Origin: a virus
IMG/VR virus record: IMGVR_UViG_3300032116_000040
Location: 1-58,084 of that record
DNA: 58,084 bases
Direction: 5' to 3' (one strand)
A program made the position numbers and the translations under genes. This document shows, one piece after another, positions 1 through 58,084 of the stretch. How positions within the stretch are numbered: position 1 is the first letter of the stretch; the number at the start of each line of letters is the position of its first letter. The notes below the pieces were generated by a model that was given only the letters and a program-made list of their open reading frames with translations, was not told where the DNA came from and did not search any database.

Positions 1-492
1 ACAGCTAAGGGTACTTTTATTAGAAAGAATCCATCTCTAGAAAGAGTTCTTGAAAAGATAGGATACAACACAAAAGAAGTATGGGATCAGATTCTATTGG
101 ATGGAGGATCTGTACAAGGATTAGACTTTATGGATAATTATAAAGTTAAACTAGGTGAAGGTGCAAATCCCATTACTTTAAATAAGTGGTCTAAACTTCC
201 TGATGTAGAAAAAAACAACTATATTTCATTAAAGGAAGTCTATTTTACATTTAAGGAAGTAAATCAATTGGAACTTGTACGTCAGGCAGGATTACGTCAA
301 CAGTACATCGATCAATCTGTTTCTTTAAACCTAGCCTTTCCCACTGAAGCTGAACCAAAGTTTATCAATCAAGTTCACCTAGAGGCATATCAATCTGGAA
401 TAAAGACTCTCTATTATATGCGGACTGAATCAGTCCTAAGAGGAGATATCTCAGCTAGAGCAATGGTTGACTGTTTGAGTTGTGATGGATAG
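1..492 (+). CDS. nrdA: Ribonucleotide reductase class Ia large subunit, C-terminal part (cut by the left edge)
   Basis: The frame is open to base 1, so only about the last 163 codons are present. The product reduces ribonucleoside diphosphates to deoxyribonucleotides for phage DNA synthesis. The segment carries the conserved C-terminal region of the large subunit: RQQYIDQSVSLNL, then GIKTLYYMRTES, and it ends in a CLSC pair that fits the redox-active C-terminal cysteines that relay electrons from thioredoxin or glutaredoxin. A TTG at 97 could be mistaken for a start, but homologous sequence continues upstream of it. It ends with TAG and is followed by a strong hairpin terminator. A class I enzyme needs an NrdB partner, probably outside the window. 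The family assignment is firm; the size and N-terminus are unknown. Confidence 0.9.
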   Translation, partial: TAKGTFIRKNPSLERVLEKIGYNTKEVWDQILLDGGSVQGLDFMDNYKVKLGEGANPITLNKWSKLPDVEKNNYISLKEVYFTFKEVNQLELVRQAGLRQQYIDQSVSLNLAFPTEAEPKFINQVHLEAYQSGIKTLYYMRTESVLRGDISARAMVDCLSCDG

Positions 493-516
493 AAGCACAA
501 AATAAGAAAAATCATG

Positions 517-542
517 AAAGCCGACTGAGTTCGGCTTTTTTT
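517..542 (+). terminator. Rho-independent terminator after nrdA
   Basis: A stem AAAGCCGA / TCGGCTTT with a short loop is followed by a run of T. It separates nrdA from the late-type operon that starts at 571. Confidence 0.85.
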
Positions 543-546
543 ATTT

Positions 547-556
547 GATAAATAAT
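547..556 (+). promoter_or_regulatory. Putative late promoter GATAAATAAT
   Basis: GATAAATAAT lies 15 nt upstream of the ATG at 571, directly after the nrdA terminator. It matches the element in front of most (-) strand structural operons in this window and resembles the T4 late consensus TATAAATA. It is the clearest copy on the (+) strand, suggesting that 571-2405 is a late operon. Confidence 0.6.
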
Positions 557-570
557 AAGAAACAGTTTAT

Positions 571-915
571 ATGCTTAAGGGTTTTACAAATTTCATAAAT
601 GAGAGCAAGGAAGAAATTGAATCTTTTGCTAATACTAGAGAGGCAGGTGCAGAAAAAATAGTGGACAATGCAAAAGAAAAAGGAGGGCTTGCTCTACTTA
701 CTTGGCATCACTTTAAAGTAAAGCTACCCTACTATAAAAAAGCTGCAGCTGGCAAATTTGATCTAGCTAAAGCAAAAGACGAATACAAAGATCTTCTTGA
801 AAAATTATATCTTGCAACAAAGACTGACATGGACATAAACCAAGTAGATTTTCAAGAGCTAGTTGGAAAAATTGAAGTGTTAGGAGAATTAATCATTCAG
901 GAAGAAAATAAATAA
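571..915 (+). CDS. Putative internal head protein with capsid-targeting-like leader
   Basis: 114 residues, no recognised family. The N-terminus MLKGFTNFINES resembles the T4 capsid-targeting sequence MKTYQEFIAE, which is removed by the prohead protease after an L/I-x-E site; here I-N-E10 would be the cut. The rest is Lys/Glu-rich and probably helical, with a central WHHF...LPYYKKA stretch. It is first in a tight cluster of four genes that all begin with a similar leader and sit behind a late-type promoter. I infer that it is packaged in the head with the DNA, as T4 internal proteins are. The leader is seen in the sequence; packaging is inference. Confidence 0.6.
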   Translation: MLKGFTNFINESKEEIESFANTREAGAEKIVDNAKEKGGLALLTWHHFKVKLPYYKKAAAGKFDLAKAKDEYKDLLEKLYLATKTDMDINQVDFQELVGKIEVLGELIIQEENK

Positions 916-916
916 T
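907..916 (+). promoter_or_regulatory. Possible weak late promoter AATAAATAAT
   Basis: AATAAATAAT overlaps the stop codon of the preceding gene and lies 17 nt before the ATG at 933. The spacing is the same as for the stronger element at 547. The sequence is A/T-rich, so a chance match is possible. Confidence 0.3.
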
Positions 917-932
917 AAAAAATAAACCACTT

Positions 933-1166
933 ATGCTTAATTTCAAGCAATTTGTAAATGAAAGCAAAGATCATGACTTTGATTCCATTGAAAAAGGAGA
1001 CGTTGTTCTTTTAATAGGTCATCGATACACCGTAAAAAAAGTAGGATCTGGCGTAATTGTGCTAGATGGAAAAAACAAAGAGCTTCGAGTAAACAAAGGA
1101 ATGTGGAAGGAGCGAAACGGTAAAATACAAGAAAAAAAGAAAGGTTCTAAAAAAGATGAAGAATAA
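933..1166 (+). CDS. Putative internal head protein, small and basic
   Basis: 77 residues. The leader MLNFKQFVNES matches the capsid-targeting pattern (hydrophobic/aromatic positions followed by V-N-E10). The mature part would be about 67 residues and very Lys-rich, with a core (KGDVVLLIGHRYTVKKV) that could form a small SH3/KOW-like barrel and a tail KKKGSKKDEE. It overlaps the next gene by 11 nt, so the two are probably co-translated. No family is recognised. A small basic protein suits a DNA-bound internal head protein, but that is inference. Confidence 0.55.
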   Translation: MLNFKQFVNESKDHDFDSIEKGDVVLLIGHRYTVKKVGSGVIVLDGKNKELRVNKGMWKERNGKIQEKKKGSKKDEE

Positions 1167-1656
1167 ACACATTAAAAAGTATTCTGACTTTTTATTTGAA
1201 CAGGACATGATGGCTCCGCCTATGCCCGGTGCCCCTGCTCCAGGTGCTCCAGGTGCGGCCAAGCCAATAAACTATAGATTTTTATTTATGTCTGGCGCAG
1301 ACGATACTGGAAATAAGAGAAATAAATATCCGGACGGAAGCGTAGTGATCGAATATCCATGTTATTCTGTTACCGCAGCTGATCTTGAATCTTGGTTAAA
1401 GGAAAACGTTATTTCATCAGATAAAAATGATTTAAACAAAACTGAATTAGAAATTCGTAAAAAGAGCTTGCTGGATATCGTTAAAGGAGATCGTACAAAT
1501 ATTTCAACGGATGATGCTCCATTCATTGAAAAATTAAAAAATGCAACTTCTGCAAATCTTATAGGTAAACCTCTTCCCGATGTGACCGTTGTTTTTTCAA
1601 GAGGTGTTCCCACGACAGAAGATGTTGACGTCACCTTTATAAAATACAAAAAGTAA
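1156..1656 (+). CDS. Putative internal head protein with Pro/Ala/Gly linker
   Basis: 166 residues. The leader HIKKYSDFLFEQ fits the capsid-targeting pattern with a possible cut after L-F-E. A low-complexity Met/Pro/Ala/Gly linker (residues about 19-35) joins the leader to a folded domain beginning NYRFLFMSGAD. Short shadow frames on the other strand are disregarded because this frame is part of an overlapping gene chain: it starts inside the previous gene and its stop touches the ATG of the next. Function unknown; placement and leader suggest a packaged virion protein. Confidence 0.55.
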   Translation: MKNKHIKKYSDFLFEQDMMAPPMPGAPAPGAPGAAKPINYRFLFMSGADDTGNKRNKYPDGSVVIEYPCYSVTAADLESWLKENVISSDKNDLNKTELEIRKKSLLDIVKGDRTNISTDDAPFIEKLKNATSANLIGKPLPDVTVVFSRGVPTTEDVDVTFIKYKK

Positions 1657-2405
1657 TGATTAAATCATTTATCGAGTTTATAAACGAAAATACCGATCGT
1701 GATTCTAACTTTATTAAAAGTTTATCCCAGTCTCTTATCAATAAGATGCGTACCTCCAACATTGAAGATGGACCAGAATATTCAGTTTTTGCAGGTATGG
1801 AATTTACTGAGCCCTTTATCTTTGATCTAATTTTAAATGTTCGCAAAGATACAAACCCAATTCTTGAAGAAGATCACCACTTTAATGGACTTCCTTGGGA
1901 AAAAATAAATTTTGATCTTTTAGGTTATAGCATTGATGCAAATACTAAAATGAGTAAATCAAAGTCAAAAATACCTAAAATCATAGTTCACATCATCTTA
2001 AATCCTAAAAAGGAACCTTTCCTATATAGTAAGCTTTACTCTAGGCTCATAGACATATTGACTCATGAGACAAATCACCTAAACCAACTAGGGATTAACA
2101 GGGAACCCTTTAATACTCAAGTAAGTAGTAAATCCAAAAGAGAAAAAGCAAAAAAGAGCTACTCTTACTTTTTATTGAATGATGAAATTGAATCAATGGT
2201 TGAAGGAATGTATGAAAGTTCAAAGGAACAAAATATACCAATTGACCAGGTTTTTAACAGTTATCTAAACCCATTCATTGAATCAAACTATATTACTCAA
2301 TCTGAATATCAGCAGGTCATGAAAGCTTGGGTTACTCGAGCGGCTGAACTTTATCCAGATGCAGTTTTTTCTAGCAAAGTAAATCACATCATAAACTCAA
2401 TCTAA
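1656..2405 (+). CDS. Putative packaged zinc metallopeptidase-like protein with capsid-targeting-like leader
   Basis: 249 residues. The N-terminus MIKSFIEFINEN again matches the capsid-targeting pattern with a predicted cut after I-N-E11. Residues 137-141 are HETNH, an HExxH zinc-binding motif in a predicted helix (RLIDILTHETNHLNQ), and a later helix NDEIESMVEG (175-184) supplies acidic residues that could be the third zinc ligand, as in gluzincin-type peptidases. The ATG overlaps the previous stop. If packaged, it would enter the cell with the DNA and could act on a host protein at the start of infection; the target is unknown. The motif is seen; peptidase activity and packaging are inferred. 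It could also be a structural zinc protein. Confidence 0.6.
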   Translation: MIKSFIEFINENTDRDSNFIKSLSQSLINKMRTSNIEDGPEYSVFAGMEFTEPFIFDLILNVRKDTNPILEEDHHFNGLPWEKINFDLLGYSIDANTKMSKSKSKIPKIIVHIILNPKKEPFLYSKLYSRLIDILTHETNHLNQLGINREPFNTQVSSKSKREKAKKSYSYFLLNDEIESMVEGMYESSKEQNIPIDQVFNSYLNPFIESNYITQSEYQQVMKAWVTRAAELYPDAVFSSKVNHIINSI

Positions 2406-2421
2406 AACCAATTTCATTGTT

Positions 2422-2438
2422 TATAGTAAAATACTATA
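2422..2438 (+). promoter_or_regulatory. Perfect inverted repeat TATAGTA-AAA-TACTATA upstream of the Hc1-like gene
   Basis: A 7-bp perfect inverted repeat with a 3-nt centre lies 30 nt before the ATG at 2452. It contains a -10-like TAAAAT. The TATAGTA half recurs upstream of gp32 (2788) and of gp56 (9811). It may be an early/middle promoter or an operator. Confidence 0.4.
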
Positions 2439-2451
2439 AAAAGTATTAAAT

Positions 2452-2721
2452 ATGAACAATTTTGAAAAATTAAAAGAAGAAGTTAATGCAGTTCATTCAA
2501 CTATCTTTGACCCGATCTATGCTCTTATTTCTTCTGCTGAAGATGATGCAGACAAATATTATGCAAAAGGTGTAAAAAGCGCTGGAAATCGCCTTAAAAA
2601 GAAAATGCAAGAGATTCGTAAAGCGATTAAGCACCCTGCAGTTAAAGCGGAAATGACTAAGATTCAAGAAGGTGCTAAAAATCTTCGTCAAACTTTAACT
2701 GATGAGATCTCATCAAAATAA
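2452..2721 (+). CDS. Histone H1-like protein, Hc1 type
   Basis: 89 residues. The block DADKYYAKGVKSAGNRLKKK followed by MQEIRK matches the Bacteroidota Hc1-type histone H1-like family, whose members have a short acidic start, an ADxxYxKGNxxAGxR core and a basic helical tail. Such proteins bind DNA and are encoded in many Bacteroidota chromosomes. Here it is a single gene with its own upstream inverted repeat and its own terminator, immediately before gp32. It could condense phage DNA or act on the host nucleoid. The family assignment is good; the role is inferred. Confidence 0.8.
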   Translation: MNNFEKLKEEVNAVHSTIFDPIYALISSAEDDADKYYAKGVKSAGNRLKKKMQEIRKAIKHPAVKAEMTKIQEGAKNLRQTLTDEISSK

Positions 2722-2745
2722 TTTCTCTAAACTATAAACTACGGA

Positions 2746-2773
2746 AAATGCCTCTTTTGAGGCATTTTTTTTG
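2746..2773 (+). terminator. Rho-independent terminator after the Hc1-like gene
   Basis: Stem AAATGCCTC / GAGGCATTT with a TTTT loop, followed by a long T run. Confidence 0.9.
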
Positions 2774-2787
2774 TTTTTTAAAACTTT

Positions 2788-2811
2788 TATAGTATTATTA
2801 GTACAATAATA
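2788..2811 (+). promoter_or_regulatory. Putative promoter/operator of gp32 (TATAGTA element)
   Basis: TATAGTATTATTAGTAC starts 43 nt before the gp32 ATG and shares TATAGTA with the elements before the Hc1-like gene and gp56. A second short inverted repeat (TATTATT / AATAATA) overlaps it. T4 gp32 represses its own translation through structure in its leader, so this AT-rich leader could do the same; that is inference. Confidence 0.35.
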
Positions 2812-2830
2812 TAAAATAATAACAAAAATT

Positions 2831-3847
2831 ATGACAGATTTTTTTGATTTACCAGAAGACGGCTTTGTAAAAAAGCCCCAGTCTGGAGGAAGTAAAAAAA
2901 CGGATCCAAACGTCTATGACCCAGATCCAAATGCACACAACGGTTCGTATAAATCAGTTTTTAGATTTATACCGTATGTGTTCGACAAAACCAAAAGCAA
3001 ATACACAAAGTATTCTGCTAAATTCTGGAATCCCTTAACTAAGGAATCCCTAATTATCGATTGTCCATCAAACGTTGAAAAACCTTCAATTCTTTGGACC
3101 ATAGAATCAGTGTTAAGATCCTTGAAAAAGGAAGAGCCTGAGATTGTTGATGAAATCGGTAGAAATTTTTCAAGATGGAACACTAGCCACTCAGCTGTGT
3201 ATATTAAGAAAGATCCACAAAGACCTGACCTTGAAGGAACCATTAAAATCTTTAAGTTCAGAAATCAAATTGGAATGTTGATCGATCAACTTGTAAATCC
3301 TGAAGAGCTAGATGGTTTATCTACTGGTAAAAAAGTAAATCCATATCATCTACTAGAGGGTAAAGATTTTCTTTGTGTAGTCGGTAAAAAAACCAAAGAC
3401 TTTAGAGATTGGTCTAAATGTAAATTCATGGACGAAATTACTCCATTCGTTTTTAAAATCGGCGATACTCAAGTGATTGTTGAAAATAGCGAAAAGTCAG
3501 TAAAGCTAGTAAACGAGTTTATGACTAAACACACTCCAAAAATGGATGAATATTTTCATCAAGAATGGACTGAAGAAACTTTTAATAAGGTCGCTGAGGC
3601 AGTTGTTGCAGCAATCCCTCAAAGAGAAGTCTTGGAAATGGTACTTGAGAGAAGCAAAGACTCTAAGATGAATGAATTAATTCGTTCAAAAATGAAACCT
3701 GGAAAATCAAATGCTCCTAAAGCCAGCGTTAATGATGATCTTGAGTTTACAAGTAGCAAGTCTGAAGAGACTCAATCGGTTGAGCAATCAGTTTCTAATA
3801 ATGATTCTGCCGATGATGAATACGATTCTCTATTCTCAAATTTATAA
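2831..3847 (+). CDS. 32: Single-stranded DNA-binding protein gp32
   Basis: 338 residues, slightly longer than T4 gp32 (301). It coats single-stranded DNA and organises the replisome and recombination proteins. The N-terminal half has the T4-family core (VFRFIPYVFDKTKSKYTKYS, then DCPSN), and the C-terminus is an acidic tail ending DDEYDSLFSNL, the type of tail that contacts partner proteins. The Cys/His zinc site of T4 gp32 (C-x3-H-x5-C-x2-C) is not visible: only one Cys (DCPSN) remains in the core. It is followed 14 nt later by a small gene and then by RNase H, the same neighbourhood as in T4 (32-59-33-dsbA-rnh). Confidence 0.88.
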   Translation: MTDFFDLPEDGFVKKPQSGGSKKTDPNVYDPDPNAHNGSYKSVFRFIPYVFDKTKSKYTKYSAKFWNPLTKESLIIDCPSNVEKPSILWTIESVLRSLKKEEPEIVDEIGRNFSRWNTSHSAVYIKKDPQRPDLEGTIKIFKFRNQIGMLIDQLVNPEELDGLSTGKKVNPYHLLEGKDFLCVVGKKTKDFRDWSKCKFMDEITPFVFKIGDTQVIVENSEKSVKLVNEFMTKHTPKMDEYFHQEWTEETFNKVAEAVVAAIPQREVLEMVLERSKDSKMNELIRSKMKPGKSNAPKASVNDDLEFTSSKSEETQSVEQSVSNNDSADDEYDSLFSNL

Positions 3848-3861
3848 AATAATTCAATATC

Positions 3862-4146
3862 ATGAACGAAGATAAAGAACCACAGGTTTTAGTTGAGAAG
3901 GAATCTTCTAAACCTAATGAAAATCCAAATATTTTATTTGGAACAATTACCTATGCTGATGATTCTGCATATGAGGACTTCATATCTAAAATGAATATTA
4001 GTCAAGCGCTATTTGTATTGATAGCTTCTGCTAATTATTCTCAAGCAAAAGGTGCATTTAATTTATTAGAATCTGAAACTCTTTCTGCCGCAATCAGAAA
4101 AATTAGAAAAACTAGCGAAAAGTCAGAGGACGGGAGCTCAAAATAA
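3862..4146 (+). CDS. Unknown small protein between gp32 and RNase H
   Basis: 94 residues, not recognised. Charged, flexible N-terminus (to about residue 24) and C-terminus (from about 82) surround a compact helical core (DFISKMNISQALFVLIASANY...GAFNLLESETLSAAIRKI). In T4 the interval between genes 32 and rnh holds genes 59, 33 and dsbA, so a late-transcription coactivator (gp33) or helicase loader is possible by position. However, the C-terminus lacks the hydrophobic clamp-binding end of T4 gp33 and the length is too short for gp59. I therefore leave the function open. Confidence 0.6.
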   Translation: MNEDKEPQVLVEKESSKPNENPNILFGTITYADDSAYEDFISKMNISQALFVLIASANYSQAKGAFNLLESETLSAAIRKIRKTSEKSEDGSSK

Positions 4147-4157
4147 AATAAGTTAAC

Positions 4158-5297
4158 ATGGACTTAATCATAGACGGAAACGCTTTTATTAATGTCGCTA
4201 TAAGCGTCACCAAGTCCCTATCTACCAAGGACAAAAGGACAGGTGACGCTTATTATGTTAACGATCTTTTCAATGACGGAGAATTTATTTTAAAGGAACA
4301 CGTAAAAATAACCTTTAGGAATTTTTGTTTTACTTACCTAAATTCATTAATTTCTCCGATATCGTCTCATCCAGAAAAAGTTCATATTGTCTTTGATTCA
4401 AGCAGTTGGAGAAAAGAATATACTTCTGACTTTTTTAAGAATTCTGATTTTAAAACAACTTCTGCGCCAGTTGAGTTTAAGTATAAAGGAAATCGAAAGT
4501 ATGATGACCATCAATACTTATTCTTTGATTATTTTCAGCAAGTTATAATGCAGCATCTAGTTGAAAAAGCAGGAATAAATCAGTATAAATTTAAAGGAAC
4601 TGAGGGAGACGATATTATTGCATATCTATGTGACATAATAAGCGACGATATCTTGATTTATTCAGTAGATCAAGATTTAAAACAATTAACGGGTACTCCA
4701 AATAAAAACGTTCTACTAATTACGCCAAAGCAAATGGCTAAAAATAAGAGACTTTTTGTTCCGAGTCAGCTCGTACCTACCGCTGCAAATGAAGAAGTAG
4801 ATAACTTCTTTTCATTAAGCGATGCTCACATTACTGGAGCGACGATCGAAAAAACAATTTCTAATTTAACTAATAAGGATTATGTTGAATATAAAGTAGA
4901 TCTTGTTGAAGACGTTTTAAGTAAGATCCTATTGGGAGATAAGTCAGATAACATTCCAAAAATAACTAGTGTGACTCCGTCAAAAGCTAAAAAAGTAATT
5001 GCTGCAGTCCACGATAAATTTGGAGAAAAAATAATACCTCTCCTAGACGATCTAAATTCTTCAGTAATTGACAGCGTTGTTCTAGAAATAAAAACTCTAA
5101 ATAAAATTAAGGACCAAGATAAAATAGATGAGATCAGAGAACACTTACTCTTTAATATTAAGTTAACTCGTCTATCCATTAAAGTGTTCCCAAAAGAGAT
5201 CAGAGAATCCCTAGTTGAATTCTTTAAAGATTATTCAATAACAAATTTTAATTTTAGAGAATTTACTAATTTAAAAAATAATTTATCATCACTATGA
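4158..5297 (+). CDS. rnh: RNase H / 5'-3' exonuclease (T4 Rnh type, FEN-1 family)
   Basis: 379 residues (T4 Rnh has 305). It removes RNA primers and flap DNA from lagging strands, acting with gp32. Metal-binding motifs of the FEN/5'-nuclease family are present in order: MDLIIDGNA at the N-terminus, FDSSSWRKEY, EGDDIIAYL, SVDQDLKQL and GDKSDNIPKI, the last leading into the helix-hairpin-helix region. The extra length includes an insert around the VPTAANEEVDNFFSLSDAH segment. The stop overlaps the start of the GroES gene by 4 nt. Confidence 0.88.
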   Translation: MDLIIDGNAFINVAISVTKSLSTKDKRTGDAYYVNDLFNDGEFILKEHVKITFRNFCFTYLNSLISPISSHPEKVHIVFDSSSWRKEYTSDFFKNSDFKTTSAPVEFKYKGNRKYDDHQYLFFDYFQQVIMQHLVEKAGINQYKFKGTEGDDIIAYLCDIISDDILIYSVDQDLKQLTGTPNKNVLLITPKQMAKNKRLFVPSQLVPTAANEEVDNFFSLSDAHITGATIEKTISNLTNKDYVEYKVDLVEDVLSKILLGDKSDNIPKITSVTPSKAKKVIAAVHDKFGEKIIPLLDDLNSSVIDSVVLEIKTLNKIKDQDKIDEIREHLLFNIKLTRLSIKVFPKEIRESLVEFFKDYSITNFNFREFTNLKNNLSSL

Positions 5298-5593
5298 AGC
5301 CTCTATACGAAAGAGTATTAGTTAAACCTAAAGATAAGGAGACTAGAACAAAACAAGGAATCATGCTTCCTGAAAAAGCAGTTAAAAAACCAAATATCGG
5401 AATTGTTATTAATACTGGTGACGGAACCAAACACAATGAAATGGTAGTTAAGCCTGGCGACACTATTCTATTTAATCGCTACGCTGGTCTAGAATTATTC
5501 TACAAAGGAGAAAAGCACTACGTCATTATGGCAAATGAAATCATTGGCATTTTAGATGACGCAAATGATATTTCATTAGAAGAATTTGAATAA
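5294..5593 (+). CDS. groES: GroES-type co-chaperonin (functional equivalent of T4 gp31)
   Basis: 99 residues, the normal Cpn10 length. It opens MKPLYERVLVKPKDKET, has a mobile-loop region around TRTKQGIMLPEKA, then VKPGDTILFNRYAG and ends EIIGILDD, as in bacterial GroES. T4 encodes a diverged co-chaperonin, gp31, that pairs with host GroEL to fold gp23; this protein looks closer to bacterial GroES and probably does the same job. The ATG overlaps the RNase H stop (ATGA), so the two are translationally coupled. Confidence 0.9.
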   Translation: MKPLYERVLVKPKDKETRTKQGIMLPEKAVKKPNIGIVINTGDGTKHNEMVVKPGDTILFNRYAGLELFYKGEKHYVIMANEIIGILDDANDISLEEFE

Positions 5594-5605
5594 AAAATAA
5601 AAGTT

Positions 5606-6481
5606 ATGATTTTAAAAAAAGGAAGTAAGGGAGAATCTGTTAAGACACTCCAAGAATTTTTAAAAATTACTATTGATGGTGATTTTGGACCAAAAACAGA
5701 AGCAGCTGTAAAATCTTGGCAAAAAGCACATGGATTATTTGATGATGGTATTGTAGGTCCTAAGACTTGGGCACACATGGGTATTCTTACAACTGATAAT
5801 GCTGAGAACATAGAAGTAATAAAAGCATTGGAGATTAAGAAACATTGGATGCCAGCTGGAACATACTTTCCGGGCCCAGTCCAAAAGGACTGGATCTTCT
5901 TACATCATACTGCAGGGGGACCTAATCCCTATCAAGTAGCAGACATGTGGGCTAGAGATGATAGAGGTAACGTTGCTACCGAGTATATCTTAGGCGGACA
6001 GTCAGTAGACGGTAAGAATAAAAAATATGATGGAGAAATGGTACAGTGCTTTCCTGATGGAGGTTATGGATGGCACACAGGCACAGGTAACTCCCTAATG
6101 CATAGAAATTCTGTCGCGATTGAAGTATGTTGCATGGGCCAGATAGTTAACGGTAAGACCTATGTAAATACAACGGCTGACTCTAGTCAAATAATTAAGT
6201 TAGACAAGCCGTTTAGAGGATTTCAATATTGGCACAATTATTCTGAAGCTCAATTAAAAGCTCTTGAAAATTGGATCAAGTTTATTGCTGAAAAATATTC
6301 AATTGATCCTAGGGTAGGTTTAGTAGAGTATGTTAAAGCTAAAGGAGCAGACGGTTTTGATGTCCTAGATGTTGCTAGAGCTGAAAAGATTCCTGGCATG
6401 TATTCTCACACCAACGTATTAAGAGGAAAGGTTGACATGTATCCTCATCCAGACCTAATTGATATGTTATTAAGTCTATAA
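5606..6481 (+). CDS. Endolysin: peptidoglycan-binding domain plus N-acetylmuramoyl-L-alanine amidase
   Basis: 291 residues. Residues 3-58 form a PG_binding_1 domain (KGSKGESVKTLQEFL, DGDFGPKTEAAVKSWQ, GIVGPKTW). Residues about 90-290 are an Amidase_2 domain: FLHHTAGG (zinc-ligand His at 100/101), GWHTG, NSVAIEV and a C-terminal YSHTNVLRGKVDMYPHPD block with the second ligand region. It would cleave the amide bond between MurNAc and the stem peptide at lysis. No signal peptide or membrane segment is visible, so a separate holin is expected; none was identified in this window. A bidirectional terminator follows. Confidence 0.92.
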   Translation: MILKKGSKGESVKTLQEFLKITIDGDFGPKTEAAVKSWQKAHGLFDDGIVGPKTWAHMGILTTDNAENIEVIKALEIKKHWMPAGTYFPGPVQKDWIFLHHTAGGPNPYQVADMWARDDRGNVATEYILGGQSVDGKNKKYDGEMVQCFPDGGYGWHTGTGNSLMHRNSVAIEVCCMGQIVNGKTYVNTTADSSQIIKLDKPFRGFQYWHNYSEAQLKALENWIKFIAEKYSIDPRVGLVEYVKAKGADGFDVLDVARAEKIPGMYSHTNVLRGKVDMYPHPDLIDMLLSL

Positions 6482-6504
6482 TAAAATCGACCCCCTAAAA
6501 TAAA

Positions 6505-6532
6505 AAAAGGGAACCGAAAGGTTCCCTTTTTC
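6505..6532. terminator. Bidirectional terminator between the endolysin and tail sheath genes
   Basis: Stem AAAAGGGAACC / GGTTCCCTTTT with a GAAA loop. A T run on the (+) side and an A run on the other side let it stop both converging genes. Confidence 0.9.
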
Positions 6533-6548
6533 TTTAATAATAAATCGA

Positions 6549-9500
6549 TTAGAAACTTGGAATAAATCCAGTTGAATCTGAACTTAATGTTCCTCCTACT
6601 CTTGTAATAGTGATTCGATTGATGAATTTTTGGATTCCTCTTGGGAAATCTACTCGAATATCTATAATTGCAGCGTTTGCTGAAATCACCTCATTGGTGT
6701 TATTTGAAGTATCAAATATGACTTCATATGTGGAAATTCCTTTTGCATTAACTACTGCGTTCAAGTAATTTTCAACTATAGTTCTTACTCGTAATCTTGT
6801 AATCTCATCATTGAAATCAAATAAGAAATTAAATAAGATCTTTTCAAGGTCTCGTTCAATCGTAGATAAGTTATCTCTAACGTGAGCATTGTTAAGAGCT
6901 GAATTAATTCTCTGATATGCGGTGTTATTAGAGAACAAGATGATTCCAAATCCTCTACGTTTAACTGTTAAGTTGAATCCTACTGGCTCTAAGAAATCTC
7001 TGTCCTCGTCAGTAAGATCGTATTCTAATCCAACGATTTCCGGATCATTAAGAGCTCCTCTTTTTCCACCAGCTACGATTAAGAATGGAGTACCGTTCTT
7101 GAATTTTCTAACATATAAGTTAGAGATATATCCTGCTTGTGGAACTGAAATGTTCTTGCTTCCGCTTCTTACTATTAAGTTAGGGAAGTGATATGATGAA
7201 TAAGAAGATAAAGGAACTCCCTTAACGTCTTCTTCAGCAAATTTATAAAGAAAGCTAGGATTCAATGCAGTATTTCCTCCTAGTGAAATAAGCTCAGTTG
7301 AAACCAATTTATTTGTAGTGTCAATAAAGCTAGGATCAACTGATTTCTCAAATTGCTGCATTGATGGAGCATTTAAGATCGCCATTGCCTGACCATTAAG
7401 TGCTGCTAATTTAGCCAAGTGATATTTAGAAGAACTAGATATTGTTCCAGAATAAGAATCGACAACATATCTAAAATCTACTAACTCCCCGTTTGAAAGA
7501 GCTTGTGGAATAAGGGTTTCTGTGAAAAGATAATCTAAAATACCGCCAGTCCCTTCTAATCGATCTGCTGTTCCGTCCGGTAACACATCGTTTCTCAACT
7601 TAAATGCTGCTAGCTTTTGACCTTTAAGACTTGTCACAAAGTTTGGAATTCCTGTATAAACTTGAATAGTGTTTCCAGTAACATCCAATCCTATTACTTC
7701 TTCTACTGAAGGAGCCATGGTTGTCACTTTAATCGTATCTGGTGCAGTTAGCGGATCGGGTGTAAGTACTGATACTATCTTCAATACTCTTGATCGTCCG
7801 TCTGCCACATTTGCTTTAATATAATTATTTGCTTTGATGTACTTATTAACCAATGCTTTATTTGGTACACTGATAGCTCCATCTAATTCAAGAATCAACA
7901 CATTAGGCTGAGAAATAGAATAACTAGCAAATATTGCAGTATCAGTTAAATCAAAAGTATGATTGAATTCATCACCGTCTGCTAAAGTTACTTTAAAATA
8001 ATCTGTACCTGAAAAATTATAGTAGTTTGCATTTACTTGAGAGGTCAATCCAATATTTGAATATACTTCAATTTTAATGTATTTTAATGAACTCACAACT
8101 AAGTTATCAATTACTTTTAAGTAACGTGTTGGGTTAATTCCATCTGAACTAGTATCACCAGTTTTTAGGAAACCTTTCGTATATGCCTCATATAACTTAC
8201 TTCCTTCCATTGCAACAATAAAGTCGGTCGTCGTATTAATAACATAAGTATCTCCATTTGCAGCACCTGCTGCAAATGATACAGGAGTCTCAATGCTAGT
8301 TATCTCAAAAAGAAGCTCTCTATCAATCGGTCGACTATAACTTAAAGTATCAATTAGAGGAGTCGGATCAACTATTGGATTATCATAAGTTATCGCAGTA
8401 ACTGTAATAACCTCAGGAATAGTACCACCAGTTATTGTAATAGTGTCACCGATTTCATATCCAGAACCAGCATCATTTACTGTGATCGCAGTTATTGCAC
8501 CAGCGACTGCTGTGATGTCAACCGTTAATCCGGAACCTCCACCAGCACTTGTAGTTGCAACACCAGTTGCAGTAGTATAACCTGTCCCAAGTCCATTCGT
8601 TGTAAACGTATCTACTCCACCGACATAGATGTTGTCAAATCCTCCATTATCAGCATAATACGCTAATTCATCGATTCCATGACCAATAATGTCTACTCGA
8701 TGTGTGTATACATCAGTATCGATAAAGTTATCATTAGTTAAATCAATTAAATCTAATTTTTCAGTATCTAGTGCACAAAGCAATCCAGTAGTTGGGAAAG
8801 CTCGGTTTACTAATCTATCGATTGACACGGTCACTCCGCTCTGATCTCTAAAATCAGGAATTAAACACCCGATTGTTCTGCTAATTACTGAAATTTCTCG
8901 TAAAGCAAAGAAATTAGAAGCATTTGATGTCTTTAATCCAACTTCATCAAAGTACGCCTTATATATTGGGTCCTTTGATAATTTTAAATAGTTTGACCAG
9001 TCTCCGTTTACTACAATAACCTCAACGAAATAGTCAGAGATAAAATCATCTGGGTGAACGAATGTAGGAAATTCAACACTTCCTCCACCTACGCTCGCAT
9101 ACCACTCTTTTGCAGTAACGTCAAATCCAGTAACATTAGCTTTTCTTACCCAAACCGTCATGTTATACTGTCCTAAGTTTACAAATGAAAGTATTTTATT
9201 TGATTCAGATGTAGTTATACCAAAACCTCCAGGAGTTGTAATGTAATCATCACCTAATGCTAAGTTTTTAGATTTATTTAGTTTAGTCGCATCAGCAAAC
9301 CATAGTCTTTGTCTATTAAAGAATTCAACTATTGGGTACTGATTTGCTCCATCGTTACCTGCAGCAGATTCACTGTTAAATGTAGTAAATGCTGCTTGGT
9401 CTAAATTTGATGAAGGAACAGCTATTTCAGTATCTAAAGGCAATACGTTCATTGCAAATACTGGTCCTTCTCTTAATGCAACTTCAATAGTTCTATGAAA

Positions 9501-9725
9501 GTAACTTCCTGCTTTTTCTAGTTTTGGATCAATTTCTCCAAATACTGATCTTAGAGTTCTAACGTCATTAATCAACACCACCGTATTGAATGGACCTACT
9601 CTACTTGACCCTACGATCAAACGACCGGTCGTAAGAGGTAATACAACATTCTCACTTGCGTCGATTTCAACTGTATAAACACCACTAGATTTGTAATTGT
9701 TTAAGTTTATCCTTGGTTCAGCCAT
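6549..9725 (-). CDS. 18: Tail sheath protein gp18, enlarged
   Basis: 1058 residues, against 659 in T4. It forms the contractile sheath around the tail tube. The N-terminal part (GVYTVEIDASENVVLPLTTGRLIVGSS, split here for length: GVYTVEIDASENVVLPL then TTGRLIVGSS) and the C-terminal part (APSMQQFEKSVDP; GSKNISVPQAGYISNLYV; ERDLEKILFNFLFDFND) are typical of T4-like sheaths. Between them lie large insertions, among them a Gly/Thr-rich beta segment at residues about 370-447 (GSGYEIGDTITITGG) of a kind found in surface-exposed tail proteins. Expression is from a late-type element at 9745-9754. The sheath is separated from the tube gene (27859) by some 18 kb, unlike T4, where 18 and 19 are adjacent. 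Confidence 0.93.
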   Translation of the reverse strand: MAEPRINLNNYKSSGVYTVEIDASENVVLPLTTGRLIVGSSRVGPFNTVVLINDVRTLRSVFGEIDPKLEKAGSYFHRTIEVALREGPVFAMNVLPLDTEIAVPSSNLDQAAFTTFNSESAAGNDGANQYPIVEFFNRQRLWFADATKLNKSKNLALGDDYITTPGGFGITTSESNKILSFVNLGQYNMTVWVRKANVTGFDVTAKEWYASVGGGSVEFPTFVHPDDFISDYFVEVIVVNGDWSNYLKLSKDPIYKAYFDEVGLKTSNASNFFALREISVISRTIGCLIPDFRDQSGVTVSIDRLVNRAFPTTGLLCALDTEKLDLIDLTNDNFIDTDVYTHRVDIIGHGIDELAYYADNGGFDNIYVGGVDTFTTNGLGTGYTTATGVATTSAGGGSGLTVDITAVAGAITAITVNDAGSGYEIGDTITITGGTIPEVITVTAITYDNPIVDPTPLIDTLSYSRPIDRELLFEITSIETPVSFAAGAANGDTYVINTTTDFIVAMEGSKLYEAYTKGFLKTGDTSSDGINPTRYLKVIDNLVVSSLKYIKIEVYSNIGLTSQVNANYYNFSGTDYFKVTLADGDEFNHTFDLTDTAIFASYSISQPNVLILELDGAISVPNKALVNKYIKANNYIKANVADGRSRVLKIVSVLTPDPLTAPDTIKVTTMAPSVEEVIGLDVTGNTIQVYTGIPNFVTSLKGQKLAAFKLRNDVLPDGTADRLEGTGGILDYLFTETLIPQALSNGELVDFRYVVDSYSGTISSSSKYHLAKLAALNGQAMAILNAPSMQQFEKSVDPSFIDTTNKLVSTELISLGGNTALNPSFLYKFAEEDVKGVPLSSYSSYHFPNLIVRSGSKNISVPQAGYISNLYVRKFKNGTPFLIVAGGKRGALNDPEIVGLEYDLTDEDRDFLEPVGFNLTVKRRGFGIILFSNNTAYQRINSALNNAHVRDNLSTIERDLEKILFNFLFDFNDEITRLRVRTIVENYLNAVVNAKGISTYEVIFDTSNNTNEVISANAAIIDIRVDFPRGIQKFINRITITRVGGTLSSDSTGFIPSF

Positions 9726-9744
9726 CTCTGTATAGATATTTTTA

Positions 9745-9754
9745 ATTATTTATC
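9745..9754 (-). promoter_or_regulatory. Putative late promoter GATAAATAAT of the tail sheath gene
   Basis: On the (-) strand GATAAATAAT lies 20 nt before the sheath ATG, matching the T4-like late element seen at other structural genes here. Confidence 0.65.
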
Positions 9755-9810
9755 TTAAATAGTATCAATAAATTTAAAAAAATCGAAAAATTAAGATCCT
9801 CAGCCGGTTT

Positions 9811-9837
9811 TATAGTATAATATATCAAAATACTATA
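9811..9837 (+). promoter_or_regulatory. Inverted repeat TATAGTAT...ATACTATA upstream of gp56
   Basis: 8-bp perfect arms with an 11-nt spacer, starting 30 nt before the ATG at 9841, and containing the -10-like TATAAT. It is the same arrangement as at 2422-2438 and lies in the divergent region between the sheath gene and the replication block. Confidence 0.45.
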
Positions 9838-9840
9838 AGA

Positions 9841-10308
9841 ATGGCAAACATCGATAATACTTGCTCCGATCTTAAGGTCGAGGACCTGTACTCACAAAGT
9901 GAAGATACTTTAGGAGACATTATGGCTCTCCAAAAAGACACTCAAAATCACGTATATGGATGGAACTTTGACGACATGTCCCTACGTGAAATTATGTCTT
10001 TTTGGCATGCCAACACCCACGCAATGATCGATGAAATACACGAAGCAACTGATGCATTAGGCGGAATTAAAGACGGTGGTGGGAACGCTATTTGGAAGTA
10101 TTGGAAAAAGGACTTTTCTAAGTATAATGATATGAAGTTTTCTGATCTTTCTGAGAGCGACCAACTTGAGGCAAAGTTTGAAATCATTGACATGCTACAC
10201 TTTTTTATGAATTATGCTATCTCAATCGGCATGACTCCACAAGAAATGTATAACATGTACATGTCAAAAAACGCAGAAAATCGTGACAGACAGAAAAGAG
10301 GATATTAA
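9841..10308 (+). CDS. 56: dCTP/dUTP pyrophosphatase gp56 (all-alpha dimeric dUTPase family)
   Basis: 155 residues. The C-terminal half aligns closely with T4 gp56 (dCTPase-dUTPase): EIHEATDALGG, WKYWKK, DQLEAKFEIIDMLHFFMN, then GMTPQEMYNMYMSKNAENR and RQKRGY. The Glu/Asp residues of EIHEA and EIID are the magnesium-binding positions of this family. It hydrolyses dCTP and dUTP to the monophosphates, feeding dCMP hydroxymethylase or deaminase and keeping plain dC out of phage DNA. A gp42-like enzyme is at 25044 and a dCMP deaminase at 26103. First gene of the replication block, with its own upstream element. Confidence 0.88.
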   Translation: MANIDNTCSDLKVEDLYSQSEDTLGDIMALQKDTQNHVYGWNFDDMSLREIMSFWHANTHAMIDEIHEATDALGGIKDGGGNAIWKYWKKDFSKYNDMKFSDLSESDQLEAKFEIIDMLHFFMNYAISIGMTPQEMYNMYMSKNAENRDRQKRGY

Positions 10309-10325
10309 AAAAAAGTATAATAGCT

Positions 10326-10553
10326 ATGGAACCAATTCAAGGCGGAGGCCAACCTCAACTAAACATTAACCTTGCTGATGCGCCGTATATTGAATGCGAA
10401 GAGTGCGGAGGAAAGGTTTTTGAAGAAAAAATGATGATTAAAAAGATCTCAAAATTTTTAACTGGTAGTGACCATGATTCGATTACACCAATCCCTGTAA
10501 TCTCTTGTACAAAGTGTGGGCACGTAAATGAAATGTTTAAACCTAAACTGTAA
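10326..10553 (+). CDS. Small zinc-ribbon protein
   Basis: 75 residues with two CxxC knuckles: IECEECGG near residue 23 and ISCTKCGH near residue 58, separated by a basic segment (EEKMMIKKISKFL). This would form a single zinc ribbon. Similar small zinc-ribbon proteins occur in T4-like phages near the DNA polymerase; their function is not known to me. It lies 17 nt after gp56 and 7 nt before the polymerase gene, so it is probably in the same operon. Confidence 0.75.
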   Translation: MEPIQGGGQPQLNINLADAPYIECEECGGKVFEEKMMIKKISKFLTGSDHDSITPIPVISCTKCGHVNEMFKPKL

Positions 10554-10560
10554 GTAAAAT

Positions 10561-11982
10561 ATGTTAATTGGAGCAGAAGTATTAAATGATAACGTCTTAA
10601 CCGTTTCATACTATAATGAGAACGGAAAGATCGAATTCATCAAAAAAAGATTAGCTGATCACGAAATGTACAATTGGATAGAATCTCAAACTCCCACTGC
10701 TACCAAGAATTGGAACGGCAAGTACGTAAAAAGAGGTCCGAGCCAAGGTCAGTATATGAATCAGTTTAGAGTCCAAGAATTAATTCTTGAAAAGTTAACA
10801 ACTGAGGAACTTGAAAAAGTATATAACTTTGATAACTTTCCCAAGAAAACATATCTCGATATTGAGATCAAGCTAATCGATGATTCTTTTCCAGAACCAG
10901 AAAAAGCCCGAATGCCAGTCGGTCTAATTTCATTTTGTAATGAAGATAATGTGACCTATATACTCTCTATTTTAAACTCTGATGATCAGCCAGACGGTCT
11001 AGCTGCAGAACAGATAGTTAAGATGGAAAAAGAGGTAAATGAGTATTTTAGAAAGACTGTTCCTAAAAAACCAGAAGATGCTCGCCTTTTTAATCAGGAT
11101 TTTAAGATTAAGTACAAGTTCTTTAAGAGTGAAGACGAGTTAATGGCTTTTTATTTTCATAAGATCATGCCACATTTCAATTTTGTTACTGGATGGAACG
11201 TGACCGAATTTGACTGGAAATATCTAATGAATCGAGGTAAAAACCTAAAGATCGATATGATGGAAAAAATGCCAACTCGATCGACCGTTTCTAAAGTAAA
11301 GATTCCAACTCACCTAGGCGTTCTTGATTACATGCAAGTATTTGAAAAAATGAAGCCGTATAAAGTGGTAGAAAACTACAAACTAGACTATATCGCAGAT
11401 CTAGTTTTAGGTACTGCTAAATTGCATCACGATTACTCCTCTTTTATGGAATTCCAAAAGGACGTGTACTTATTTACTATGTACAACGTAATCGACGTTA
11501 TCCTTGTAAAATTAATCGAAGATAAGCTTGCTCTACTAGATGTTGCCTTTGCTATGGCAAACGTCGCTCAAGTAGAAGTAAACAAAGTATTTAGTCCAGT
11601 GTATATCGCTGAGATCCTAATGTGCCGCGAATTCTTGAATAAGAACATGAAGATGATGAAGCTTCCTTGGGGAGAAGAAGTGATCGACGGTACCTATGCT
11701 GGAGCTTACGTAAAAGATCCCATTCCAGGTTATTATGGCGCAGTCGCGTGTTATGATTTCTCTTCAATGTATCCAAACATTCAAATTCAATTTAATATTT
11801 CACCCGATACTTATCTTGGAAAAACAGATAAGGTCAAAAAAGACGGCACTGAAATCCATACTAAAAATGATACTATGTTTTCAAGTAAGACTGACTCAGT
11901 TGCTAGAAAAATTCTTACTCGATTGTATGATGAACGTATCAAGACTCAAGGTGAGATTAAGCAGTTAAAAAACTCAAAATAA
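10561..11982 (+). CDS. 43: DNA polymerase gp43, N-terminal portion (exonuclease domain and palm motif A only)
   Basis: 473 residues; T4 gp43 has 898. The 3'-5' exonuclease motifs are intact: TYLDIEI (Exo I), FVTGWNVTEFDWKYLMNR (Exo II) and MYNVIDVILV (Exo III). Palm motif A is present at residues 398-405 (YDFSSMYPN), followed by the conserved NISPDTYLG. The protein then stops at IKTQGEIKQLKNSK, inside the region corresponding to the fingers. Motif B (KxxxNSxYG) and motif C (DTDS) are absent here and are not found in any frame downstream. It is therefore either half of a split polymerase, with the other part elsewhere in the genome, or a dead remnant. The intact exonuclease supports the first. 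Confidence 0.88.
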   Translation: MLIGAEVLNDNVLTVSYYNENGKIEFIKKRLADHEMYNWIESQTPTATKNWNGKYVKRGPSQGQYMNQFRVQELILEKLTTEELEKVYNFDNFPKKTYLDIEIKLIDDSFPEPEKARMPVGLISFCNEDNVTYILSILNSDDQPDGLAAEQIVKMEKEVNEYFRKTVPKKPEDARLFNQDFKIKYKFFKSEDELMAFYFHKIMPHFNFVTGWNVTEFDWKYLMNRGKNLKIDMMEKMPTRSTVSKVKIPTHLGVLDYMQVFEKMKPYKVVENYKLDYIADLVLGTAKLHHDYSSFMEFQKDVYLFTMYNVIDVILVKLIEDKLALLDVAFAMANVAQVEVNKVFSPVYIAEILMCREFLNKNMKMMKLPWGEEVIDGTYAGAYVKDPIPGYYGAVACYDFSSMYPNIQIQFNISPDTYLGKTDKVKKDGTEIHTKNDTMFSSKTDSVARKILTRLYDERIKTQGEIKQLKNSK

Positions 11983-11991
11983 CCAAATAAT

Positions 11992-12324
11992 ATGAACACA
12001 GCACAAGATTTCGTAAATTGGCTAGAAGGATTTCTAGACGCATGTAAAAACTCACCGACTCCTCAACAAATTAAGGAAGTTAGAAAAAAGATTGCAGCAT
12101 TGCCTACAAGCAAAGATAGGTTCGTAATCAATCGCTCAACTGGTGAAATGTATAATCCGCTATGGAATAAATCAATTGATCCTATTCCAGCTGATCACTT
12201 TTCAACAATCACACTGGTTCAACCAGACTCAAATCTTCCAAATAATGGACCATTAGATGATGAATTTCTTAAAGCGATTGAGGAGAATAAAACTGCCTCA
12301 ACTATGGAAGAGCTTAATTCCTAA
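11992..12324 (+). CDS. Unknown 110-residue protein downstream of the truncated polymerase
   Basis: Not recognised and not related to family B polymerases. The N-terminal half (NTAQDFVNWLEGFLDACKN, TPQQIKEVRKKIAAL) looks helical and resembles small phage proteins that begin with an FxxWLxGFLDA helix; the rest is less structured and acidic (DDEFLKAIEEN). It begins 9 nt after the polymerase stop and in the same frame, so read-through of one TAA would fuse the two. Start chosen at the only upstream ATG. Confidence 0.65.
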   Translation: MNTAQDFVNWLEGFLDACKNSPTPQQIKEVRKKIAALPTSKDRFVINRSTGEMYNPLWNKSIDPIPADHFSTITLVQPDSNLPNNGPLDDEFLKAIEENKTASTMEELNS

Positions 12325-12340
12325 AAAAAATAAAGATCAA

Positions 12341-12979
12341 ATGCACTTTGACGAAAATAAACTAATCTCCTTAATGGAGAATTTCTCTGGCGCAAAGTTC
12401 CAGTGGATTAAAACAAATCGGCCTGAATTACTTGGCAAACTAGTTACGTGTAGAAACATAGAACCCAGAGGAGATCGATTTTTTGCGCTATTCGATGATG
12501 GTTCAAGCGTAGACACTGCTCAGCTTAATACTAGCTTACTAATGATACATGGAGACATGCAACCTCTAAGTAAAGCAGAAGTAGAATCTATCGCTGGACC
12601 AAGAAGACCAACTCAACCCGTTAAACCTATTTCAACCGGTCCAATCGGAACTGGCCCAGCTCCAGTCGGAACTAATCACCAACATCAGCCTCAACCACAA
12701 CAGGTCGAGGCAACCAATATGTTTGAGATGTTTAATTCTGAGGAAAGAGCCATTGATCTTGAGATAAAAATTAATCTTCCTGAGCAAGATTTTTTAAAAA
12801 TGATGTACAGTAACGCAAAGGACAAAGAAAAGTTTCTTAGTGAGTTATCCGATTACGTTTTTAGAGCGATAAATAAAACAGTAGTTCAGTCTGCAATTTC
12901 ATCAATGGTTGTTCCACAATCGTCAGCAAGAAGCAAATCTGGACCTACTGTAAATATTACTGAGATCCATGAAGAATGA
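12341..12979 (+). CDS. Unknown protein with Pro/Gln-rich linker
   Basis: 212 residues from the ATG at 12341; the longer frame from 12257 would overlap the previous gene by 68 nt and adds a basic stretch typical of a shadow, so the shorter start is preferred. The N-terminal domain (about residues 1-80) has a likely small barrel (GKLVTCRNIEPRGDRFFALF). Residues about 85-125 are a Pro/Gly/His/Gln linker. The C-terminal domain (EERAIDLEIKINLPEQDFL onward) has a Leu/Ile-rich pattern. No family recognised. Its stop overlaps the next start by 11 nt. Confidence 0.65.
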   Translation: MHFDENKLISLMENFSGAKFQWIKTNRPELLGKLVTCRNIEPRGDRFFALFDDGSSVDTAQLNTSLLMIHGDMQPLSKAEVESIAGPRRPTQPVKPISTGPIGTGPAPVGTNHQHQPQPQQVEATNMFEMFNSEERAIDLEIKINLPEQDFLKMMYSNAKDKEKFLSELSDYVFRAINKTVVQSAISSMVVPQSSARSKSGPTVNITEIHEE

Positions 12980-13526
12980 TCATTTTGATTCAAAAGAAGA
13001 ATATTCAGACGATAAATTTAAAATCGTAACTTTTACCGGAGATAAGGGAAAGTTTAAGAGAATTTCATCATCAAAGGAGGCAATTTGTTTGCTTCCTTTT
13101 GATCTTAATGAAAACAATCAAATTAAAAATGTATACTTAACAAAGTATCACGACTACGTATTGAACGGAGAGGGCTGCAAGTGTATCACTGCTACTCTTG
13201 AACCTGATGAATTTAATACTTATCACGAATCATTATGTAACTGTATTGATCTTGAGTTGGGCATAGGTGATGTTGAAGTCGACGATATTTTTTATTTAGG
13301 TCAAATTCAACATACTATTCCATTTACTAAAACCTACAAGTGTTACGCTATAAATTTAACCAAGCATAGCGAAGACCCTACCGGATTTACACCAAAAATA
13401 AATGATCAGGAGACCAAGCTGCATTCAATTGATAAAATCAGATTTAGTAGAATAATGAGAGGAGAAGTATTAGATACATTAGCTTTATCGTGCTCTCTTT
13501 TATTGCTTTCTTACATCTCAGATTAG
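12969..13526 (+). CDS. Unknown protein, possibly Nudix-like fold
   Basis: 185 residues. The C-terminal part (IFYLGQIQHTIPFTKTYKCY...KLHSIDKIRFSRIMRGEVLDT) resembles the strand-turn-helix ending of Nudix hydrolases, where a residue such as the Glu in RGEVLDT follows the domain core. The Nudix box (GxxxxxExxxxxxxREUxEExGU) is not visible, so hydrolase activity is doubtful. Several cysteines (GCKC, LCNC) fall near residues 70-93. It sits directly upstream of uvsX. Confidence 0.6.
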   Translation: MKNDHFDSKEEYSDDKFKIVTFTGDKGKFKRISSSKEAICLLPFDLNENNQIKNVYLTKYHDYVLNGEGCKCITATLEPDEFNTYHESLCNCIDLELGIGDVEVDDIFYLGQIQHTIPFTKTYKCYAINLTKHSEDPTGFTPKINDQETKLHSIDKIRFSRIMRGEVLDTLALSCSLLLLSYISD

Positions 13527-13570
13527 AACTTTTACCCTTTTTCTAGTAAAATATATTAAAACAATTAATT

Positions 13571-14773
13571 ATGGCAAAGTCAACTAATGACGCAATCAAT
13601 GCTTTTAATAAGTTCAACGACCTTCTAGAAAAGAAAGTAAAATCCAAAGTCACCTTAATGGGATTCTCTGACATTGATGATTATATTCCTACTGGAAATT
13701 ATCTATTAAATGCTCAGATCTCAGGATCAGTGTTTGGAGGGTATCCTAATACTCGAAGTATCGGTATTGCTGGAGATTCTGGTGCTGGAAAAACCTTTCT
13801 TTGTTTAAACGCAGTTAGAGAACTTCAAAAGAAAGACTATTTTGTTTTCTATATCGATACTGAGGGAGCAATTGATCGATCTGATTATACAAAGTTCGGA
13901 GTAGATCTAGAAAAGTTGAAATATCTTCGTATGGGTTTAATCAGCGATGTGAAGTTTTTTATCAACGATTTTATCGAAACAATGAGAGAAAATCCAGGCT
14001 TAAAAGCTGCGATCTTTGTGGATTCAGTCGGAATGCTTGATACCGATAAAAGTAAAAGAGACATGGATGCTGGTAAAAATGCATCAGACATGGGACTTCG
14101 TTCAAAGGAAATGAGGTCACTATTCAAATCCTTTACTCTTGAGCTATCTAACCTAAAGGTGCCATTTATCTTTACTAATCACACATACGCTTCGATGGAT
14201 CAGTATACTCCTAAAGGAATGTCTGGTGGAGGTGGTCCTGAATTTTCAGCATCGATAATCCTAATGTTAAGTAAAGGCACTCTTCGGGATGAGGCTAAGA
14301 CCACAACCGGAATCATAGTTCGGTCTAAGACTAGAAAGAACAGATTAGCTAAACCTATCGATATTGAATTCCACATTTCATTCCATAAAGGAATGAACCA
14401 ATACGTTGGACTTGAACAGTTCGTTAGTTGGGAAAACTGTGGAGTTGGTCGAGGAAATAAATTGACTGAAAAAGAGTTTTCAAAGCTAAAAGCCGACGAA
14501 CAGTCTACATGTTCAGAGTTTGAGGTAGACGGCGAAAAATTCTATTTTTTACCCAAGAAACTTGGAAAGAACTATGTTATTCGACATAATGGTGATCTTG
14601 TACCAATTAAAGAATTTTTCTCAGCTCGATTGTTTACACAAGAAGTATTAATGGAGCTTGATGAGAAGATAATCAAGCCAACTTTTAAATTTCCAGAAAC
14701 GCAAGATGAAATCGACCTATTAGAGACAAGCGAACTTAATGATCTAAATGATGACGATGACTCTACGTTCTGA
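13571..14773 (+). CDS. uvsX: RecA-like recombinase UvsX
   Basis: 400 residues (T4 UvsX 391). It forms filaments on single-stranded DNA and catalyses strand exchange for recombination-dependent replication and repair. The Walker A motif GDSGAGKT is at residues 68-75, followed by FVFYIDTEGAIDRSDYTKFG and a Walker B region KAAIFVDSVGML; loop L2 region is GMSGGGGPEFSASI. The acidic C-terminus (NDLNDDDDSTF) is typical. Upstream lies CTAGTAAAATATATT, a -10-like element. Overlaps the next gene by 26 nt. Confidence 0.93.
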   Translation: MAKSTNDAINAFNKFNDLLEKKVKSKVTLMGFSDIDDYIPTGNYLLNAQISGSVFGGYPNTRSIGIAGDSGAGKTFLCLNAVRELQKKDYFVFYIDTEGAIDRSDYTKFGVDLEKLKYLRMGLISDVKFFINDFIETMRENPGLKAAIFVDSVGMLDTDKSKRDMDAGKNASDMGLRSKEMRSLFKSFTLELSNLKVPFIFTNHTYASMDQYTPKGMSGGGGPEFSASIILMLSKGTLRDEAKTTTGIIVRSKTRKNRLAKPIDIEFHISFHKGMNQYVGLEQFVSWENCGVGRGNKLTEKEFSKLKADEQSTCSEFEVDGEKFYFLPKKLGKNYVIRHNGDLVPIKEFFSARLFTQEVLMELDEKIIKPTFKFPETQDEIDLLETSELNDLNDDDDSTF

Positions 14774-15086
14774 TTTACCAATAAAGTATTACCTAAACCT
14801 ACATACAGAGGAGGGATTGAACGATGAGTTCACCCTCCTTTTTGAAATATTGCAATACTTAATAAAGGTATCTGCATCCAAAGAAAAATCATCTTCCTCT
14901 AATCTTAAGTTTTCATCGAAGTCCTTAAAATACGTCTTCGGTGATAGGATTAAAGATGAAACCTTCAAGATAAACTTAGTTAAATCATTAAAGACGATGA
15001 TTCATGACGAATACCTTAAGGCTGAGGGTGATTTTATCTATTTTACAAAAAAAGGACTAACTTATTTCTATTTAACGAATGATTGA
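14748..15086 (+). CDS. Unknown protein between uvsX and helicase gp41
   Basis: 112 residues. The C-terminal half (INLVKSLKTMIHDEYLKAEGDFIYFTKKGLTYFYL, given in two parts: INLVKSLKTMIHDEYL and GDFIYFTKKGLTYFYL) has the pattern of a winged-helix DNA-binding domain. In T4 the gene between uvsX and 41 is gene 40, of similar size (114 residues), so it is a positional counterpart; I see no sequence evidence of homology. The start is one of three closely spaced in-frame ATG codons (14748, 14751, 14757), so the exact N-terminus is uncertain. Confidence 0.65.
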   Translation: MMTMTLRSDLPIKYYLNLHTEEGLNDEFTLLFEILQYLIKVSASKEKSSSSNLKFSSKSLKYVFGDRIKDETFKINLVKSLKTMIHDEYLKAEGDFIYFTKKGLTYFYLTND

Positions 15087-16563
15087 TTTTACAGAAAATA
15101 TTGACTCACTTGAAAAGATGGTATGGAATTTTATTTTAAATTCTGAAAATGACATAAACGATCTAAGACCAACTAATCATGATTCGTTAAGAAGGGAAGA
15201 ATTAATCGTAATGATGAAGCCTAGCTATTTTAATGAGGACGATCGGCAAGAATCGTTTAAAACGGCCGTTAAATTCTTTAAAGAATACGAAAAGATCCCA
15301 AATAAAAAAGAACTTAGAAGCTACTTAGAAGTAACCCATGTAAATTTAAGCGAGGAAGAATTCAATGAACTCTACTCTTTTAACTTAGCAGAGTACAACT
15401 ATGATTATCTTTATAAATACGTTAGGTCATTTATCCTACTAAGAAACTTGAACTTAACTGTTTTTGATTTACTCACGTATTTAAAAACTACCCCAATTGA
15501 TCCTGGAAATATCGATAATATTTCAGAAAAAATAAGAAATGATATCAGCACAAAACTTGCTCTAAATTTTTCAAGTGCGGATACTGGCCTTAATTTTTTT
15601 AATCCGGAGTCCCACATTCAAATTTCAAAATCTGGCTGTCCGACCGGTTTTCCATTCTTAGATAAGGTACTCGGTGGAGGCTGGAATTCAAAATCTCTTG
15701 TTGTTTTTCAAGGTAGACCTAAAGTCGGTAAATCGATGGTTCTAGGAAACATTGCAGCGCGATCATTTTTAGCAGGAAATGTGACTGGGCTAGTAACAGT
15801 TGAGCTTGCCGATCGCCAATACATGAAAAGAATAGGCTCAAATATCCTAGGCATAAAGTCAGAAGATTATGCAAGCATTAACGATTCTTCAGCTGCTCAA
15901 TTAATTCAAAGAAAGGTTGAAGATCTTAAAGATAGCGGTCGAGCGATTGGAGAATTAATACTTAAGGAGTTTCCTACTGGTGGAGCTACTGCAATTGATA
16001 TCGAAAACTATTTTCTTAGGTTAGAGCAAAAGATGAATAAAAAATTCAAAGTAATCGTCGTTGATTACTTAAATCTTTTAAAACCAATAAATGCAAGTCA
16101 GGCAGGCCTTTATGAAAAAGTCAAATCTATTTCAGAAGAACTTAGGGGAGTTGCTATGCGAAATGAATGGTGCATAATAAGTGCCACTCAAATTCGTAGA
16201 GAAGACATTGATAATTTTGACTTGGGAATGGATTCAGTAGCAGAGTCATTTGGTTTAATTCACACAGTTGACTCTCTGTTTGGACTAATGCGAAGCCCTC
16301 TTGAAAGCAGAATGAAAATAAAGTCTATTGCAAATAGGGATAACGGATACGAAGAAAGCTATAAGTTTTATACTATGAATAAGGACTTTTTTAGGTTAAC
16401 TGAAGAGGTTGGACCAAATAGCGAGTTTTATAGTGACGATGAAGAGATCACTCGAATGGCAGATGAATTAAGATCAGAGTATTCTGATATAAATACTTCT
16501 CCGGTTTCTAACACCACTACTTTAGTGGATGACGATTATGATAAGCTCTTCAATGCTATATAA
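15079..16563 (+). CDS. 41: Replicative DNA helicase gp41 (DnaB family)
   Basis: 494 residues (T4 gp41 475). Hexameric 5'-3' helicase of the replication fork. The N-terminal domain (1-175) is helical. The RecA-type motor has Walker A GRPKVGKS (212-219), the conserved VTVELAD after it, and Walker B KVIVVDYLNLLKP, then a sensor region WCIISATQIRRED. An acidic C-terminal tail ends DDDYDKLFNAI, like the tail of gp32 here. The primase gp61, its usual partner, was not found in this window. Confidence 0.92.
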   Translation: MIDFTENIDSLEKMVWNFILNSENDINDLRPTNHDSLRREELIVMMKPSYFNEDDRQESFKTAVKFFKEYEKIPNKKELRSYLEVTHVNLSEEEFNELYSFNLAEYNYDYLYKYVRSFILLRNLNLTVFDLLTYLKTTPIDPGNIDNISEKIRNDISTKLALNFSSADTGLNFFNPESHIQISKSGCPTGFPFLDKVLGGGWNSKSLVVFQGRPKVGKSMVLGNIAARSFLAGNVTGLVTVELADRQYMKRIGSNILGIKSEDYASINDSSAAQLIQRKVEDLKDSGRAIGELILKEFPTGGATAIDIENYFLRLEQKMNKKFKVIVVDYLNLLKPINASQAGLYEKVKSISEELRGVAMRNEWCIISATQIRREDIDNFDLGMDSVAESFGLIHTVDSLFGLMRSPLESRMKIKSIANRDNGYEESYKFYTMNKDFFRLTEEVGPNSEFYSDDEEITRMADELRSEYSDINTSPVSNTTTLVDDDYDKLFNAI

Positions 16564-16577
16564 AATAATAATTATGG

Positions 16578-17120
16578 ATGGAAGAAAATGAATTTACTGA
16601 AGATCAAGGTGGAGATCAATTAAGAGAAGATAAAATATTTAATAATAGTTATTATAACGGCGACAAGTTAAGAGATTCAGACGAATATGAATTCTCTAAA
16701 AAAATATCAGTATCGGCCGACTATTCAGATAACTACCTAAAGGACCTTTATGATTACGAAGAACAGTTAGAATCAAAGTTCATATTGGATGTAATATTTG
16801 AATTTTTACAAAAGGACGAGGTTCTCAAAAAATACGTGAGTACCATAACTGAGGATCGTTCTGTAGCTAAAATAAAATTTTCAAAGGAAGACATTAATCT
16901 TATTTTTAGTAGGGTCCATGAGAACCTAGATCCAGCAAGTCACGGAATCAGTTTCTATAGTCCCATCTATATACTTGAAGCAATTTCCTCAATCTCTTCA
17001 ATGGAATATAAAAAAATATTCGATTCGCTAGAAACCGACATTCAGGAAATTTTAATACTTGAACTAAATAAAAAATATAAATTCCTAGAGGGAAAAATGC
17101 ATAAAAAAAGAATACACTAA
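16578..17120 (+). CDS. Unknown acidic protein downstream of gp41
   Basis: 180 residues, no family recognised. The first 60 residues are rich in Asp, Glu, Asn and Tyr and probably disordered; the remainder is helical (YDYEEQLESKFILDVIFEFL; SFYSPIYILEAISSISS). Two ATG codons are close together (16574 and 16578, different frames); the frame from 16578 gives the long product. It ends in a basic KMHKKRIH and its stop overlaps the next ATG by one base. Confidence 0.6.
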   Translation: MEENEFTEDQGGDQLREDKIFNNSYYNGDKLRDSDEYEFSKKISVSADYSDNYLKDLYDYEEQLESKFILDVIFEFLQKDEVLKKYVSTITEDRSVAKIKFSKEDINLIFSRVHENLDPASHGISFYSPIYILEAISSISSMEYKKIFDSLETDIQEILILELNKKYKFLEGKMHKKRIH

Positions 17121-17347
17121 TGGTTTGGATTAAATTAACTCACATTGGAGGCTCAGTATTTCTTAATCTTGAGCAAGTTTATAGATATGAAGCGACTTCA
17201 TCTACTGAAATTACTTTCTATGATGCAAATTCTATCTTACCTACTTCATATACCTTTGCCTCGGCGACCCTATTGAAAGAATTCATGGCTAAACTTGCGA
17301 GCCTTTCTAAAGTAATAGATATTGATCAGCTCGCTACGCAAGGATGA
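17120..17347 (+). CDS. Small unknown protein upstream of gp47
   Basis: 75 residues, starting at TAATG (overlap with the previous stop) and ending over the ATG of gp47, so it is embedded in a tightly coupled operon. The sequence looks like a short beta-rich fold (WIKLTHIGGSVFLNLEQVYRY) followed by an amphipathic helix (LKEFMAKLASLSKVI). No function assigned. Confidence 0.65.
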   Translation: MVWIKLTHIGGSVFLNLEQVYRYEATSSTEITFYDANSILPTSYTFASATLLKEFMAKLASLSKVIDIDQLATQG

Positions 17348-18453
17348 AATTAGAAAACGTTAAAAAAATATTTGTTCTGGGTGATATGCACCTAGGCGTT
17401 CGTAATAATTCCATTGAATGGTCTGAAATCCAATTTAATTTTCTAGTTAATCATTTTCTAAATAAAATTGAAGAGGAGGGCTTTGACCCAAACACAGACA
17501 TTTTAGTACAGGTCGGGGACTGGAATCATGTTAGAGAATCGACAAACGTTCGAATCCATAAGCTATCTTTACTGATAGCTGACGAGTTTACTAGAAAGTT
17601 TAAAAGAGGAGTTTTCGTGATCTTGGGTAACCATGACGTATATTATAAAGACCGAACTGACACTCACTCACTAGAAGGCTTTGATAAGATTCACCCTAAC
17701 TTTCACGTCTATACTGAGCCAGAAATTTTAACGATTAACTCTCATAAATTTCTAATGCTTCCATGGATAGAAAATTTAAACGAACTAAAATCGCAAGTTC
17801 AAAGAAATAAGGCGGCAAACTACGTATTTTGTCATGCTGACTTTAAAGGTTTTAATTTTAACAAAGTTCAAAAACTAGAACATGGACTAGAACAAGAAGA
17901 CATTAATTCCTTTAAACGTGTTTATTCTGGACACATTCACATTCGACAAGAAAAAGGTAATGTTCTCTATGTTGGAACTCCGTACGAGATGGATAGAGGC
18001 GATCGTGGAAATCAAAAAGGATTCTATGTGCTTGATGTTAGCGGCAAAGAGGTGACTGAAAAGTTTGTTCCAAATGAGGTTTCTCCAAGACATCTTCGAT
18101 TCGATGTGATGCAGTTGTTGGACCTAACTTCCGACCAAATCAAAAAAGAGTTTGTAAATAACTTTGTAGATATTATGATCGAATCGGAATTTTCAAAAAA
18201 GTTTCCTCTTTCACAATTTACGGAATTAATAAAGAGTTACGGTCACCGTCGCATTGAATTTGCATCCTATTCAAAGGATCAGCTAAAAAACAAGAGTGAG
18301 ATCGAAATAGATTCAACATATGAGTATAACATTTTTACTCTATTAGATGAACGACTTAAAATAATGAACTTGCCAGTCGATCAATCGACTCAAATAATTG
18401 ATAAATTTAAAGAGATTTACGATTCGTTACGTAACGCAAAACAATACGATTAA
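17344..18453 (+). CDS. 47: Recombination nuclease subunit gp47 (Mre11/SbcD family)
   Basis: 369 residues (T4 gp47 339). Forms the gp46/gp47 complex that resects double-strand ends for recombination-dependent replication and degrades host DNA. Calcineurin-type metallophosphoesterase motifs are seen in order: GDMHLG (13-18), VGDWNH, ILGNHDVYY, CHADF and SGHIHIRQ. It overlaps gp46 by one base (TAATG-type junction), consistent with subunit coupling. Confidence 0.93.
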   Translation: MKLENVKKIFVLGDMHLGVRNNSIEWSEIQFNFLVNHFLNKIEEEGFDPNTDILVQVGDWNHVRESTNVRIHKLSLLIADEFTRKFKRGVFVILGNHDVYYKDRTDTHSLEGFDKIHPNFHVYTEPEILTINSHKFLMLPWIENLNELKSQVQRNKAANYVFCHADFKGFNFNKVQKLEHGLEQEDINSFKRVYSGHIHIRQEKGNVLYVGTPYEMDRGDRGNQKGFYVLDVSGKEVTEKFVPNEVSPRHLRFDVMQLLDLTSDQIKKEFVNNFVDIMIESEFSKKFPLSQFTELIKSYGHRRIEFASYSKDQLKNKSEIEIDSTYEYNIFTLLDERLKIMNLPVDQSTQIIDKFKEIYDSLRNAKQYD

Positions 18454-20120
18454 TGAGATTAACTGAATTTTCATATAAAAACATCCTGTCATACGGAAAT
18501 AAATTACAGACGTTTAAATTTGACGATCGGCCTGGACTAATCTTAGTTGAGGGAGAAAACGGTGCAGGCAAGTCCTCAATCAAGGAGGCACTAACCGTAT
18601 CGATTTATGGAAGATCGGCAATTCGTAAAATGAAAGATATTCCTAATTGGATCAATCGTAACGCTTATACCAATGTCAAGTTTGTAACCAATTCTGGAGA
18701 AATCATAGAACTTGACCGAGGAATAGATCCCAACTTTAGTGATATTAAAATAAACGGAAGTCATTTTAATCTTCCAGATAAGAGAAAAGTCGATGAGTTT
18801 ATCGAAGAGGAACTTGCTAGAATTCCATTTTCAGTTTTTTGTAATACTATCAGTCTATCCTTTGATGATTTTAAATCCTTTGTAAACCTAAGCAAAGACG
18901 ATAAAAGAAAAATAATCGATCGTATTTTTGGGATTGATATTCTTTCTGATATGCGAAGCAAAGTAAAAGAAGAATTAAAGGAAAATAAATCTGAACTTGA
19001 TATTCTTACTGCTACTCTAAAGAGCAGCCAATCTAACTTATTAACATATAATAGTCAATTAGATGCACTAAAGGAAAAGCTAAGCAAGAAGAAGGAAGAA
19101 CTTACAGATAAATTGACTATTAGTATTGCAAATAAAAAAGTCGAAGTAGATGCTGCCCTTGTTGAAAAGACAAATCTTAAGGAGAAGATAGATTCTCAAA
19201 CTAGTGTAAATAATACTGCTCAAGAAGAACTTAGTAAGATAAAATCAGAGATTAAGGATTTATCGAATCGTCTCCTAATCTATGCTAAAAATCGATGCCC
19301 TCATTGTCTTAATGACCTTCATTCAGATTCCTCAATTGAAATAAAGGAGAAGATCGAATCTAAAATTATTAAATTAAAGGAATCTCTTGAGAATAAACAA
19401 AAACTTGCAAATGAGATTAATGAGAGCCTAACCGCTCTATTATTAGATAGAAGCGACATTGATTCAAATTACTTTGATAAGAGGGCCGAGCTTAAAGCTT
19501 TGGAGTCATCACTAGAGGCTGCTCAGGAAAACGATGGATCTGAAGAAATATCTTCTATCTCTGGAATAATTAAGAGTCTAGAGGATCAAATATCTGAAGA
19601 TACTCAAGCGACTTCTCAACTAAATTCGACTCGATCAATTGCACTAAGCCTAGATGATTTATTATCTGAAAATGGAATCAAACGAGACATGATCGACCGA
19701 ATAATTCCTACCTTAAATGCTAGGATTCTTGAGATCTCTGAAAAATTGGAATTTAAGTTTTCATTTGAATTCGATAACGAGTTTGATCCTCATATCACCT
19801 ATTTAGGAATGCAGATTTCTCCAGAAAGTCTGTCCAGCGGTCAACGAAAAAAGATGAACCTAATTGTATTGCTCGCATTTATTGAAATTATTAAAATGAA
19901 GCACAGTACAATGAACGTAATGTTTTTAGATGAAATATTTAGTTCTCTAGACAAGACAAATGTTTATCGAGCAATTTCAATCCTTAAAGATTACTCTACT
20001 AAATATAATATGACAATTTTTGTTGTTTCTCATGAATCTCTACCTGAAGAGTTATTTGACTATCGAATCCTTGTAAATCAAAAGGATCACTTCTCAGAGA
20101 TGGAGATCATCAAAATCTAA
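18453..20120 (+). CDS. 46: Recombination ATPase subunit gp46 (Rad50/SbcC family)
   Basis: 555 residues (T4 gp46 560). Partner of gp47. Walker A GENGAGKSS is at residues 34-42; two long coiled-coil arms flank a zinc hook CPHC at residues 282-285; the ABC signature LSSGQRKKMNL and Walker B FLDEIFSSLD are near the C-terminus, with a His-switch in VVSHESL. It is the last gene of the (+) replication block and converges on the fibre genes 8 bp later with no clear terminator. Confidence 0.93.
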   Translation: MRLTEFSYKNILSYGNKLQTFKFDDRPGLILVEGENGAGKSSIKEALTVSIYGRSAIRKMKDIPNWINRNAYTNVKFVTNSGEIIELDRGIDPNFSDIKINGSHFNLPDKRKVDEFIEEELARIPFSVFCNTISLSFDDFKSFVNLSKDDKRKIIDRIFGIDILSDMRSKVKEELKENKSELDILTATLKSSQSNLLTYNSQLDALKEKLSKKKEELTDKLTISIANKKVEVDAALVEKTNLKEKIDSQTSVNNTAQEELSKIKSEIKDLSNRLLIYAKNRCPHCLNDLHSDSSIEIKEKIESKIIKLKESLENKQKLANEINESLTALLLDRSDIDSNYFDKRAELKALESSLEAAQENDGSEEISSISGIIKSLEDQISEDTQATSQLNSTRSIALSLDDLLSENGIKRDMIDRIIPTLNARILEISEKLEFKFSFEFDNEFDPHITYLGMQISPESLSSGQRKKMNLIVLLAFIEIIKMKHSTMNVMFLDEIFSSLDKTNVYRAISILKDYSTKYNMTIFVVSHESLPEELFDYRILVNQKDHFSEMEIIKI

Positions 20121-20128
20121 ATAAGACT

Positions 20129-21364
20129 CTACCTGCTTATTTCTTCCCAGTCCATTGATGCAAGAACGCTACCTCCACCGCCGCCAACATCAGAAGCAAC
20201 CACAATCGTAAGTTCAAGAGGGGTTGACGTCAATCCATTTCTTTCAAGCTGCGTCTTAAACAATGCTTCTTTAAGGATATCAACTTGAGTTGATCCTTGA
20301 TTTGACACACTAAAGAAACCGCTTGCAAGTATTCTTCCTGGTACAAAACTTGTCCCTGTAATGTTATAGTTTACAGAAGAGTTTGCTCCTGCGCTAACCC
20401 AGGCTCCACCTGTTGTGGTTCCGCTTGCAACTAATTGCCAGTTGTAATGCCCTGAGGTGGTTGCCATCACAGAAATTGCGGTGCATATTATGATACCATC
20501 TAATCTGTCAGGAGATGTTTTAAGACGCATACTTACTATAGGATAAAACGTGCCAGCTGCTGCTAAGTTTCTTGGTGCAGTCACAGGAATACCAATTGCT
20601 TGTTGTAGTCCGCTAAGTTCATATCCACCTTCCGATAAAACGGTAGAACATATTTGTTTTAATGTACTTGCTCCACTGGTAGCACCCGTGTTTGTTATCT
20701 CGTATCTCAATGGCAAAGATGCCGTTGTGATGTAAGTAGAAGTAATTAAGTTAGCATGATGAAACTTATGACAAACGTAAAAGTTTCCATTTATCACAAA
20801 CCCCATTCTAACAGTCCCTACTCCTAACCACTCTAAGTCTATATATAGAATTTGTGCTTTTGTTAGATCAAGTGTGATTCCACTTGGCCCAGAGCCGTTC
20901 ATAGGATCAACATTCCAACTTGCCTGGGCAATTGGTGTGTTTACAACTGCTCCTGTAACAAAACTTCTTTCTACAAAACTTACCGTAGTGCCATTTTGTT
21001 CTAAGTAGTAACCATTGTTTGCACCATAATAGCCAATCCGTTGTCTAAGATTAGTCTTGGCAGGGCTCATCACAAATGTGGTGAACACTAGTAAACTCTT
21101 ACCTGGCTGATAAGAAAAGACTTTAGTTGTCTCTCTAACTACTTCAGAGCCTGAAGCAGCTGTTACTGCTAAATCGACTAAGCCTTGTGCAGAATTAAAT
21201 GTATCTGTCCCTCCTGTTGCAGTACTTGTCGACCATAATTGGTTATCCGCAAACCTATAGCTTGAATCGAATAGCGTTAATGGGTTGCTTACGCGAAGCC
21301 TACCAAAAGCATCGAAGTTTGGTGTATTTGCAAATTTAATTTCATCTGTGTATGTGTATGACAT
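20129..21364 (-). CDS. Virion surface/fibre-associated protein of unknown family
   Basis: 411 residues. The start NTPNFDAFGRLRVSNPLTLFDSS and the later SFVERSF...ASWNVDPMNGSGPSG are characteristic of a family of tail or surface proteins found in many marine and T4-like phages, where the function is usually undefined. It is rich in Ser, Thr, Gly and Ala, with a C-terminal Gly run (GGGGGS) before the terminal strand. It is the last of a four-gene late operon and follows the repeat fibre by 6 nt. I suggest a fibre tip or attachment protein by position only. Confidence 0.7.
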   Translation of the reverse strand: MSYTYTDEIKFANTPNFDAFGRLRVSNPLTLFDSSYRFADNQLWSTSTATGGTDTFNSAQGLVDLAVTAASGSEVVRETTKVFSYQPGKSLLVFTTFVMSPAKTNLRQRIGYYGANNGYYLEQNGTTVSFVERSFVTGAVVNTPIAQASWNVDPMNGSGPSGITLDLTKAQILYIDLEWLGVGTVRMGFVINGNFYVCHKFHHANLITSTYITTASLPLRYEITNTGATSGASTLKQICSTVLSEGGYELSGLQQAIGIPVTAPRNLAAAGTFYPIVSMRLKTSPDRLDGIIICTAISVMATTSGHYNWQLVASGTTTGGAWVSAGANSSVNYNITGTSFVPGRILASGFFSVSNQGSTQVDILKEALFKTQLERNGLTSTPLELTIVVASDVGGGGGSVLASMDWEEISR

Positions 21365-21370
21365 ATTTCT

Positions 21371-22549
21371 TTATATTGTTTTCCAAGAGGTGTTCCTAAA
21401 CAAAAAGTCTAAGGACATTCTTTCAATTTTCATTAGAACGCTAGTTTCACCGTTTATTAGTTGCCCGCCTGATCCTTGAACTAAAATGCCTCGATTGCCC
21501 CAACTTATCCCTCCTACTTCGTCAGCAATAGTTATGATTTTTCCATTATCACTTGGCGATGCTCCTAGAGGTAGCGTGACTGTGCATATTCCTCCAGAGT
21601 AGGTCACTCCATAATATTCATAAGCGAAGCTAGCTGAATGAGTTGCTGTTGCAATGCTGGTAGTTCTGTATACTGGGTTTCCAGGAATAGCTATAACAGT
21701 TTCTCCAGCTACATCACTTGCAGTTACTCCCTCACCTACAAAGTTAATAATATTTCGTTGAGTTACTAGACTACCTTCGTCTTTAACTGTTGAATACGCT
21801 GGTTGAATTGGAACAGTCACAATAGTCTTTCCTACTCCTGCTGATGCTGTGACTCCTGCTCCTTGAAAGTCAAGAATATTCGTTTGTGCCAAATTACTTC
21901 CTTCTTCTTGAATTGTAGTATATGCTTGTTGAGTAGGAATACTCACTTGCGTTTCTCCAGCTACATCACTTGCAGTTACTCCTCCACCTATAAAGTTAAT
22001 AGTGCTTCGTTGAGTCACTGAACTGCCTTCATCTTTAACTGTTGAATAAGCTGGCTGAATTGGGATATTTACTTGAGTCTCTCCTCCAACATCACTAGCT
22101 GTGACTCCTGTGCCTGTAAATTTTAATACTGATCTTTGGGGTAAAATAGTACTCTCATCTTTTACTGTATTGTATGCCTGAATATCATGGTTGTCTACCT
22201 TAATCCATGCTCCACCTTCGAAAATAGCCCAGTCTCCTACTTGCCAATCAGTAACTCCATTAAGATTTGTTGTGCCTAGTACAGAAACTATATAAAAATC
22301 TCCGGCGGTACCCACACTACTTGTTAGGGTAGGAACGTTAATATCTGCATTCCATAATCCTTGATAATTAAGTCCAGTCAAGGACGGCAGTAACCCAGTT
22401 TCAATTATTGTAATAGTTCCAACATGGTCCATTTTACACAGCTTTCCGCCATTACTGCTATCGAATCCAATTAGGAAAGTTCCAATTGGAATTTTATCAT
22501 AATCCAATTGGGTAAAGTCTATTACTGGATACACGTGACTTACTGCCAT
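21371..22549 (-). CDS. Tail fibre protein with four tandem 42-residue repeats
   Basis: 392 residues. After an N-terminal domain (VYPVIDFTQLDYDKIPIGTF; GTAGDFYIVSV; WQVGDWAIFEGGAW) that resembles fibre attachment modules, residues 125-292 are four repeats of exactly 42 residues with the pattern AYxTVKDEGSxxxQRxxxxF then GxGVTASDVxGETxVxIP. The C-terminal domain (VTLPLGASPSDNGKIITIAD; FRNTSWKTI) is like phage fibre tips. A variant late element (GAATAAATATAC) is at 22569-22578. Probably a trimeric fibre whose length depends on repeat number. Confidence 0.8.
   Translation of the reverse strand: MAVSHVYPVIDFTQLDYDKIPIGTFLIGFDSSNGGKLCKMDHVGTITIIETGLLPSLTGLNYQGLWNADINVPTLTSSVGTAGDFYIVSVLGTTNLNGVTDWQVGDWAIFEGGAWIKVDNHDIQAYNTVKDESTILPQRSVLKFTGTGVTASDVGGETQVNIPIQPAYSTVKDEGSSVTQRSTINFIGGGVTASDVAGETQVSIPTQQAYTTIQEEGSNLAQTNILDFQGAGVTASAGVGKTIVTVPIQPAYSTVKDEGSLVTQRNIINFVGEGVTASDVAGETVIAIPGNPVYRTTSIATATHSASFAYEYYGVTYSGGICTVTLPLGASPSDNGKIITIADEVGGISWGNRGILVQGSGGQLINGETSVLMKIERMSLDFLFRNTSWKTI
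21674..22177 (-). repeat. Four tandem 126-nt (42-residue) repeats in the fibre gene
   Basis: Repeats start at residues 125, 167, 209 and 251 of the fibre protein, each with AY(S/N/T)T(V/I)...GVTAS. Copies 2 and 4 are the most alike; copy 3 is the most diverged (TIQEEGSNLAQTN). Confidence 0.85.
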
Positions 22550-22568
22550 ATACGATGCGTTCTTTAGT

Positions 22569-22578
22569 ATATTTATTC
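22569..22578 (-). promoter_or_regulatory. Possible variant late promoter AATAAATATA
   Basis: On the (-) strand GAATAAATATAC is 20 nt before the fibre ATG, the usual spacing, but it departs from the GATAAATAAY consensus. Confidence 0.4.
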
Positions 22579-22591
22579 AATATCAAACTCT

Positions 22592-23422
22592 TTAACACTT
22601 AAGAGCTATCTGTTCTTTAGCGAGTCGTTGTTTTACCTTTTTTTCAATGTCTGGTCTTCTTTTACATCCAGCGATTAGGTGAGTGTATCCCAATTTTTCA
22701 GCAAGATCCTTTGGTAAGTAACCCAAGTTTCTCTGTTCGGGAGTACCGTAAAAAGATAATAGATCGACCTCATACTTATAGTACTGACACATTGAATAGA
22801 TGCCAAACTGTTCATATATTAGGCAGGATAGGTGATGATTATAGTCAAATTTAGAATCATCCAAATACTTTATGTAATCTAGTGCGCTTTCCCACCATTC
22901 ATTAATAATGTCTAATTTATTGAATAGAATTATACCACAGTTGTATGCATTGAATCGAGTACCGTCAAACCATGCAGGCTTGTTTGCATAGTTTTTTTCT
23001 GCGTGTTCTAGGAGCAATCGATACCACTGTTCCTGTTCCTCAGTTTCAATGTTTTGAAAACCCGCATCAGCCTTTAGGAAAGTTTCAGGTAGGGGTTTAA
23101 ATAAGATTGCATCATTATCAATGTGAATAAATGGCTTTTCTTGAATCTTACACGCATAAATTTTTCCTAGTGACCAGTGATTCTGGTAGACTCCGTCCAT
23201 CACCTCTTCCAGGTCAGTATTAATATCGTCAAACTCTAATCCGTATTTTTCTACTAGTGCCTTGCCCTTTAGATCGGTGATCAAAATAACCTCCTTAAAC
23301 CACTTTTTAGAGTAGTGTACCGACAGTGCAAAACATTCCATTAGGGATCTCTCAGAATTAAATCCCACAGTTTCTCCATCGACCGGCTTAGTCCATAGTG
23401 AGTATACTGCTCTTTCTACCAT
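22592..23422 (-). CDS. Glycosyltransferase-like protein in the fibre operon
   Basis: 276 residues. The central motif FIHIDNDAILFKPL contains a D-x-D of GT-A glycosyltransferases, preceded by a Rossmann-like segment (VILITDLKGKALVEKYG) and followed by FNAYNCGIILFNK, as in the family of large bacterial/phage glycosyltransferase-like proteins common in Bacteroidota. The donor and acceptor are unknown. It lies between two fibre/adhesin genes and 4 nt after the upstream one, so it is probably a late gene; modification of a virion protein is one possibility, and modification of DNA or host surface another. Confidence 0.7.
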   Translation of the reverse strand: MVERAVYSLWTKPVDGETVGFNSERSLMECFALSVHYSKKWFKEVILITDLKGKALVEKYGLEFDDINTDLEEVMDGVYQNHWSLGKIYACKIQEKPFIHIDNDAILFKPLPETFLKADAGFQNIETEEQEQWYRLLLEHAEKNYANKPAWFDGTRFNAYNCGIILFNKLDIINEWWESALDYIKYLDDSKFDYNHHLSCLIYEQFGIYSMCQYYKYEVDLLSFYGTPEQRNLGYLPKDLAEKLGYTHLIAGCKRRPDIEKKVKQRLAKEQIALKC

Positions 23423-23426
23423 ATTA

Positions 23427-24971
23427 TTATAAGTTACTTACACCAACTCCCTCTGCTAGTGAACCAGAATAATAGTAGGATTCTGGTTGGTATTCTAATA
23501 TTTCTACATACACACTAGAATCAGTTAAACCTGGTAATTCATTATAGTTATTTAAAGGTTCTATTGTTAATGCTCCGATAGCCGATATTGTTACTGGGAA
23601 GAAATCTATGTTAGTTTCTGCTGTAACAGCTCTTTTAATTATTAGATTTTTCTGAACTAATGTTGGTATAGAATTATCATAATCACTTACATCATATCCT
23701 GGGGTAAGTTTTATATGTGTTGGATACCAAGGTCTTGCTGTAGCCAATTTAGCTTCATAATAAACATTTGTACCATCAAGTTCAGATGACCAATAAACCG
23801 TTGCTCCTAATGAATTTTCTAAAACATCTGTGTAAATTATTTCAACAGTTTCTGGAAGATATGGTACAGGAATACTGCCGTTAAGATAAACGGTCCATGC
23901 ACCTTCTCCAGCATTACCTTTTGCCTCCCAAGTAGCAAATGATGAATCACCTCCAGGTAGTATTGAAGCATTAAATATAGGATCTGAATTATTATAAAGA
24001 GTTTCTCTTAAGTTTTGAGCTAACCAGATTTGAGTATCTATTTTAACTGTAACATATACAGTACCATCATTACCTGTATATGGATCAAGTGAACTGGTAT
24101 CTGAAGTATCTCCATCATTAAGAAGAAGTTCTCCAGCTGTTGCTTCTCTTACTAAACGTACTGACGCACCAGCTGTTTTTAGATTTGGATAACTACTTAA
24201 AGCAGAATTTGAACTAGCCATTGTATAATTAAATGCGCTGTCTGTACTGCTCACTGTACTACTCCACCAGAAACCGTTGCTACCTATGAAGTTGAAAGGT
24301 CCATTGTTGTTGCGGAAGCCCCCAGGCAAGCCTGAAAAATTATAATCATCAGTTCCTCCACCATTATTTAACCATCCGTAATATGCAGGAGGATTTCCTT
24401 TTAGGTTACTTTTTAATTTACCGCCTGCTACACTACTTCCACCTGCAAATGTTGCTAATGTATCCCAATCTGTATTACTAGGAACTCTCCATAGATTAGG
24501 TGCAACAAGTCCGGTGCCACCATCTGGATTAGCTAATCCTCTAGCATCATCTACTGCAAACCAGTTATAAAGATATCCGTAACCAGGCCAGTCTACATCA
24601 CCAGCAGTTAACTTAGCTCTATAAGCTTTGTATGGTATTTCTGGTTTTAATGTTATGAGTGAAAGATAAGGATTAGGATTCGTTACCGTAACCAAAGAGG
24701 ATGGACCAATTTCGATATTTGGAACATATTGCCCATTTACTCTAACTCCTGTTGTAATAAAAAGTTGGGATTCAGTAGGATTAAGTTGCGATCCACCAAT
24801 ATTGCTCCCCACAATATTTAAAAGTTCAGTTTGCGGCCCTGTAATTAGACTATTGTTAACTTTTATTTGAAGATTTTGCTGTGCTAAGCTTTCTAAATAT
24901 TCTAAGTTTTCGTCCATCTCTTGGATGGTAAGTTTTGATCCTTTTCCTTGTCGAGTAGTTAAATTAGGCAT
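23427..24971 (-). CDS. Tail adhesin with FISUMP / C-type-lectin-like domain
   Basis: 514 residues. The N-terminus (TTRQGKGSKLTIQEMDENLE) is like fibre attachment modules. Residues about 130-280 carry the FISUMP pattern: GYLYNWFAVDDARGL, LWRVPSNTDWDTLATFAGG, YNFSGLPGGFRN, NGFWWSST and GASVRLVRE. This domain has a C-type-lectin-like fold related to those used for receptor binding and to the variable proteins of diversity-generating retroelements. A second module starts near DTQIWLAQNLRET, a FISUMP-type opening. Likely receptor-binding protein. Late element at 24989-24998. No reverse transcriptase is seen in the window. Confidence 0.82.
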   Translation of the reverse strand: MPNLTTRQGKGSKLTIQEMDENLEYLESLAQQNLQIKVNNSLITGPQTELLNIVGSNIGGSQLNPTESQLFITTGVRVNGQYVPNIEIGPSSLVTVTNPNPYLSLITLKPEIPYKAYRAKLTAGDVDWPGYGYLYNWFAVDDARGLANPDGGTGLVAPNLWRVPSNTDWDTLATFAGGSSVAGGKLKSNLKGNPPAYYGWLNNGGGTDDYNFSGLPGGFRNNNGPFNFIGSNGFWWSSTVSSTDSAFNYTMASSNSALSSYPNLKTAGASVRLVREATAGELLLNDGDTSDTSSLDPYTGNDGTVYVTVKIDTQIWLAQNLRETLYNNSDPIFNASILPGGDSSFATWEAKGNAGEGAWTVYLNGSIPVPYLPETVEIIYTDVLENSLGATVYWSSELDGTNVYYEAKLATARPWYPTHIKLTPGYDVSDYDNSIPTLVQKNLIIKRAVTAETNIDFFPVTISAIGALTIEPLNNYNELPGLTDSSVYVEILEYQPESYYYSGSLAEGVGVSNL

Positions 24972-24988
24972 AGTTAACTCTTTTTTTA

Positions 24989-24998
24989 GTTATTTATC
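24989..24998 (-). promoter_or_regulatory. Putative late promoter GATAAATAAC
   Basis: On the (-) strand GATAAATAAC lies 18 nt before the adhesin ATG and would drive the four-gene fibre operon. Confidence 0.65.
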
Positions 24999-25043
24999 TA
25001 AAACTTAGTCCTAATTTAATGTATAAAAATAAAAAAATAAAGT

Positions 25044-25913
25044 ATGGTAATATATCAAGCCAGCTCATTTGCTGGAGTTTACGAAGAGGCTCTCCATGAC
25101 TTAATGAAGTATCCTGAATACGTGACCCAGCCTAGAGACATGAAGATCAATGAGATGTGTGATGTTGCACTAGTCATTGAGAACCCACTCTCTTGTCTCT
25201 ACGAAAATGAGTTTAGATCTTCTCAATTCAAGTATATTGCTGCCGAGTTTATGTGGTATTTTATGGGTAGAAATGATGTCGAATACATCGCAAAATACGC
25301 AAAGTTTTGGGAATCCATCAAAAACGATGATGATACCGTAAACTCTTCCTATGGATACCTTCTCTTTAATAATCCTAATGAGCATGGGTTAACCCAATAT
25401 CAATGGGCACTAGAATCTTTACTTAAAGATAAGGATTCACGACAAGCGATCCTGCACTTTAACTTGCCTACTCACCAGCGTCATGGAAACAAGGATTTTG
25501 TGTGCACAGTTTATGGAATATTCCAGATCAGAGATAATAAGTTAAATTTTACGATTCACATGCGCAGCAATGACGTAATCTTAGGACTACCTACAGATAT
25601 TGCATTCTTTGCTGTGCTGCAGTCGCAGATGTTATATCACCTAAAATGGCACGGTGGAGCAGAATATCAAGAATTAGAGCTAGGCACCTATACTCACATT
25701 GCAAACTCATTTCACATTTACGAAAGACATTTTGAATTAGCAAATAGGATGATAACTCGAAAGTTTGTGCCAATTGAAATTCCAAAGGTCGATCAAAGCC
25801 TAATCGTAAGAACCGGAGAAACGAGTGCTTCCTTTGCTGCGCTATTCAACGATCCAAATATCCCAACAAGCGATCCTCTTTTTGCGTGGATTCAAAAAAA
25901 CATTAAGTCATGA
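25044..25913 (+). CDS. 42: dCMP hydroxymethylase-like enzyme (thymidylate synthase superfamily, gp42 type)
   Basis: 289 residues. The catalytic Cys is C154 in DFVCTVYGIFQIRD, close to T4 gp42 (DFMCTNTVQYLIRD). The following block MRSNDVILGLPTDIAFFAVL has Asp185 where thymidylate synthases have Asn in the GLPFNIASY motif; that Asn-to-Asp change is what lets T4 gp42 bind cytosine instead of uracil. Together with a gp56-like dCTPase and dCMP deaminase nearby, this suggests synthesis of 5-hydroxymethyl-dCMP. Thymidylate synthase is the alternative, but the Asp argues against it. The stop overlaps the next gene by 4 nt. Confidence 0.78.
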   Translation: MVIYQASSFAGVYEEALHDLMKYPEYVTQPRDMKINEMCDVALVIENPLSCLYENEFRSSQFKYIAAEFMWYFMGRNDVEYIAKYAKFWESIKNDDDTVNSSYGYLLFNNPNEHGLTQYQWALESLLKDKDSRQAILHFNLPTHQRHGNKDFVCTVYGIFQIRDNKLNFTIHMRSNDVILGLPTDIAFFAVLQSQMLYHLKWHGGAEYQELELGTYTHIANSFHIYERHFELANRMITRKFVPIEIPKVDQSLIVRTGETSASFAALFNDPNIPTSDPLFAWIQKNIKS

Positions 25914-26122
25914 AAAAAGCAATTATTTTAATAATTTCAACCGTACTTAAGCTCTTAATACTCTCATTACTCTGTAATCTAGTGTATGATTGGAATGATC
26001 TAAATAAGGTCTTTGGACCGACCATATCTTACTCACAATGGGTGGGAATTATCGTAATTATAAATAGCATCGTGCCAAATGGCATAACTAATAGTTCAAA
26101 GGATGACAAACAAGGATCTTAA
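25910..26122 (+). CDS. Small membrane protein
   Basis: 70 residues. Two hydrophobic segments are visible: IILIISTVLKLLILSLLCNLV (residues about 5-25) and WVGIIVIINSIVP (about 44-57), the second shorter, followed by a polar tail. The ATG overlaps the gp42-like stop (ATGA) and its stop overlaps the dCMP deaminase start, so it is embedded in the nucleotide-metabolism operon. No family assigned. Confidence 0.6.
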   Translation: MKKAIILIISTVLKLLILSLLCNLVYDWNDLNKVFGPTISYSQWVGIIVIINSIVPNGITNSSKDDKQGS

Positions 26123-26522
26123 ATATCACGTGACCTATCTAAAGATGGCGACCGAATGGTCCAATCTTTCTTGCTGTAAGCGTAAAAAAGTAGGGGCTCT
26201 AATCGTTAGGGACGGGACCATTATTTCAGACGGATTTAATGGAACTCCAAAGAGCTTTCCAAACGATTGTGAAGACGCAAACGGTGATACTCACTGGTAT
26301 GTTCTACACGCTGAAGCAAATGCGATGATGAAAGTTGCTCGATCTACCCAAAGTACCGAAGGAGCAACATTATACGTTACCTATTCTCCCTGCAAGGAAT
26401 GCTCAAAGCTGATCATTCAGGCTGGAATAAAACTAGTAATATATCGGGAAGAGTACAGAGATACCTCTGGCATCAAGATACTACGAGCTGCCGGTGTAGA
26501 TATAGTAAAATTAGACTTTTAA
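26103..26522 (+). CDS. cd: dCMP deaminase
   Basis: 139 residues. Zinc-dependent cytidine/deoxycytidylate deaminase: HAEANAMMK supplies the His ligand and catalytic Glu, and SPCKECSKLI supplies the two Cys ligands (PCxxC). The N-terminus (ATEWSNLSCCKRKKVGALIVRDG) is typical of the family. It makes dUMP from dCMP for thymidine synthesis. Adjacent to the gp42-like gene, so dCMP is partitioned between hydroxymethylation and deamination. It overlaps the membrane-protein gene by 20 nt. Confidence 0.9.
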   Translation: MTNKDLKYHVTYLKMATEWSNLSCCKRKKVGALIVRDGTIISDGFNGTPKSFPNDCEDANGDTHWYVLHAEANAMMKVARSTQSTEGATLYVTYSPCKECSKLIIQAGIKLVIYREEYRDTSGIKILRAAGVDIVKLDF

Positions 26523-26523
26523 T

Positions 26524-26922
26524 ATGGAGAAGAGAAATATCGAAGTCGTTTTTGTTAAGGACTATAAAAGCTTTATTTTAGCCTTTAATAAAAAGGACAA
26601 AAGTGACTATATTTTAAATGTTAGTAAGCTATTAAAGGATAAGTTTAGCACAAAGTTTTTAGTACCAAATAAGGTGCAGTCCTTTCTCCTAAACTACGAA
26701 ATTAAAAAGTTATTAGACAAGGCAATATCCGTTAAGAATGAAAAATACTCACGGATAATTTATCTAAACTCAAATCTTTCAGCAACTTCCGTTCTTAACA
26801 CAATCGATTTTATCACAAACGAATATTCTGAGTTTAGCTTTAAATATCGACTAATCCACTTAAAAAATGATCCAGATCCGATCGAAATATCCGATTCTGA
26901 ACTAAATAAGCTAACTATATAG
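26524..26922 (+). CDS. Unknown 132-residue protein after dCMP deaminase
   Basis: Not recognised. Lys/Asn/Ser-rich, with alternating helices and strands (YSRIIYLNSNLSATSVLNTI; SFKYRLIHLKNDPDP). It starts 1 nt after the deaminase stop and ends before a strong bidirectional terminator, so it is the last gene of the operon. The IIYLNSNLS...FKYRLIHLK pattern resembles part of a nucleotide-binding alpha/beta fold but no P-loop is present. Confidence 0.6.
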   Translation: MEKRNIEVVFVKDYKSFILAFNKKDKSDYILNVSKLLKDKFSTKFLVPNKVQSFLLNYEIKKLLDKAISVKNEKYSRIIYLNSNLSATSVLNTIDFITNEYSEFSFKYRLIHLKNDPDPIEISDSELNKLTI

Positions 26923-26924
26923 CA

Positions 26925-26956
26925 TAAAAAAACCTCATATTAATATGAGGTTTTTT
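26925..26956. terminator. Bidirectional terminator between the nucleotide operon and the (-) tail operon
   Basis: Near-perfect palindrome AAAAAACCTCATAT-TA-ATATGAGGTTTTTT, flanked by A/T runs on both strands. Confidence 0.9.
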
Positions 26957-26981
26957 AATATCTGTAGGGAATTTACATCAT

Positions 26982-27842
26982 CTAATCAGAATCTCCACAT
27001 TCACTACAAGAGCCATTAGGATTTCCATCCGCGTCATAACTATCAGATTCTATTTCTTCTTCCTGATTTGCCTCTAACTCTTTTACCCAGTCTGGAATTT
27101 CTCCAAATGGACTTTCGTCAGGATTTGAACCAAAGCTCTCTTCTTCATCAAAGACTTCGCCCTGTTCAAACCTTCTTAGCTTGTCCTCAATCTGGCGTAT
27201 GTCTGAAAATGTTCTATTTGATTGGGTTGCTTCTGCTCTATATTCTTCATCTTCAAGATCTTCTTCAAATGATTCCCATAGTGTTCGGTTTTCCATAAGA
27301 GCTATTTTAATATCCTCTAAGTGCTTATTTTTAAAATCATCCCATTCCTCATCAGTCATGTTTCTTTTAAAATAAAACACAGTTTCTTTATCTTGTGCCG
27401 ATTTATCCCACGCTTCATCCCAATATGAAAATTCATGGTCTGGATAATTAGTATCCTCCCCTCTCATTTCATCTTCAAAATCTTCGTTAACAAATCTTTG
27501 AAAGGATGAATAAGCCTTTCCTTCCTCTACTGGTTCTAGTTCAACTACTGGAATTCCTGTATGATAAGGGTCTGCATAAGTAAAAGGTTTCTTTTTCTCC
27601 TGCTTATATACTAAATCATGAGTCATTGCTTTATAGGTAGGATCGTATACCGGATGAGAAAATGCAGGATCCCTTTCAACAGTTCTTCTGAAATCTCCCA
27701 GTTTTGGATTTTTATTTTTTAAAGTACCTTTTGCATCTCTTAATTCAATCGCAGAGTTAGGTCCACCGAATCCAGGTTTTTTAAGATTCATGTAATTATC
27801 GAAATTTAGGATATCTCGACGATGTGTATCAAACATTTCCAT
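26982..27842 (-). CDS. Acidic virion-associated protein of unknown function
   Basis: 286 residues, highly acidic in the second half (EDLEDEEYRAEA; EEEIESDSYDADG) and ending with a CxxC (CSECGDSD). An internal stretch YSSFQRFVNEDF (111-122) resembles the capsid-targeting leaders at the other end of the window. It lies 16 nt after the tail tube gene with no intervening promoter, so it should be expressed late with gp19. Possible scaffold, chaperone or internal protein; no family recognised. Confidence 0.65.
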   Translation of the reverse strand: MEMFDTHRRDILNFDNYMNLKKPGFGGPNSAIELRDAKGTLKNKNPKLGDFRRTVERDPAFSHPVYDPTYKAMTHDLVYKQEKKKPFTYADPYHTGIPVVELEPVEEGKAYSSFQRFVNEDFEDEMRGEDTNYPDHEFSYWDEAWDKSAQDKETVFYFKRNMTDEEWDDFKNKHLEDIKIALMENRTLWESFEEDLEDEEYRAEATQSNRTFSDIRQIEDKLRRFEQGEVFDEEESFGSNPDESPFGEIPDWVKELEANQEEEIESDSYDADGNPNGSCSECGDSD

Positions 27843-27858
27843 CTTTATTTCGATTTTT

Positions 27859-28434
27859 TTATACGTTTATTTGACCTATTCGCGTTTCAGTCCACCAATC
27901 CGCTCTGTATTTCATAGTAACCTCATATATTTCGTTTGCCGTGTAGTTAAGCGAAATTGCATTAATTCCTCCGTTTGGAATCAAGGATTGAAAGGACCAC
28001 TCTCTAAAGATCTCACCAGTCTTGTTTGCCACGTGAACCGACATTGAACCTGTATAGTCTCTCTTTAATCCTTGGCTACCCGTTAACGGATTGTATACTA
28101 TATCGTTCCATGCTCTAAGAACATTATACACATAAGCGTTATTTTCCTCATTTAAGTTGACAGTAAATGTCAAAGTTAAATCAGCAGTCGTTGTGTCTGG
28201 AACCGCTCCTGCATAGGATCTAGTTGCAAACTTGTATTTTTGTTCAACTAGTGTTCCAGCAGAATTGATTTCAGGTATGCCTTCTAATTTTGTTACGTGT
28301 TCTACTAGAAGAGCTACTTCTGGTCCAGTGATTACCGCCGGTGGCGTTAAAATCACCTCAAACTGGTTTTGAAATACCGGTTCATAGTAATTGGTCGCCG
28401 CTGTCGAGTTTGTCCAATATGGTAAACCTGCCAT
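27859..28434 (-). CDS. 19: Tail tube protein gp19
   Basis: 191 residues (T4 gp19 163). Forms the inner tail tube. The sequence has the family pattern FQNQFEVILTPP near the N-terminus, VTKLEGIPEIN, the YKFATRSYAGAVPDTT loop, LTFTVNLNEENNAYVYNVLRAW and a C-terminal ISLNYTANEIYEVTMKYRADWW. A late element is at 28453-28462. Confidence 0.9.
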   Translation of the reverse strand: MAGLPYWTNSTAATNYYEPVFQNQFEVILTPPAVITGPEVALLVEHVTKLEGIPEINSAGTLVEQKYKFATRSYAGAVPDTTTADLTLTFTVNLNEENNAYVYNVLRAWNDIVYNPLTGSQGLKRDYTGSMSVHVANKTGEIFREWSFQSLIPNGGINAISLNYTANEIYEVTMKYRADWWTETRIGQINV

Positions 28435-28452
28435 TGTTTATAGATTATTTTA

Positions 28453-28462
28453 GTTATTTATT
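28453..28462 (-). promoter_or_regulatory. Putative late promoter AATAAATAAC of gp19
   Basis: On the (-) strand AATAAATAAC lies 19 nt before the tube-protein ATG; the first base differs from the G of the consensus. Confidence 0.55.
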
Positions 28463-28465
28463 TAG

Positions 28466-29572
28466 TTATGGATTAATATTTTTATTGTCCATTCTTGGTA
28501 CGGTAGTTTTTTCTTGCGGTTCATCAGTGCCTTCCGGCTCTTCTCCTTCCTCAGTGTCAATTATTTCAGAAGTTGGAGCCTCTTCAATGTTAAACAAGTT
28601 ATCAAAATCTATTTTTGATCTAATTGATACTTGTGATGATCTGTTAGAATAATTATCTATCAGTACTTTATTTCCTCTGAACTCCAAGACCAATGATGGT
28701 AAAATTGTTCTAAATATAAGTTCATTAATGTTTTCAATCGGATCGTATACTAGAATTTCTGATATTTTAGGATCGGTCGAATTGTCTATCGTAATTGATT
28801 CTTTTCCAGAAACTTTTACCTTAAATCCATTCCAGCTATTTATTGCCTTTCCGTCTAGCGTATCCACCATACCAGTTGACAACTTAAGAGTCACGTTTGG
28901 TGCTCCAGTGTCTAGCCCGCTAGTCGATACTTCTCTTAATACTATTCGATCTACCGTGAATCGAACCTCATATCTAGTGTTTTTAAAATATTTTTCGTTG
29001 ATTGCTTTTATCTGAGCCGATGTTAATTTTGTCGTAAATAGGACCTCATCCAATTTTCCACCAGTTGCTGGCGGAAGCTGTTTTGGCGGTTCGGGCAATC
29101 GTTTTTGGCCTTGTCCTAGTAGCTTTGGTGAAGGTGCTTCAGGTAGACCAAGCGGCTCAGCTGGACCTGAAGGCAATAGGTTATTCCAATCGTCATCAGT
29201 GATATCTGATTCGATTGGTTTCGGTAACTCTAATTGTTCGGGTTTATTTTCAACTGGGATTCCATCCATTTCCTTTGCATAATCTGGATTTATGATCCTC
29301 TTGATGGCTTCGCTTGCAAGCTCAAACTTTCTCTTAAGCAGGTTTACCTCGCTTAGCGTAACATAGGTTAGCGTGGCATAGCCTTCCTCAAATTTCATGT
29401 CTGGAAAAACATCTATCTGGTGTAACCAACCTCGAATATTTTTTTGATCAAGAGCGGTCTCGCCATCAATTATTGACCATGATAGATCATAGTTTAAGAT
29501 GGCTTGAAAGATGAAACCGCCGTCCTTTGCGCTAGCTTCATCCGAGTACGCTTTTTCAAAAATCTTATCCAT
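28466..29572 (-). CDS. Virion protein of unknown function with Pro-rich linker
   Basis: 368 residues. N-terminal domain to about residue 110 (GGFIFQAILNYDLSWSIID; GYATLTYVTLSEVNLLKRKF), then a Pro/Leu linker (LPSGPAEPLGLPEAPSPK, LPEPPKQLPPATGG), then a beta-rich C-terminal domain (RYEVRFTVDRIVLREVSTSG) and an acidic tail. Not recognised. It overlaps the upstream small gene by one base and is in the late operon headed by the promoter at 30090. Confidence 0.65.
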   Translation of the reverse strand: MDKIFEKAYSDEASAKDGGFIFQAILNYDLSWSIIDGETALDQKNIRGWLHQIDVFPDMKFEEGYATLTYVTLSEVNLLKRKFELASEAIKRIINPDYAKEMDGIPVENKPEQLELPKPIESDITDDDWNNLLPSGPAEPLGLPEAPSPKLLGQGQKRLPEPPKQLPPATGGKLDEVLFTTKLTSAQIKAINEKYFKNTRYEVRFTVDRIVLREVSTSGLDTGAPNVTLKLSTGMVDTLDGKAINSWNGFKVKVSGKESITIDNSTDPKISEILVYDPIENINELIFRTILPSLVLEFRGNKVLIDNYSNRSSQVSIRSKIDFDNLFNIEEAPTSEIIDTEEGEEPEGTDEPQEKTTVPRMDNKNINP

Positions 29573-29829
29573 TAGTCCTTTTTACTGTCTCGAGTACGTT
29601 TGTAATTCTTCCAAAGCTCGTTGTATATGTTGCAAGATGCTCCTAGAAAGTTAATGATACCGACGTATTTTTTCTTGTCCTCTCCGTCCATGTTCGCAAC
29701 CTTAACACCAATTTTCTTGGCATCATTGATCGTAAGCTCCTCGTCCTCGTCCTTTCCGACTAACTTTTTAAGGTCACCCTTCTTTTCTAGTAGAGCATAT
29801 TGCTCAAAGCTAGTGATTGCTCTGTTCAT
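29572..29829 (-). CDS. Small virion-type protein with leader-like N-terminus
   Basis: 85 residues. The start MNRAITSFEQYALLEKKGD fits the capsid-targeting pattern (aromatic pair then L-L-E), with a charged remainder (GKDEDEELTINDAKKIG) and a short hydrophobic helix (YVGIINFLGASCNIY). Second gene of the late operon 30073 to 28466. Function unknown. Confidence 0.6.
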   Translation of the reverse strand: MNRAITSFEQYALLEKKGDLKKLVGKDEDEELTINDAKKIGVKVANMDGEDKKKYVGIINFLGASCNIYNELWKNYKRTRDSKKD

Positions 29830-29836
29830 TGGATTT

Positions 29837-30073
29837 TTACTTTTTACCTTTACCTACGATGCTTTTATTCTTAGCAGTCGTCATGTAGTTCTTAGTATAC
29901 TTGTCGATTTGAGGAGTTCCTTTTCCTTTAACTGGACCTTCTACTAAGCCTTGGTTGATCTTCATTGAACCCGATCTATCGTTTGCACCAACGTTAGCTT
30001 TTCCACGGTATCCCGATTCAGCTTTCTTGAATGCTGCCATAAATTGGTTATAGTTCATAACTGGATTTGCCAT
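29837..30073 (-). CDS. Small basic virion-type protein
   Basis: 78 residues, Lys/Gly/Asn-rich and mostly disordered in appearance (SGYRGKANVGANDRSG; TTAKNKSIVGKGKK). The N-terminal MANPVMNYNQFMAAF resembles the leaders of internal proteins but no clear L/I-x-E site follows. First gene after the late element at 30090-30099. Not recognised. Confidence 0.6.
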   Translation of the reverse strand: MANPVMNYNQFMAAFKKAESGYRGKANVGANDRSGSMKINQGLVEGPVKGKGTPQIDKYTKNYMTTAKNKSIVGKGKK

Positions 30074-30089
30074 TACAATTTAATTTTTT

Positions 30090-30099
30090 ATTATTTATC
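30090..30099 (-). promoter_or_regulatory. Putative late promoter GATAAATAAT
   Basis: On the (-) strand GATAAATAAT lies 17 nt before the ATG at 30073. Confidence 0.65.
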
Positions 30100-30158
30100 T
30101 TTTTAAAATCAAAGAATTTATTGTATTATAGCCATATAAACAAATTAAAAGTTTTACC

Positions 30159-30710
30159 ATGAAAACAATCGTAGCCTTAGTCTTTACAATCCTTTCAATG
30201 GTTTGTATGTCCCAAGCAGAAAGAATAGAATCCTCTAAATTAGACTCTCTTATTTGGAAAAAAATAAATGAATATCGGGTCTCAAAGGGAGCAGAGCCGT
30301 TCCGTGTCTTTGAAGATTCTTTAATGCGAAAGTTTTCCACCAGAGTAGCCTATCGAAACATAGGTAAGCAGTTGACTTCTCATTCAGATAGCGTCGGTTA
30401 TTGGAACAATGCTGAGTGCCTCTATACCTTAACTTCTTCTGGATCTGGAAACAGCCCAATAATTAAGGAGATCTATCAGGCAAATTATGAATACCTTGCG
30501 GAAAAGACTGTGCAGTCTTGGATCCATTCTCCAAAACATGAACGCGCTATTTCTAGACCCGATTATGATGTAGCAACAATAGTTTCAATCATTATAGTGG
30601 ATCCAAAAAATAACGAGATACGATTAGATGCCACCTATCACGCTCTAGATAAAAATCACACCACATTTAACGGATACGTTTATCCAGTAACAAAAAAAGG
30701 GAATCGATAA
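30159..30710 (+). CDS. Secreted CAP/SCP-superfamily protein
   Basis: 183 residues. A signal peptide is clear: MKTIVALVFTILSMVCMSQA, with a likely signal-peptidase I site after SQA20. The mature part has CAP-domain features: IWKKINEYRVSKGAEPFRV, a His in LTSHSDSVG, the NAECLYT Glu, and TVQSWIHSPKHERAISRPDYD, which matches the HSPxHxxxxxxP signature region. CAP proteins are secreted; their bacterial roles are diverse. It is a single (+) gene between two late (-) operons, with its own terminator, so it looks like an added cargo gene. Role unknown. Confidence 0.78.
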   Translation: MKTIVALVFTILSMVCMSQAERIESSKLDSLIWKKINEYRVSKGAEPFRVFEDSLMRKFSTRVAYRNIGKQLTSHSDSVGYWNNAECLYTLTSSGSGNSPIIKEIYQANYEYLAEKTVQSWIHSPKHERAISRPDYDVATIVSIIIVDPKNNEIRLDATYHALDKNHTTFNGYVYPVTKKGNR

Positions 30711-30723
30711 GATTCCCTTTTAA
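30696..30723. terminator. Terminator overlapping the end of the CAP gene
   Basis: Stem AAAGGGAATC / GATTCCCTTT; the CAP stop codon lies in its loop. A and T runs on both sides suggest it also ends the convergent (-) gene at 30741. Confidence 0.85.
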
Positions 30724-30740
30724 ATTTAATCATTGAATTT

Positions 30741-32327
30741 TTATATTTCGACATTTTTAGTCTTATCAATCTTTCCATACTGTCTAACATATCGATCCTT
30801 CGGTAAAAGTACATCCTTCTGCTCTTTGTAGTTAATGTAAACATTATTATCCTCTATCTTACTTACTGTTACTTGATCTTCTGCTTTATCAGTATCTCCG
30901 ACCTTAGTTTTCATGTCTTTTGCTAAGATAATTATTGCTTGCCCAGATTTAAGGTTATTATAGTCAATTTTATCTTTCACAAAAAGTCCAGTTTTATTTT
31001 TAGCTACAGAACCAGCATCCCATTTGATTTTATAAAGAATAAGAGTATTATTGCCTTTTTCAACAGTAACTTTTGCTCCTTGATATTGAGTCTTTGTGAT
31101 AGGCTGAGCTGCCTCACTCTTAGTTGCAATAGAGTAAGAAATGTTTTTTCCTCCTCCTGGCTCGTCCAATGATATTTTCCAAGATATTGCAATGTTAGTC
31201 GCATTTACGTGTCCTCCTAAGTATGCAGCTAGTGCGTTTCTAAATGTAACTCCTCGATCGTATGCTAATTTAGCGTTTTTATCGTAGTCGTCAACCACTG
31301 AAGCTGGTGCAGCCGTTCCAGAAGTAGGCTTTTTCTTAGCCGCATAATCCTCTAATTTAGAGGGGCCACCTTTACCAGAATTATATTCTGGGCTCGCTGA
31401 TGAAATTAAGGTCATTGAATCGGCAACTCCATTATCTCCTAAGTAACTGATTATTTTATCTCCAATCTCTTTTACTTTAGGATGGTTTGCATCAACCTTT
31501 AGTCCCTTATCATCAGTATCTGCGCTTAATGCGGTAAATGCGATCTCAGTCGTTCCAGTCTGTGCCTCTTTTCCTTGTGGAGTTTCAGTAGTAGTCGTAA
31601 CACTTCCGCCAGTAACGCTTGCTGATGCTGGACTAACTAACATCAGATATCCTGATTCTTTAACTGTTCCTCCTCCTGATCCAGTCAAATCTACGATATT
31701 GTCCTTATCCACTATTTTAGTTGGATCGTATTGTGTAAAATTACCGACTGCCCAATTAGTAAGGTTAAACATATTAATATATGCACATATTGCAGATAGT
31801 GATGAAGTTTTACGCTTATCGGTTTCTGTTACAGAATCTGAATTCACTTTTCCTATCGTATCAATTTTGTCAGCCGCTGCTCCATATAATTGAACCTTTG
31901 TACCTGGTTGTGAAGTTATATTAAACTTTTCTATTATACTATCTACTTTATTTGCAGAGTATTTACCGTCATTCTTTATAAGATCTTCATCTCCTGCATA
32001 TTGTGCTATTCCAACTAAAAGTGCACCGAATGCTTCCAGACGGTCAAGATTAGTATTTATTTTATTTACGTATGTTCCTAAAACACCATCACCTCCTCTT
32101 CCCACGTATAGAAGAGGTATCGCCTCACTCCCAATAGTTTTTGTCATTATTGAATACGCTTTATTGTGATCTTTTGCAGTAAACGTAATTCTAGGAAGAA
32201 AATTAAAAGGCTTCACCTTATCGCCAGTAGTAACTGCTTCTAGGCTTCCTACTTCAAATGCTTCGTTAAGAGATAGGGACTCATGTAAAGCTCTCCATCT
32301 ATTATAATTTAATAAATAACCACCCAT
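30741..32327 (-). CDS. Putative packaged virion protein with leader-like N-terminus
   Basis: 528 residues. The N-terminus RWRALHESLSLNEAFEVG contains L-N-E22 followed by Ala, a good match to the prohead-protease site L/I-x-E. Residues about 240-330 are Thr/Gly/Ala/Lys-rich linkers. A domain near residues 350-430 (KLAYDRGVTFRNALAAYLGG; NIAISWKISLDEPGGG) resembles OmpA/C-ring type helix-strand units only superficially. Own late element at 32346-32355. I suggest an internal or head-associated protein; no family recognised. Confidence 0.6.
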   Translation of the reverse strand: MGGYLLNYNRWRALHESLSLNEAFEVGSLEAVTTGDKVKPFNFLPRITFTAKDHNKAYSIMTKTIGSEAIPLLYVGRGGDGVLGTYVNKINTNLDRLEAFGALLVGIAQYAGDEDLIKNDGKYSANKVDSIIEKFNITSQPGTKVQLYGAAADKIDTIGKVNSDSVTETDKRKTSSLSAICAYINMFNLTNWAVGNFTQYDPTKIVDKDNIVDLTGSGGGTVKESGYLMLVSPASASVTGGSVTTTTETPQGKEAQTGTTEIAFTALSADTDDKGLKVDANHPKVKEIGDKIISYLGDNGVADSMTLISSASPEYNSGKGGPSKLEDYAAKKKPTSGTAAPASVVDDYDKNAKLAYDRGVTFRNALAAYLGGHVNATNIAISWKISLDEPGGGKNISYSIATKSEAAQPITKTQYQGAKVTVEKGNNTLILYKIKWDAGSVAKNKTGLFVKDKIDYNNLKSGQAIIILAKDMKTKVGDTDKAEDQVTVSKIEDNNVYINYKEQKDVLLPKDRYVRQYGKIDKTKNVEI

Positions 32328-32345
32328 TTTTAAATAAGTTTTTTA

Positions 32346-32355
32346 GTTATTTATC
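32346..32355 (-). promoter_or_regulatory. Putative late promoter GATAAATAAC
   Basis: On the (-) strand GATAAATAAC lies 19 nt before the ATG at 32327. Confidence 0.65.
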
Positions 32356-32390
32356 TTTAATTTCTGCTAAAACTTTAGTATTTTATCACT

Positions 32391-33191
32391 ATGCCAGAAC
32401 TAGCCGAAATAAAAATTATGGCCGATTATATTAATCAGGCCTGTCGAGACAAAGATTTTACGAGCATTACCTTTTCTGAGAGTGCCAGCTCTCGTAAACT
32501 TGGAATCGTTCAGCCAACTGATCTTCAAATATTTGGGATCAAGGCCGAGTCTAGAGGAAAGGAGCTCATGCTCTCCTTGATTCAAGGAGGTCAAGTCTTT
32601 ATGAAGATTAGCTGTTCAATGGGAATGTCGGGTCACTGGAAATTTGTAAATCGATCGGAATTACTAAAGCATACCCACCTAATGTTTAATGCCGTTTCTG
32701 AAGAATCTCTCTGTTTGGTAGACACTCGTAGGTTTGCTCGATGGAAGGTCGTAACCGGCTGGTCTTCAGATAGGGGACCGTGCCCAGTCAAAGAATATTC
32801 AGAATTTAAGCATAATATCCTACGAAACCTACATCGGGTGGAATTCGATAAGCCGATCCACCTGGTGATGATGAATCAGAAATATTTTAACGGTATTGGA
32901 AACTATCTTCGCGCTGAGATCCTCTTTCATGCGGCACAAGACCCATTCACTGATGCTCGGACCGCAATAAGCACCAACCCAGTTATCCTTGAAATGTGTG
33001 AACAGCTTCCAAAGGAGGCATACGTTTTGGGCGGAGGTCAACTAAAGGATTGGGAAAATCCATTTGAGATTCCTGCAGGAGGTTTTGACGAGTGGATTCA
33101 GTGTTATGGCAAAGGCAAGTCAATCGTCGATAAAAACGGTCGCCGTATGTGGTTTCATGTGAGTCAACTCGAAACTTTCTCCCATTTTTGA
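32391..33191 (+). CDS. Formamidopyrimidine/endonuclease VIII-type DNA glycosylase
   Basis: 266 residues, the usual Fpg/Nei length. It removes oxidised bases and cuts the abasic strand. The N-terminus MPELAEI provides the catalytic Pro2 and Glu3. The helix-two-turn-helix is NQKYFNGIGNYLRAEILFHA. The C-terminal zinc finger is degenerate: QCYGKG keeps one Cys, but the other three ligands are replaced (IVDKNGRRMWFHVSQ), so it should be a zincless finger like those of NEIL1 and some plant and viral homologues. Starts the (+) block 32391-39396. Confidence 0.85.
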   Translation: MPELAEIKIMADYINQACRDKDFTSITFSESASSRKLGIVQPTDLQIFGIKAESRGKELMLSLIQGGQVFMKISCSMGMSGHWKFVNRSELLKHTHLMFNAVSEESLCLVDTRRFARWKVVTGWSSDRGPCPVKEYSEFKHNILRNLHRVEFDKPIHLVMMNQKYFNGIGNYLRAEILFHAAQDPFTDARTAISTNPVILEMCEQLPKEAYVLGGGQLKDWENPFEIPAGGFDEWIQCYGKGKSIVDKNGRRMWFHVSQLETFSHF

Positions 33192-33223
33192 GTTCTATTA
33201 ATGTAACTTATAAATAGTAAATA

Positions 33224-33406
33224 ATGTTTGGGAAACTATTACAGCCTAGGCTTTCAAAAAGAGAAAGGGCAATAATTAATGAGTGTTGCAGACAGGTATC
33301 CGAGTCCATGAAAAAGGCGGATGATCAGAATATTCTTGACCCTGAGATAAAACAGATACATCAAGAAATTCAAATAATAATGAAAAAACTAGAACCTACT
33401 ACATGA
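33224..33406 (+). CDS. Small helical protein upstream of the helicase
   Basis: 60 residues, predicted helical (SKRERAIINECCRQVSESMK; IKQIHQEIQIIMKKL). Its last codons overlap the helicase start (ATGA), so coupling is likely. Not recognised. A TTATAAATAG at 33208 looks like a late promoter but is only 6 nt from the ATG. Confidence 0.5.
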   Translation: MFGKLLQPRLSKRERAIINECCRQVSESMKKADDQNILDPEIKQIHQEIQIIMKKLEPTT

Positions 33407-34995
33407 GCGATATTCCTCTTGAGTTTTCACCAAGACCCCAACAAGTCCAAATATTAGATTTCGTAAAATCTTCAATTCAAGAAGGAAAGAAATTTATCAT
33501 GATTGATGCACCGACTGGTGTCGGTAAATCCTATGCTGCCATCATGGTTGCGGAATGGTATCGATCGGAGCATTCAAAAAAGGCAAAGACTGATATTATT
33601 ACAAACACAAAGATCTTACAGGACCAATACGTAAAAGATTTTAAGTTCGCGGCAAACCTTAAGGGCAAGAATAATTACTGGTGTCGCACTCAAGGAATGG
33701 GATGTGGAGATGCACAGGTGATTAATAAAGCCAGTGATAAACGATGCTCGGTCTGCCCACATAAATTAGCACAGTCTAAGTTTTTAAAGAGCCCAGTAAG
33801 TCTAGCTAACTTTCACCTAGTCACGGCATACTCAATGTATTCTCCAGACATGATGGCTGAACGTAATTCTAAACTTTTAATAATTGATGAAGCTCATGCA
33901 TTTGAAGAGACATTTTGTGATTTTATTATGTCCACCTATTCTGAGCGTAGCCTAAAGATTCTTGACGTTTGGCAAGATTGGATGGAAAGGGATTTAGATA
34001 ACATCACCTCTCTTACTGAGCTTTCGGATTGGACCAATGATGTGCTAGTTCCCTTGCTTGCAGCAAAGGCTGGCGAGTTATTAGAGGAGGCTAAGGAGAC
34101 TCGTCAAAAAAAGAAAAAGATCGACCTAATTAAAAAAGCTGACCATGTTGACAAATCGATGTGTAAATACAATCGATTTGTGAATGATCGTGAAAACTAC
34201 AAGACGAATTGGACCTTTGAAAAAGACCTAGATCAGTACGGCAAGACTCGAATCGTAGTTGAACCTATTTGGGGAAACCTTTATCTTAAGGAACTTTTTT
34301 GGAACGAATACGATCATGTGATCCTGATGTCAGGTACGATCCTAGATCGCGAGCTTTTCTCCTTTATAATGGGAGTAGAGGATCATGAGTCCTCATACTT
34401 GCCCTTACCTTGCCCGTTTGATGCTACCAAAAGACCGGTAATCTATCTAAGGTTCGGTAAGATGTCTTATTATAATAAAAAAGAGACTTTTGCTAGAGCT
34501 GTGCCAATAATAGGTAAGATCCTAGAAAAGAACCATGATAATAAGGGCATAATCCACACAGCTAATTATGAATTTAGCAAGTGGATTCAAAATTCCATTC
34601 AGGATGCTCGCCTAATCTTTCATGATTCCATGTCTAGAGAAAAATCACTGGAAGATCACCTAACCTCTAAGTTGGAAACCGTGCTAGTATCTCCATCCAT
34701 GATCAATGGAGTCGATTTAAAGGATGAGCTTTCCAGGTTTCAGGTGATCCTAAAGGTACCTTTTCCCAATCTTGTTAGTACAAAGATAAAGAAGAGACTT
34801 GATACTCGTCCAGAATGGTATAATTGGAAGACTCTGGTGGACCTTCTTCAAGCTTATGGTAGATCAATAAGAAATGATGAAGATTGGGCAGAGACCTATA
34901 TTCTAGATGAGTGCTTTGATCAGATTCTTGAAAATAAAAACGTGCCTCAATACTTTTTAGATGCGCTCAAAGTAAAAAAATTAGCAAAACGATAA
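33403..34995 (+). CDS. DinG/XPD-like superfamily 2 helicase with FeS cluster
   Basis: 530 residues. Walker A DAPTGVGKS (35-43) and DEAH box (162-165, IIDEAHAFEE) are followed by motif VI QAYGRSIRNDEDWAE. Four cysteines at 94, 101, 115 and 118 (YWCRTQGMGCGD; RCSVCP) form the iron-sulphur cluster site typical of XPD/DinG 5'-3' helicases. T4 has Dda and UvsW instead; here a DinG-type enzyme may help recombination or repair. It overlaps the topoisomerase gene by one base. Confidence 0.88.
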   Translation: MSDIPLEFSPRPQQVQILDFVKSSIQEGKKFIMIDAPTGVGKSYAAIMVAEWYRSEHSKKAKTDIITNTKILQDQYVKDFKFAANLKGKNNYWCRTQGMGCGDAQVINKASDKRCSVCPHKLAQSKFLKSPVSLANFHLVTAYSMYSPDMMAERNSKLLIIDEAHAFEETFCDFIMSTYSERSLKILDVWQDWMERDLDNITSLTELSDWTNDVLVPLLAAKAGELLEEAKETRQKKKKIDLIKKADHVDKSMCKYNRFVNDRENYKTNWTFEKDLDQYGKTRIVVEPIWGNLYLKELFWNEYDHVILMSGTILDRELFSFIMGVEDHESSYLPLPCPFDATKRPVIYLRFGKMSYYNKKETFARAVPIIGKILEKNHDNKGIIHTANYEFSKWIQNSIQDARLIFHDSMSREKSLEDHLTSKLETVLVSPSMINGVDLKDELSRFQVILKVPFPNLVSTKIKKRLDTRPEWYNWKTLVDLLQAYGRSIRNDEDWAETYILDECFDQILENKNVPQYFLDALKVKKLAKR

Positions 34996-36860
34996 TGGCT
35001 AAAAAAACAATTGAAACTAAATATCAGAAACTCACTGACGTCGAGCACGTCCTATTAAGACCATCGATGTATATCGGATCGATCGCCATCCATACCGGAG
35101 ATCAATATCTTTATGATGGAGAAAAGGTGACAATTGAGGAAGTTCACTACAATCCTGGTTTTATCAAGATATTCGATGAAATCGTTTCAAATTCAGTCGA
35201 TGAACATCGTCGAAATCCTAAATTAAATGAGATCAGAGTCACGATTAACCTAGATACAACTCAGATTTCAGTTTGGGATAACGGCGGAATTCCCGTTGAA
35301 AAACATCCGGTCCATAAAGAGTGGATTCCAGAGATGATTTTCTCTAATCTTAAAGCCGGTTCTAATTTTGATGACTCAGAACAAAGAACGGTTGCCGGTA
35401 CCAATGGTGTAGGTTCAACTCTGACCAACATCTTTAGTAAAAAGTTCTTAATTTCTACCTGTGATGGTAAAAATAGGTTCGACCAGACCTTTACTGACAA
35501 CATGGGCAAGAGGACCTCTGCAAAGATAGCTCCAGCTAAGAGAGGATTTACTGAAATATCATTTTTTCCGGATCTTGAACGATTTAAGATGAGATTAATT
35601 GACGAAAAGTCATTCCAGATACTATTTAAACGCTGTCTAGATTTAGTTGCGTGTAATAATAAGCTTACCTTAAAGCTAACTAAGGTCAAAGACGGTAAAA
35701 AAAGCGATTTTTTACTAAAATTTAAGAGCTTTGAAGAGTACATTCAACTCTATACCGAAGAATATTTCTTTGAAGAGACCAAAGATTGGAAAATAGGCTT
35801 TGCAAAGTCAGAAAATGGCTTTCAAAACGTTAGTTTTGTCAATTCAGTCCACACAAAGGACGGCGGAACTCACGTGGAATACATCACTAATCAGCTGATC
35901 GCTCAATTAAGAGAAATGATCAAGAAAAAGCACAGAGTCGACGTAAAACCAAGCGATATTCGCAATCATCTCTACGTTTTTATCGATTCTACGATCGTAA
36001 ATTCATTTTTTAGCTCACAGACCAAGGAAAAACTGATCACTGAGGTCAAAGATTTCGGCACCAAGCACGAAGTCACAGATAAAATTGCAAAGTTAGTCTT
36101 TAAATCAGAAATAATCCAATCCGTTTTAGATTGGATTGAGAAAAAAGCCCTTGCTCAAGAGAGAGCGGAGCTTCGAAAACTAAATAAGGACCTAGATAAG
36201 ACAAAAATCCCAAAATTGATAGATGCACAGAAAAAAGGTGATCGCGGAGTGTGTATTTTAGGAATATATGAAGGTCTTTCAGCAGTTTCAGCAGTTCGTA
36301 AGTTTAGGGATACTCAAACGATCGGAGCATTTCCGTTAAAGGGTAAATTCATCAACGTTAGTGAGATGAAAAGCTCTGAAATTATCAAAAATGACGAAGC
36401 TGTACAGCTAATGGCCTCACTTGGGTTAAAATTAGGCGAAGAACCCAAAGGATTACGATACGGTCGCATTTATATTTATACAGATGCCGATCCGGATGGA
36501 AGCCACATCGCAGCAACTCTAATTAATTTCTTCAATCGCTTCTGGCCGGAACTTTTTGATCAGGGTCGAGTGTATAAGGTGATGACTCCGCTAGTTGTCG
36601 CTAAAAAAGGCAAAGAATCGCTCAATTTTTACACAAATGATGAGTTTGAAGCGTGGCTAAAGAAGAATAAGGCTTCTACTTGGGAAATAGAGTATAAAAA
36701 GGGACTTGGTGCACTTGAGGACGCTGAATATGAGGAAATCATCAAAAATCCTTACCTAGTTCAAATTAAAAACGATAAAGAGTATAAAGAGTCGTTAGAA
36801 TCGTGGTTCGGTAAGGATTCTCAACCCCGAAAGGACCGGATTCTTGGAAATAATCAATAA
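34995..36860 (+). CDS. 39: DNA topoisomerase II large subunit gp39 (with the gp60 part, GyrB-like)
   Basis: 621 residues. The ATPase has GHKL motifs DEIVSNSVDEH, DNGGIPVEKHP and AGTNGVGSTLTN. The TOPRIM domain has EGLSAVSAVRKF and TDADPDGSHIAATL, the latter the metal-binding DxD. In T4 this region is split between gp39 and gp60; here it is a single chain. Works with gp52 at 37345. Starts one base before the helicase stop. Confidence 0.92.
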   Translation: MAKKTIETKYQKLTDVEHVLLRPSMYIGSIAIHTGDQYLYDGEKVTIEEVHYNPGFIKIFDEIVSNSVDEHRRNPKLNEIRVTINLDTTQISVWDNGGIPVEKHPVHKEWIPEMIFSNLKAGSNFDDSEQRTVAGTNGVGSTLTNIFSKKFLISTCDGKNRFDQTFTDNMGKRTSAKIAPAKRGFTEISFFPDLERFKMRLIDEKSFQILFKRCLDLVACNNKLTLKLTKVKDGKKSDFLLKFKSFEEYIQLYTEEYFFEETKDWKIGFAKSENGFQNVSFVNSVHTKDGGTHVEYITNQLIAQLREMIKKKHRVDVKPSDIRNHLYVFIDSTIVNSFFSSQTKEKLITEVKDFGTKHEVTDKIAKLVFKSEIIQSVLDWIEKKALAQERAELRKLNKDLDKTKIPKLIDAQKKGDRGVCILGIYEGLSAVSAVRKFRDTQTIGAFPLKGKFINVSEMKSSEIIKNDEAVQLMASLGLKLGEEPKGLRYGRIYIYTDADPDGSHIAATLINFFNRFWPELFDQGRVYKVMTPLVVAKKGKESLNFYTNDEFEAWLKKNKASTWEIEYKKGLGALEDAEYEEIIKNPYLVQIKNDKEYKESLESWFGKDSQPRKDRILGNNQ

Positions 36861-36862
36861 TT

Positions 36863-36973
36863 GTGAAATATTATAATGAATTTGAAAGAAGACCTAAATT
36901 CATCTTTATCTGGATGATAATCATTAGTTTGTTCTTTTTTACAGTCAGTATTTTGATCAAAACTTTAAGCTAA
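36863..36973 (+). CDS. Possible 36-residue single-pass membrane protein
   Basis: GTG start at 36863, 2 nt after gp39. The product is KYYNEFERRPKF followed by a strongly hydrophobic helix FIFIWMIIISLFFFTVSILI and a short tail. The composition is that of a real transmembrane helix, and the gene fills most of an otherwise empty gap between gp39 and the gene at 37007. There is no ATG, so it is uncertain. Confidence 0.4.
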   Translation: MKYYNEFERRPKFIFIWMIIISLFFFTVSILIKTLS

Positions 36974-37006
36974 GCTAGAAGTAAAAAATAAAAAAGCCCA
37001 ATTTAT

Positions 37007-37363
37007 ATGACATTTGAAAGTTTCAAACAAGTCACGGACCTAATGGTTGCAAGTTCAGCTAAAATTGATAAAACATACGAGGTAGGCATCGATCTTATTG
37101 AATTCGTCGATGATTACAATACGACTATCCATTTTCTTTGGAGTCAATTATTAACGACTGACGGATTAGACTGGTTTAATTGGTTCATGTATGAAAAAAA
37201 CTATCTTTGCGATGGAATCGGTAATCCTGAACTCCAGGCCTTTCATAAAACATACGATCCGGTAACTAGCGAGCCGATTGAAACTGAGATCGTCGCTGAT
37301 CTTAAGGGATTATATGATTATTTACTTGAAAACAATTATTTTAAATGCGAAAGCCCGAAATAA
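37007..37363 (+). CDS. Unknown protein between topoisomerase subunits
   Basis: 118 residues. Pattern MTFESFKQVTDLMV, FLWSQLLTTDGLDWFNWFMYE and DLKGLYDYLLEN, helical and acidic; proteins of this kind are frequent in large phages but I do not know a function. It overlaps gp52 by 19 nt. Confidence 0.65.
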   Translation: MTFESFKQVTDLMVASSAKIDKTYEVGIDLIEFVDDYNTTIHFLWSQLLTTDGLDWFNWFMYEKNYLCDGIGNPELQAFHKTYDPVTSEPIETEIVADLKGLYDYLLENNYFKCESPK

Positions 37364-38712
37364 AGACAGTAACTGATTACCTAGACAACGATTATAAAGA
37401 ATACGCAGTATATGTCGTTGAAGAAAGAGCAATTCCATCAGTAATCGATGGCTTTAAACCGACTCAACGTAAAGTCATCTTTGTAGCAAATAAGGTATGG
37501 CGAAACGGTTCTGAGAAACCCATGAAGATATTCCAATTGGCAGGTCGAGTTGCAGCCGACGCTTTTTATCACCATGGAGACGGTTCCCTAAACTCTGCAA
37601 TCATAGGGATGGCTCAAAAATTTAAAAATTCAATGCCAGTATTGGAAGACATCGGTCAGTTTGGATCTCTGCGTTCTCCGGAAGCAGCCGCTCCTCGATA
37701 TATTGCAACCAAACTTCATAAGAACTTTAGGCTTCTATACAAGGATTTTGAGTTATTAGAATCTAGATACGAGGAGGGCAATGAGATAGAACCTAAATAT
37801 TTCCTACCCATCATCCCAACCGTCCTTCTGAATGGCGGCAGTGGGATCGCAGTAGGTTTCGCAACAAATATATTAAATCGTAATCCTCTGCATCTTATAG
37901 ATGCCTGTTTAAAATCATTGGACGGAAAGAAGTACGCTGAACCCACTCCATGGAACAGGGAGTTTAGTGGAGATTGCGAGCTAGTTGATGCTGAAAAATT
38001 TTCTTGGGTGTTTAGCGGAAAATATGAAGTTAAAAACACTACAACCGTCAACATCACAGAGCTTCCACCATCCATCACATACGAGAAGTTTGATCAGCAT
38101 CTAATCGATCTTGAAGATACTAGAAGAATCGCAAGCTATGAAAATAACTGCAAGTCCAACATTAACTATGTTCTTAAATTTAGGCGAGAAGACCTTAAGA
38201 CCTTAAGTGACTCCGTTAGATTAAAGAGACTTCTTAAAATGGATGAACGTCAGACTGAAAATTTTACAGTATTAGACGAGTTCGGTCGACTTAAGATATT
38301 TAATTCTGCGAGTGAAATAATCGAATATTTTGTAAAGTTTAGGCTCTCTTTTTACGATAAGAGAAAGAATTTTATAATAGAGGAACTTAATCAAGAGTTA
38401 ACCGTTCTTTCAAATAAGGCAAGATTCATTAAGCTCATAATTGATGGAAATTTAAAGATCAATAACGTTCCTCGAAAAGAGATCATTTTATATTTACAGA
38501 CAGCTGATTTTGATGAAGTAAACGGATCATACCAATATCTTCTTGGAATGCCGATTCACTCCCTAACAAAGGAAACTTATGAGGACTTACTTATCGCAGA
38601 GTCTCAAAAGAAAAAGGAACTTGAAGAAATTAAAAAGAAAGAGCCCATTCAAATGTATAGAGAAGATTTACAAGAATTGAAAAAAGCCCTTCAAAAAGAG
38701 TATAATAGTTAA
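37345..38712 (+). CDS. 52: DNA topoisomerase II medium subunit gp52 (GyrA-like)
   Basis: 455 residues (T4 gp52 442). It supplies the DNA-cleaving tyrosine: AAAPRYIATKL, Tyr119. Winged-helix region KPTQRKVIFVANKVW and tower/coiled-coil elements (RLLKMDERQTENFTVLDE; a Lys/Glu-rich coiled coil near the end) are present. With gp39 it forms the phage type II topoisomerase needed for replication. Confidence 0.93.
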   Translation: MRKPEIKTVTDYLDNDYKEYAVYVVEERAIPSVIDGFKPTQRKVIFVANKVWRNGSEKPMKIFQLAGRVAADAFYHHGDGSLNSAIIGMAQKFKNSMPVLEDIGQFGSLRSPEAAAPRYIATKLHKNFRLLYKDFELLESRYEEGNEIEPKYFLPIIPTVLLNGGSGIAVGFATNILNRNPLHLIDACLKSLDGKKYAEPTPWNREFSGDCELVDAEKFSWVFSGKYEVKNTTTVNITELPPSITYEKFDQHLIDLEDTRRIASYENNCKSNINYVLKFRREDLKTLSDSVRLKRLLKMDERQTENFTVLDEFGRLKIFNSASEIIEYFVKFRLSFYDKRKNFIIEELNQELTVLSNKARFIKLIIDGNLKINNVPRKEIILYLQTADFDEVNGSYQYLLGMPIHSLTKETYEDLLIAESQKKKELEEIKKKEPIQMYREDLQELKKALQKEYNS

Positions 38713-38716
38713 AACA

Positions 38717-38950
38717 ATGGCAGATTTTTCAAAACAATATTGTGAAACACACGATCCTGAACTACCTTGGGATTTCGATATTGAAGAAATAGCAGGTAAC
38801 ATATCAAACGAATATTGCATTCCGATGATTTGCGAAGGATATGGGTTTATTGCAATCGGAAAGAACGAGTCCGGCGAAATTATTCTTGGATTTAGGGAAG
38901 AGTCAGATCGTATTAACTGGAAACTTTATAGTGAAATAATAGTACAATAA
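38717..38950 (+). CDS. Small acidic protein of unknown function
   Basis: 77 residues, starting 4 nt after gp52. Beta-rich pattern (MICEGYGFIAIGKNESGEII LGF, a hairpin) with a conserved-looking PWDFDIEEIAGN. No family recognised. It is probably co-transcribed with gp52. Confidence 0.6.
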   Translation: MADFSKQYCETHDPELPWDFDIEEIAGNISNEYCIPMICEGYGFIAIGKNESGEIILGFREESDRINWKLYSEIIVQ

Positions 38951-38961
38951 ATTAAAAATTA

Positions 38962-39396
38962 ATGAGCATGACAATAGCACAAGCATTAAAGGAAAAGAAT
39001 AAAAAGGTAGCAAACATCCAAAAACTTTGGGTCAAGATTGATCGATACAACTCAGTTCAAGAAGGAGCAGAGCGTCCATATGATATCACAGATCTTTTTA
39101 CTCAAGTTGAAACTGAAATCACCGAATTAGTAAAGCTTAAAGCTAAGATACATTCTGTTTCTGAACCTATTCGGGAAAGCATCTTTGAATTATCAGAACT
39201 AAAGAACCTAGTACAACGAGTAAAATCAGTAGACACGACCAATGGAATATCTCGTAATCGATTTGATTCGACTAGCTCATTAATGAGTGCCGTTCTAGAT
39301 ATCAAATGGCAAGACGAAAAAATTGAATCACTTGAGGCTCAAATTGAAAAAATTCAAGAGAGACTTGATAAATTTAATCACACTCAAGAGATCTAA
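38962..39396 (+). CDS. Coiled-coil protein resembling the DIP1984 family
   Basis: 144 residues, two long helices (IAQALKEKNKKVANIQKLWV; DEKIESLEAQIEKIQERL) with the motif RYNSVQEGAERPYDI between them, as in DIP1984-family proteins (small helical proteins of unknown role found in bacteria and phages). Its stop is TAA at 39394, and the frame continues into the broken frame at 39400. Confidence 0.6.
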   Translation: MSMTIAQALKEKNKKVANIQKLWVKIDRYNSVQEGAERPYDITDLFTQVETEITELVKLKAKIHSVSEPIRESIFELSELKNLVQRVKSVDTTNGISRNRFDSTSSLMSAVLDIKWQDEKIESLEAQIEKIQERLDKFNHTQEI

Positions 39397-39399
39397 AAA

Positions 39400-39597
39400 A
39401 TGGGCGATTCTAGTTGGAGTTAAGTCGATAATAGCTTCTCAAGAGACAGCAACGTCCATACATAGTAGCTAGGATAATTTGATTGTGATACTGTACTCAA
39501 AATTCAAGATGTAAGAGATCAAAACGGTAAACTTCAGTCAATCAAAACTCATTCGCTTTATTTACTTTCTCCTCTAGGAGAGCCCGCAATACTAAAA
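39400..39597 (+). pseudogene. Reading frame broken by four TAA/TAG codons, pseudogene or recoded
   Basis: From ATG at 39400 one frame reads MGDSSWS(TAA)VDNSFSRDSNVHT(TAG)(TAG)LG(TAA)FDCDTVLKIQDV and on to YLLSPLGEPAILKK, up to the terminator. The last 40 codons between the final stop and the hairpin look like real protein. All four stops are one C-to-T change away from Gln codons (CAA or CAG). Neighbouring genes use TAA and TAG as normal stops, so general reassignment is excluded. Most likely a decayed gene; a read-through gene is less likely. It is in frame with the gene before it. Confidence 0.4.
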
Positions 39598-39627
39598 AAG
39601 AGGACATTATGTCCTCTTTCTTTTTTA
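39596..39627. terminator. Terminator at the end of the (+) block
   Basis: Stem AAAGAGGACAT / ATGTCCTCTTT, followed by CTTTTTT, and preceded by an A run, so it may act on both strands. Confidence 0.85.
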
Positions 39628-39661
39628 TATTAGGTTAGATTAACCGATCTTAGTAATATAG

Positions 39662-40030
39662 TTATTTTAATGTAAGCAAGTATTTAAGCTTATTGATCGC
39701 TGCCAGCATCTCATCCCTTAGGTTTAATAGATCGCTATCTCGATTACTGTCTAGCTTATGATTAAGAGATAATAGAAATCCTGTAATTGTTTCTAAGAAT
39801 TCATCTATTTTAACTTCTCCAATGTTACATAAGATTATTGCATCCATTTCTCCTTCAACAGTTACTCTACCGTATTTACCCATGTAAATCTCCATGAATT
39901 CATCAGATAATCCATTAAGAGTATCATAAATATCACCAAATGCTATGTGTTTAGAATAAGATTGTGTCTGCCAATGGAATACTTTAAATTGAGACTGTAT
40001 TCCTAAGAATGTTGAAATTAAACTTGTCAT
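39662..40030 (-). CDS. Dps/ferritin-like small protein (DUF5856-type)
   Basis: 122 residues. The N-terminal helix FLGIQSQFKVFHWQTQSYSK and the following IAFGDIYDTLNGLSDEFMEIY resemble the HWxxxG...LH...D start of Dps-like four-helix bundles and match a family of small phage proteins of unknown role (DUF5856). Iron binding is uncertain: the acidic ferroxidase set is incomplete. It is downstream of gp23 and the 68-residue virion gene. Confidence 0.6.
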   Translation of the reverse strand: MTSLISTFLGIQSQFKVFHWQTQSYSKHIAFGDIYDTLNGLSDEFMEIYMGKYGRVTVEGEMDAIILCNIGEVKIDEFLETITGFLLSLNHKLDSNRDSDLLNLRDEMLAAINKLKYLLTLK

Positions 40031-40048
40031 ATTTTATATTATTATGTT

Positions 40049-40255
40049 TTATTCAAAATAATTATCGATGTAATCATTTTCAACGTATTGATTGGTTGAG
40101 GAATCCTGTAAACCACCAGTACCTGCTGCTCCAGCGAGTGATCCTACCGTTCGCGCAAACCTCACTGCCTGTTCAAAAAGAGCCATCTCCTCCTCATATC
40201 TCTGTCTAGCCAATCGCTGGTCAGACGACTCGTTTCCCCAGTTAATAAATGACAT
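40049..40255 (-). CDS. Small virion-type protein with late promoter
   Basis: 68 residues: MSFINWGNESSDQRLARQRYEEEMALFEQ then a Gly/Ala stretch (GSLAGAAGTGGLQ) and an acidic C-terminus. Similar small proteins with N-terminal FxNWGxxS are seen near structural genes in other phages. Own late element at 40273-40282, so it is a late gene separate from gp23. No function assigned. Confidence 0.6.
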   Translation of the reverse strand: MSFINWGNESSDQRLARQRYEEEMALFEQAVRFARTVGSLAGAAGTGGLQDSSTNQYVENDYIDNYFE

Positions 40256-40272
40256 ATTTACCGATTATTTTT

Positions 40273-40282
40273 ATTATTTATC
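40273..40282 (-). promoter_or_regulatory. Putative late promoter GATAAATAAT
   Basis: On the (-) strand GATAAATAAT lies 18 nt before the ATG at 40255 and just after the gp23 terminator. Confidence 0.65.
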
Positions 40283-40291
40283 TCCATAAAC

Positions 40292-40323
40292 AAAAAAAAG
40301 AGGACTCTTTCGAATCCTCTTTC
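40292..40323 (-). terminator. Terminator after gp23
   Basis: Stem AAAGAGGA / TCCTCTTT with a short interior mismatch, followed on the (-) strand by a T run. Confidence 0.8.
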
Positions 40324-40342
40324 ATTTTTATCTTAGTAAAGA

Positions 40343-41995
40343 TTATACTACGAATGATGTAGAACCTGTAAGAACTCCGATAGCAGCAGGATCGATATCC
40401 ATGCTTACGTATTGAGTTTCAGGATGCCATCCTGCTTCAGTAATCGCGTATCTTGATTTCATACCGATTTTTGGAGAGAATGTTCCTTCAGAGATAGTCT
40501 GAAGAGATTCAGCCATGATGTATGGCATGAATTTAACACCTGGTTCTTCGTCAGCTCCTTTACGACCGATAGCAAGTCTTGAATCTCCCCAAGACATGTT
40601 AGGGTCAACATAAACCTGTACACCATAAACTTTACCAGCTGGGTAAAGGTTACCTGCAACTCCACCCATATCAGTTGGAACTTGTGCGATTGAGTAACCA
40701 GCAACATCAGCCATTGCAGAAGCAATACGTCCGTTAGTTACTAAGAAAGTACCAGCTCCGAAACGTCCTCTGTGGTAGATTAAGTTAGCTAATTCAAGGA
40801 TTTTTGTAACCAATCTTCTTTGTAAAGTAGATGTGTTATCAAATCCACCAGCAGTCAAGTCAAGAGTAGTTACACCTAAACCTTCAACTAAGTTAACTTC
40901 AGCAGAGTGAACGTCAGCCAATTGAAGAACTCGGTCAACTAATCTTTTGTTGATTGATTGAGCTAAGTCATTAACCGCTACGTTTTCCAACATAGAGATA
41001 ACGTCATAATTCCAAACGCGGTTTAAGTCTTGGATTTGCTCAACTGTTGCAGAGATAGATACTTGATCAGTCTCAGCTTCAACGAATTTAGTGAACATTC
41101 TTAATCCCATTTGACGGAATTTAGAGTTTTCACCAGCCTCTCTCTTCATTGATCCTGGTACAGATCCTGTAGTAGGAAGGTAAGAACCATTGAAAGGAGT
41201 AGTAGCGTAATCAGCATCAGATACAGATGTGAAACCAGAAATGTGGTTTTCTAATGCAGAAACTAGAGATACTCCAGTAACAGGCGCAGTAGCTACATCA
41301 ACTCCGATTGTTATGGTCTGACCTGTGAATTCACCAGCTGGAGTGTTATCTCCAATAACTTGAGCGTCATCGATGATTTTGATGATAACTGTACCGTCAA
41401 CACGTGAGTATCCGACAAAGGTAGCTGTAATATCACCAGTAACACCACCAGTAACTGAGTCACCAGGAACATATGTACTTCCAGGGAAATTAGCAGAAGT
41501 CAATCCTTCTAATTTAACCATGTATGGATCAAACTCAGAACCAGATGTTCTACCGCCTGCATATAGATAATCCAAGTAAGGAAGGAATCCAACTGGAGAA
41601 TCCATAGGGATAACTGGAACTAGGTCGAAACCAATAGTTTTTGCTGCTACTTGAATAGCAACTGGAAGAAGAGATGGGAATTTATCACCAGATCCGTTTC
41701 CTGCAGCTGAGTAGCTGTTTTTTACACCACCTGAAAAAGGAGTACCACCGTTGATAGATGTTGGTGCTTGTGGGTTTCCCATAAAACCTCCAAGAGAACC
41801 TGGAGTTTGGAAAAATACACCTGGAGTAGATTGTTCGAAGATTGGTGTAGTGTTATCAAAGATCGCGTGGTTGTGAGCGTACTCAGCTAACCATGGAGTC
41901 TTAGCAACATCAGCACCGTAACCTTCTAAAATCGGCTGCCATGTGTTCGTTAAGCGATTGTCGCTTGAACGTCTGAAAATTTTAGTACGTGCCAT
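40343..41995 (-). CDS. 23: Major capsid protein gp23
   Basis: 550 residues (T4 gp23 521). HK97-fold shell protein. The N-terminal RLTNTWQPILEGYG matches the start of T4 gp23 (NKWKPLLEGEG). Conserved blocks follow: LFDLVPVIPMDSPVGFLPYLDY region, AGENSKFRQMGLRMFTKFVE, IQDLNRVWNYDVISMLENV and the C-terminal EGTFSPKIGMKSRYAIT. A possible prohead-protease site is I-F-E54. No late element lies directly before it, so it may be transcribed with the upstream protease gene. Confidence 0.95.
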   Translation of the reverse strand: MARTKIFRRSSDNRLTNTWQPILEGYGADVAKTPWLAEYAHNHAIFDNTTPIFEQSTPGVFFQTPGSLGGFMGNPQAPTSINGGTPFSGGVKNSYSAAGNGSGDKFPSLLPVAIQVAAKTIGFDLVPVIPMDSPVGFLPYLDYLYAGGRTSGSEFDPYMVKLEGLTSANFPGSTYVPGDSVTGGVTGDITATFVGYSRVDGTVIIKIIDDAQVIGDNTPAGEFTGQTITIGVDVATAPVTGVSLVSALENHISGFTSVSDADYATTPFNGSYLPTTGSVPGSMKREAGENSKFRQMGLRMFTKFVEAETDQVSISATVEQIQDLNRVWNYDVISMLENVAVNDLAQSINKRLVDRVLQLADVHSAEVNLVEGLGVTTLDLTAGGFDNTSTLQRRLVTKILELANLIYHRGRFGAGTFLVTNGRIASAMADVAGYSIAQVPTDMGGVAGNLYPAGKVYGVQVYVDPNMSWGDSRLAIGRKGADEEPGVKFMPYIMAESLQTISEGTFSPKIGMKSRYAITEAGWHPETQYVSMDIDPAAIGVLTGSTSFVV

Positions 41996-42021
41996 TTGTT
42001 AAAATGATTTTTTTATTTTTG

Positions 42022-43998
42022 TTACAATCTAGAATTTGCGCTTCTTAGCATTGTTTCTAGGTAACCTTGAGAGTAACCTCTCTGCATCTCAACAACCTGA
42101 TTTACAGGTATTAGGCCTTCTGTACTTTGGCTTTCGTTGAGTTGTTGCGTTATTTTTGCGTTTCTTTTAGTTGATTCAATTCTTTCATTGATTCCTCTCA
42201 TATCAAGATCATCCCAAAATGCTTTAACTTGATAAGGAGTGTTTACCGTATAAAGTTGAGCTTTTGCGTGAACTTTGCTCTTTTCACTCTCATTCATTTC
42301 ATTCCATAGAACTTTATATTCTACTGGCATGAATCTGATATAAGTAGGAATGTTTTGCTCTTTATGATTAACTACTGCTTCCATGATTCCAACGATATCG
42401 TTTTCGTTAAACCATACAGATCCGTTTAGAGCTTCAACAATAGCTTGTTTAGTGTTTGCTTCTAAATTAAAGAATACTTTTTTGTTAGCTTCTCCCATAA
42501 CTTTTAAGAATGGATACTTATTTTCTAACACTGCTTTAGATGACTTGTCATTCACCTCAGTGATAACTTGATCAACTTTAGAGATTAATGAATCGATTGA
42601 GTTAGATTCGTTTAATTTAGAAACTCCACCAAGAATATTTCTCTTAGATACGATGTTTCCTTCTCCTAAAGATTCAGCGATGTATTCAGAGTATCCAATA
42701 GATTGACCTAATTTTTCAGCGATGTATTGAGAATAGTCTCGGTTTAAGTTGATGTTTTCTGCCAAATACTCACCAAATTCAATTGAACGATTTGCTCCTT
42801 CAGCAACGTATTCAACATACTGTAAACCTTTATCTAACTCTTCAGCTAAATAGTTTTGGTATTTAATAGAGTTGTTTACGTTTTCTTTAATGTACTCAGC
42901 ATAATTAATAGACTCGTTTAATTTTCCAGAAAGGTAATCTTGATAGTTAACTGACTGGTTTAATTTTTCTCCCAAATAAGAAGAATAATCAATTGAGTTA
43001 TTAACTGTCTCAGATACGTGCTCAGTATATCGAATAGATTCATTTAATTTGTGAGACATGTAATCTGCAAAATTAATTACTCCTTCTAAAGACTCCGCTA
43101 AATAGTTAACAAATCCAATTAGCTCAGAATTGCTAGCTCCATTAGTTGATTGAGAAGACTCAAGAATAGACTTATGATTTCTAAGTTCCTTTTTAATTCC
43201 ATTGAATTGTGTTTTAAGAACTTCTGAATATTTATCCATTTGATCTTTTGTTACAAACCCGTTCATTGTGTTGTTATTTTTTTGTTCTTGCAAAGTCCCT
43301 TGGAACTTAGTTCCTGAACTATTTTCTAATTTATTTATCTTATAGACTTTAAAATTATCTGCAAAGTTTAAACTTTCTGAAATATCCATTAGTCCAGACT
43401 TATGGATAAAAGAATTTTGTTTCATTGAATTATAACTCTCAGTAATCATAGAGAAGTCATTCTTTAGGGATTCGCTAACAGTTTTACGTAAAACTGCTTC
43501 AGTAAATCCAGGCTCTCCTACTAAATCATAAGTAAAGATTCTCTGTAACTTAACGTATCCGCTTTCGCTAACTTGACCTGCAGCTCTAGATGAAACTGAT
43601 AGCTGAACTCCTCCATCAAGTAAAGCTTTCGCTAATTTACCGTGTGGAGTGTTTTCTAACAATCTGACCTTAATATAAACCTTATCACCTCCGTCATAGT
43701 TAAGACCCTCAATGATGTGTGAAGCTTCACTTAACTTTGGCTCAAAATGCTGTGGATGATCTACTGTACCGACTAATTGTCTTTTTGAGATCTTTTCCTG
43801 TAAATAGGTAAGGTGTGGTAAGTATTCAGATTTTTCATAGACTCTTCGGTTATTATTCATCTGACCGAATACCGCACATACTCCTTCAAGTACTGCGCCG
43901 TTTGCTGATGATTCTCTAACTTGAAGTTTTTCACCAACGTTTTCAACGATTAGAACCCAATCGCTGTTGTTAATTTGTGCTGAATTTAGATTTGACAA
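42022..43998 (-). CDS. 21: Prohead protease gp21 fused to a repetitive scaffold (gp22-like)
   Basis: 658 residues; T4 has gp21 (212) and gp22 (269) as separate proteins. Residues about 35-180 are the prohead protease: GVCAVFGQ, the VDHPQHF His region, SVSSRAAG (Ser137 a good candidate) and FTYDLVGEPGFTEA. Residues 294-447 are eleven tandem 14-residue repeats (consensus IxYxxYLAExLxxS), nearly all with an L/I-x-E cleavage-like site. The C-terminal part (TPYQVKAFWDDLDM) resembles scaffold ends. The only start is TTG at 43998, preceded by an in-frame stop. Late element at 44016. Confidence 0.85.
   Translation of the reverse strand: MSNLNSAQINNSDWVLIVENVGEKLQVRESSANGAVLEGVCAVFGQMNNNRRVYEKSEYLPHLTYLQEKISKRQLVGTVDHPQHFEPKLSEASHIIEGLNYDGGDKVYIKVRLLENTPHGKLAKALLDGGVQLSVSSRAAGQVSESGYVKLQRIFTYDLVGEPGFTEAVLRKTVSESLKNDFSMITESYNSMKQNSFIHKSGLMDISESLNFADNFKVYKINKLENSSGTKFQGTLQEQKNNNTMNGFVTKDQMDKYSEVLKTQFNGIKKELRNHKSILESSQSTNGASNSELIGFVNYLAESLEGVINFADYMSHKLNESIRYTEHVSETVNNSIDYSSYLGEKLNQSVNYQDYLSGKLNESINYAEYIKENVNNSIKYQNYLAEELDKGLQYVEYVAEGANRSIEFGEYLAENINLNRDYSQYIAEKLGQSIGYSEYIAESLGEGNIVSKRNILGGVSKLNESNSIDSLISKVDQVITEVNDKSSKAVLENKYPFLKVMGEANKKVFFNLEANTKQAIVEALNGSVWFNENDIVGIMEAVVNHKEQNIPTYIRFMPVEYKVLWNEMNESEKSKVHAKAQLYTVNTPYQVKAFWDDLDMRGINERIESTKRNAKITQQLNESQSTEGLIPVNQVVEMQRGYSQGYLETMLRSANSRL
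42658..43119 (-). repeat. Eleven tandem 42-nt (14-residue) repeats in the scaffold domain
   Basis: Residues 294-447, exactly 11 x 14, for example INYAEYIKENVNNS, IKYQNYLAEELDKG, IEFGEYLAENINLN, IGYSEYIAESLGEG. Amphipathic helical, with Tyr at positions 3 and 6. Confidence 0.92.
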
Positions 43999-44015
43999 AG
44001 CCCAAAATATTTTTT

Positions 44016-44025
44016 ATTATTTATT
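44016..44025 (-). promoter_or_regulatory. Putative late promoter AATAAATAAT
   Basis: On the (-) strand AATAAATAAT lies 18 nt before the TTG start at 43998. An inverted repeat AAGCCC / GGGCTT flanks it. Confidence 0.55.
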
Positions 44026-44044
44026 AAGGGCTTCTTTGAACTTT

Positions 44045-45073
44045 TTAAGTTTTATTTTCGCAATTTGATAATATTGATTTTAATTTTATAAAATCTTCTT
44101 CTGGAATATCCTCAATTTGAGGCAGGACGACATTAAATTTTACTAAATACTCTCCTAAGTTACCCTGCTCGTCGATTATTCCCTCATTAGGTATCGAGAA
44201 CTTTAGATTAGAAGCAGATTTTGGGTTATTAAAATCCACCTCGTATTTTTTATCAACTAGCGTTTTAATCTTGGTTTTTTCTCCATTAAAGAGAACGCTT
44301 TTTAGCGGAAGGTCGACCGTTTGAACTATTTTATTTCCCTCGATCGTAATATTTTCTGGAAAAACAAGTTCAAGCACAACATGAAGGTCTCCAATTATCG
44401 GAACCTGGTCTATTTCTCCCCATATGTTGAGCTGGCTCACGACGTCCTCGTTTCCAAGCTTAGGCACTCTTGCCGAAACTGAGTACGAACCTCCCTCCTT
44501 TTTAATTATGATGTATTTTTTTCTAAGATCGATCGTTATGAATATTTCTTTTTCCTCAGTGACCTTATTAAAGGTTAAAGCATTTCCGGATTTTCCCGTA
44601 TAGTTTATTTTTTCTCTAGAAAAGCTAAGCTCTATTTTTTTTCCGAGCATTGCCTCACTTAGTTCCAATTTATCGCGAACATATATGTTAAGGTGATCAG
44701 CACTAGGTGCAGGATTGTGAGTCTTGCCTTGTGTTTTTCTAGATCGTTCAGATGACCTTTTTCTAAAGTCCGGATCCGAAAAGTTTCTAATAAAATCGTC
44801 AAATCCAAATCCTCCAGAAGCAGAATCATCCGTTGACCAGCTAAATTTAGTCTCACCGGCAGACCGGTTAAACGTTACCCTATCGTATTTTCCTCTCTTT
44901 TCATCATCGCTAAGCACCGCGTATGAATCTGAGATCTTTTTAAACATCTCTTCAGATTCCTTGTCTCCTCCATTCTTATCTGGATGATATTTTACTGCAA
45001 GCTTCTTATATGCTTTCTTAATCTCTTCTTTTGTTGCATTTTTTGCAACACCTAGGACAGAATAGTGATCCAT
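44045..45073 (-). CDS. DnaJ-like co-chaperone without a zinc domain
   Basis: 342 residues. J domain at residues 1-65 with HPD at 30-32 ([15 protein letters not shown]), then a Gly/Ser/Phe region ([12 protein letters not shown]) and a C-terminal beta domain with [12 protein letters not shown], like CbpA/DnaJ type B. No CxxCxGxG repeats. It would stimulate host DnaK. Next to the protease-scaffold fusion and gp23, it may assist head assembly, while a GroES-like gene lies at 5294. Confidence 0.88.
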
Positions 45074-45135
45074 TAAAAATGATTTTTTTAAACTATGTCT
45101 AATTTATATTGTATAAGAAAAAAAGAAAAGGTTCT

Positions 45136-45897
45136 ATGGAAAAATCTAAGTTATGCGTGGCAATCGACTGGAAAGCTACTGATGATCTTAATAACTTAAG
45201 GATCATAAAGAACCTAATCGCCTCCTTTGACGGTACCCAGGTCGATTATGTGACTCTTGACACATACGAGAGCAAAATGATTAACTCTAAGATGTGTGAC
45301 GAACTTGACGATTTTTGTAGAGAAAGAAACATTTCTTGGTTTCCACAAGTAACCTCGATCAGGGCAGTTAATCTTACCCGACCCTACTATTCTAGGCTTC
45401 CAAACGGTAAGATAGGATACATGGTAGGAATTCCTTCCACCTGCATTCAAGACACTGCTCTTCTTACCCATGCTAGAGAAAGTTCAGATTATTTGGTTCT
45501 CTATACCGGCTCAAACGCTCAAAGGGAGATCGACCGAGCAATCGAAACTGCCCGTCCCGACCTAGTCATTCACCATTCCCATGGAGAAGTCAAGCTTGAC
45601 TACATAAAATATCTTCAGGGAATCTCCATGGAATTTGATAACAGATATTCAACCGGTTTTAAGAATAACTTCTCCGCCAGTACTTCTTTGCTGATTGCGG
45701 CTCACATGCTCAGTGCAAGTTTTCTTGAATTTACGATTGACGTTTCTAATGACAACTCAGAATATTATCTAGAATCACCAGGTGAATTTAAAGAATATTA
45801 TCAATTGGTAAACGATCTTGTTGAAATAGATAACTCTAGAGGAGGCTATGAGGCCCGTCAATTAAGTAAAAAGGAAAAAGAATTAAAGAAAAAATGA
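45136..45897 (+). CDS. NeuB-like TIM-barrel protein (sialic-acid-synthase fold)
   Basis: 253 residues from the ATG at 45136 (a TTG nine codons earlier gives an unlikely extension). The pattern ESSDYLVLYTGSNAQREIDR then ARPDLVIHHSHGE matches the VILSTGMxxxxEI...HC block of NeuB/N-acetylneuraminate synthase barrels, and NNFSASTSLLIAAHMLSASFLEFTI matches the GYSDHT...AAVALGA...IEKHF end (given in two parts to keep motifs short). The active-site residues are not well conserved, so it may be diverged. It overlaps the Cys-rich gene by 4 nt. Confidence 0.45.
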   Translation: MEKSKLCVAIDWKATDDLNNLRIIKNLIASFDGTQVDYVTLDTYESKMINSKMCDELDDFCRERNISWFPQVTSIRAVNLTRPYYSRLPNGKIGYMVGIPSTCIQDTALLTHARESSDYLVLYTGSNAQREIDRAIETARPDLVIHHSHGEVKLDYIKYLQGISMEFDNRYSTGFKNNFSASTSLLIAAHMLSASFLEFTIDVSNDNSEYYLESPGEFKEYYQLVNDLVEIDNSRGGYEARQLSKKEKELKKK

Positions 45898-46181
45898 AAA
45901 TTACCTTAAAAAACATCAAACACTACATAGAGGGAAACCTTAAGATGCTTGGCGACAAGATTCATCTTCTCTCTGAACATGAAAAAGAGCAAGTAGCATA
46001 TCGAGCAATGATTTGTAAGGATGACTGTGTGGAGTTAGGCTACTGTGCCTATTGTGGATGCGATGTTCCGGGAAAGTTATACGTCAAGGAATCTTGTAAT
46101 TTCGGAGAGCGTTTTCCTAACCTAATGAATAAATCTGATTGGGAAAAGTTTAAGCTCGATAATGGGATTAACCCGGAATAA
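45894..46181 (+). CDS. Cys-rich probable zinc-binding small protein
   Basis: 95 residues. Cysteines are arranged CKDDC, GYCAYCGCD and ESCNFGERFP, enough for one zinc site. A recurring pattern in similar phage and bacterial proteins is CKDDC-x-CxYCGC-x-CN-x-RFPxLM. It follows the NeuB-like gene and overlaps the convergent gene at 46168 by 14 nt. No function known. Confidence 0.6.
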   Translation: MKITLKNIKHYIEGNLKMLGDKIHLLSEHEKEQVAYRAMICKDDCVELGYCAYCGCDVPGKLYVKESCNFGERFPNLMNKSDWEKFKLDNGINPE

Positions 46182-46755
46182 GTGAGAGCCCAGTAGTCAC
46201 AATCGTCAGCGTGCTAACTAGGGTTAACACGACCGGCGGCAATTCGAACTTTAATTTATTAGCCAGTGTTATCACAGTGGTTAGAGATGACAAGACTATG
46301 TTTAAGGTCTTAAGTAGATTCTTTTTTGTCTGTAGTGCCATTGCTAGCGTGTATGCTGGATTTGGTGCAGAAGGTGGAACCGATACTGCTGGAGGTATAG
46401 CAGCCGTCGTAACTGCTGCCTGAGTCTCAGTAGGAATAGAGTCAAGTGCTTCACTGGCCGTCTTATATTCCTGTTTCATTTTGATAATATCCTCTTCGAC
46501 TGCAGGTTTAAGATTCTTTTTTATCTCTTCGAGTACTTTTTTCTTGGCTTCTTCGGTTGACCGATCCGCTTCTTCTTCAGACATTCCACGATATACCTTT
46601 TCTGCTTTTGCATTATCAATCATCGTTAGGTACTTACCGAGATTCTCGTCCTTTTTAATCAGGTTTTCAATCACGCTATCTGCGTTTAATCCAGGAATAT
46701 CTGTTCCTAACGATCCTAATTTAGTTATTGCTTTTGCTTGATCTTCTAGTGCCAT
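46168..46755 (-). CDS. Virion or membrane-associated structural protein, unknown
   Basis: 195 residues. N-terminal helical part (AKAEKVYRGMSEEEADRSTEE), an Ala/Pro-rich linker (AVTTAAIPPAVSVPPSAPNP) and a C-terminal pair of hydrophobic segments (NIVLSSLTTVITLANKL; LPPVVLTLVSTLTIVTTGLS). It starts 3 nt after gp5, so it belongs to the baseplate operon. Not recognised. Confidence 0.6.
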   Translation of the reverse strand: MALEDQAKAITKLGSLGTDIPGLNADSVIENLIKKDENLGKYLTMIDNAKAEKVYRGMSEEEADRSTEEAKKKVLEEIKKNLKPAVEEDIIKMKQEYKTASEALDSIPTETQAAVTTAAIPPAVSVPPSAPNPAYTLAMALQTKKNLLKTLNIVLSSLTTVITLANKLKFELPPVVLTLVSTLTIVTTGLSLIPG

Positions 46756-46757
46756 CT

Positions 46758-47435
46758 TTATTTAGTTTTTGTGGTTCCGCTTATTACTCCGCTATCTGGA
46801 AGTATCGGTGTCAATGGTGGAGTACCAGATGATGGGTGAACATGAGTATTAAACATATTAAGAAAAGTCTCTCCCTTCAATAAATATTCCGATATGCTTG
46901 GAATATCTGGTGACCCTAATTCTATATTGGGTGAATCCACTACTACCTTATTATCAGTCTTAATCGTTATTAGGTTATCCGGTGCTAAGTTAATGCTTGC
47001 TCCCTTTACTGAGATCGTTAGTCCCTTACCTATGGTAAACCACAGTTTTAGCTCCTGGTCTCCATCGAATAGAATGATATGACTTCCATCATACTCAGTA
47101 TTCAACTCGTCCTTGATATCTTGTGCCAATTCATGGATCGCAAAGTATTCCGGTGAGTATGGATTACCATTATCGAACTTAACGGCAACAATACTTCCTA
47201 CTTTAGGTATAGAGATCGAACCTGCCTTGCCCCCTTGTCCAAAGAACAGACTCTTGTTTTTAGGATATGCCCATGGTACATCCTCAGCGGGCAGATCATC
47301 ATGGATGCTATATACTCTAACCCTAGCTCTTCCCTCTTTTCTGGGATCATCTATTAACTCAATTACTCCTAAAAACTGTTTATCTAGAAGGTCATTAATG
47401 TCTCTATTTGATATGTCGTGATTTCTATCTAACAT
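46758..47435 (-). CDS. 5: Baseplate central spike protein, gp5/VgrG-like, without lysozyme domain
   Basis: 225 residues. The OB-fold region (FLGVIELIDDPRKEGRARVR; GKAGSISIPKVGSIVAVKFD) matches gp5/gpV-type spikes. It is followed by a short beta-helix (SHIILFDGDQELKLW; LTISVKGASINLAPDNLITI) and a tip containing THVHPSSGTPP, like the HxH metal-binding tip of gpV/gp138 spikes. T4 gp5 carries an inserted lysozyme; none is present here. Confidence 0.8.
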   Translation of the reverse strand: MLDRNHDISNRDINDLLDKQFLGVIELIDDPRKEGRARVRVYSIHDDLPAEDVPWAYPKNKSLFFGQGGKAGSISIPKVGSIVAVKFDNGNPYSPEYFAIHELAQDIKDELNTEYDGSHIILFDGDQELKLWFTIGKGLTISVKGASINLAPDNLITIKTDNKVVVDSPNIELGSPDIPSISEYLLKGETFLNMFNTHVHPSSGTPPLTPILPDSGVISGTTKTK

Positions 47436-47469
47436 GCATTATTTTACTTTTAATTAGCCTTGAGTTTTA

Positions 47470-48639
47470 TTAATATATGTTTCCTAAATCCTTAGGATTT
47501 TCTTTTGTACCATCATTTCTTGGAAATTCTCCTGCAGTATTTCCTCCATATAGATCACCGATCGGTTTTGGTCGAGGTCGATTAAATGCCGCACCTAATG
47601 CTGGATTAATAAGTCCACCAATAGATTTAAGTCTTTCATCCACTGCGTTTGTTGCACTATCAACGAATCCGCCCACAAAAGGAAGGTCGCTTGCTCCTCT
47701 CACTCTAGTCTGAAGATTAGCGGCAGTGTTTCGTAAGCTCCACGGATTTTTCATGGAGTTAGTTGTAAAGTCATCTGCGATCTTAGTTGAATCGTGATAT
47801 TCGCTTTCCTCTTCAAAGTAACCAACCTTTATCTTAAAGCTACTGGTATTGGGAGATTTTAAATCATGGCTATCAATTTTCAGAGACTGTCCGCCAATGA
47901 AGCTTTCAGAAAAATCAAATTCACACTGCCTACACTTAAACTTTAAGAATCCAAACTGTTTCATTGGATTACTTTGATCTAATTGTTGGTTACCTAATAG
48001 TGAACCTAGGCCTGCCGTAGCATCAGTAAGTGTCCTATTTAAACCACTAGTGTCTATTCCTAGAGCACTTGTCATATTACTAAATGAACCAGCTGGATTA
48101 TATCTTATATTTCTAGCTTCTGCAATATACACATCCATTGCAAACCACCTTAAGTTATCCGGTACCAGCTCTCTCATGTAGACCTTATCGTAAATTGAAG
48201 ATCGATATAGGTTAGCGATCTCAGTTATTCTCAAATCAATGGCTTCCATTGTCTCAATAGTAAGCGTAGCTTCCTTTCCCTTATACGCATCTTTAATATT
48301 TGTTGCACCAGACCACAATTTATCTAGCCCCGATATCGACTGAAAATACCAAGGCGCATTAAAAGTTAAATATTCAAGAATGGATTTGAGTTTCGCTAAG
48401 TTATTTTCTTTGTCTTTATAACCGATTGATCCAAGATAAGTTTGAGCACTATTTGGGTTATTCTCTCCTCCTTTTTCAAAAAGTGGACTGGACCATAGGA
48501 AATCACTAGTAGCAACATTTGTGCTCTCAAACCTAAAATCTAATGCAAACGTTAGATAAGTAGGTTGATCATATGGATCTAAAAGAAAACCCTTTTTAAA
48601 GTTATCTACTTTATTTCGTACTCCGTAAAAGTTATGCAT
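47470..48639 (-). CDS. Baseplate or tail structural protein, unknown
   Basis: 389 residues. The N-terminal region (DQPTYLTFALDFRFES) and the central FLKFKCRQCEFDFSESFIGG, then KIDSHDLKSPNTSSFKIKVGYFEEE look like tail-tube-type beta sandwiches, as in tube initiator proteins (gp48/gp54 class), but this is only pattern resemblance. It lies between the hub-like gene (8-nt overlap) and gp5. Confidence 0.6.
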   Translation of the reverse strand: MHNFYGVRNKVDNFKKGFLLDPYDQPTYLTFALDFRFESTNVATSDFLWSSPLFEKGGENNPNSAQTYLGSIGYKDKENNLAKLKSILEYLTFNAPWYFQSISGLDKLWSGATNIKDAYKGKEATLTIETMEAIDLRITEIANLYRSSIYDKVYMRELVPDNLRWFAMDVYIAEARNIRYNPAGSFSNMTSALGIDTSGLNRTLTDATAGLGSLLGNQQLDQSNPMKQFGFLKFKCRQCEFDFSESFIGGQSLKIDSHDLKSPNTSSFKIKVGYFEEESEYHDSTKIADDFTTNSMKNPWSLRNTAANLQTRVRGASDLPFVGGFVDSATNAVDERLKSIGGLINPALGAAFNRPRPKPIGDLYGGNTAGEFPRNDGTKENPKDLGNIY

Positions 48640-50140
48640 TTGCAGTAAAAATTATTTTTGAGGGTAGCCATTCTCTTCTAGCTAAGAAAAATTCAGTTGA
48701 AAATGGATTAATTGTGGTCGGGTCATAATGATATTTTACGCCGGATACATAATATCTCCCAGATAATTGCGTGTCCAACGTCTCATCCGATAATTTTTCT
48801 TTTTCTTGAACTTGTCGAACCTCCGTAAGATCTGCTTCTTTCCGTATAGCGTCAGCCAGTCTAAGAGTTAAAAAAACAGGTATCGATGCTCCTCTAATCA
48901 CTTGAAAATTTATTCCCTTTGTCACAGCTCTAAGTTTTATTTTTTCAAGCTCTTTTAAATTATGTGTGTTAAAAACTCTCGCTGCATTCCAGTGCTGGTG
49001 AGTATTTCCATAATTGATATTCATCCATTTCTTATTTCCAATCTCAGCAAGACCTTCATCATCTGGTGTAAGCATATTAGATTCTTCTGAACCTTCAGTG
49101 TTAAGTGGAGCAGTATAAAAATCTTTAAATTTATTTAGCTTACCTTCTTTTATTTCTACTGGTTCAAAATGATCATAATAATATATTTTCTTTAAATATC
49201 CATCTGATTTTAATATTGCACCCTGATCTGAAATCAAGTTTGCTTCAATTATATAATTAGGTTTACCTGAGCTCGCTGCTCTATTTGTTAAATAGTTAAT
49301 GTTTGTAGTTTCGCTAATTGCTCCCTTTATTGGAAGATCTTTTTGTCTTTGCGTCAAATTTGAATAAATAGGATCAGATTCGGCCAGAAACATTTGATCT
49401 GCTTCTAATTGTTTTAATTGCTCATTAACATTTATGAAATTAAAAATCATTTCCTTATTTATAAACCCATTAAAAAAAGATAACTCATCCTGATATGCAT
49501 AATTTGTTATCTCCTTCATAAAATTCATAGGGCTAGTATTAATGTTTATCCAAGTCATAAAATCATTCGTTGTAAACTCATTTTGTGCATAACCTAAACC
49601 CAACTCAGAGCATACTTTTTTTAGAGCATCTATTGAGTTTAAATTAGGATAGCTCTTTGAAACGTTATTATATATTCTAGGAACAAATAAGATACCTTTA
49701 ATTATATAAGTTGTTCCGTTTCCTAATACTAAGCCTGCTGAATCTATTGATATTGGTATTGATTTAACACTAGTTATTAAATAATCAGATCGAACAGGTT
49801 TTAATTTTTCATTACTTACTGCAATATAGACACTAGCAATTAAATTTCTTTTTGGAAAATTATTTCCTGCAAATTCTCCAGCATTATCTTTAAAAATAAG
49901 AGTAAAAGTTGGAATAAATCCAGTTTCATCAATCGTCATGCTTTCAATAACAGTTATTGTTTTCCCAGCAATTTTAATCGTCGGTATCAAAGCACCAGCA
50001 GATTGACTAGAATCTGGAGATGATTTACCTTGACGAATTATTCCTTTTTCTTGACTATCACTAGACGTATCATAATCAGATAAAGTTGTTAACTTTATCG
50101 AAGGTTGCTGTAAAGTTTTTATTATCTGACTAAATGCCAT
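48632..50140 (-). CDS. 27: Baseplate hub protein gp27-like
   Basis: 502 residues (T4 gp27 391). Hub features: TIDETGFIPTFTLIFKD in the first barrel, LKKVCSELGLGYAQNEF and TSPMNFMKEITNYAYQDELS in the middle, a GKKWMNINYGNTHQHWNAAR region and a final SGRYYVSGVKYHYDPTT. Located between a gp53-like wedge gene and a gp5-like spike gene, which suits the hub. Overlaps the gp53-like gene by 11 nt. Confidence 0.7.
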   Translation of the reverse strand: MAFSQIIKTLQQPSIKLTTLSDYDTSSDSQEKGIIRQGKSSPDSSQSAGALIPTIKIAGKTITVIESMTIDETGFIPTFTLIFKDNAGEFAGNNFPKRNLIASVYIAVSNEKLKPVRSDYLITSVKSIPISIDSAGLVLGNGTTYIIKGILFVPRIYNNVSKSYPNLNSIDALKKVCSELGLGYAQNEFTTNDFMTWININTSPMNFMKEITNYAYQDELSFFNGFINKEMIFNFINVNEQLKQLEADQMFLAESDPIYSNLTQRQKDLPIKGAISETTNINYLTNRAASSGKPNYIIEANLISDQGAILKSDGYLKKIYYYDHFEPVEIKEGKLNKFKDFYTAPLNTEGSEESNMLTPDDEGLAEIGNKKWMNINYGNTHQHWNAARVFNTHNLKELEKIKLRAVTKGINFQVIRGASIPVFLTLRLADAIRKEADLTEVRQVQEKEKLSDETLDTQLSGRYYVSGVKYHYDPTTINPFSTEFFLARREWLPSKIIFTANA

Positions 50141-50723
50141 TCAAATTATCATTATTTTTTAATTGATCTTTTACTCTATTCCTAACTGCTGATTGGTTCA
50201 GATTAGTTGAGCTAGCTTGGGTCATGTTTGCCCCAAAAATGACTTCTCCATTCACTACTTGAACATTTTTTGCACCTGTTAGATTAACGTTTGGCGGAAC
50301 TATTTCAGGTACGCTTGTTCTAATCGATTCAAGTCTTTTCTTATCTTTTTGTGTTTTTGGAACAATTATTTTGCTTTCATTCTTTTTGGCAGGCTCAGTG
50401 CCTTTCTCTACAACTTCTCTTGGGGGGCGAATTAAAGTTGAGATTGAAGTAAAAGCTGGAGCCAATATCACTTCTCCGAAATTTATGGAAAATGGATTAG
50501 ATATTCCATTATATTTTAATACGATATCCCAACTATCTGAATTAGAGTATACTCTTTCTGCGATCAAATCTGGTCGCATTACCTCAAACTCATTTACAAA
50601 TATTGTTCCTGAAGATATAGGAGAACTTGCATATTTAAAAGTTGCACTAATTAAGTCAACTATTGATTCTCCAGTAATAGTGGAGAATAATTTTTTTGCT
50701 CCAAGTAATTTACTAGTTAACAT
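50130..50723 (-). CDS. 53: Baseplate wedge protein gp53-like with LysM-like segment
   Basis: 197 residues (T4 gp53 196). The N-terminal region has DLIAERVYSNSDSWDIVLKY and then NGISNPFSINFGEVILAPAF, the LysM-like pattern seen in gp53. The C-terminal half is polar and probably flexible (LESIRTSVPEIVPPNV). Adjacent to the hub gene. The length match to T4 supports the assignment. Confidence 0.65.
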   Translation of the reverse strand: MLTSKLLGAKKLFSTITGESIVDLISATFKYASSPISSGTIFVNEFEVMRPDLIAERVYSNSDSWDIVLKYNGISNPFSINFGEVILAPAFTSISTLIRPPREVVEKGTEPAKKNESKIIVPKTQKDKKRLESIRTSVPEIVPPNVNLTGAKNVQVVNGEVIFGANMTQASSTNLNQSAVRNRVKDQLKNNDNLNGI

Positions 50724-50725
50724 AA

Positions 50726-52651
50726 TTAATCTTTTGTTTTTAAGTCAACGAAATAATCCACAAGTATAGGAGAATTACCGAATCCGACCCCATATCTGTT
50801 TGCTACATTTACTTTAAAATAGCTTGCTGCATATGTTGCTGCATTAGGATCGATTTTTCCATCCTTATCCTTTACTGTTGAATTTTCTGTTATGCTGCTT
50901 GAAGATTTTTCCAAATCCATTTTAAGTTGCTCATTTCCAGCAGTCAATGAACTGGCCCCATATGCTTTTGCTATTCGAGTTGAGTTATATTCTCCATTTG
51001 AATCCATTGTACTTGCTGGTGGACTTAGTGCTGTGAATCCTAAGTCTCCTCCTCCATGATTAAACATAGATTCAATATCCTGTTTTGCTCTAGGTCGACC
51101 TGGCTTTAAATTAACTGTAAATTTTATGGAAGTTGGAAAATCATCGGCTCCCAATTCATCAGATAGAGAAATAGTAGTTGAGTCTAAGCATAAATTACCC
51201 ATTACCGCAATAGGATCCATTGGATTTCCTACCATCAGGTGCCATTCTCCGACTGCTCGTCCATCTAATAATGCTCTGAAAACTAATGGGTTTTGATGCA
51301 ATTTTCCCATACGCGATGCTGCAACATCGTTTGCAATATTTGTTCCAGCAAGTTCGGTCGCAAGTATTTTTGCCATTTCCTCTGCACTCTTTCCAGTAAG
51401 CTTAGGACCAAGTTGTTCTACGAATTTTTTTAGCCCATCCGCTTTTGCTAATACCTCATTTCCTACCAGTGAGGCAACGTCTTTCATTGCTGTGATATAA
51501 TCTCCTTTTTCCATCGCATCTGTATTGAATGCGGGAAGCAACGCACCAGTTTGTTGAAAATATCTATATCCTCCTCCCCAAAAAGTAGCTCTATTATATG
51601 TAAGTGACATAAAGTTACTAATTAAATCTAGCATAGCTACCTTTGGATTTATTTTGCCATATGATCTTAGAGTATATTCAAAATCTAGTTTTATTGTGTG
51701 AGTAAAATCATACCCTCTTTCTCTTCTCTGAGTTCTATCGATCACGTTTACTGGTCCAAGTACCCTATTCCAGTAAGCTCCTCGCTCCCAACTGTCTTTT
51801 GTAAACTGTTGTAGAGTTGCATCATATCCAGACAGTGCAAATGGATTGGAATCTGCCTGGTTTCTAAATACTGTGATTAGCGCTTGTCGAAGAGTCTCAT
51901 TTTCTTTAGGAATTCCAGCAGTGTCTAATAATTGCTCAATCGTTATTTCGTTTCCCTGCACATCATCTACTTTTGCTGTATCCTCAGTCCACTTAAACCC
52001 ATACGTCATGCCCAATATTTCAGATAAATTGTTTCCAGTATCTGTTCCCCACCATGAAACTGCTTGGGCAATGGGAACAAGTGGAAGTTTTGATCCGTCG
52101 ACTGCCAAATTATCTTCTATCGGTATTGGATATCTTCGAAGAGTTAATAACCTATTATTTGGTATTTTTCCATACCACTTACACCACAAAAAATCGTTTA
52201 TTTGATATGGATATGGATAAATTGGACCTTTATGAGATGATCCCTTAAGAGCTTGATTGTTTGCCCAATCTATAATGTTAACTGCACTAGGATTCTGTAT
52301 AATTGCTCTATATTGATCCTGGGCAGTTGCATTAGCATAATCTAGTATTTTTCCGTCGACATATGTGTTTTTATGTCTATTTACTTCATATATACCTTCA
52401 TTTTTTGAATTAGTGCCCAATCCAAATTCAGAATATCTAAAGACCGTAAATGGATTAAATATAGATTCTGCTCCTACTGCAAGTAACACGTTTCCTCCAA
52501 TCCCATCAATTCCTCCAGTTATTTGTTTTTCGGAAGAATTAATATTGCTTTGGGAAATTATCTTATTCGTCACTCCATCATTTTGAGCTCCACTAAGATT
52601 CAATACTCTGTCAGCCTCTTCATCGCCGTCTAGATTTAGCGGTCTTCCCAT
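50726..52651 (-). CDS. Large tail/baseplate structural protein, unknown
   Basis: 641 residues. Conserved-looking blocks include AVGAESIFNPFTVFRYSEFG, DFLWCKWYGKIPNNRLLTLR, RRERGYDFTHTIKLDFEYTL and GNPMDPIAVMGNLCLDSTT, the last resembling tube-type beta sandwiches. First gene of the gp53-gp27-gp5 operon, with a late element at 52665. Probably a tail tube or baseplate protein of large T4-like phages of Bacteroidota; no T4 counterpart is assigned. Confidence 0.65.
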   Translation of the reverse strand: MGRPLNLDGDEEADRVLNLSGAQNDGVTNKIISQSNINSSEKQITGGIDGIGGNVLLAVGAESIFNPFTVFRYSEFGLGTNSKNEGIYEVNRHKNTYVDGKILDYANATAQDQYRAIIQNPSAVNIIDWANNQALKGSSHKGPIYPYPYQINDFLWCKWYGKIPNNRLLTLRRYPIPIEDNLAVDGSKLPLVPIAQAVSWWGTDTGNNLSEILGMTYGFKWTEDTAKVDDVQGNEITIEQLLDTAGIPKENETLRQALITVFRNQADSNPFALSGYDATLQQFTKDSWERGAYWNRVLGPVNVIDRTQRRERGYDFTHTIKLDFEYTLRSYGKINPKVAMLDLISNFMSLTYNRATFWGGGYRYFQQTGALLPAFNTDAMEKGDYITAMKDVASLVGNEVLAKADGLKKFVEQLGPKLTGKSAEEMAKILATELAGTNIANDVAASRMGKLHQNPLVFRALLDGRAVGEWHLMVGNPMDPIAVMGNLCLDSTTISLSDELGADDFPTSIKFTVNLKPGRPRAKQDIESMFNHGGGDLGFTALSPPASTMDSNGEYNSTRIAKAYGASSLTAGNEQLKMDLEKSSSSITENSTVKDKDGKIDPNAATYAASYFKVNVANRYGVGFGNSPILVDYFVDLKTKD

Positions 52652-52664
52652 ATCTTTTCTTTTT

Positions 52665-52674
52665 ATTATTTATT
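52665..52674 (-). promoter_or_regulatory. Putative late promoter AATAAATAAT of the baseplate operon
   Basis: On the (-) strand AATAAATAAT lies 14 nt before the ATG at 52651. Confidence 0.55.
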
Positions 52675-52693
52675 AAGATAACAGAGATTACGA

Positions 52694-54634
52694 TTAGTCT
52701 CTACTTTTCAAAAAATCGTTAAAGCTAGTTACCTTTTTTACTAGCTTTTTCTTTTTACTCTTTTTGCCTGGTCCAGCTAGAGATAGCGTATCCATGTTGT
52801 CTGCAGGCAGAGTTCCTGGGGTCTGAAATGCTGCTCCTGGGGAAACCGCATCTTCATTTGTCTTTTTCTCAGCCGATTTATAGAATTTTGGACCCTCTCC
52901 TTTTTCGTAAGGCGTGAGACCAAGTGCATCAAGTCTTAATTTATTGGTGACACTGCTTACGCCTTTTTCAAGATCTCGACCTCCCTGCTTGCTTACTGCG
53001 TATACTCCTCCCTTGATTATGCTAAATATCCCGTTAAAGATTGCTCTGTTCTGATCGGCATTTTTTCTAGCGACAGCCGCATCTCCTCTATCTGGAATGG
53101 TGGAAAAGAGTCCTACTACTATCTGGCCCAGTCCTTTAAGAAGATTCTTTAGTGGGCTCTCAGCGATCCTATCTGCTTCGCTAACTGCTAATCTTATTCT
53201 TTGATAAAGAGGCAGACGAAGGTCTGGTTTTAACTGAATACCTTTAAAGTTCTTCATGTTAAAGTCCTTGGACAAGTAATAGTTTTTAATCTCTTTCTCC
53301 TTTTCTTGGGTGATGGATTTTATCTTAGCGATAGCGTTATCAGTGTCTCGCTTCGATAGCTCACCATCCACTTCGCTCTCAATGTATTTAATTATCCATG
53401 AACTACTGATCTGTAGGTATGCTAGCTGGTTTTCCTCAAGAGCGCTCTCTGCGGTTCTGGCAGAAGTGTTAAACTGTGAGATCCTGACCGAATCCACTAG
53501 TACTTCTCGAATGGCCGCTTCTAGCCAGGCAGCATTTTGAGATTCTAAACTTTTAAATAGCTTATAGTAGTCTCCTCCGGGCTCAGCGATCTCGCCGTTT
53601 GTCATTGGAGGAAGAAGAGCTAAGCTTAGTGCGCTCATCAGCTTTTCCTTAATCCTATTCTTTTTTCTTAGACTTGGTCTCTCGGTCTTAACCGTCTCCT
53701 TCTCTTTATTCTTGATTGGTTCTGCGAAAAATTTAGAATATCCTAGAGCATCTATGAGAGGCTTCCAGTCTACTTCCAATTTTTCTCTACCCGTCTCAGT
53801 ATTGGGAATGTCTGCGATCACGTTTTTAATATCGTTTAGCGAGTTAGCTACCTCTTTCTTAATTGCATCTTCGGTTCTTTGTAAAAGCTTAGCAACCTTC
53901 TTTTTATAAGATTCGCTAGCGATTGTACGTGCCTTTTCAGCAATATCCGGATTCTTTTCTAGTATATCCTTAAGCTCCTCCTTTTTTACTATCTTGCTCT
54001 CTCCATTTGAATCTATCGTTTCAAACTCATTTGATTCAACCTTATTATCGACCATTCCAATCTTTCCGATCTTTATGGTTGGTGCTCCTTCCTCACTTGA
54101 AGTGATAAGGGAGGAGTCTAAGCTTTTTAGAGCAAGAAGAATGCTGGTGTCCTTGTCCAAGTCCGGAGACTCGTTTGCTGCATAGCTAAAGATAAGGTGC
54201 ATCTTATAGATCCTACTCTTAACGTCAGCTTCACGTATTAAAAATCTTTTATAGCTGTCAAAGTTTTGATTTGGGTCGATCTTCTTCTTGTCTGAATTAA
54301 GAGCACTTAGGCTCTTTCTTGATCGGGTCAAGTATTCACCCAACCATTCAACTTTTCCTGGAGAGACCATTGCGAGCAGAATCTTCTGTAGTTCTGGGTT
54401 AGATTTTACCTTTTCTAGAAGAAGAACGTCCAGTTTTTGTAAAACCTGTTCAATGGATTCAAATGAAGTTGTTCTTGCGATCTTGTCGGTCGTTTCTCCA
54501 CCTATTCCCGAATTAATGATATTCGTTAACTCATCGAACTCTGAGCCTTTTTTATCATCCTTGGTATCAGCTGCCTCATTGACTACTGATTGCTGTAGGT
54601 TCAGCCAATTTCGTAAGTATGCTTCAAAACTCAT
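52694..54634 (-). CDS. Large putative packaged virion protein with leader-like N-terminus
   Basis: 646 residues, mostly helical and charged. The N-terminus MSFEAYLRNWLNLQQSVVNE followed by AADT has a leader-like form with a V-N-E20 site. The body has long helices (RTEDAIKKEVANSLNDIKNV; GQIVVGLFSTIPDRGDAAVA) and the C-terminus is Lys-rich, ending KKVTSFNDFLKSRD, whose SFNDFL echoes the leader motif. Not recognised. Own late element at 54653-54662. Candidate internal head or tail-lumen protein. Confidence 0.6.
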   Translation of the reverse strand: MSFEAYLRNWLNLQQSVVNEAADTKDDKKGSEFDELTNIINSGIGGETTDKIARTTSFESIEQVLQKLDVLLLEKVKSNPELQKILLAMVSPGKVEWLGEYLTRSRKSLSALNSDKKKIDPNQNFDSYKRFLIREADVKSRIYKMHLIFSYAANESPDLDKDTSILLALKSLDSSLITSSEEGAPTIKIGKIGMVDNKVESNEFETIDSNGESKIVKKEELKDILEKNPDIAEKARTIASESYKKKVAKLLQRTEDAIKKEVANSLNDIKNVIADIPNTETGREKLEVDWKPLIDALGYSKFFAEPIKNKEKETVKTERPSLRKKNRIKEKLMSALSLALLPPMTNGEIAEPGGDYYKLFKSLESQNAAWLEAAIREVLVDSVRISQFNTSARTAESALEENQLAYLQISSSWIIKYIESEVDGELSKRDTDNAIAKIKSITQEKEKEIKNYYLSKDFNMKNFKGIQLKPDLRLPLYQRIRLAVSEADRIAESPLKNLLKGLGQIVVGLFSTIPDRGDAAVARKNADQNRAIFNGIFSIIKGGVYAVSKQGGRDLEKGVSSVTNKLRLDALGLTPYEKGEGPKFYKSAEKKTNEDAVSPGAAFQTPGTLPADNMDTLSLAGPGKKSKKKKLVKKVTSFNDFLKSRD

Positions 54635-54652
54635 ATGATGTTCGAGATTTTA

Positions 54653-54662
54653 ATTATTTATC
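54653..54662 (-). promoter_or_regulatory. Putative late promoter GATAAATAAT
   Basis: On the (-) strand GATAAATAAT lies 19 nt before the ATG at 54634. Confidence 0.65.
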
Positions 54663-54845
54663 TCTTTTTTTAAGTTGCTCATAGGGAATGGTCCACATGT
54701 TTCGACGAACCTCACCTTTCATAAAATCATAGACAGAATTACCGGTCTTTCCTTCTTCTGGATGTTGCAATACTGCGTTTTCTAGTTTCTCCTTACCCTT
54801 ACGGTAGTTTTCTAGGTTTTTCCAATCTTTGTGTTTATTGTCCAC
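54654..54845 (-). CDS. Small charged protein with GTG start
   Basis: 63 residues, beginning GTG at 54845 because no in-frame ATG is upstream before a stop. Lys/Glu-rich (HKDWKNLENYRKGKEKLENA) with VYDFMKGEVRRNMWTIPYEQ at the end. Its 3' end overlaps the late promoter of the next gene. Function unknown. Confidence 0.5.
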   Translation of the reverse strand: MDNKHKDWKNLENYRKGKEKLENAVLQHPEEGKTGNSVYDFMKGEVRRNMWTIPYEQLKKRDK

Positions 54846-54854
54846 ATTACTTGA

Positions 54855-56414
54855 TTATTTTAAGGTCGTGTATTCTCCCTTTATAAAGCTAATGTGTTGA
54901 GCTTTTGAGTCCTCATGAATGATTACGTGAGACTGTAACCATGCGCTAGCTCCTATGTTGTAGCCTACTCTTAGGTGAGTTGAGGTTCCGACTGCCAGAG
55001 CTCCATCCTTTCTTCCTGGTGAATGATAGTGGCCGACTACGATCTTATTGTTTAGCTTTCTAAACTGTTGTAGCGATCCTCGACTACCATTTGAACCAAT
55101 GTCTCCATGTTGACCCAATTCCCATCCATTAACTATGTAACTGTCGCTTCTGCCTAAAGTTATAAAGTGAGGATATTGTTTATTTATCACCCATGGAATG
55201 ACACCGTTCGGTGCCTCACCGCTTAGTATCGCCGCTGAGTAGTGCATGTACTCTAGTGAGTTTTTGGGAGTGACAGTCTTTCGCCAATCAGTATTCTTTA
55301 ACCAACGATCCACAAAATCATCGTGATTGCTCCTTACGATCACAGTATTATATTCTTCAAAATCTGCTAGGCATGAGAGCATCTCATCTATCTCACGTCT
55401 TAGTGAATTTGTGCCCTCTAGTTCCTTTTGATACTGTAGAAACGGGTCTTTTTCTTCATGGTGACTGATTGATTTTCCATCAAAGACGTCGTGAAGGATC
55501 ACGTGATCAGGATGCAACTCATCCATCAGCTCCAAGGTCTTATTGACCACCTTTTTATCATGGCTACCTATGTGCAAGTCACCAAAGACTATAGCTGAAA
55601 TCCTATTGATTCGTGTGACCTCCTCGTTTTCAACTCGATAAAAAAGATCAGTGAAACTGCCCTGATCGGTCGCAGTCACCTGTCTCATAAAAAAGATCTC
55701 ATTGTTTTTGATCTCGACGATCACAAAACCTAGGGTGTGATGAAATTCTCCCTTTTTACCCGATTTTGAATCAGTATAGTTTTTGATTGTGCACGCACCG
55801 GTCGTTACCATCATCTTTGGAGAATTGGTTTCAAGCACCGGAATCATCTCCATTTGCACTTTAGGCGAGCCAAATATGCATGAGTTTATTCCGCTCAATC
55901 CTTCCATGCCGGTCATTGGATTGACCGCAGTAGGCTGGATCTTTACGTCTGACATGATCGATACGTATTTGTGAATGTCGTGACGATTCGCGTCTAGATA
56001 TTCCAAGACCTCATCCGCCCACCTTTCTTCGTATTCTTGGTTGTTTGTCCAAACGCTGGTCGGGTTCTTATACCTACCTGCAATTACGTGAATATCTGCA
56101 TTGATAAAGTCGGCGTATGCCTTCACGTTATTCATAAAATCTGGATGGACTGGCGTGTTGTTTTGCGCCCAAGTTATAATAAAACGTTTTGTCTTTTTAT
56201 TGTGCTCCTTGGCTTGAGCTATCTTTAGTTGAGGCGAGTCTTCCTGTGAGTTTTCAGTTAAGTTAAGTCGAGCGACCCATGTTCCAATGGTTCTTCTAGA
56301 ACAGTCAAACCTTTCGGATAGCGTGTCCAATCGTTTATCCCAGGAAAGTTCTTTGTTATAATAAGTCTCGCATATGTAAAGTTTATCAGATTCGTCTAGA
56401 TCGTTAAATCTCAT
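54855..56414 (-). CDS. HTH plus metallophosphoesterase protein, similar in layout to T5 A1
   Basis: 519 residues. The N-terminus (to about 60) contains a helix-turn-helix, RFDCSRRTIGTWVARL. The C-terminal half is a calcineurin-type phosphoesterase: FGDLHIGSHD, LHDVFDGKSISHHEEKDPF, VRSNHDDF, ELGQHGD and VVGHYHSPG supply the metal ligands. Phage T5 A1, needed for host DNA degradation and DNA transfer, has a comparable phosphoesterase; the HDVxDxxSxSHH block is a shared feature as I recall it. So a role in DNA breakdown or early takeover is possible. It has no late element directly upstream. Confidence 0.7.
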   Translation of the reverse strand: MRFNDLDESDKLYICETYYNKELSWDKRLDTLSERFDCSRRTIGTWVARLNLTENSQEDSPQLKIAQAKEHNKKTKRFIITWAQNNTPVHPDFMNNVKAYADFINADIHVIAGRYKNPTSVWTNNQEYEERWADEVLEYLDANRHDIHKYVSIMSDVKIQPTAVNPMTGMEGLSGINSCIFGSPKVQMEMIPVLETNSPKMMVTTGACTIKNYTDSKSGKKGEFHHTLGFVIVEIKNNEIFFMRQVTATDQGSFTDLFYRVENEEVTRINRISAIVFGDLHIGSHDKKVVNKTLELMDELHPDHVILHDVFDGKSISHHEEKDPFLQYQKELEGTNSLRREIDEMLSCLADFEEYNTVIVRSNHDDFVDRWLKNTDWRKTVTPKNSLEYMHYSAAILSGEAPNGVIPWVINKQYPHFITLGRSDSYIVNGWELGQHGDIGSNGSRGSLQQFRKLNNKIVVGHYHSPGRKDGALAVGTSTHLRVGYNIGASAWLQSHVIIHEDSKAQHISFIKGEYTTLK

Positions 56415-56461
56415 AGGTTAGAAAAGTTTTGTATCTTATATTAAAGAGTAGGTCTAAAGTT

Positions 56462-58084
56462 TTAGACTATCTCCTCTTCAGTATCGTCCTTTGTATCAGG
56501 TTCAAGCAATCTAATGTCGCTATTTGCCTCATTTAAGTCGATTGATCGACCTACTTCCCTTTGCAGATTAAAAAATTCAGATGAAACTGATGAAGGGGTA
56601 AGCTTTTTAAATTCTTCAAAGTTAGAGGATCGAATTAGCTCAATCATCTCCTCAGATTTCACAAAGCTGGGAATCTCAACTAGTTTAAATTCTTTCGATA
56701 TTCTTATTGGAATGTCCCTCTTCTTGATATAATCAAACTGGATAGCATAATCCTTTATTCTACGATCAGTCGTTCCCCACAGGATCGGTTCATACTCAGG
56801 TCGTAGTTCCTTTATTATTTCAGTAATCTGCCCGTTAGGGACGATTATTGTGCTAGCAATAAGTTCAGGATATTCCTGTTGAGTCTTATTTAGGAGCAAT
56901 TGAGTCGTTTCTAGTGAAAATGGAGATTTTTTACTTGGGATCTCTCCCTTGACAGAAATAAAAACTGTCTTGTTTCCGTTCTTTTCTTTTAATGCCTTTG
57001 CGGCTTTAATGTGACCCATGGTGATCGGCTGAAATCGACCGATTAAAATGTTCACCTTTTGAGGTTCGTTCTTTTCACCGATATTCTTGGCATGCTCTAC
57101 CTCGCTCATTGCCATATAATCATTGGGCGCTCCGATAAACTCTCCAAAACTTGGAAAGAGCCCTTCGTATACCGCATCTCCCATGATGATGTTCTTGATC
57201 TTTTGCACGATCAGGTTAAGCTGTGAGATCATGTCCGGAGTAAAGAAACCCGCGCTAGATTTTTTCCTAACCTTTCTAAAGAAATTAAGAATAACCTTAT
57301 AGATCTCCAAGTTCGTCGCGTTTTTTGAGATCAGATTTACTACCTCAGGATCGCCCACTAAATTCACATCAAGCTCAAATTCAGGTCTTTTTAAATATTC
57401 CGGTATCTCTAGTTCAAGACCATCGTACTTTTCTGAATATTCCTGAAGAAAGTCCTTAAACATCCTATTGATTAGGCTAATGTACTTTTCCTCGTACGAG
57501 TCGGACTGCGGCACCATTTTACGTATATCGTCAATGTCGTACATTTCAAAGTGATTCATCAAGTCAATGACGATCAGCCAAATATAATCTTGAGTGTTAG
57601 TAGATTTGGGTTTATCTTCCTGTGATCTGTTTTGAAAAATAGGATCGACCAGCTTAGCTAAAAAGGCTTCATTCTCAGAATCATCTCGATAAAATCTAAA
57701 AACGATTGTTTCGAGCTCCCTATCCGAAAACTCATTCTTTTCTTCCGGACACAAGGTTGAGATTATGTATTTAGTAAAGCTAGTGGTCTTAAACTTTTCA
57801 TCAAGCTCTTTTTTTTCTGTGTATATGAACTCAAGTATCTTGCTTTTCTGTTCATCATCAAGCTTGCCCTCAAAAATGATCGGCGGCGACTCAACTTCCA
57901 AGTAATTTGCCCATCTGGATAATTGCTCCTTAGATTGGAGGGTTTCCTCGATCTTGCCGTCCTCTCCTAATCTATGAATGTAAGAAAGCATCAGGTTATT
58001 TTTAGGTAATTCTGCCCTCCTACTGGATTGAGTGTCGCTCTTTGTAAAATATTCAAATCCAAAAAAGAAGTTCGCTGGGATCCT
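56462..58084 (-). CDS. Nucleotidyltransferase-domain protein, N-terminus cut by the right edge
   Basis: The frame is open to base 58084, so at least 540 residues are encoded; an ATG at 57991 is internal. The C-terminal half has a cytidylyltransferase/NMN-adenylyltransferase-type fold: VNILIGRFQPITMGHIKAAK, where the HxGH motif is TMGH (first His replaced by Thr), and PSKKSPFSLETTQLLL, then LWGTTDRRIKDYA. The N-terminal half is helical and unrecognised. The end, SIDLNEANSD, holds an L-N-E|A site like the prohead protease sites. Activity is uncertain because of the altered motif. Confidence 0.7.
   Translation of the reverse strand, partial: RIPANFFFGFEYFTKSDTQSSRRAELPKNNLMLSYIHRLGEDGKIEETLQSKEQLSRWANYLEVESPPIIFEGKLDDEQKSKILEFIYTEKKELDEKFKTTSFTKYIISTLCPEEKNEFSDRELETIVFRFYRDDSENEAFLAKLVDPIFQNRSQEDKPKSTNTQDYIWLIVIDLMNHFEMYDIDDIRKMVPQSDSYEEKYISLINRMFKDFLQEYSEKYDGLELEIPEYLKRPEFELDVNLVGDPEVVNLISKNATNLEIYKVILNFFRKVRKKSSAGFFTPDMISQLNLIVQKIKNIIMGDAVYEGLFPSFGEFIGAPNDYMAMSEVEHAKNIGEKNEPQKVNILIGRFQPITMGHIKAAKALKEKNGNKTVFISVKGEIPSKKSPFSLETTQLLLNKTQQEYPELIASTIIVPNGQITEIIKELRPEYEPILWGTTDRRIKDYAIQFDYIKKRDIPIRISKEFKLVEIPSFVKSEEMIELIRSSNFEEFKKLTPSSVSSEFFNLQREVGRSIDLNEANSDIRLLEPDTKDDTEEEIV

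What the first reader, a model, noticed from the sequence alone, without database searches (positions are those of the whole stretch)
42022..43998. Prohead protease fused to a scaffold of eleven perfect 14-residue repeats, nearly all with a protease-type site
T4-type phages encode the prohead protease (gp21) and the scaffold (gp22) separately. Here one 658-residue chain holds the protease (HP near residue 81, SVSSRA near 134-139) and then exactly 11 x 14 residues (294-447) of amphipathic repeat. Most repeats contain an L/I-x-E sequence (YLAE, YIAE, KLNE, YLGE), the known type of T4 prohead protease site; repeats 3 and 8 have V instead. Inference: the scaffold is a cis substrate that is chopped into near-identical short peptides during maturation, and scaffold length, hence possibly head size, could change by repeat gain or loss. 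I do not know of a described T4-like phage with this arrangement.
Basis: partly seen in the sequence, partly recalled or inferred. Interest (0 to 1): 0.85.

Follow-up and report, generated by a model that had tools for sequence, protein, structure and literature searches.

The report
Phage protease gene with nested scaffold
In a branch of large T4-related bacteriophages the enzyme that matures the virus head and the temporary scaffold it digests are one protein, and a start signal hidden inside the gene appears to make extra scaffold alone, the same trick herpesviruses use with UL26 and UL26.5.

Summary
The 658-residue ORF is real: a T4 gp21-type (S77) prohead protease, a 154-residue helical array of eleven 14-residue repeats (register exact, sequences similar but not identical), and a conserved C-terminal domain, directly 5' of the gp23-type capsid gene. 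It is not an assembly error: 194 complete homologous ORFs (90 after dereplication) are all fused, and no gp22 homologue was found in whole genomes of its huge relatives. Fusion is also in Lak phages, Tenacibaculum phage pT24 and Listeria phage LIS04, so it is an old state of a T4-related branch, apparently undescribed in the papers searched.

Met245, just before the scaffold, is invariant, and a copy of the phage's own promoter motif (GATAAATAA) lies 73 nt upstream, at the most strongly conserved synonymous block of the gene. This mirrors herpesvirus UL26/UL26.5 and lambda C/Nu3.

'Chopped into 14-mers' is only partly supported: site density equals ordinary gp22, predicted fragments are 4-28 residues, and the best conserved sites flank the domains. 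Head-size tuning by repeat number is not supported: 11 repeats is near-constant in this clade. No experiment exists.

The parts
42022..43998 (-). Fused prohead protease-scaffold gene, 658 aa, TTG start
   Evidence: intact in 194 complete homologous ORFs
44017..44025 (-). Upstream promoter-type motif AATAAATAA (P1, low-level full-length product; inferred)
   Evidence: ATAAATAA upstream of the protease start in 44/44 clade members
43483..43953 (-). Protease domain (about residues 16-172), S77 / T4 gp21 type; presumed catalytic His81 and Ser137
43468..43479 (-). Conserved VSE|S (174-177) directly after the protease domain: candidate release site (others: ITE|S 185-188, ISE|S 206-209)
   Evidence: [LIV]xE|S kept in 95-100% of 22 orthologues; LNE/INE/VNE|S at the same place in huge phages and Lak
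43331..43339 (-). Internal promoter motif GATAAATAA (P2), in frame in codons for K-I-N-K
   Evidence: Motif is the most enriched 8-mer upstream of this phage's genes; 16/155 upstreams vs 5 in 110 kb of coding sense strand; lowest synonymous diversity of the gene
43276..43284 (-). A-rich element CAAAAAAAT, 10-18 nt 5' of the internal ATG, conserved at nucleotide level
   Evidence: Codons 239-241: 0 synonymous differences seen, 165 expected in 20 sequences
43264..43266 (-). Internal start codon, Met245, of the nested scaffold
   Evidence: Met present in 90/90 dereplicated homologues just 5' of the F-V-T motif with a variable spacer
42022..43266 (-). Nested in-frame scaffold gene, 414 aa (predicted second product)
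   Evidence: Inference
42658..43119 (-). Eleven 14-residue repeats (residues 294-447), predicted long helix at 3.5 residues per turn
42604..42615 (-). Conserved LNE|S (462-465) at the 3' edge of the repeat array, candidate cleavage site
   Evidence: 95% of 22 orthologues
42199..42546 (-). Conserved C-terminal domain (about residues 485-600), shared with huge phages, Lak and pT24
   Evidence: hhalign E 4e-46, 3e-5 and 5e-5; alignment A4
42025..42141 (-). Conserved LNE|S (620-623) and the 36-residue C-terminal tail behind it; compared here with the herpesvirus M-site and its capsid-binding tail
   Evidence: LNES in 100% of orthologues; the comparison is inference
40343..41995 (-). Major capsid protein, gp23 type, 550 aa, next gene downstream
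   Evidence: Pfam Gp23 E 1e-33; conserved PIFE/PLFE/PVFE near residue 53 as likely propeptide site
44045..45073 (-). DnaJ-type co-chaperone gene directly upstream
   Evidence: at the same place in 30/30 clade loci

Best explanation
This is the head-assembly protease-scaffold gene of a large T4-related phage, probably of Bacteroidota. One reading frame gives two products. A low-level full-length chain (protease-linker-repeat helix-C-terminal domain) is carried into the prohead core by its own scaffold part. A second product, scaffold alone from Met245, is made in excess from an internal promoter and start codon, which also feed the capsid gene behind it. After shell assembly the protease cuts itself free at [LIV]xE|S sites in the linker, cuts near the C terminus to let the scaffold go, and digests the scaffold, repeats included, so that DNA can enter. 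Shown by sequence: the fusion, its conservation, the protease family, the repeats, the invariant Met, the internal promoter motif and the synonymous constraint. Inferred: promoter activity, use of Met245, product ratio, each cleavage, and that the C-terminal domain binds the capsid protein.
For: Protease: Pfam S77 and phrog_207, Foldseek top hits T4 gp21 5jbl, then herpesvirus proteases. Scaffold role: directly 5' of gp23-type MCP (mostly 17-30 nt gap), helical, no gp22 homologue elsewhere in whole genomes of relatives. Nested product: Met in 90/90 dereplicated homologues at the protease-scaffold junction, spacer to the FVT motif variable, next residue small (A29 S5 T4 G3 of 44), as at true N termini. 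Promoter: GATAAATAA is enriched upstream of genes at about 1.7 per kb against 0.05 per kb in coding sense strand; the internal copy scores among the best 4 of 107,488 coding positions; ATAAATAA kept in 21/21 orthologues against 1.7 expected from synonymous shuffles, and in two of them shifted by 9 nt with changed amino acids. Lowest synonymous diversity of the whole gene falls on it (O/E 0.22, 44 sequences), and independently just 5' of the same Met in the huge-phage clade (O/E 0.34, 36 sequences). The protease gene has its own ATAAATAA motif in 44/44 but the MCP only in 5/43, so most would need the internal one. It resembles the T4 late promoter TATAAATA (PMC1524935).
Against: No RNA or protein data. 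The motif is 73 nt from the ATG, whereas other genes have it at about 25-30 nt. In the huge-phage clade the constrained block does not match that clade's own upstream motif, so its nature is unknown there. Met245 could be conserved for structure. Related sequences are not independent, so the shuffle counts overstate significance. Homology of the scaffold part to gp22 was not found. The repeat array is predicted at low confidence. The C-terminal domain model could not be obtained.
Confidence: 0.72

Rival explanations
1. Single-product fusion: only the full-length chain is made, protease and scaffold are 1:1, and the scaffold is simply a cis substrate chopped at each repeat. The internal motif serves the downstream capsid gene only.
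For: Fusion is fixed; [LI]xE or VxE in nearly every repeat; the MCP mostly lacks its own ATAAATAA motif.
Against: Does not explain the invariant Met with start-like context and A-rich nucleotide constraint right before it. T4 uses several times less protease than scaffold (copy numbers in PMC5694885 and PMC9958956).
Confidence: 0.18
2. The repeats are retained as a structural ruler or a virion component rather than digested; only the flanking linker sites are cut, and LxE inside the repeats is a by-product of the helical repeat sequence. (Not exclusive of the nested-gene model.)
For: Best conserved [LIV]xE|S sites flank the array (174, 185, 206, 278, 462, 620); inside repeats the residue after Glu is often K, N or E; E-x-L is as enriched as L-x-E; repeat number is nearly constant.
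Against: T4 scaffold is digested to small pieces and true gp22 proteins carry the same density of sites (PMC9958956); nothing shows the array survives.
Confidence: 0.3
3. Protease alone is released by a ribosomal -1 frameshift at A-AAA-AAT (codons 239-241), which gives an immediate TAA.
For: A7 run and TAA are present in the window sequence.
Against: 16 of 44 clade members lack the A7 slippery run (CAA AAT AAT instead) and the -1 stop follows from any Asn-Asn pair read AAT AAx.
Confidence: 0.04
4. Assembly or reading error joining two genes.
For: None.
Against: Same intact frame in 194 complete ORFs from independent metagenomes and in deposited genomes.
Confidence: 0.01

Closest known systems
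T4 gp21 (S77 prohead protease) with separate gp22 scaffold
   Same: Protease fold and family, position before the gp23-type capsid gene, [LI]xE-type sites, helical scaffold of similar site density
   Different: Two genes in T4; here one chain with 14-residue repeats, a different C-terminal domain, and no detectable gp22 homology
Herpesvirus UL26 / UL26.5 (assemblin and assembly protein)
   Same: In-frame overlapping genes with identical 3' ends, protease in the unique 5' part, scaffold made alone from an internal start with its own promoter; sites between protease and scaffold and about 37 residues from the C terminus (PMC4498786)
   Different: Different peptidase family (Ser-His-His S21), although weakly similar fold; cut sites A|S or A|T not E|S; no sequence homology of the scaffold; internal promoter here is only predicted
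Lambda gpC / Nu3
   Same: Scaffold is the in-frame C-terminal part of the protease gene with an internal start (own knowledge; C-Nu3 interaction in PMC3224144)
   Different: Lambda C is a ClpP-type S49 peptidase (own knowledge); capsid and scaffold are unrelated; no internal promoter known to me
phrog_207 long 'head maturation proteases' (pT24 BAV39266, Listeria phage LIS04, Lak phages)
   Same: Same fused plan; pT24 and Lak share the C-terminal domain
   Different: No 14-residue repeats: helical in LIS04, acidic disordered-looking middle in Lak; an internal start was not demonstrated there

Membership tests
Peptidase S77 (T4 gp21 prohead protease) | Family profile above curated cut-off | tested here: met
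   PF03420 38.9 bits, cut-off 27
Peptidase S77 (T4 gp21 prohead protease) | Conserved His and Ser of the active site | tested here: met
   H81 and S136/S137 invariant in 20 orthologues; S137 aligns with the Ser of T4 'ASRG' (in the solved T4 chain the position of H81 is Ala)
Peptidase S77 (T4 gp21 prohead protease) | Cleaves after L/I-x-E | not testable with these tools
   Only site conservation seen
T4 gp22 scaffold (phrog_237) | Sequence homology to gp22 | tested here: not met
   hhalign E 0.2 and 0.095, probability under 1%; no phrog_237 match in G000
T4 gp22 scaffold (phrog_237) | Helical core protein encoded between protease and gp23 | tested here: met
   Position and predicted helices, low confidence
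Nested protease/scaffold gene of the UL26/UL26.5 kind (works like) | Scaffold ORF in frame inside the protease gene with conserved internal Met | tested here: met
   90/90 homologues
Nested protease/scaffold gene of the UL26/UL26.5 kind (works like) | Own internal promoter | tested here: inconclusive
   Motif and synonymous constraint present in the window clade; activity untested; no motif match in the huge-phage clade
Nested protease/scaffold gene of the UL26/UL26.5 kind (works like) | Release site and C-terminal maturation site cut by the protease | not testable with these tools
   Conserved [LIV]xE|S at both places
Herpesvirus assemblin family S21 | S21 sequence family | tested here: not met
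   No S21 match in Pfam; only weak fold similarity, E 0.02 or worse

The most novel reading that the evidence does not exclude
A T4-lineage head gene is a nested pair, fused protease-scaffold plus scaffold alone from an internal late promoter and start, matching herpesvirus UL26/UL26.5 in gene logic and in having release and C-terminal maturation sites; this would make the nested arrangement either ancestral to, or repeatedly evolved in, the tailed phage-herpesvirus lineage.
Probability: 0.6. Interest if true: 0.75.

Novelty: new variant of a known kind. Interest (0 to 1): 0.62.

Why it matters
[quoted passage not shown] here is a concrete candidate, fused to the protease, in huge phages up to 735 kb. 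If the nested start is real, T4-type phages, lambda-type phages and herpesviruses all set the protease:scaffold ratio by the same gene logic with different peptidases, which bears on how head assembly evolved. It also gives a simple rule for annotation: 'head maturation protease' genes of 550-800 codons in this branch should be examined as two products.

Tried and rejected
Assembly error: rejected, intact in 194 ORFs. gp22 homology by profile comparison: not found; the phrog_3378 match spans 14 residues and is chance. -1 frameshift: slippery run not conserved. Repeat number as head-size control: near-constant. T4 consensus TATAAATA itself: no excess in the window (6 seen, 7 expected), so the phage's own motif was derived instead. 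Promoter match in the huge-phage clade: none. Internal start in LIS04: Met192 has no clear Shine-Dalgarno. One origin of the fusion: the tree puts PAU (unfused) inside and LIS04 (fused) outside the main fused clade, both on long branches, so gain/loss history is open.

Full report
Observation. The ORF at 42022-43998 (-) is 658 aa with a TTG start; relatives have TTG or ATG at about the same place. Residues 33-146 are a Pfam S77 prohead protease, 16-365 match phrog_207. The 11 x 14 repeat at 294-447 is exact in spacing but not in sequence. The next gene downstream is a gp23-type capsid protein.

The fusion is real and fixed. tblastn found the same long chain in metagenomic phages of 462-735 kb (LR756500-504, LR745206), and IMG/VR scans brought the set to 220 loci; the 196 complete ORFs comprise 194 fused relatives of 584-811 aa plus LIS04 (560 aa, fused) and Sphingomonas phage PAU (254 aa, unfused). 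Lak phages carry a 586-595 aa chain when TAG is read as Gln. pT24 has a 527 aa chain. Unfused gp21 plus a separate scaffold or unnamed gene are seen in Acj61, C48C1, Ackermannviridae, GAP32, PA5oct and others. The protease tree gives one large fused clade (Lak, huge phages, the window's clade, pT24, with PAU inside) and LIS04 apart, so at least two changes. No phrog_237 (gp22) match exists in the whole genomes of the huge phages, Lak, pT24 or LIS04, while three gp22-bearing controls ring; the window's own record is only a 125 kb fragment.

Domain anatomy. Protease domain (about 16-172), linker with three conserved [LIV]xE|S sites, Met245, helix 251-284, repeat helix 291-445, linker with LNE|S at 462, C-terminal domain 485-600, and LNE|S at 620 followed by a 36-residue conserved tail. 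Foldseek of the low-confidence model (mean pLDDT 52) gives T4 gp21 5jbl first, then herpesvirus proteases with weak E-values. The repeats have a hydrophobic period of 3.495 residues per turn, i.e. four turns per 14 residues, as in left-handed coiled coils. The C-terminal domain is shared with the huge-phage clade (E 4e-46 for the whole scaffold part) and, less surely, with pT24 and Lak (E 5e-5 and 3e-5). It has no detectable gp22 homology.

The nested scaffold gene. In the window protein Met245 follows QKNNNT and precedes NGFVTKDQM. A Met stands just 5' of this F-V-T motif in 90 of 90 dereplicated homologues, while the spacer to the motif varies from 1 to about 20 residues and the following residue is small in 41 of 44 window-clade members. 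Right before it the codons CAA AAA AAT show 0 synonymous differences where 165 were expected. Upstream of genes in this phage the strongest motif is [GA]ATAAATAA, mostly 25-30 nt before the ATG; it resembles T4 late promoters (TATAAATA, with A or T at the first position in relatives; PMC1524935). GATAAATAA occurs at 43339-43331, inside the protease-scaffold linker, 73 nt before the Met245 codon. ATAAATAA is kept in 21/21 orthologues against 1.7 expected from synonymous shuffles; in L029 and L030 the amino acids changed and the motif reappears 9 nt downstream. Over 44 sequences the lowest synonymous diversity of the gene is at this motif (O/E 0.22); in 36 sequences of the huge-phage clade the lowest value is again just 5' of the internal Met (O/E 0.34), though the element there does not match that clade's upstream motif TTTAATATATA. 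The protease gene has its own ATAAATAA motif in 44/44 and the capsid gene in only 5/43, with 17-30 nt between scaffold and capsid genes in most. The simplest reading is P1: protease-scaffold-capsid at low level; P2: scaffold-capsid at high level.

Cleavage. T4 gp21 cuts after L/I-x-E and degrades its scaffold to small pieces (PMC9026906, PMC9958956). In the window chain [LI]xE is enriched threefold after the protease domain, but E-x-[LI] equally so within repeats. Separate gp22-type proteins have 4.7-6.6 sites per 100 aa, no more than composition predicts; the window scaffold has 4.1 overall and 6.5 in the repeats. Complete digestion would give fragments of 4-28 residues there. Val at P3 is likely tolerated, since the conserved capsid site reads IFE, LFE or VFE and the site after the protease VSE, LNE or INE; this is inference.

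Repeat number. 11 in 40 of 45 window-clade representatives (contigs up to 271 kb), 12-15 in the huge-phage clade, 6-12 degenerate units in the third clade. Repeats keep individual identities between orthologues, so they are not freely gained or lost.

Comparison with the known. In alphaherpesviruses UL26 and UL26.5 are in-frame overlapping genes with the same 3' end; the protease occupies the unique 5' part, UL26.5 starts shortly after the release site, and a C-terminal site about 37 residues from the end frees the scaffold from the capsid protein (PMC4498786, which also cites the paper showing that the promoter and coding sequence of the UL26.5 proteins lie within UL26). Lambda C/Nu3 is the phage analogue (own knowledge). 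The present gene works like these if Met245 and P2 are used; it is not a member of either peptidase family. The papers I could search say nothing of a fused protease-scaffold in T4-type phages; one states that no gp22 counterpart was confirmed in any giant phage (PMC5694885). The library lacks most subscription journals, so priority is not proven.

Host and lineage. The clade resembles the 'moraphages' (200-307 kbp, aquatic, T4- and Lak-related, Bacteroidota hosts, DnaJ; PMC12619734), an inference from genome size, relatives and the DnaJ gene next door. That paper lists a 'Prohead core protein protease' without remark on its length.

Noticed in passing
window 44045-45073 (-): A DnaJ + DnaJ_C co-chaperone gene sits directly 5' of the protease-scaffold gene in 30/30 window-clade loci; it may recruit host Hsp70 for head assembly.
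   Followed up: partly
window about 42100-42160 (codons about 614-633): Second-lowest synonymous diversity block of the gene (O/E 0.25), about 105-165 nt 5' of the capsid start codon, with no known motif.
   Followed up: no
L002 codons 175-191 and relatives: Huge-phage clade keeps AACTTTAGGATATATGAAATGTCCGATGAG at nucleotide level just 5' of the internal Met; not that clade's upstream motif.
   Followed up: partly
LR756501.1:11386-11787 (-) and LR756500.1:154951-155127 (-): Second weak S77 protease matches in two huge phage genomes.
   Followed up: no
L007, L240, L241 (Lak phages): Fused protease-scaffold chain of 586-595 aa that only reads through with TAG as a sense codon; acidic middle in place of the repeats.
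   Followed up: partly
window 21711-22109: Tandem array of 126-bp units, 3.2 copies, within ORF 21371-22549 (-).
   Followed up: no
window, upstream of many genes (e.g. those at 52697-54634, 30744-32327, 23430-24971): Promoter-type motif ttaAaATAAATAAtaAA about 25-30 nt before start codons, a T4-late-like element of this phage group.
   Followed up: yes
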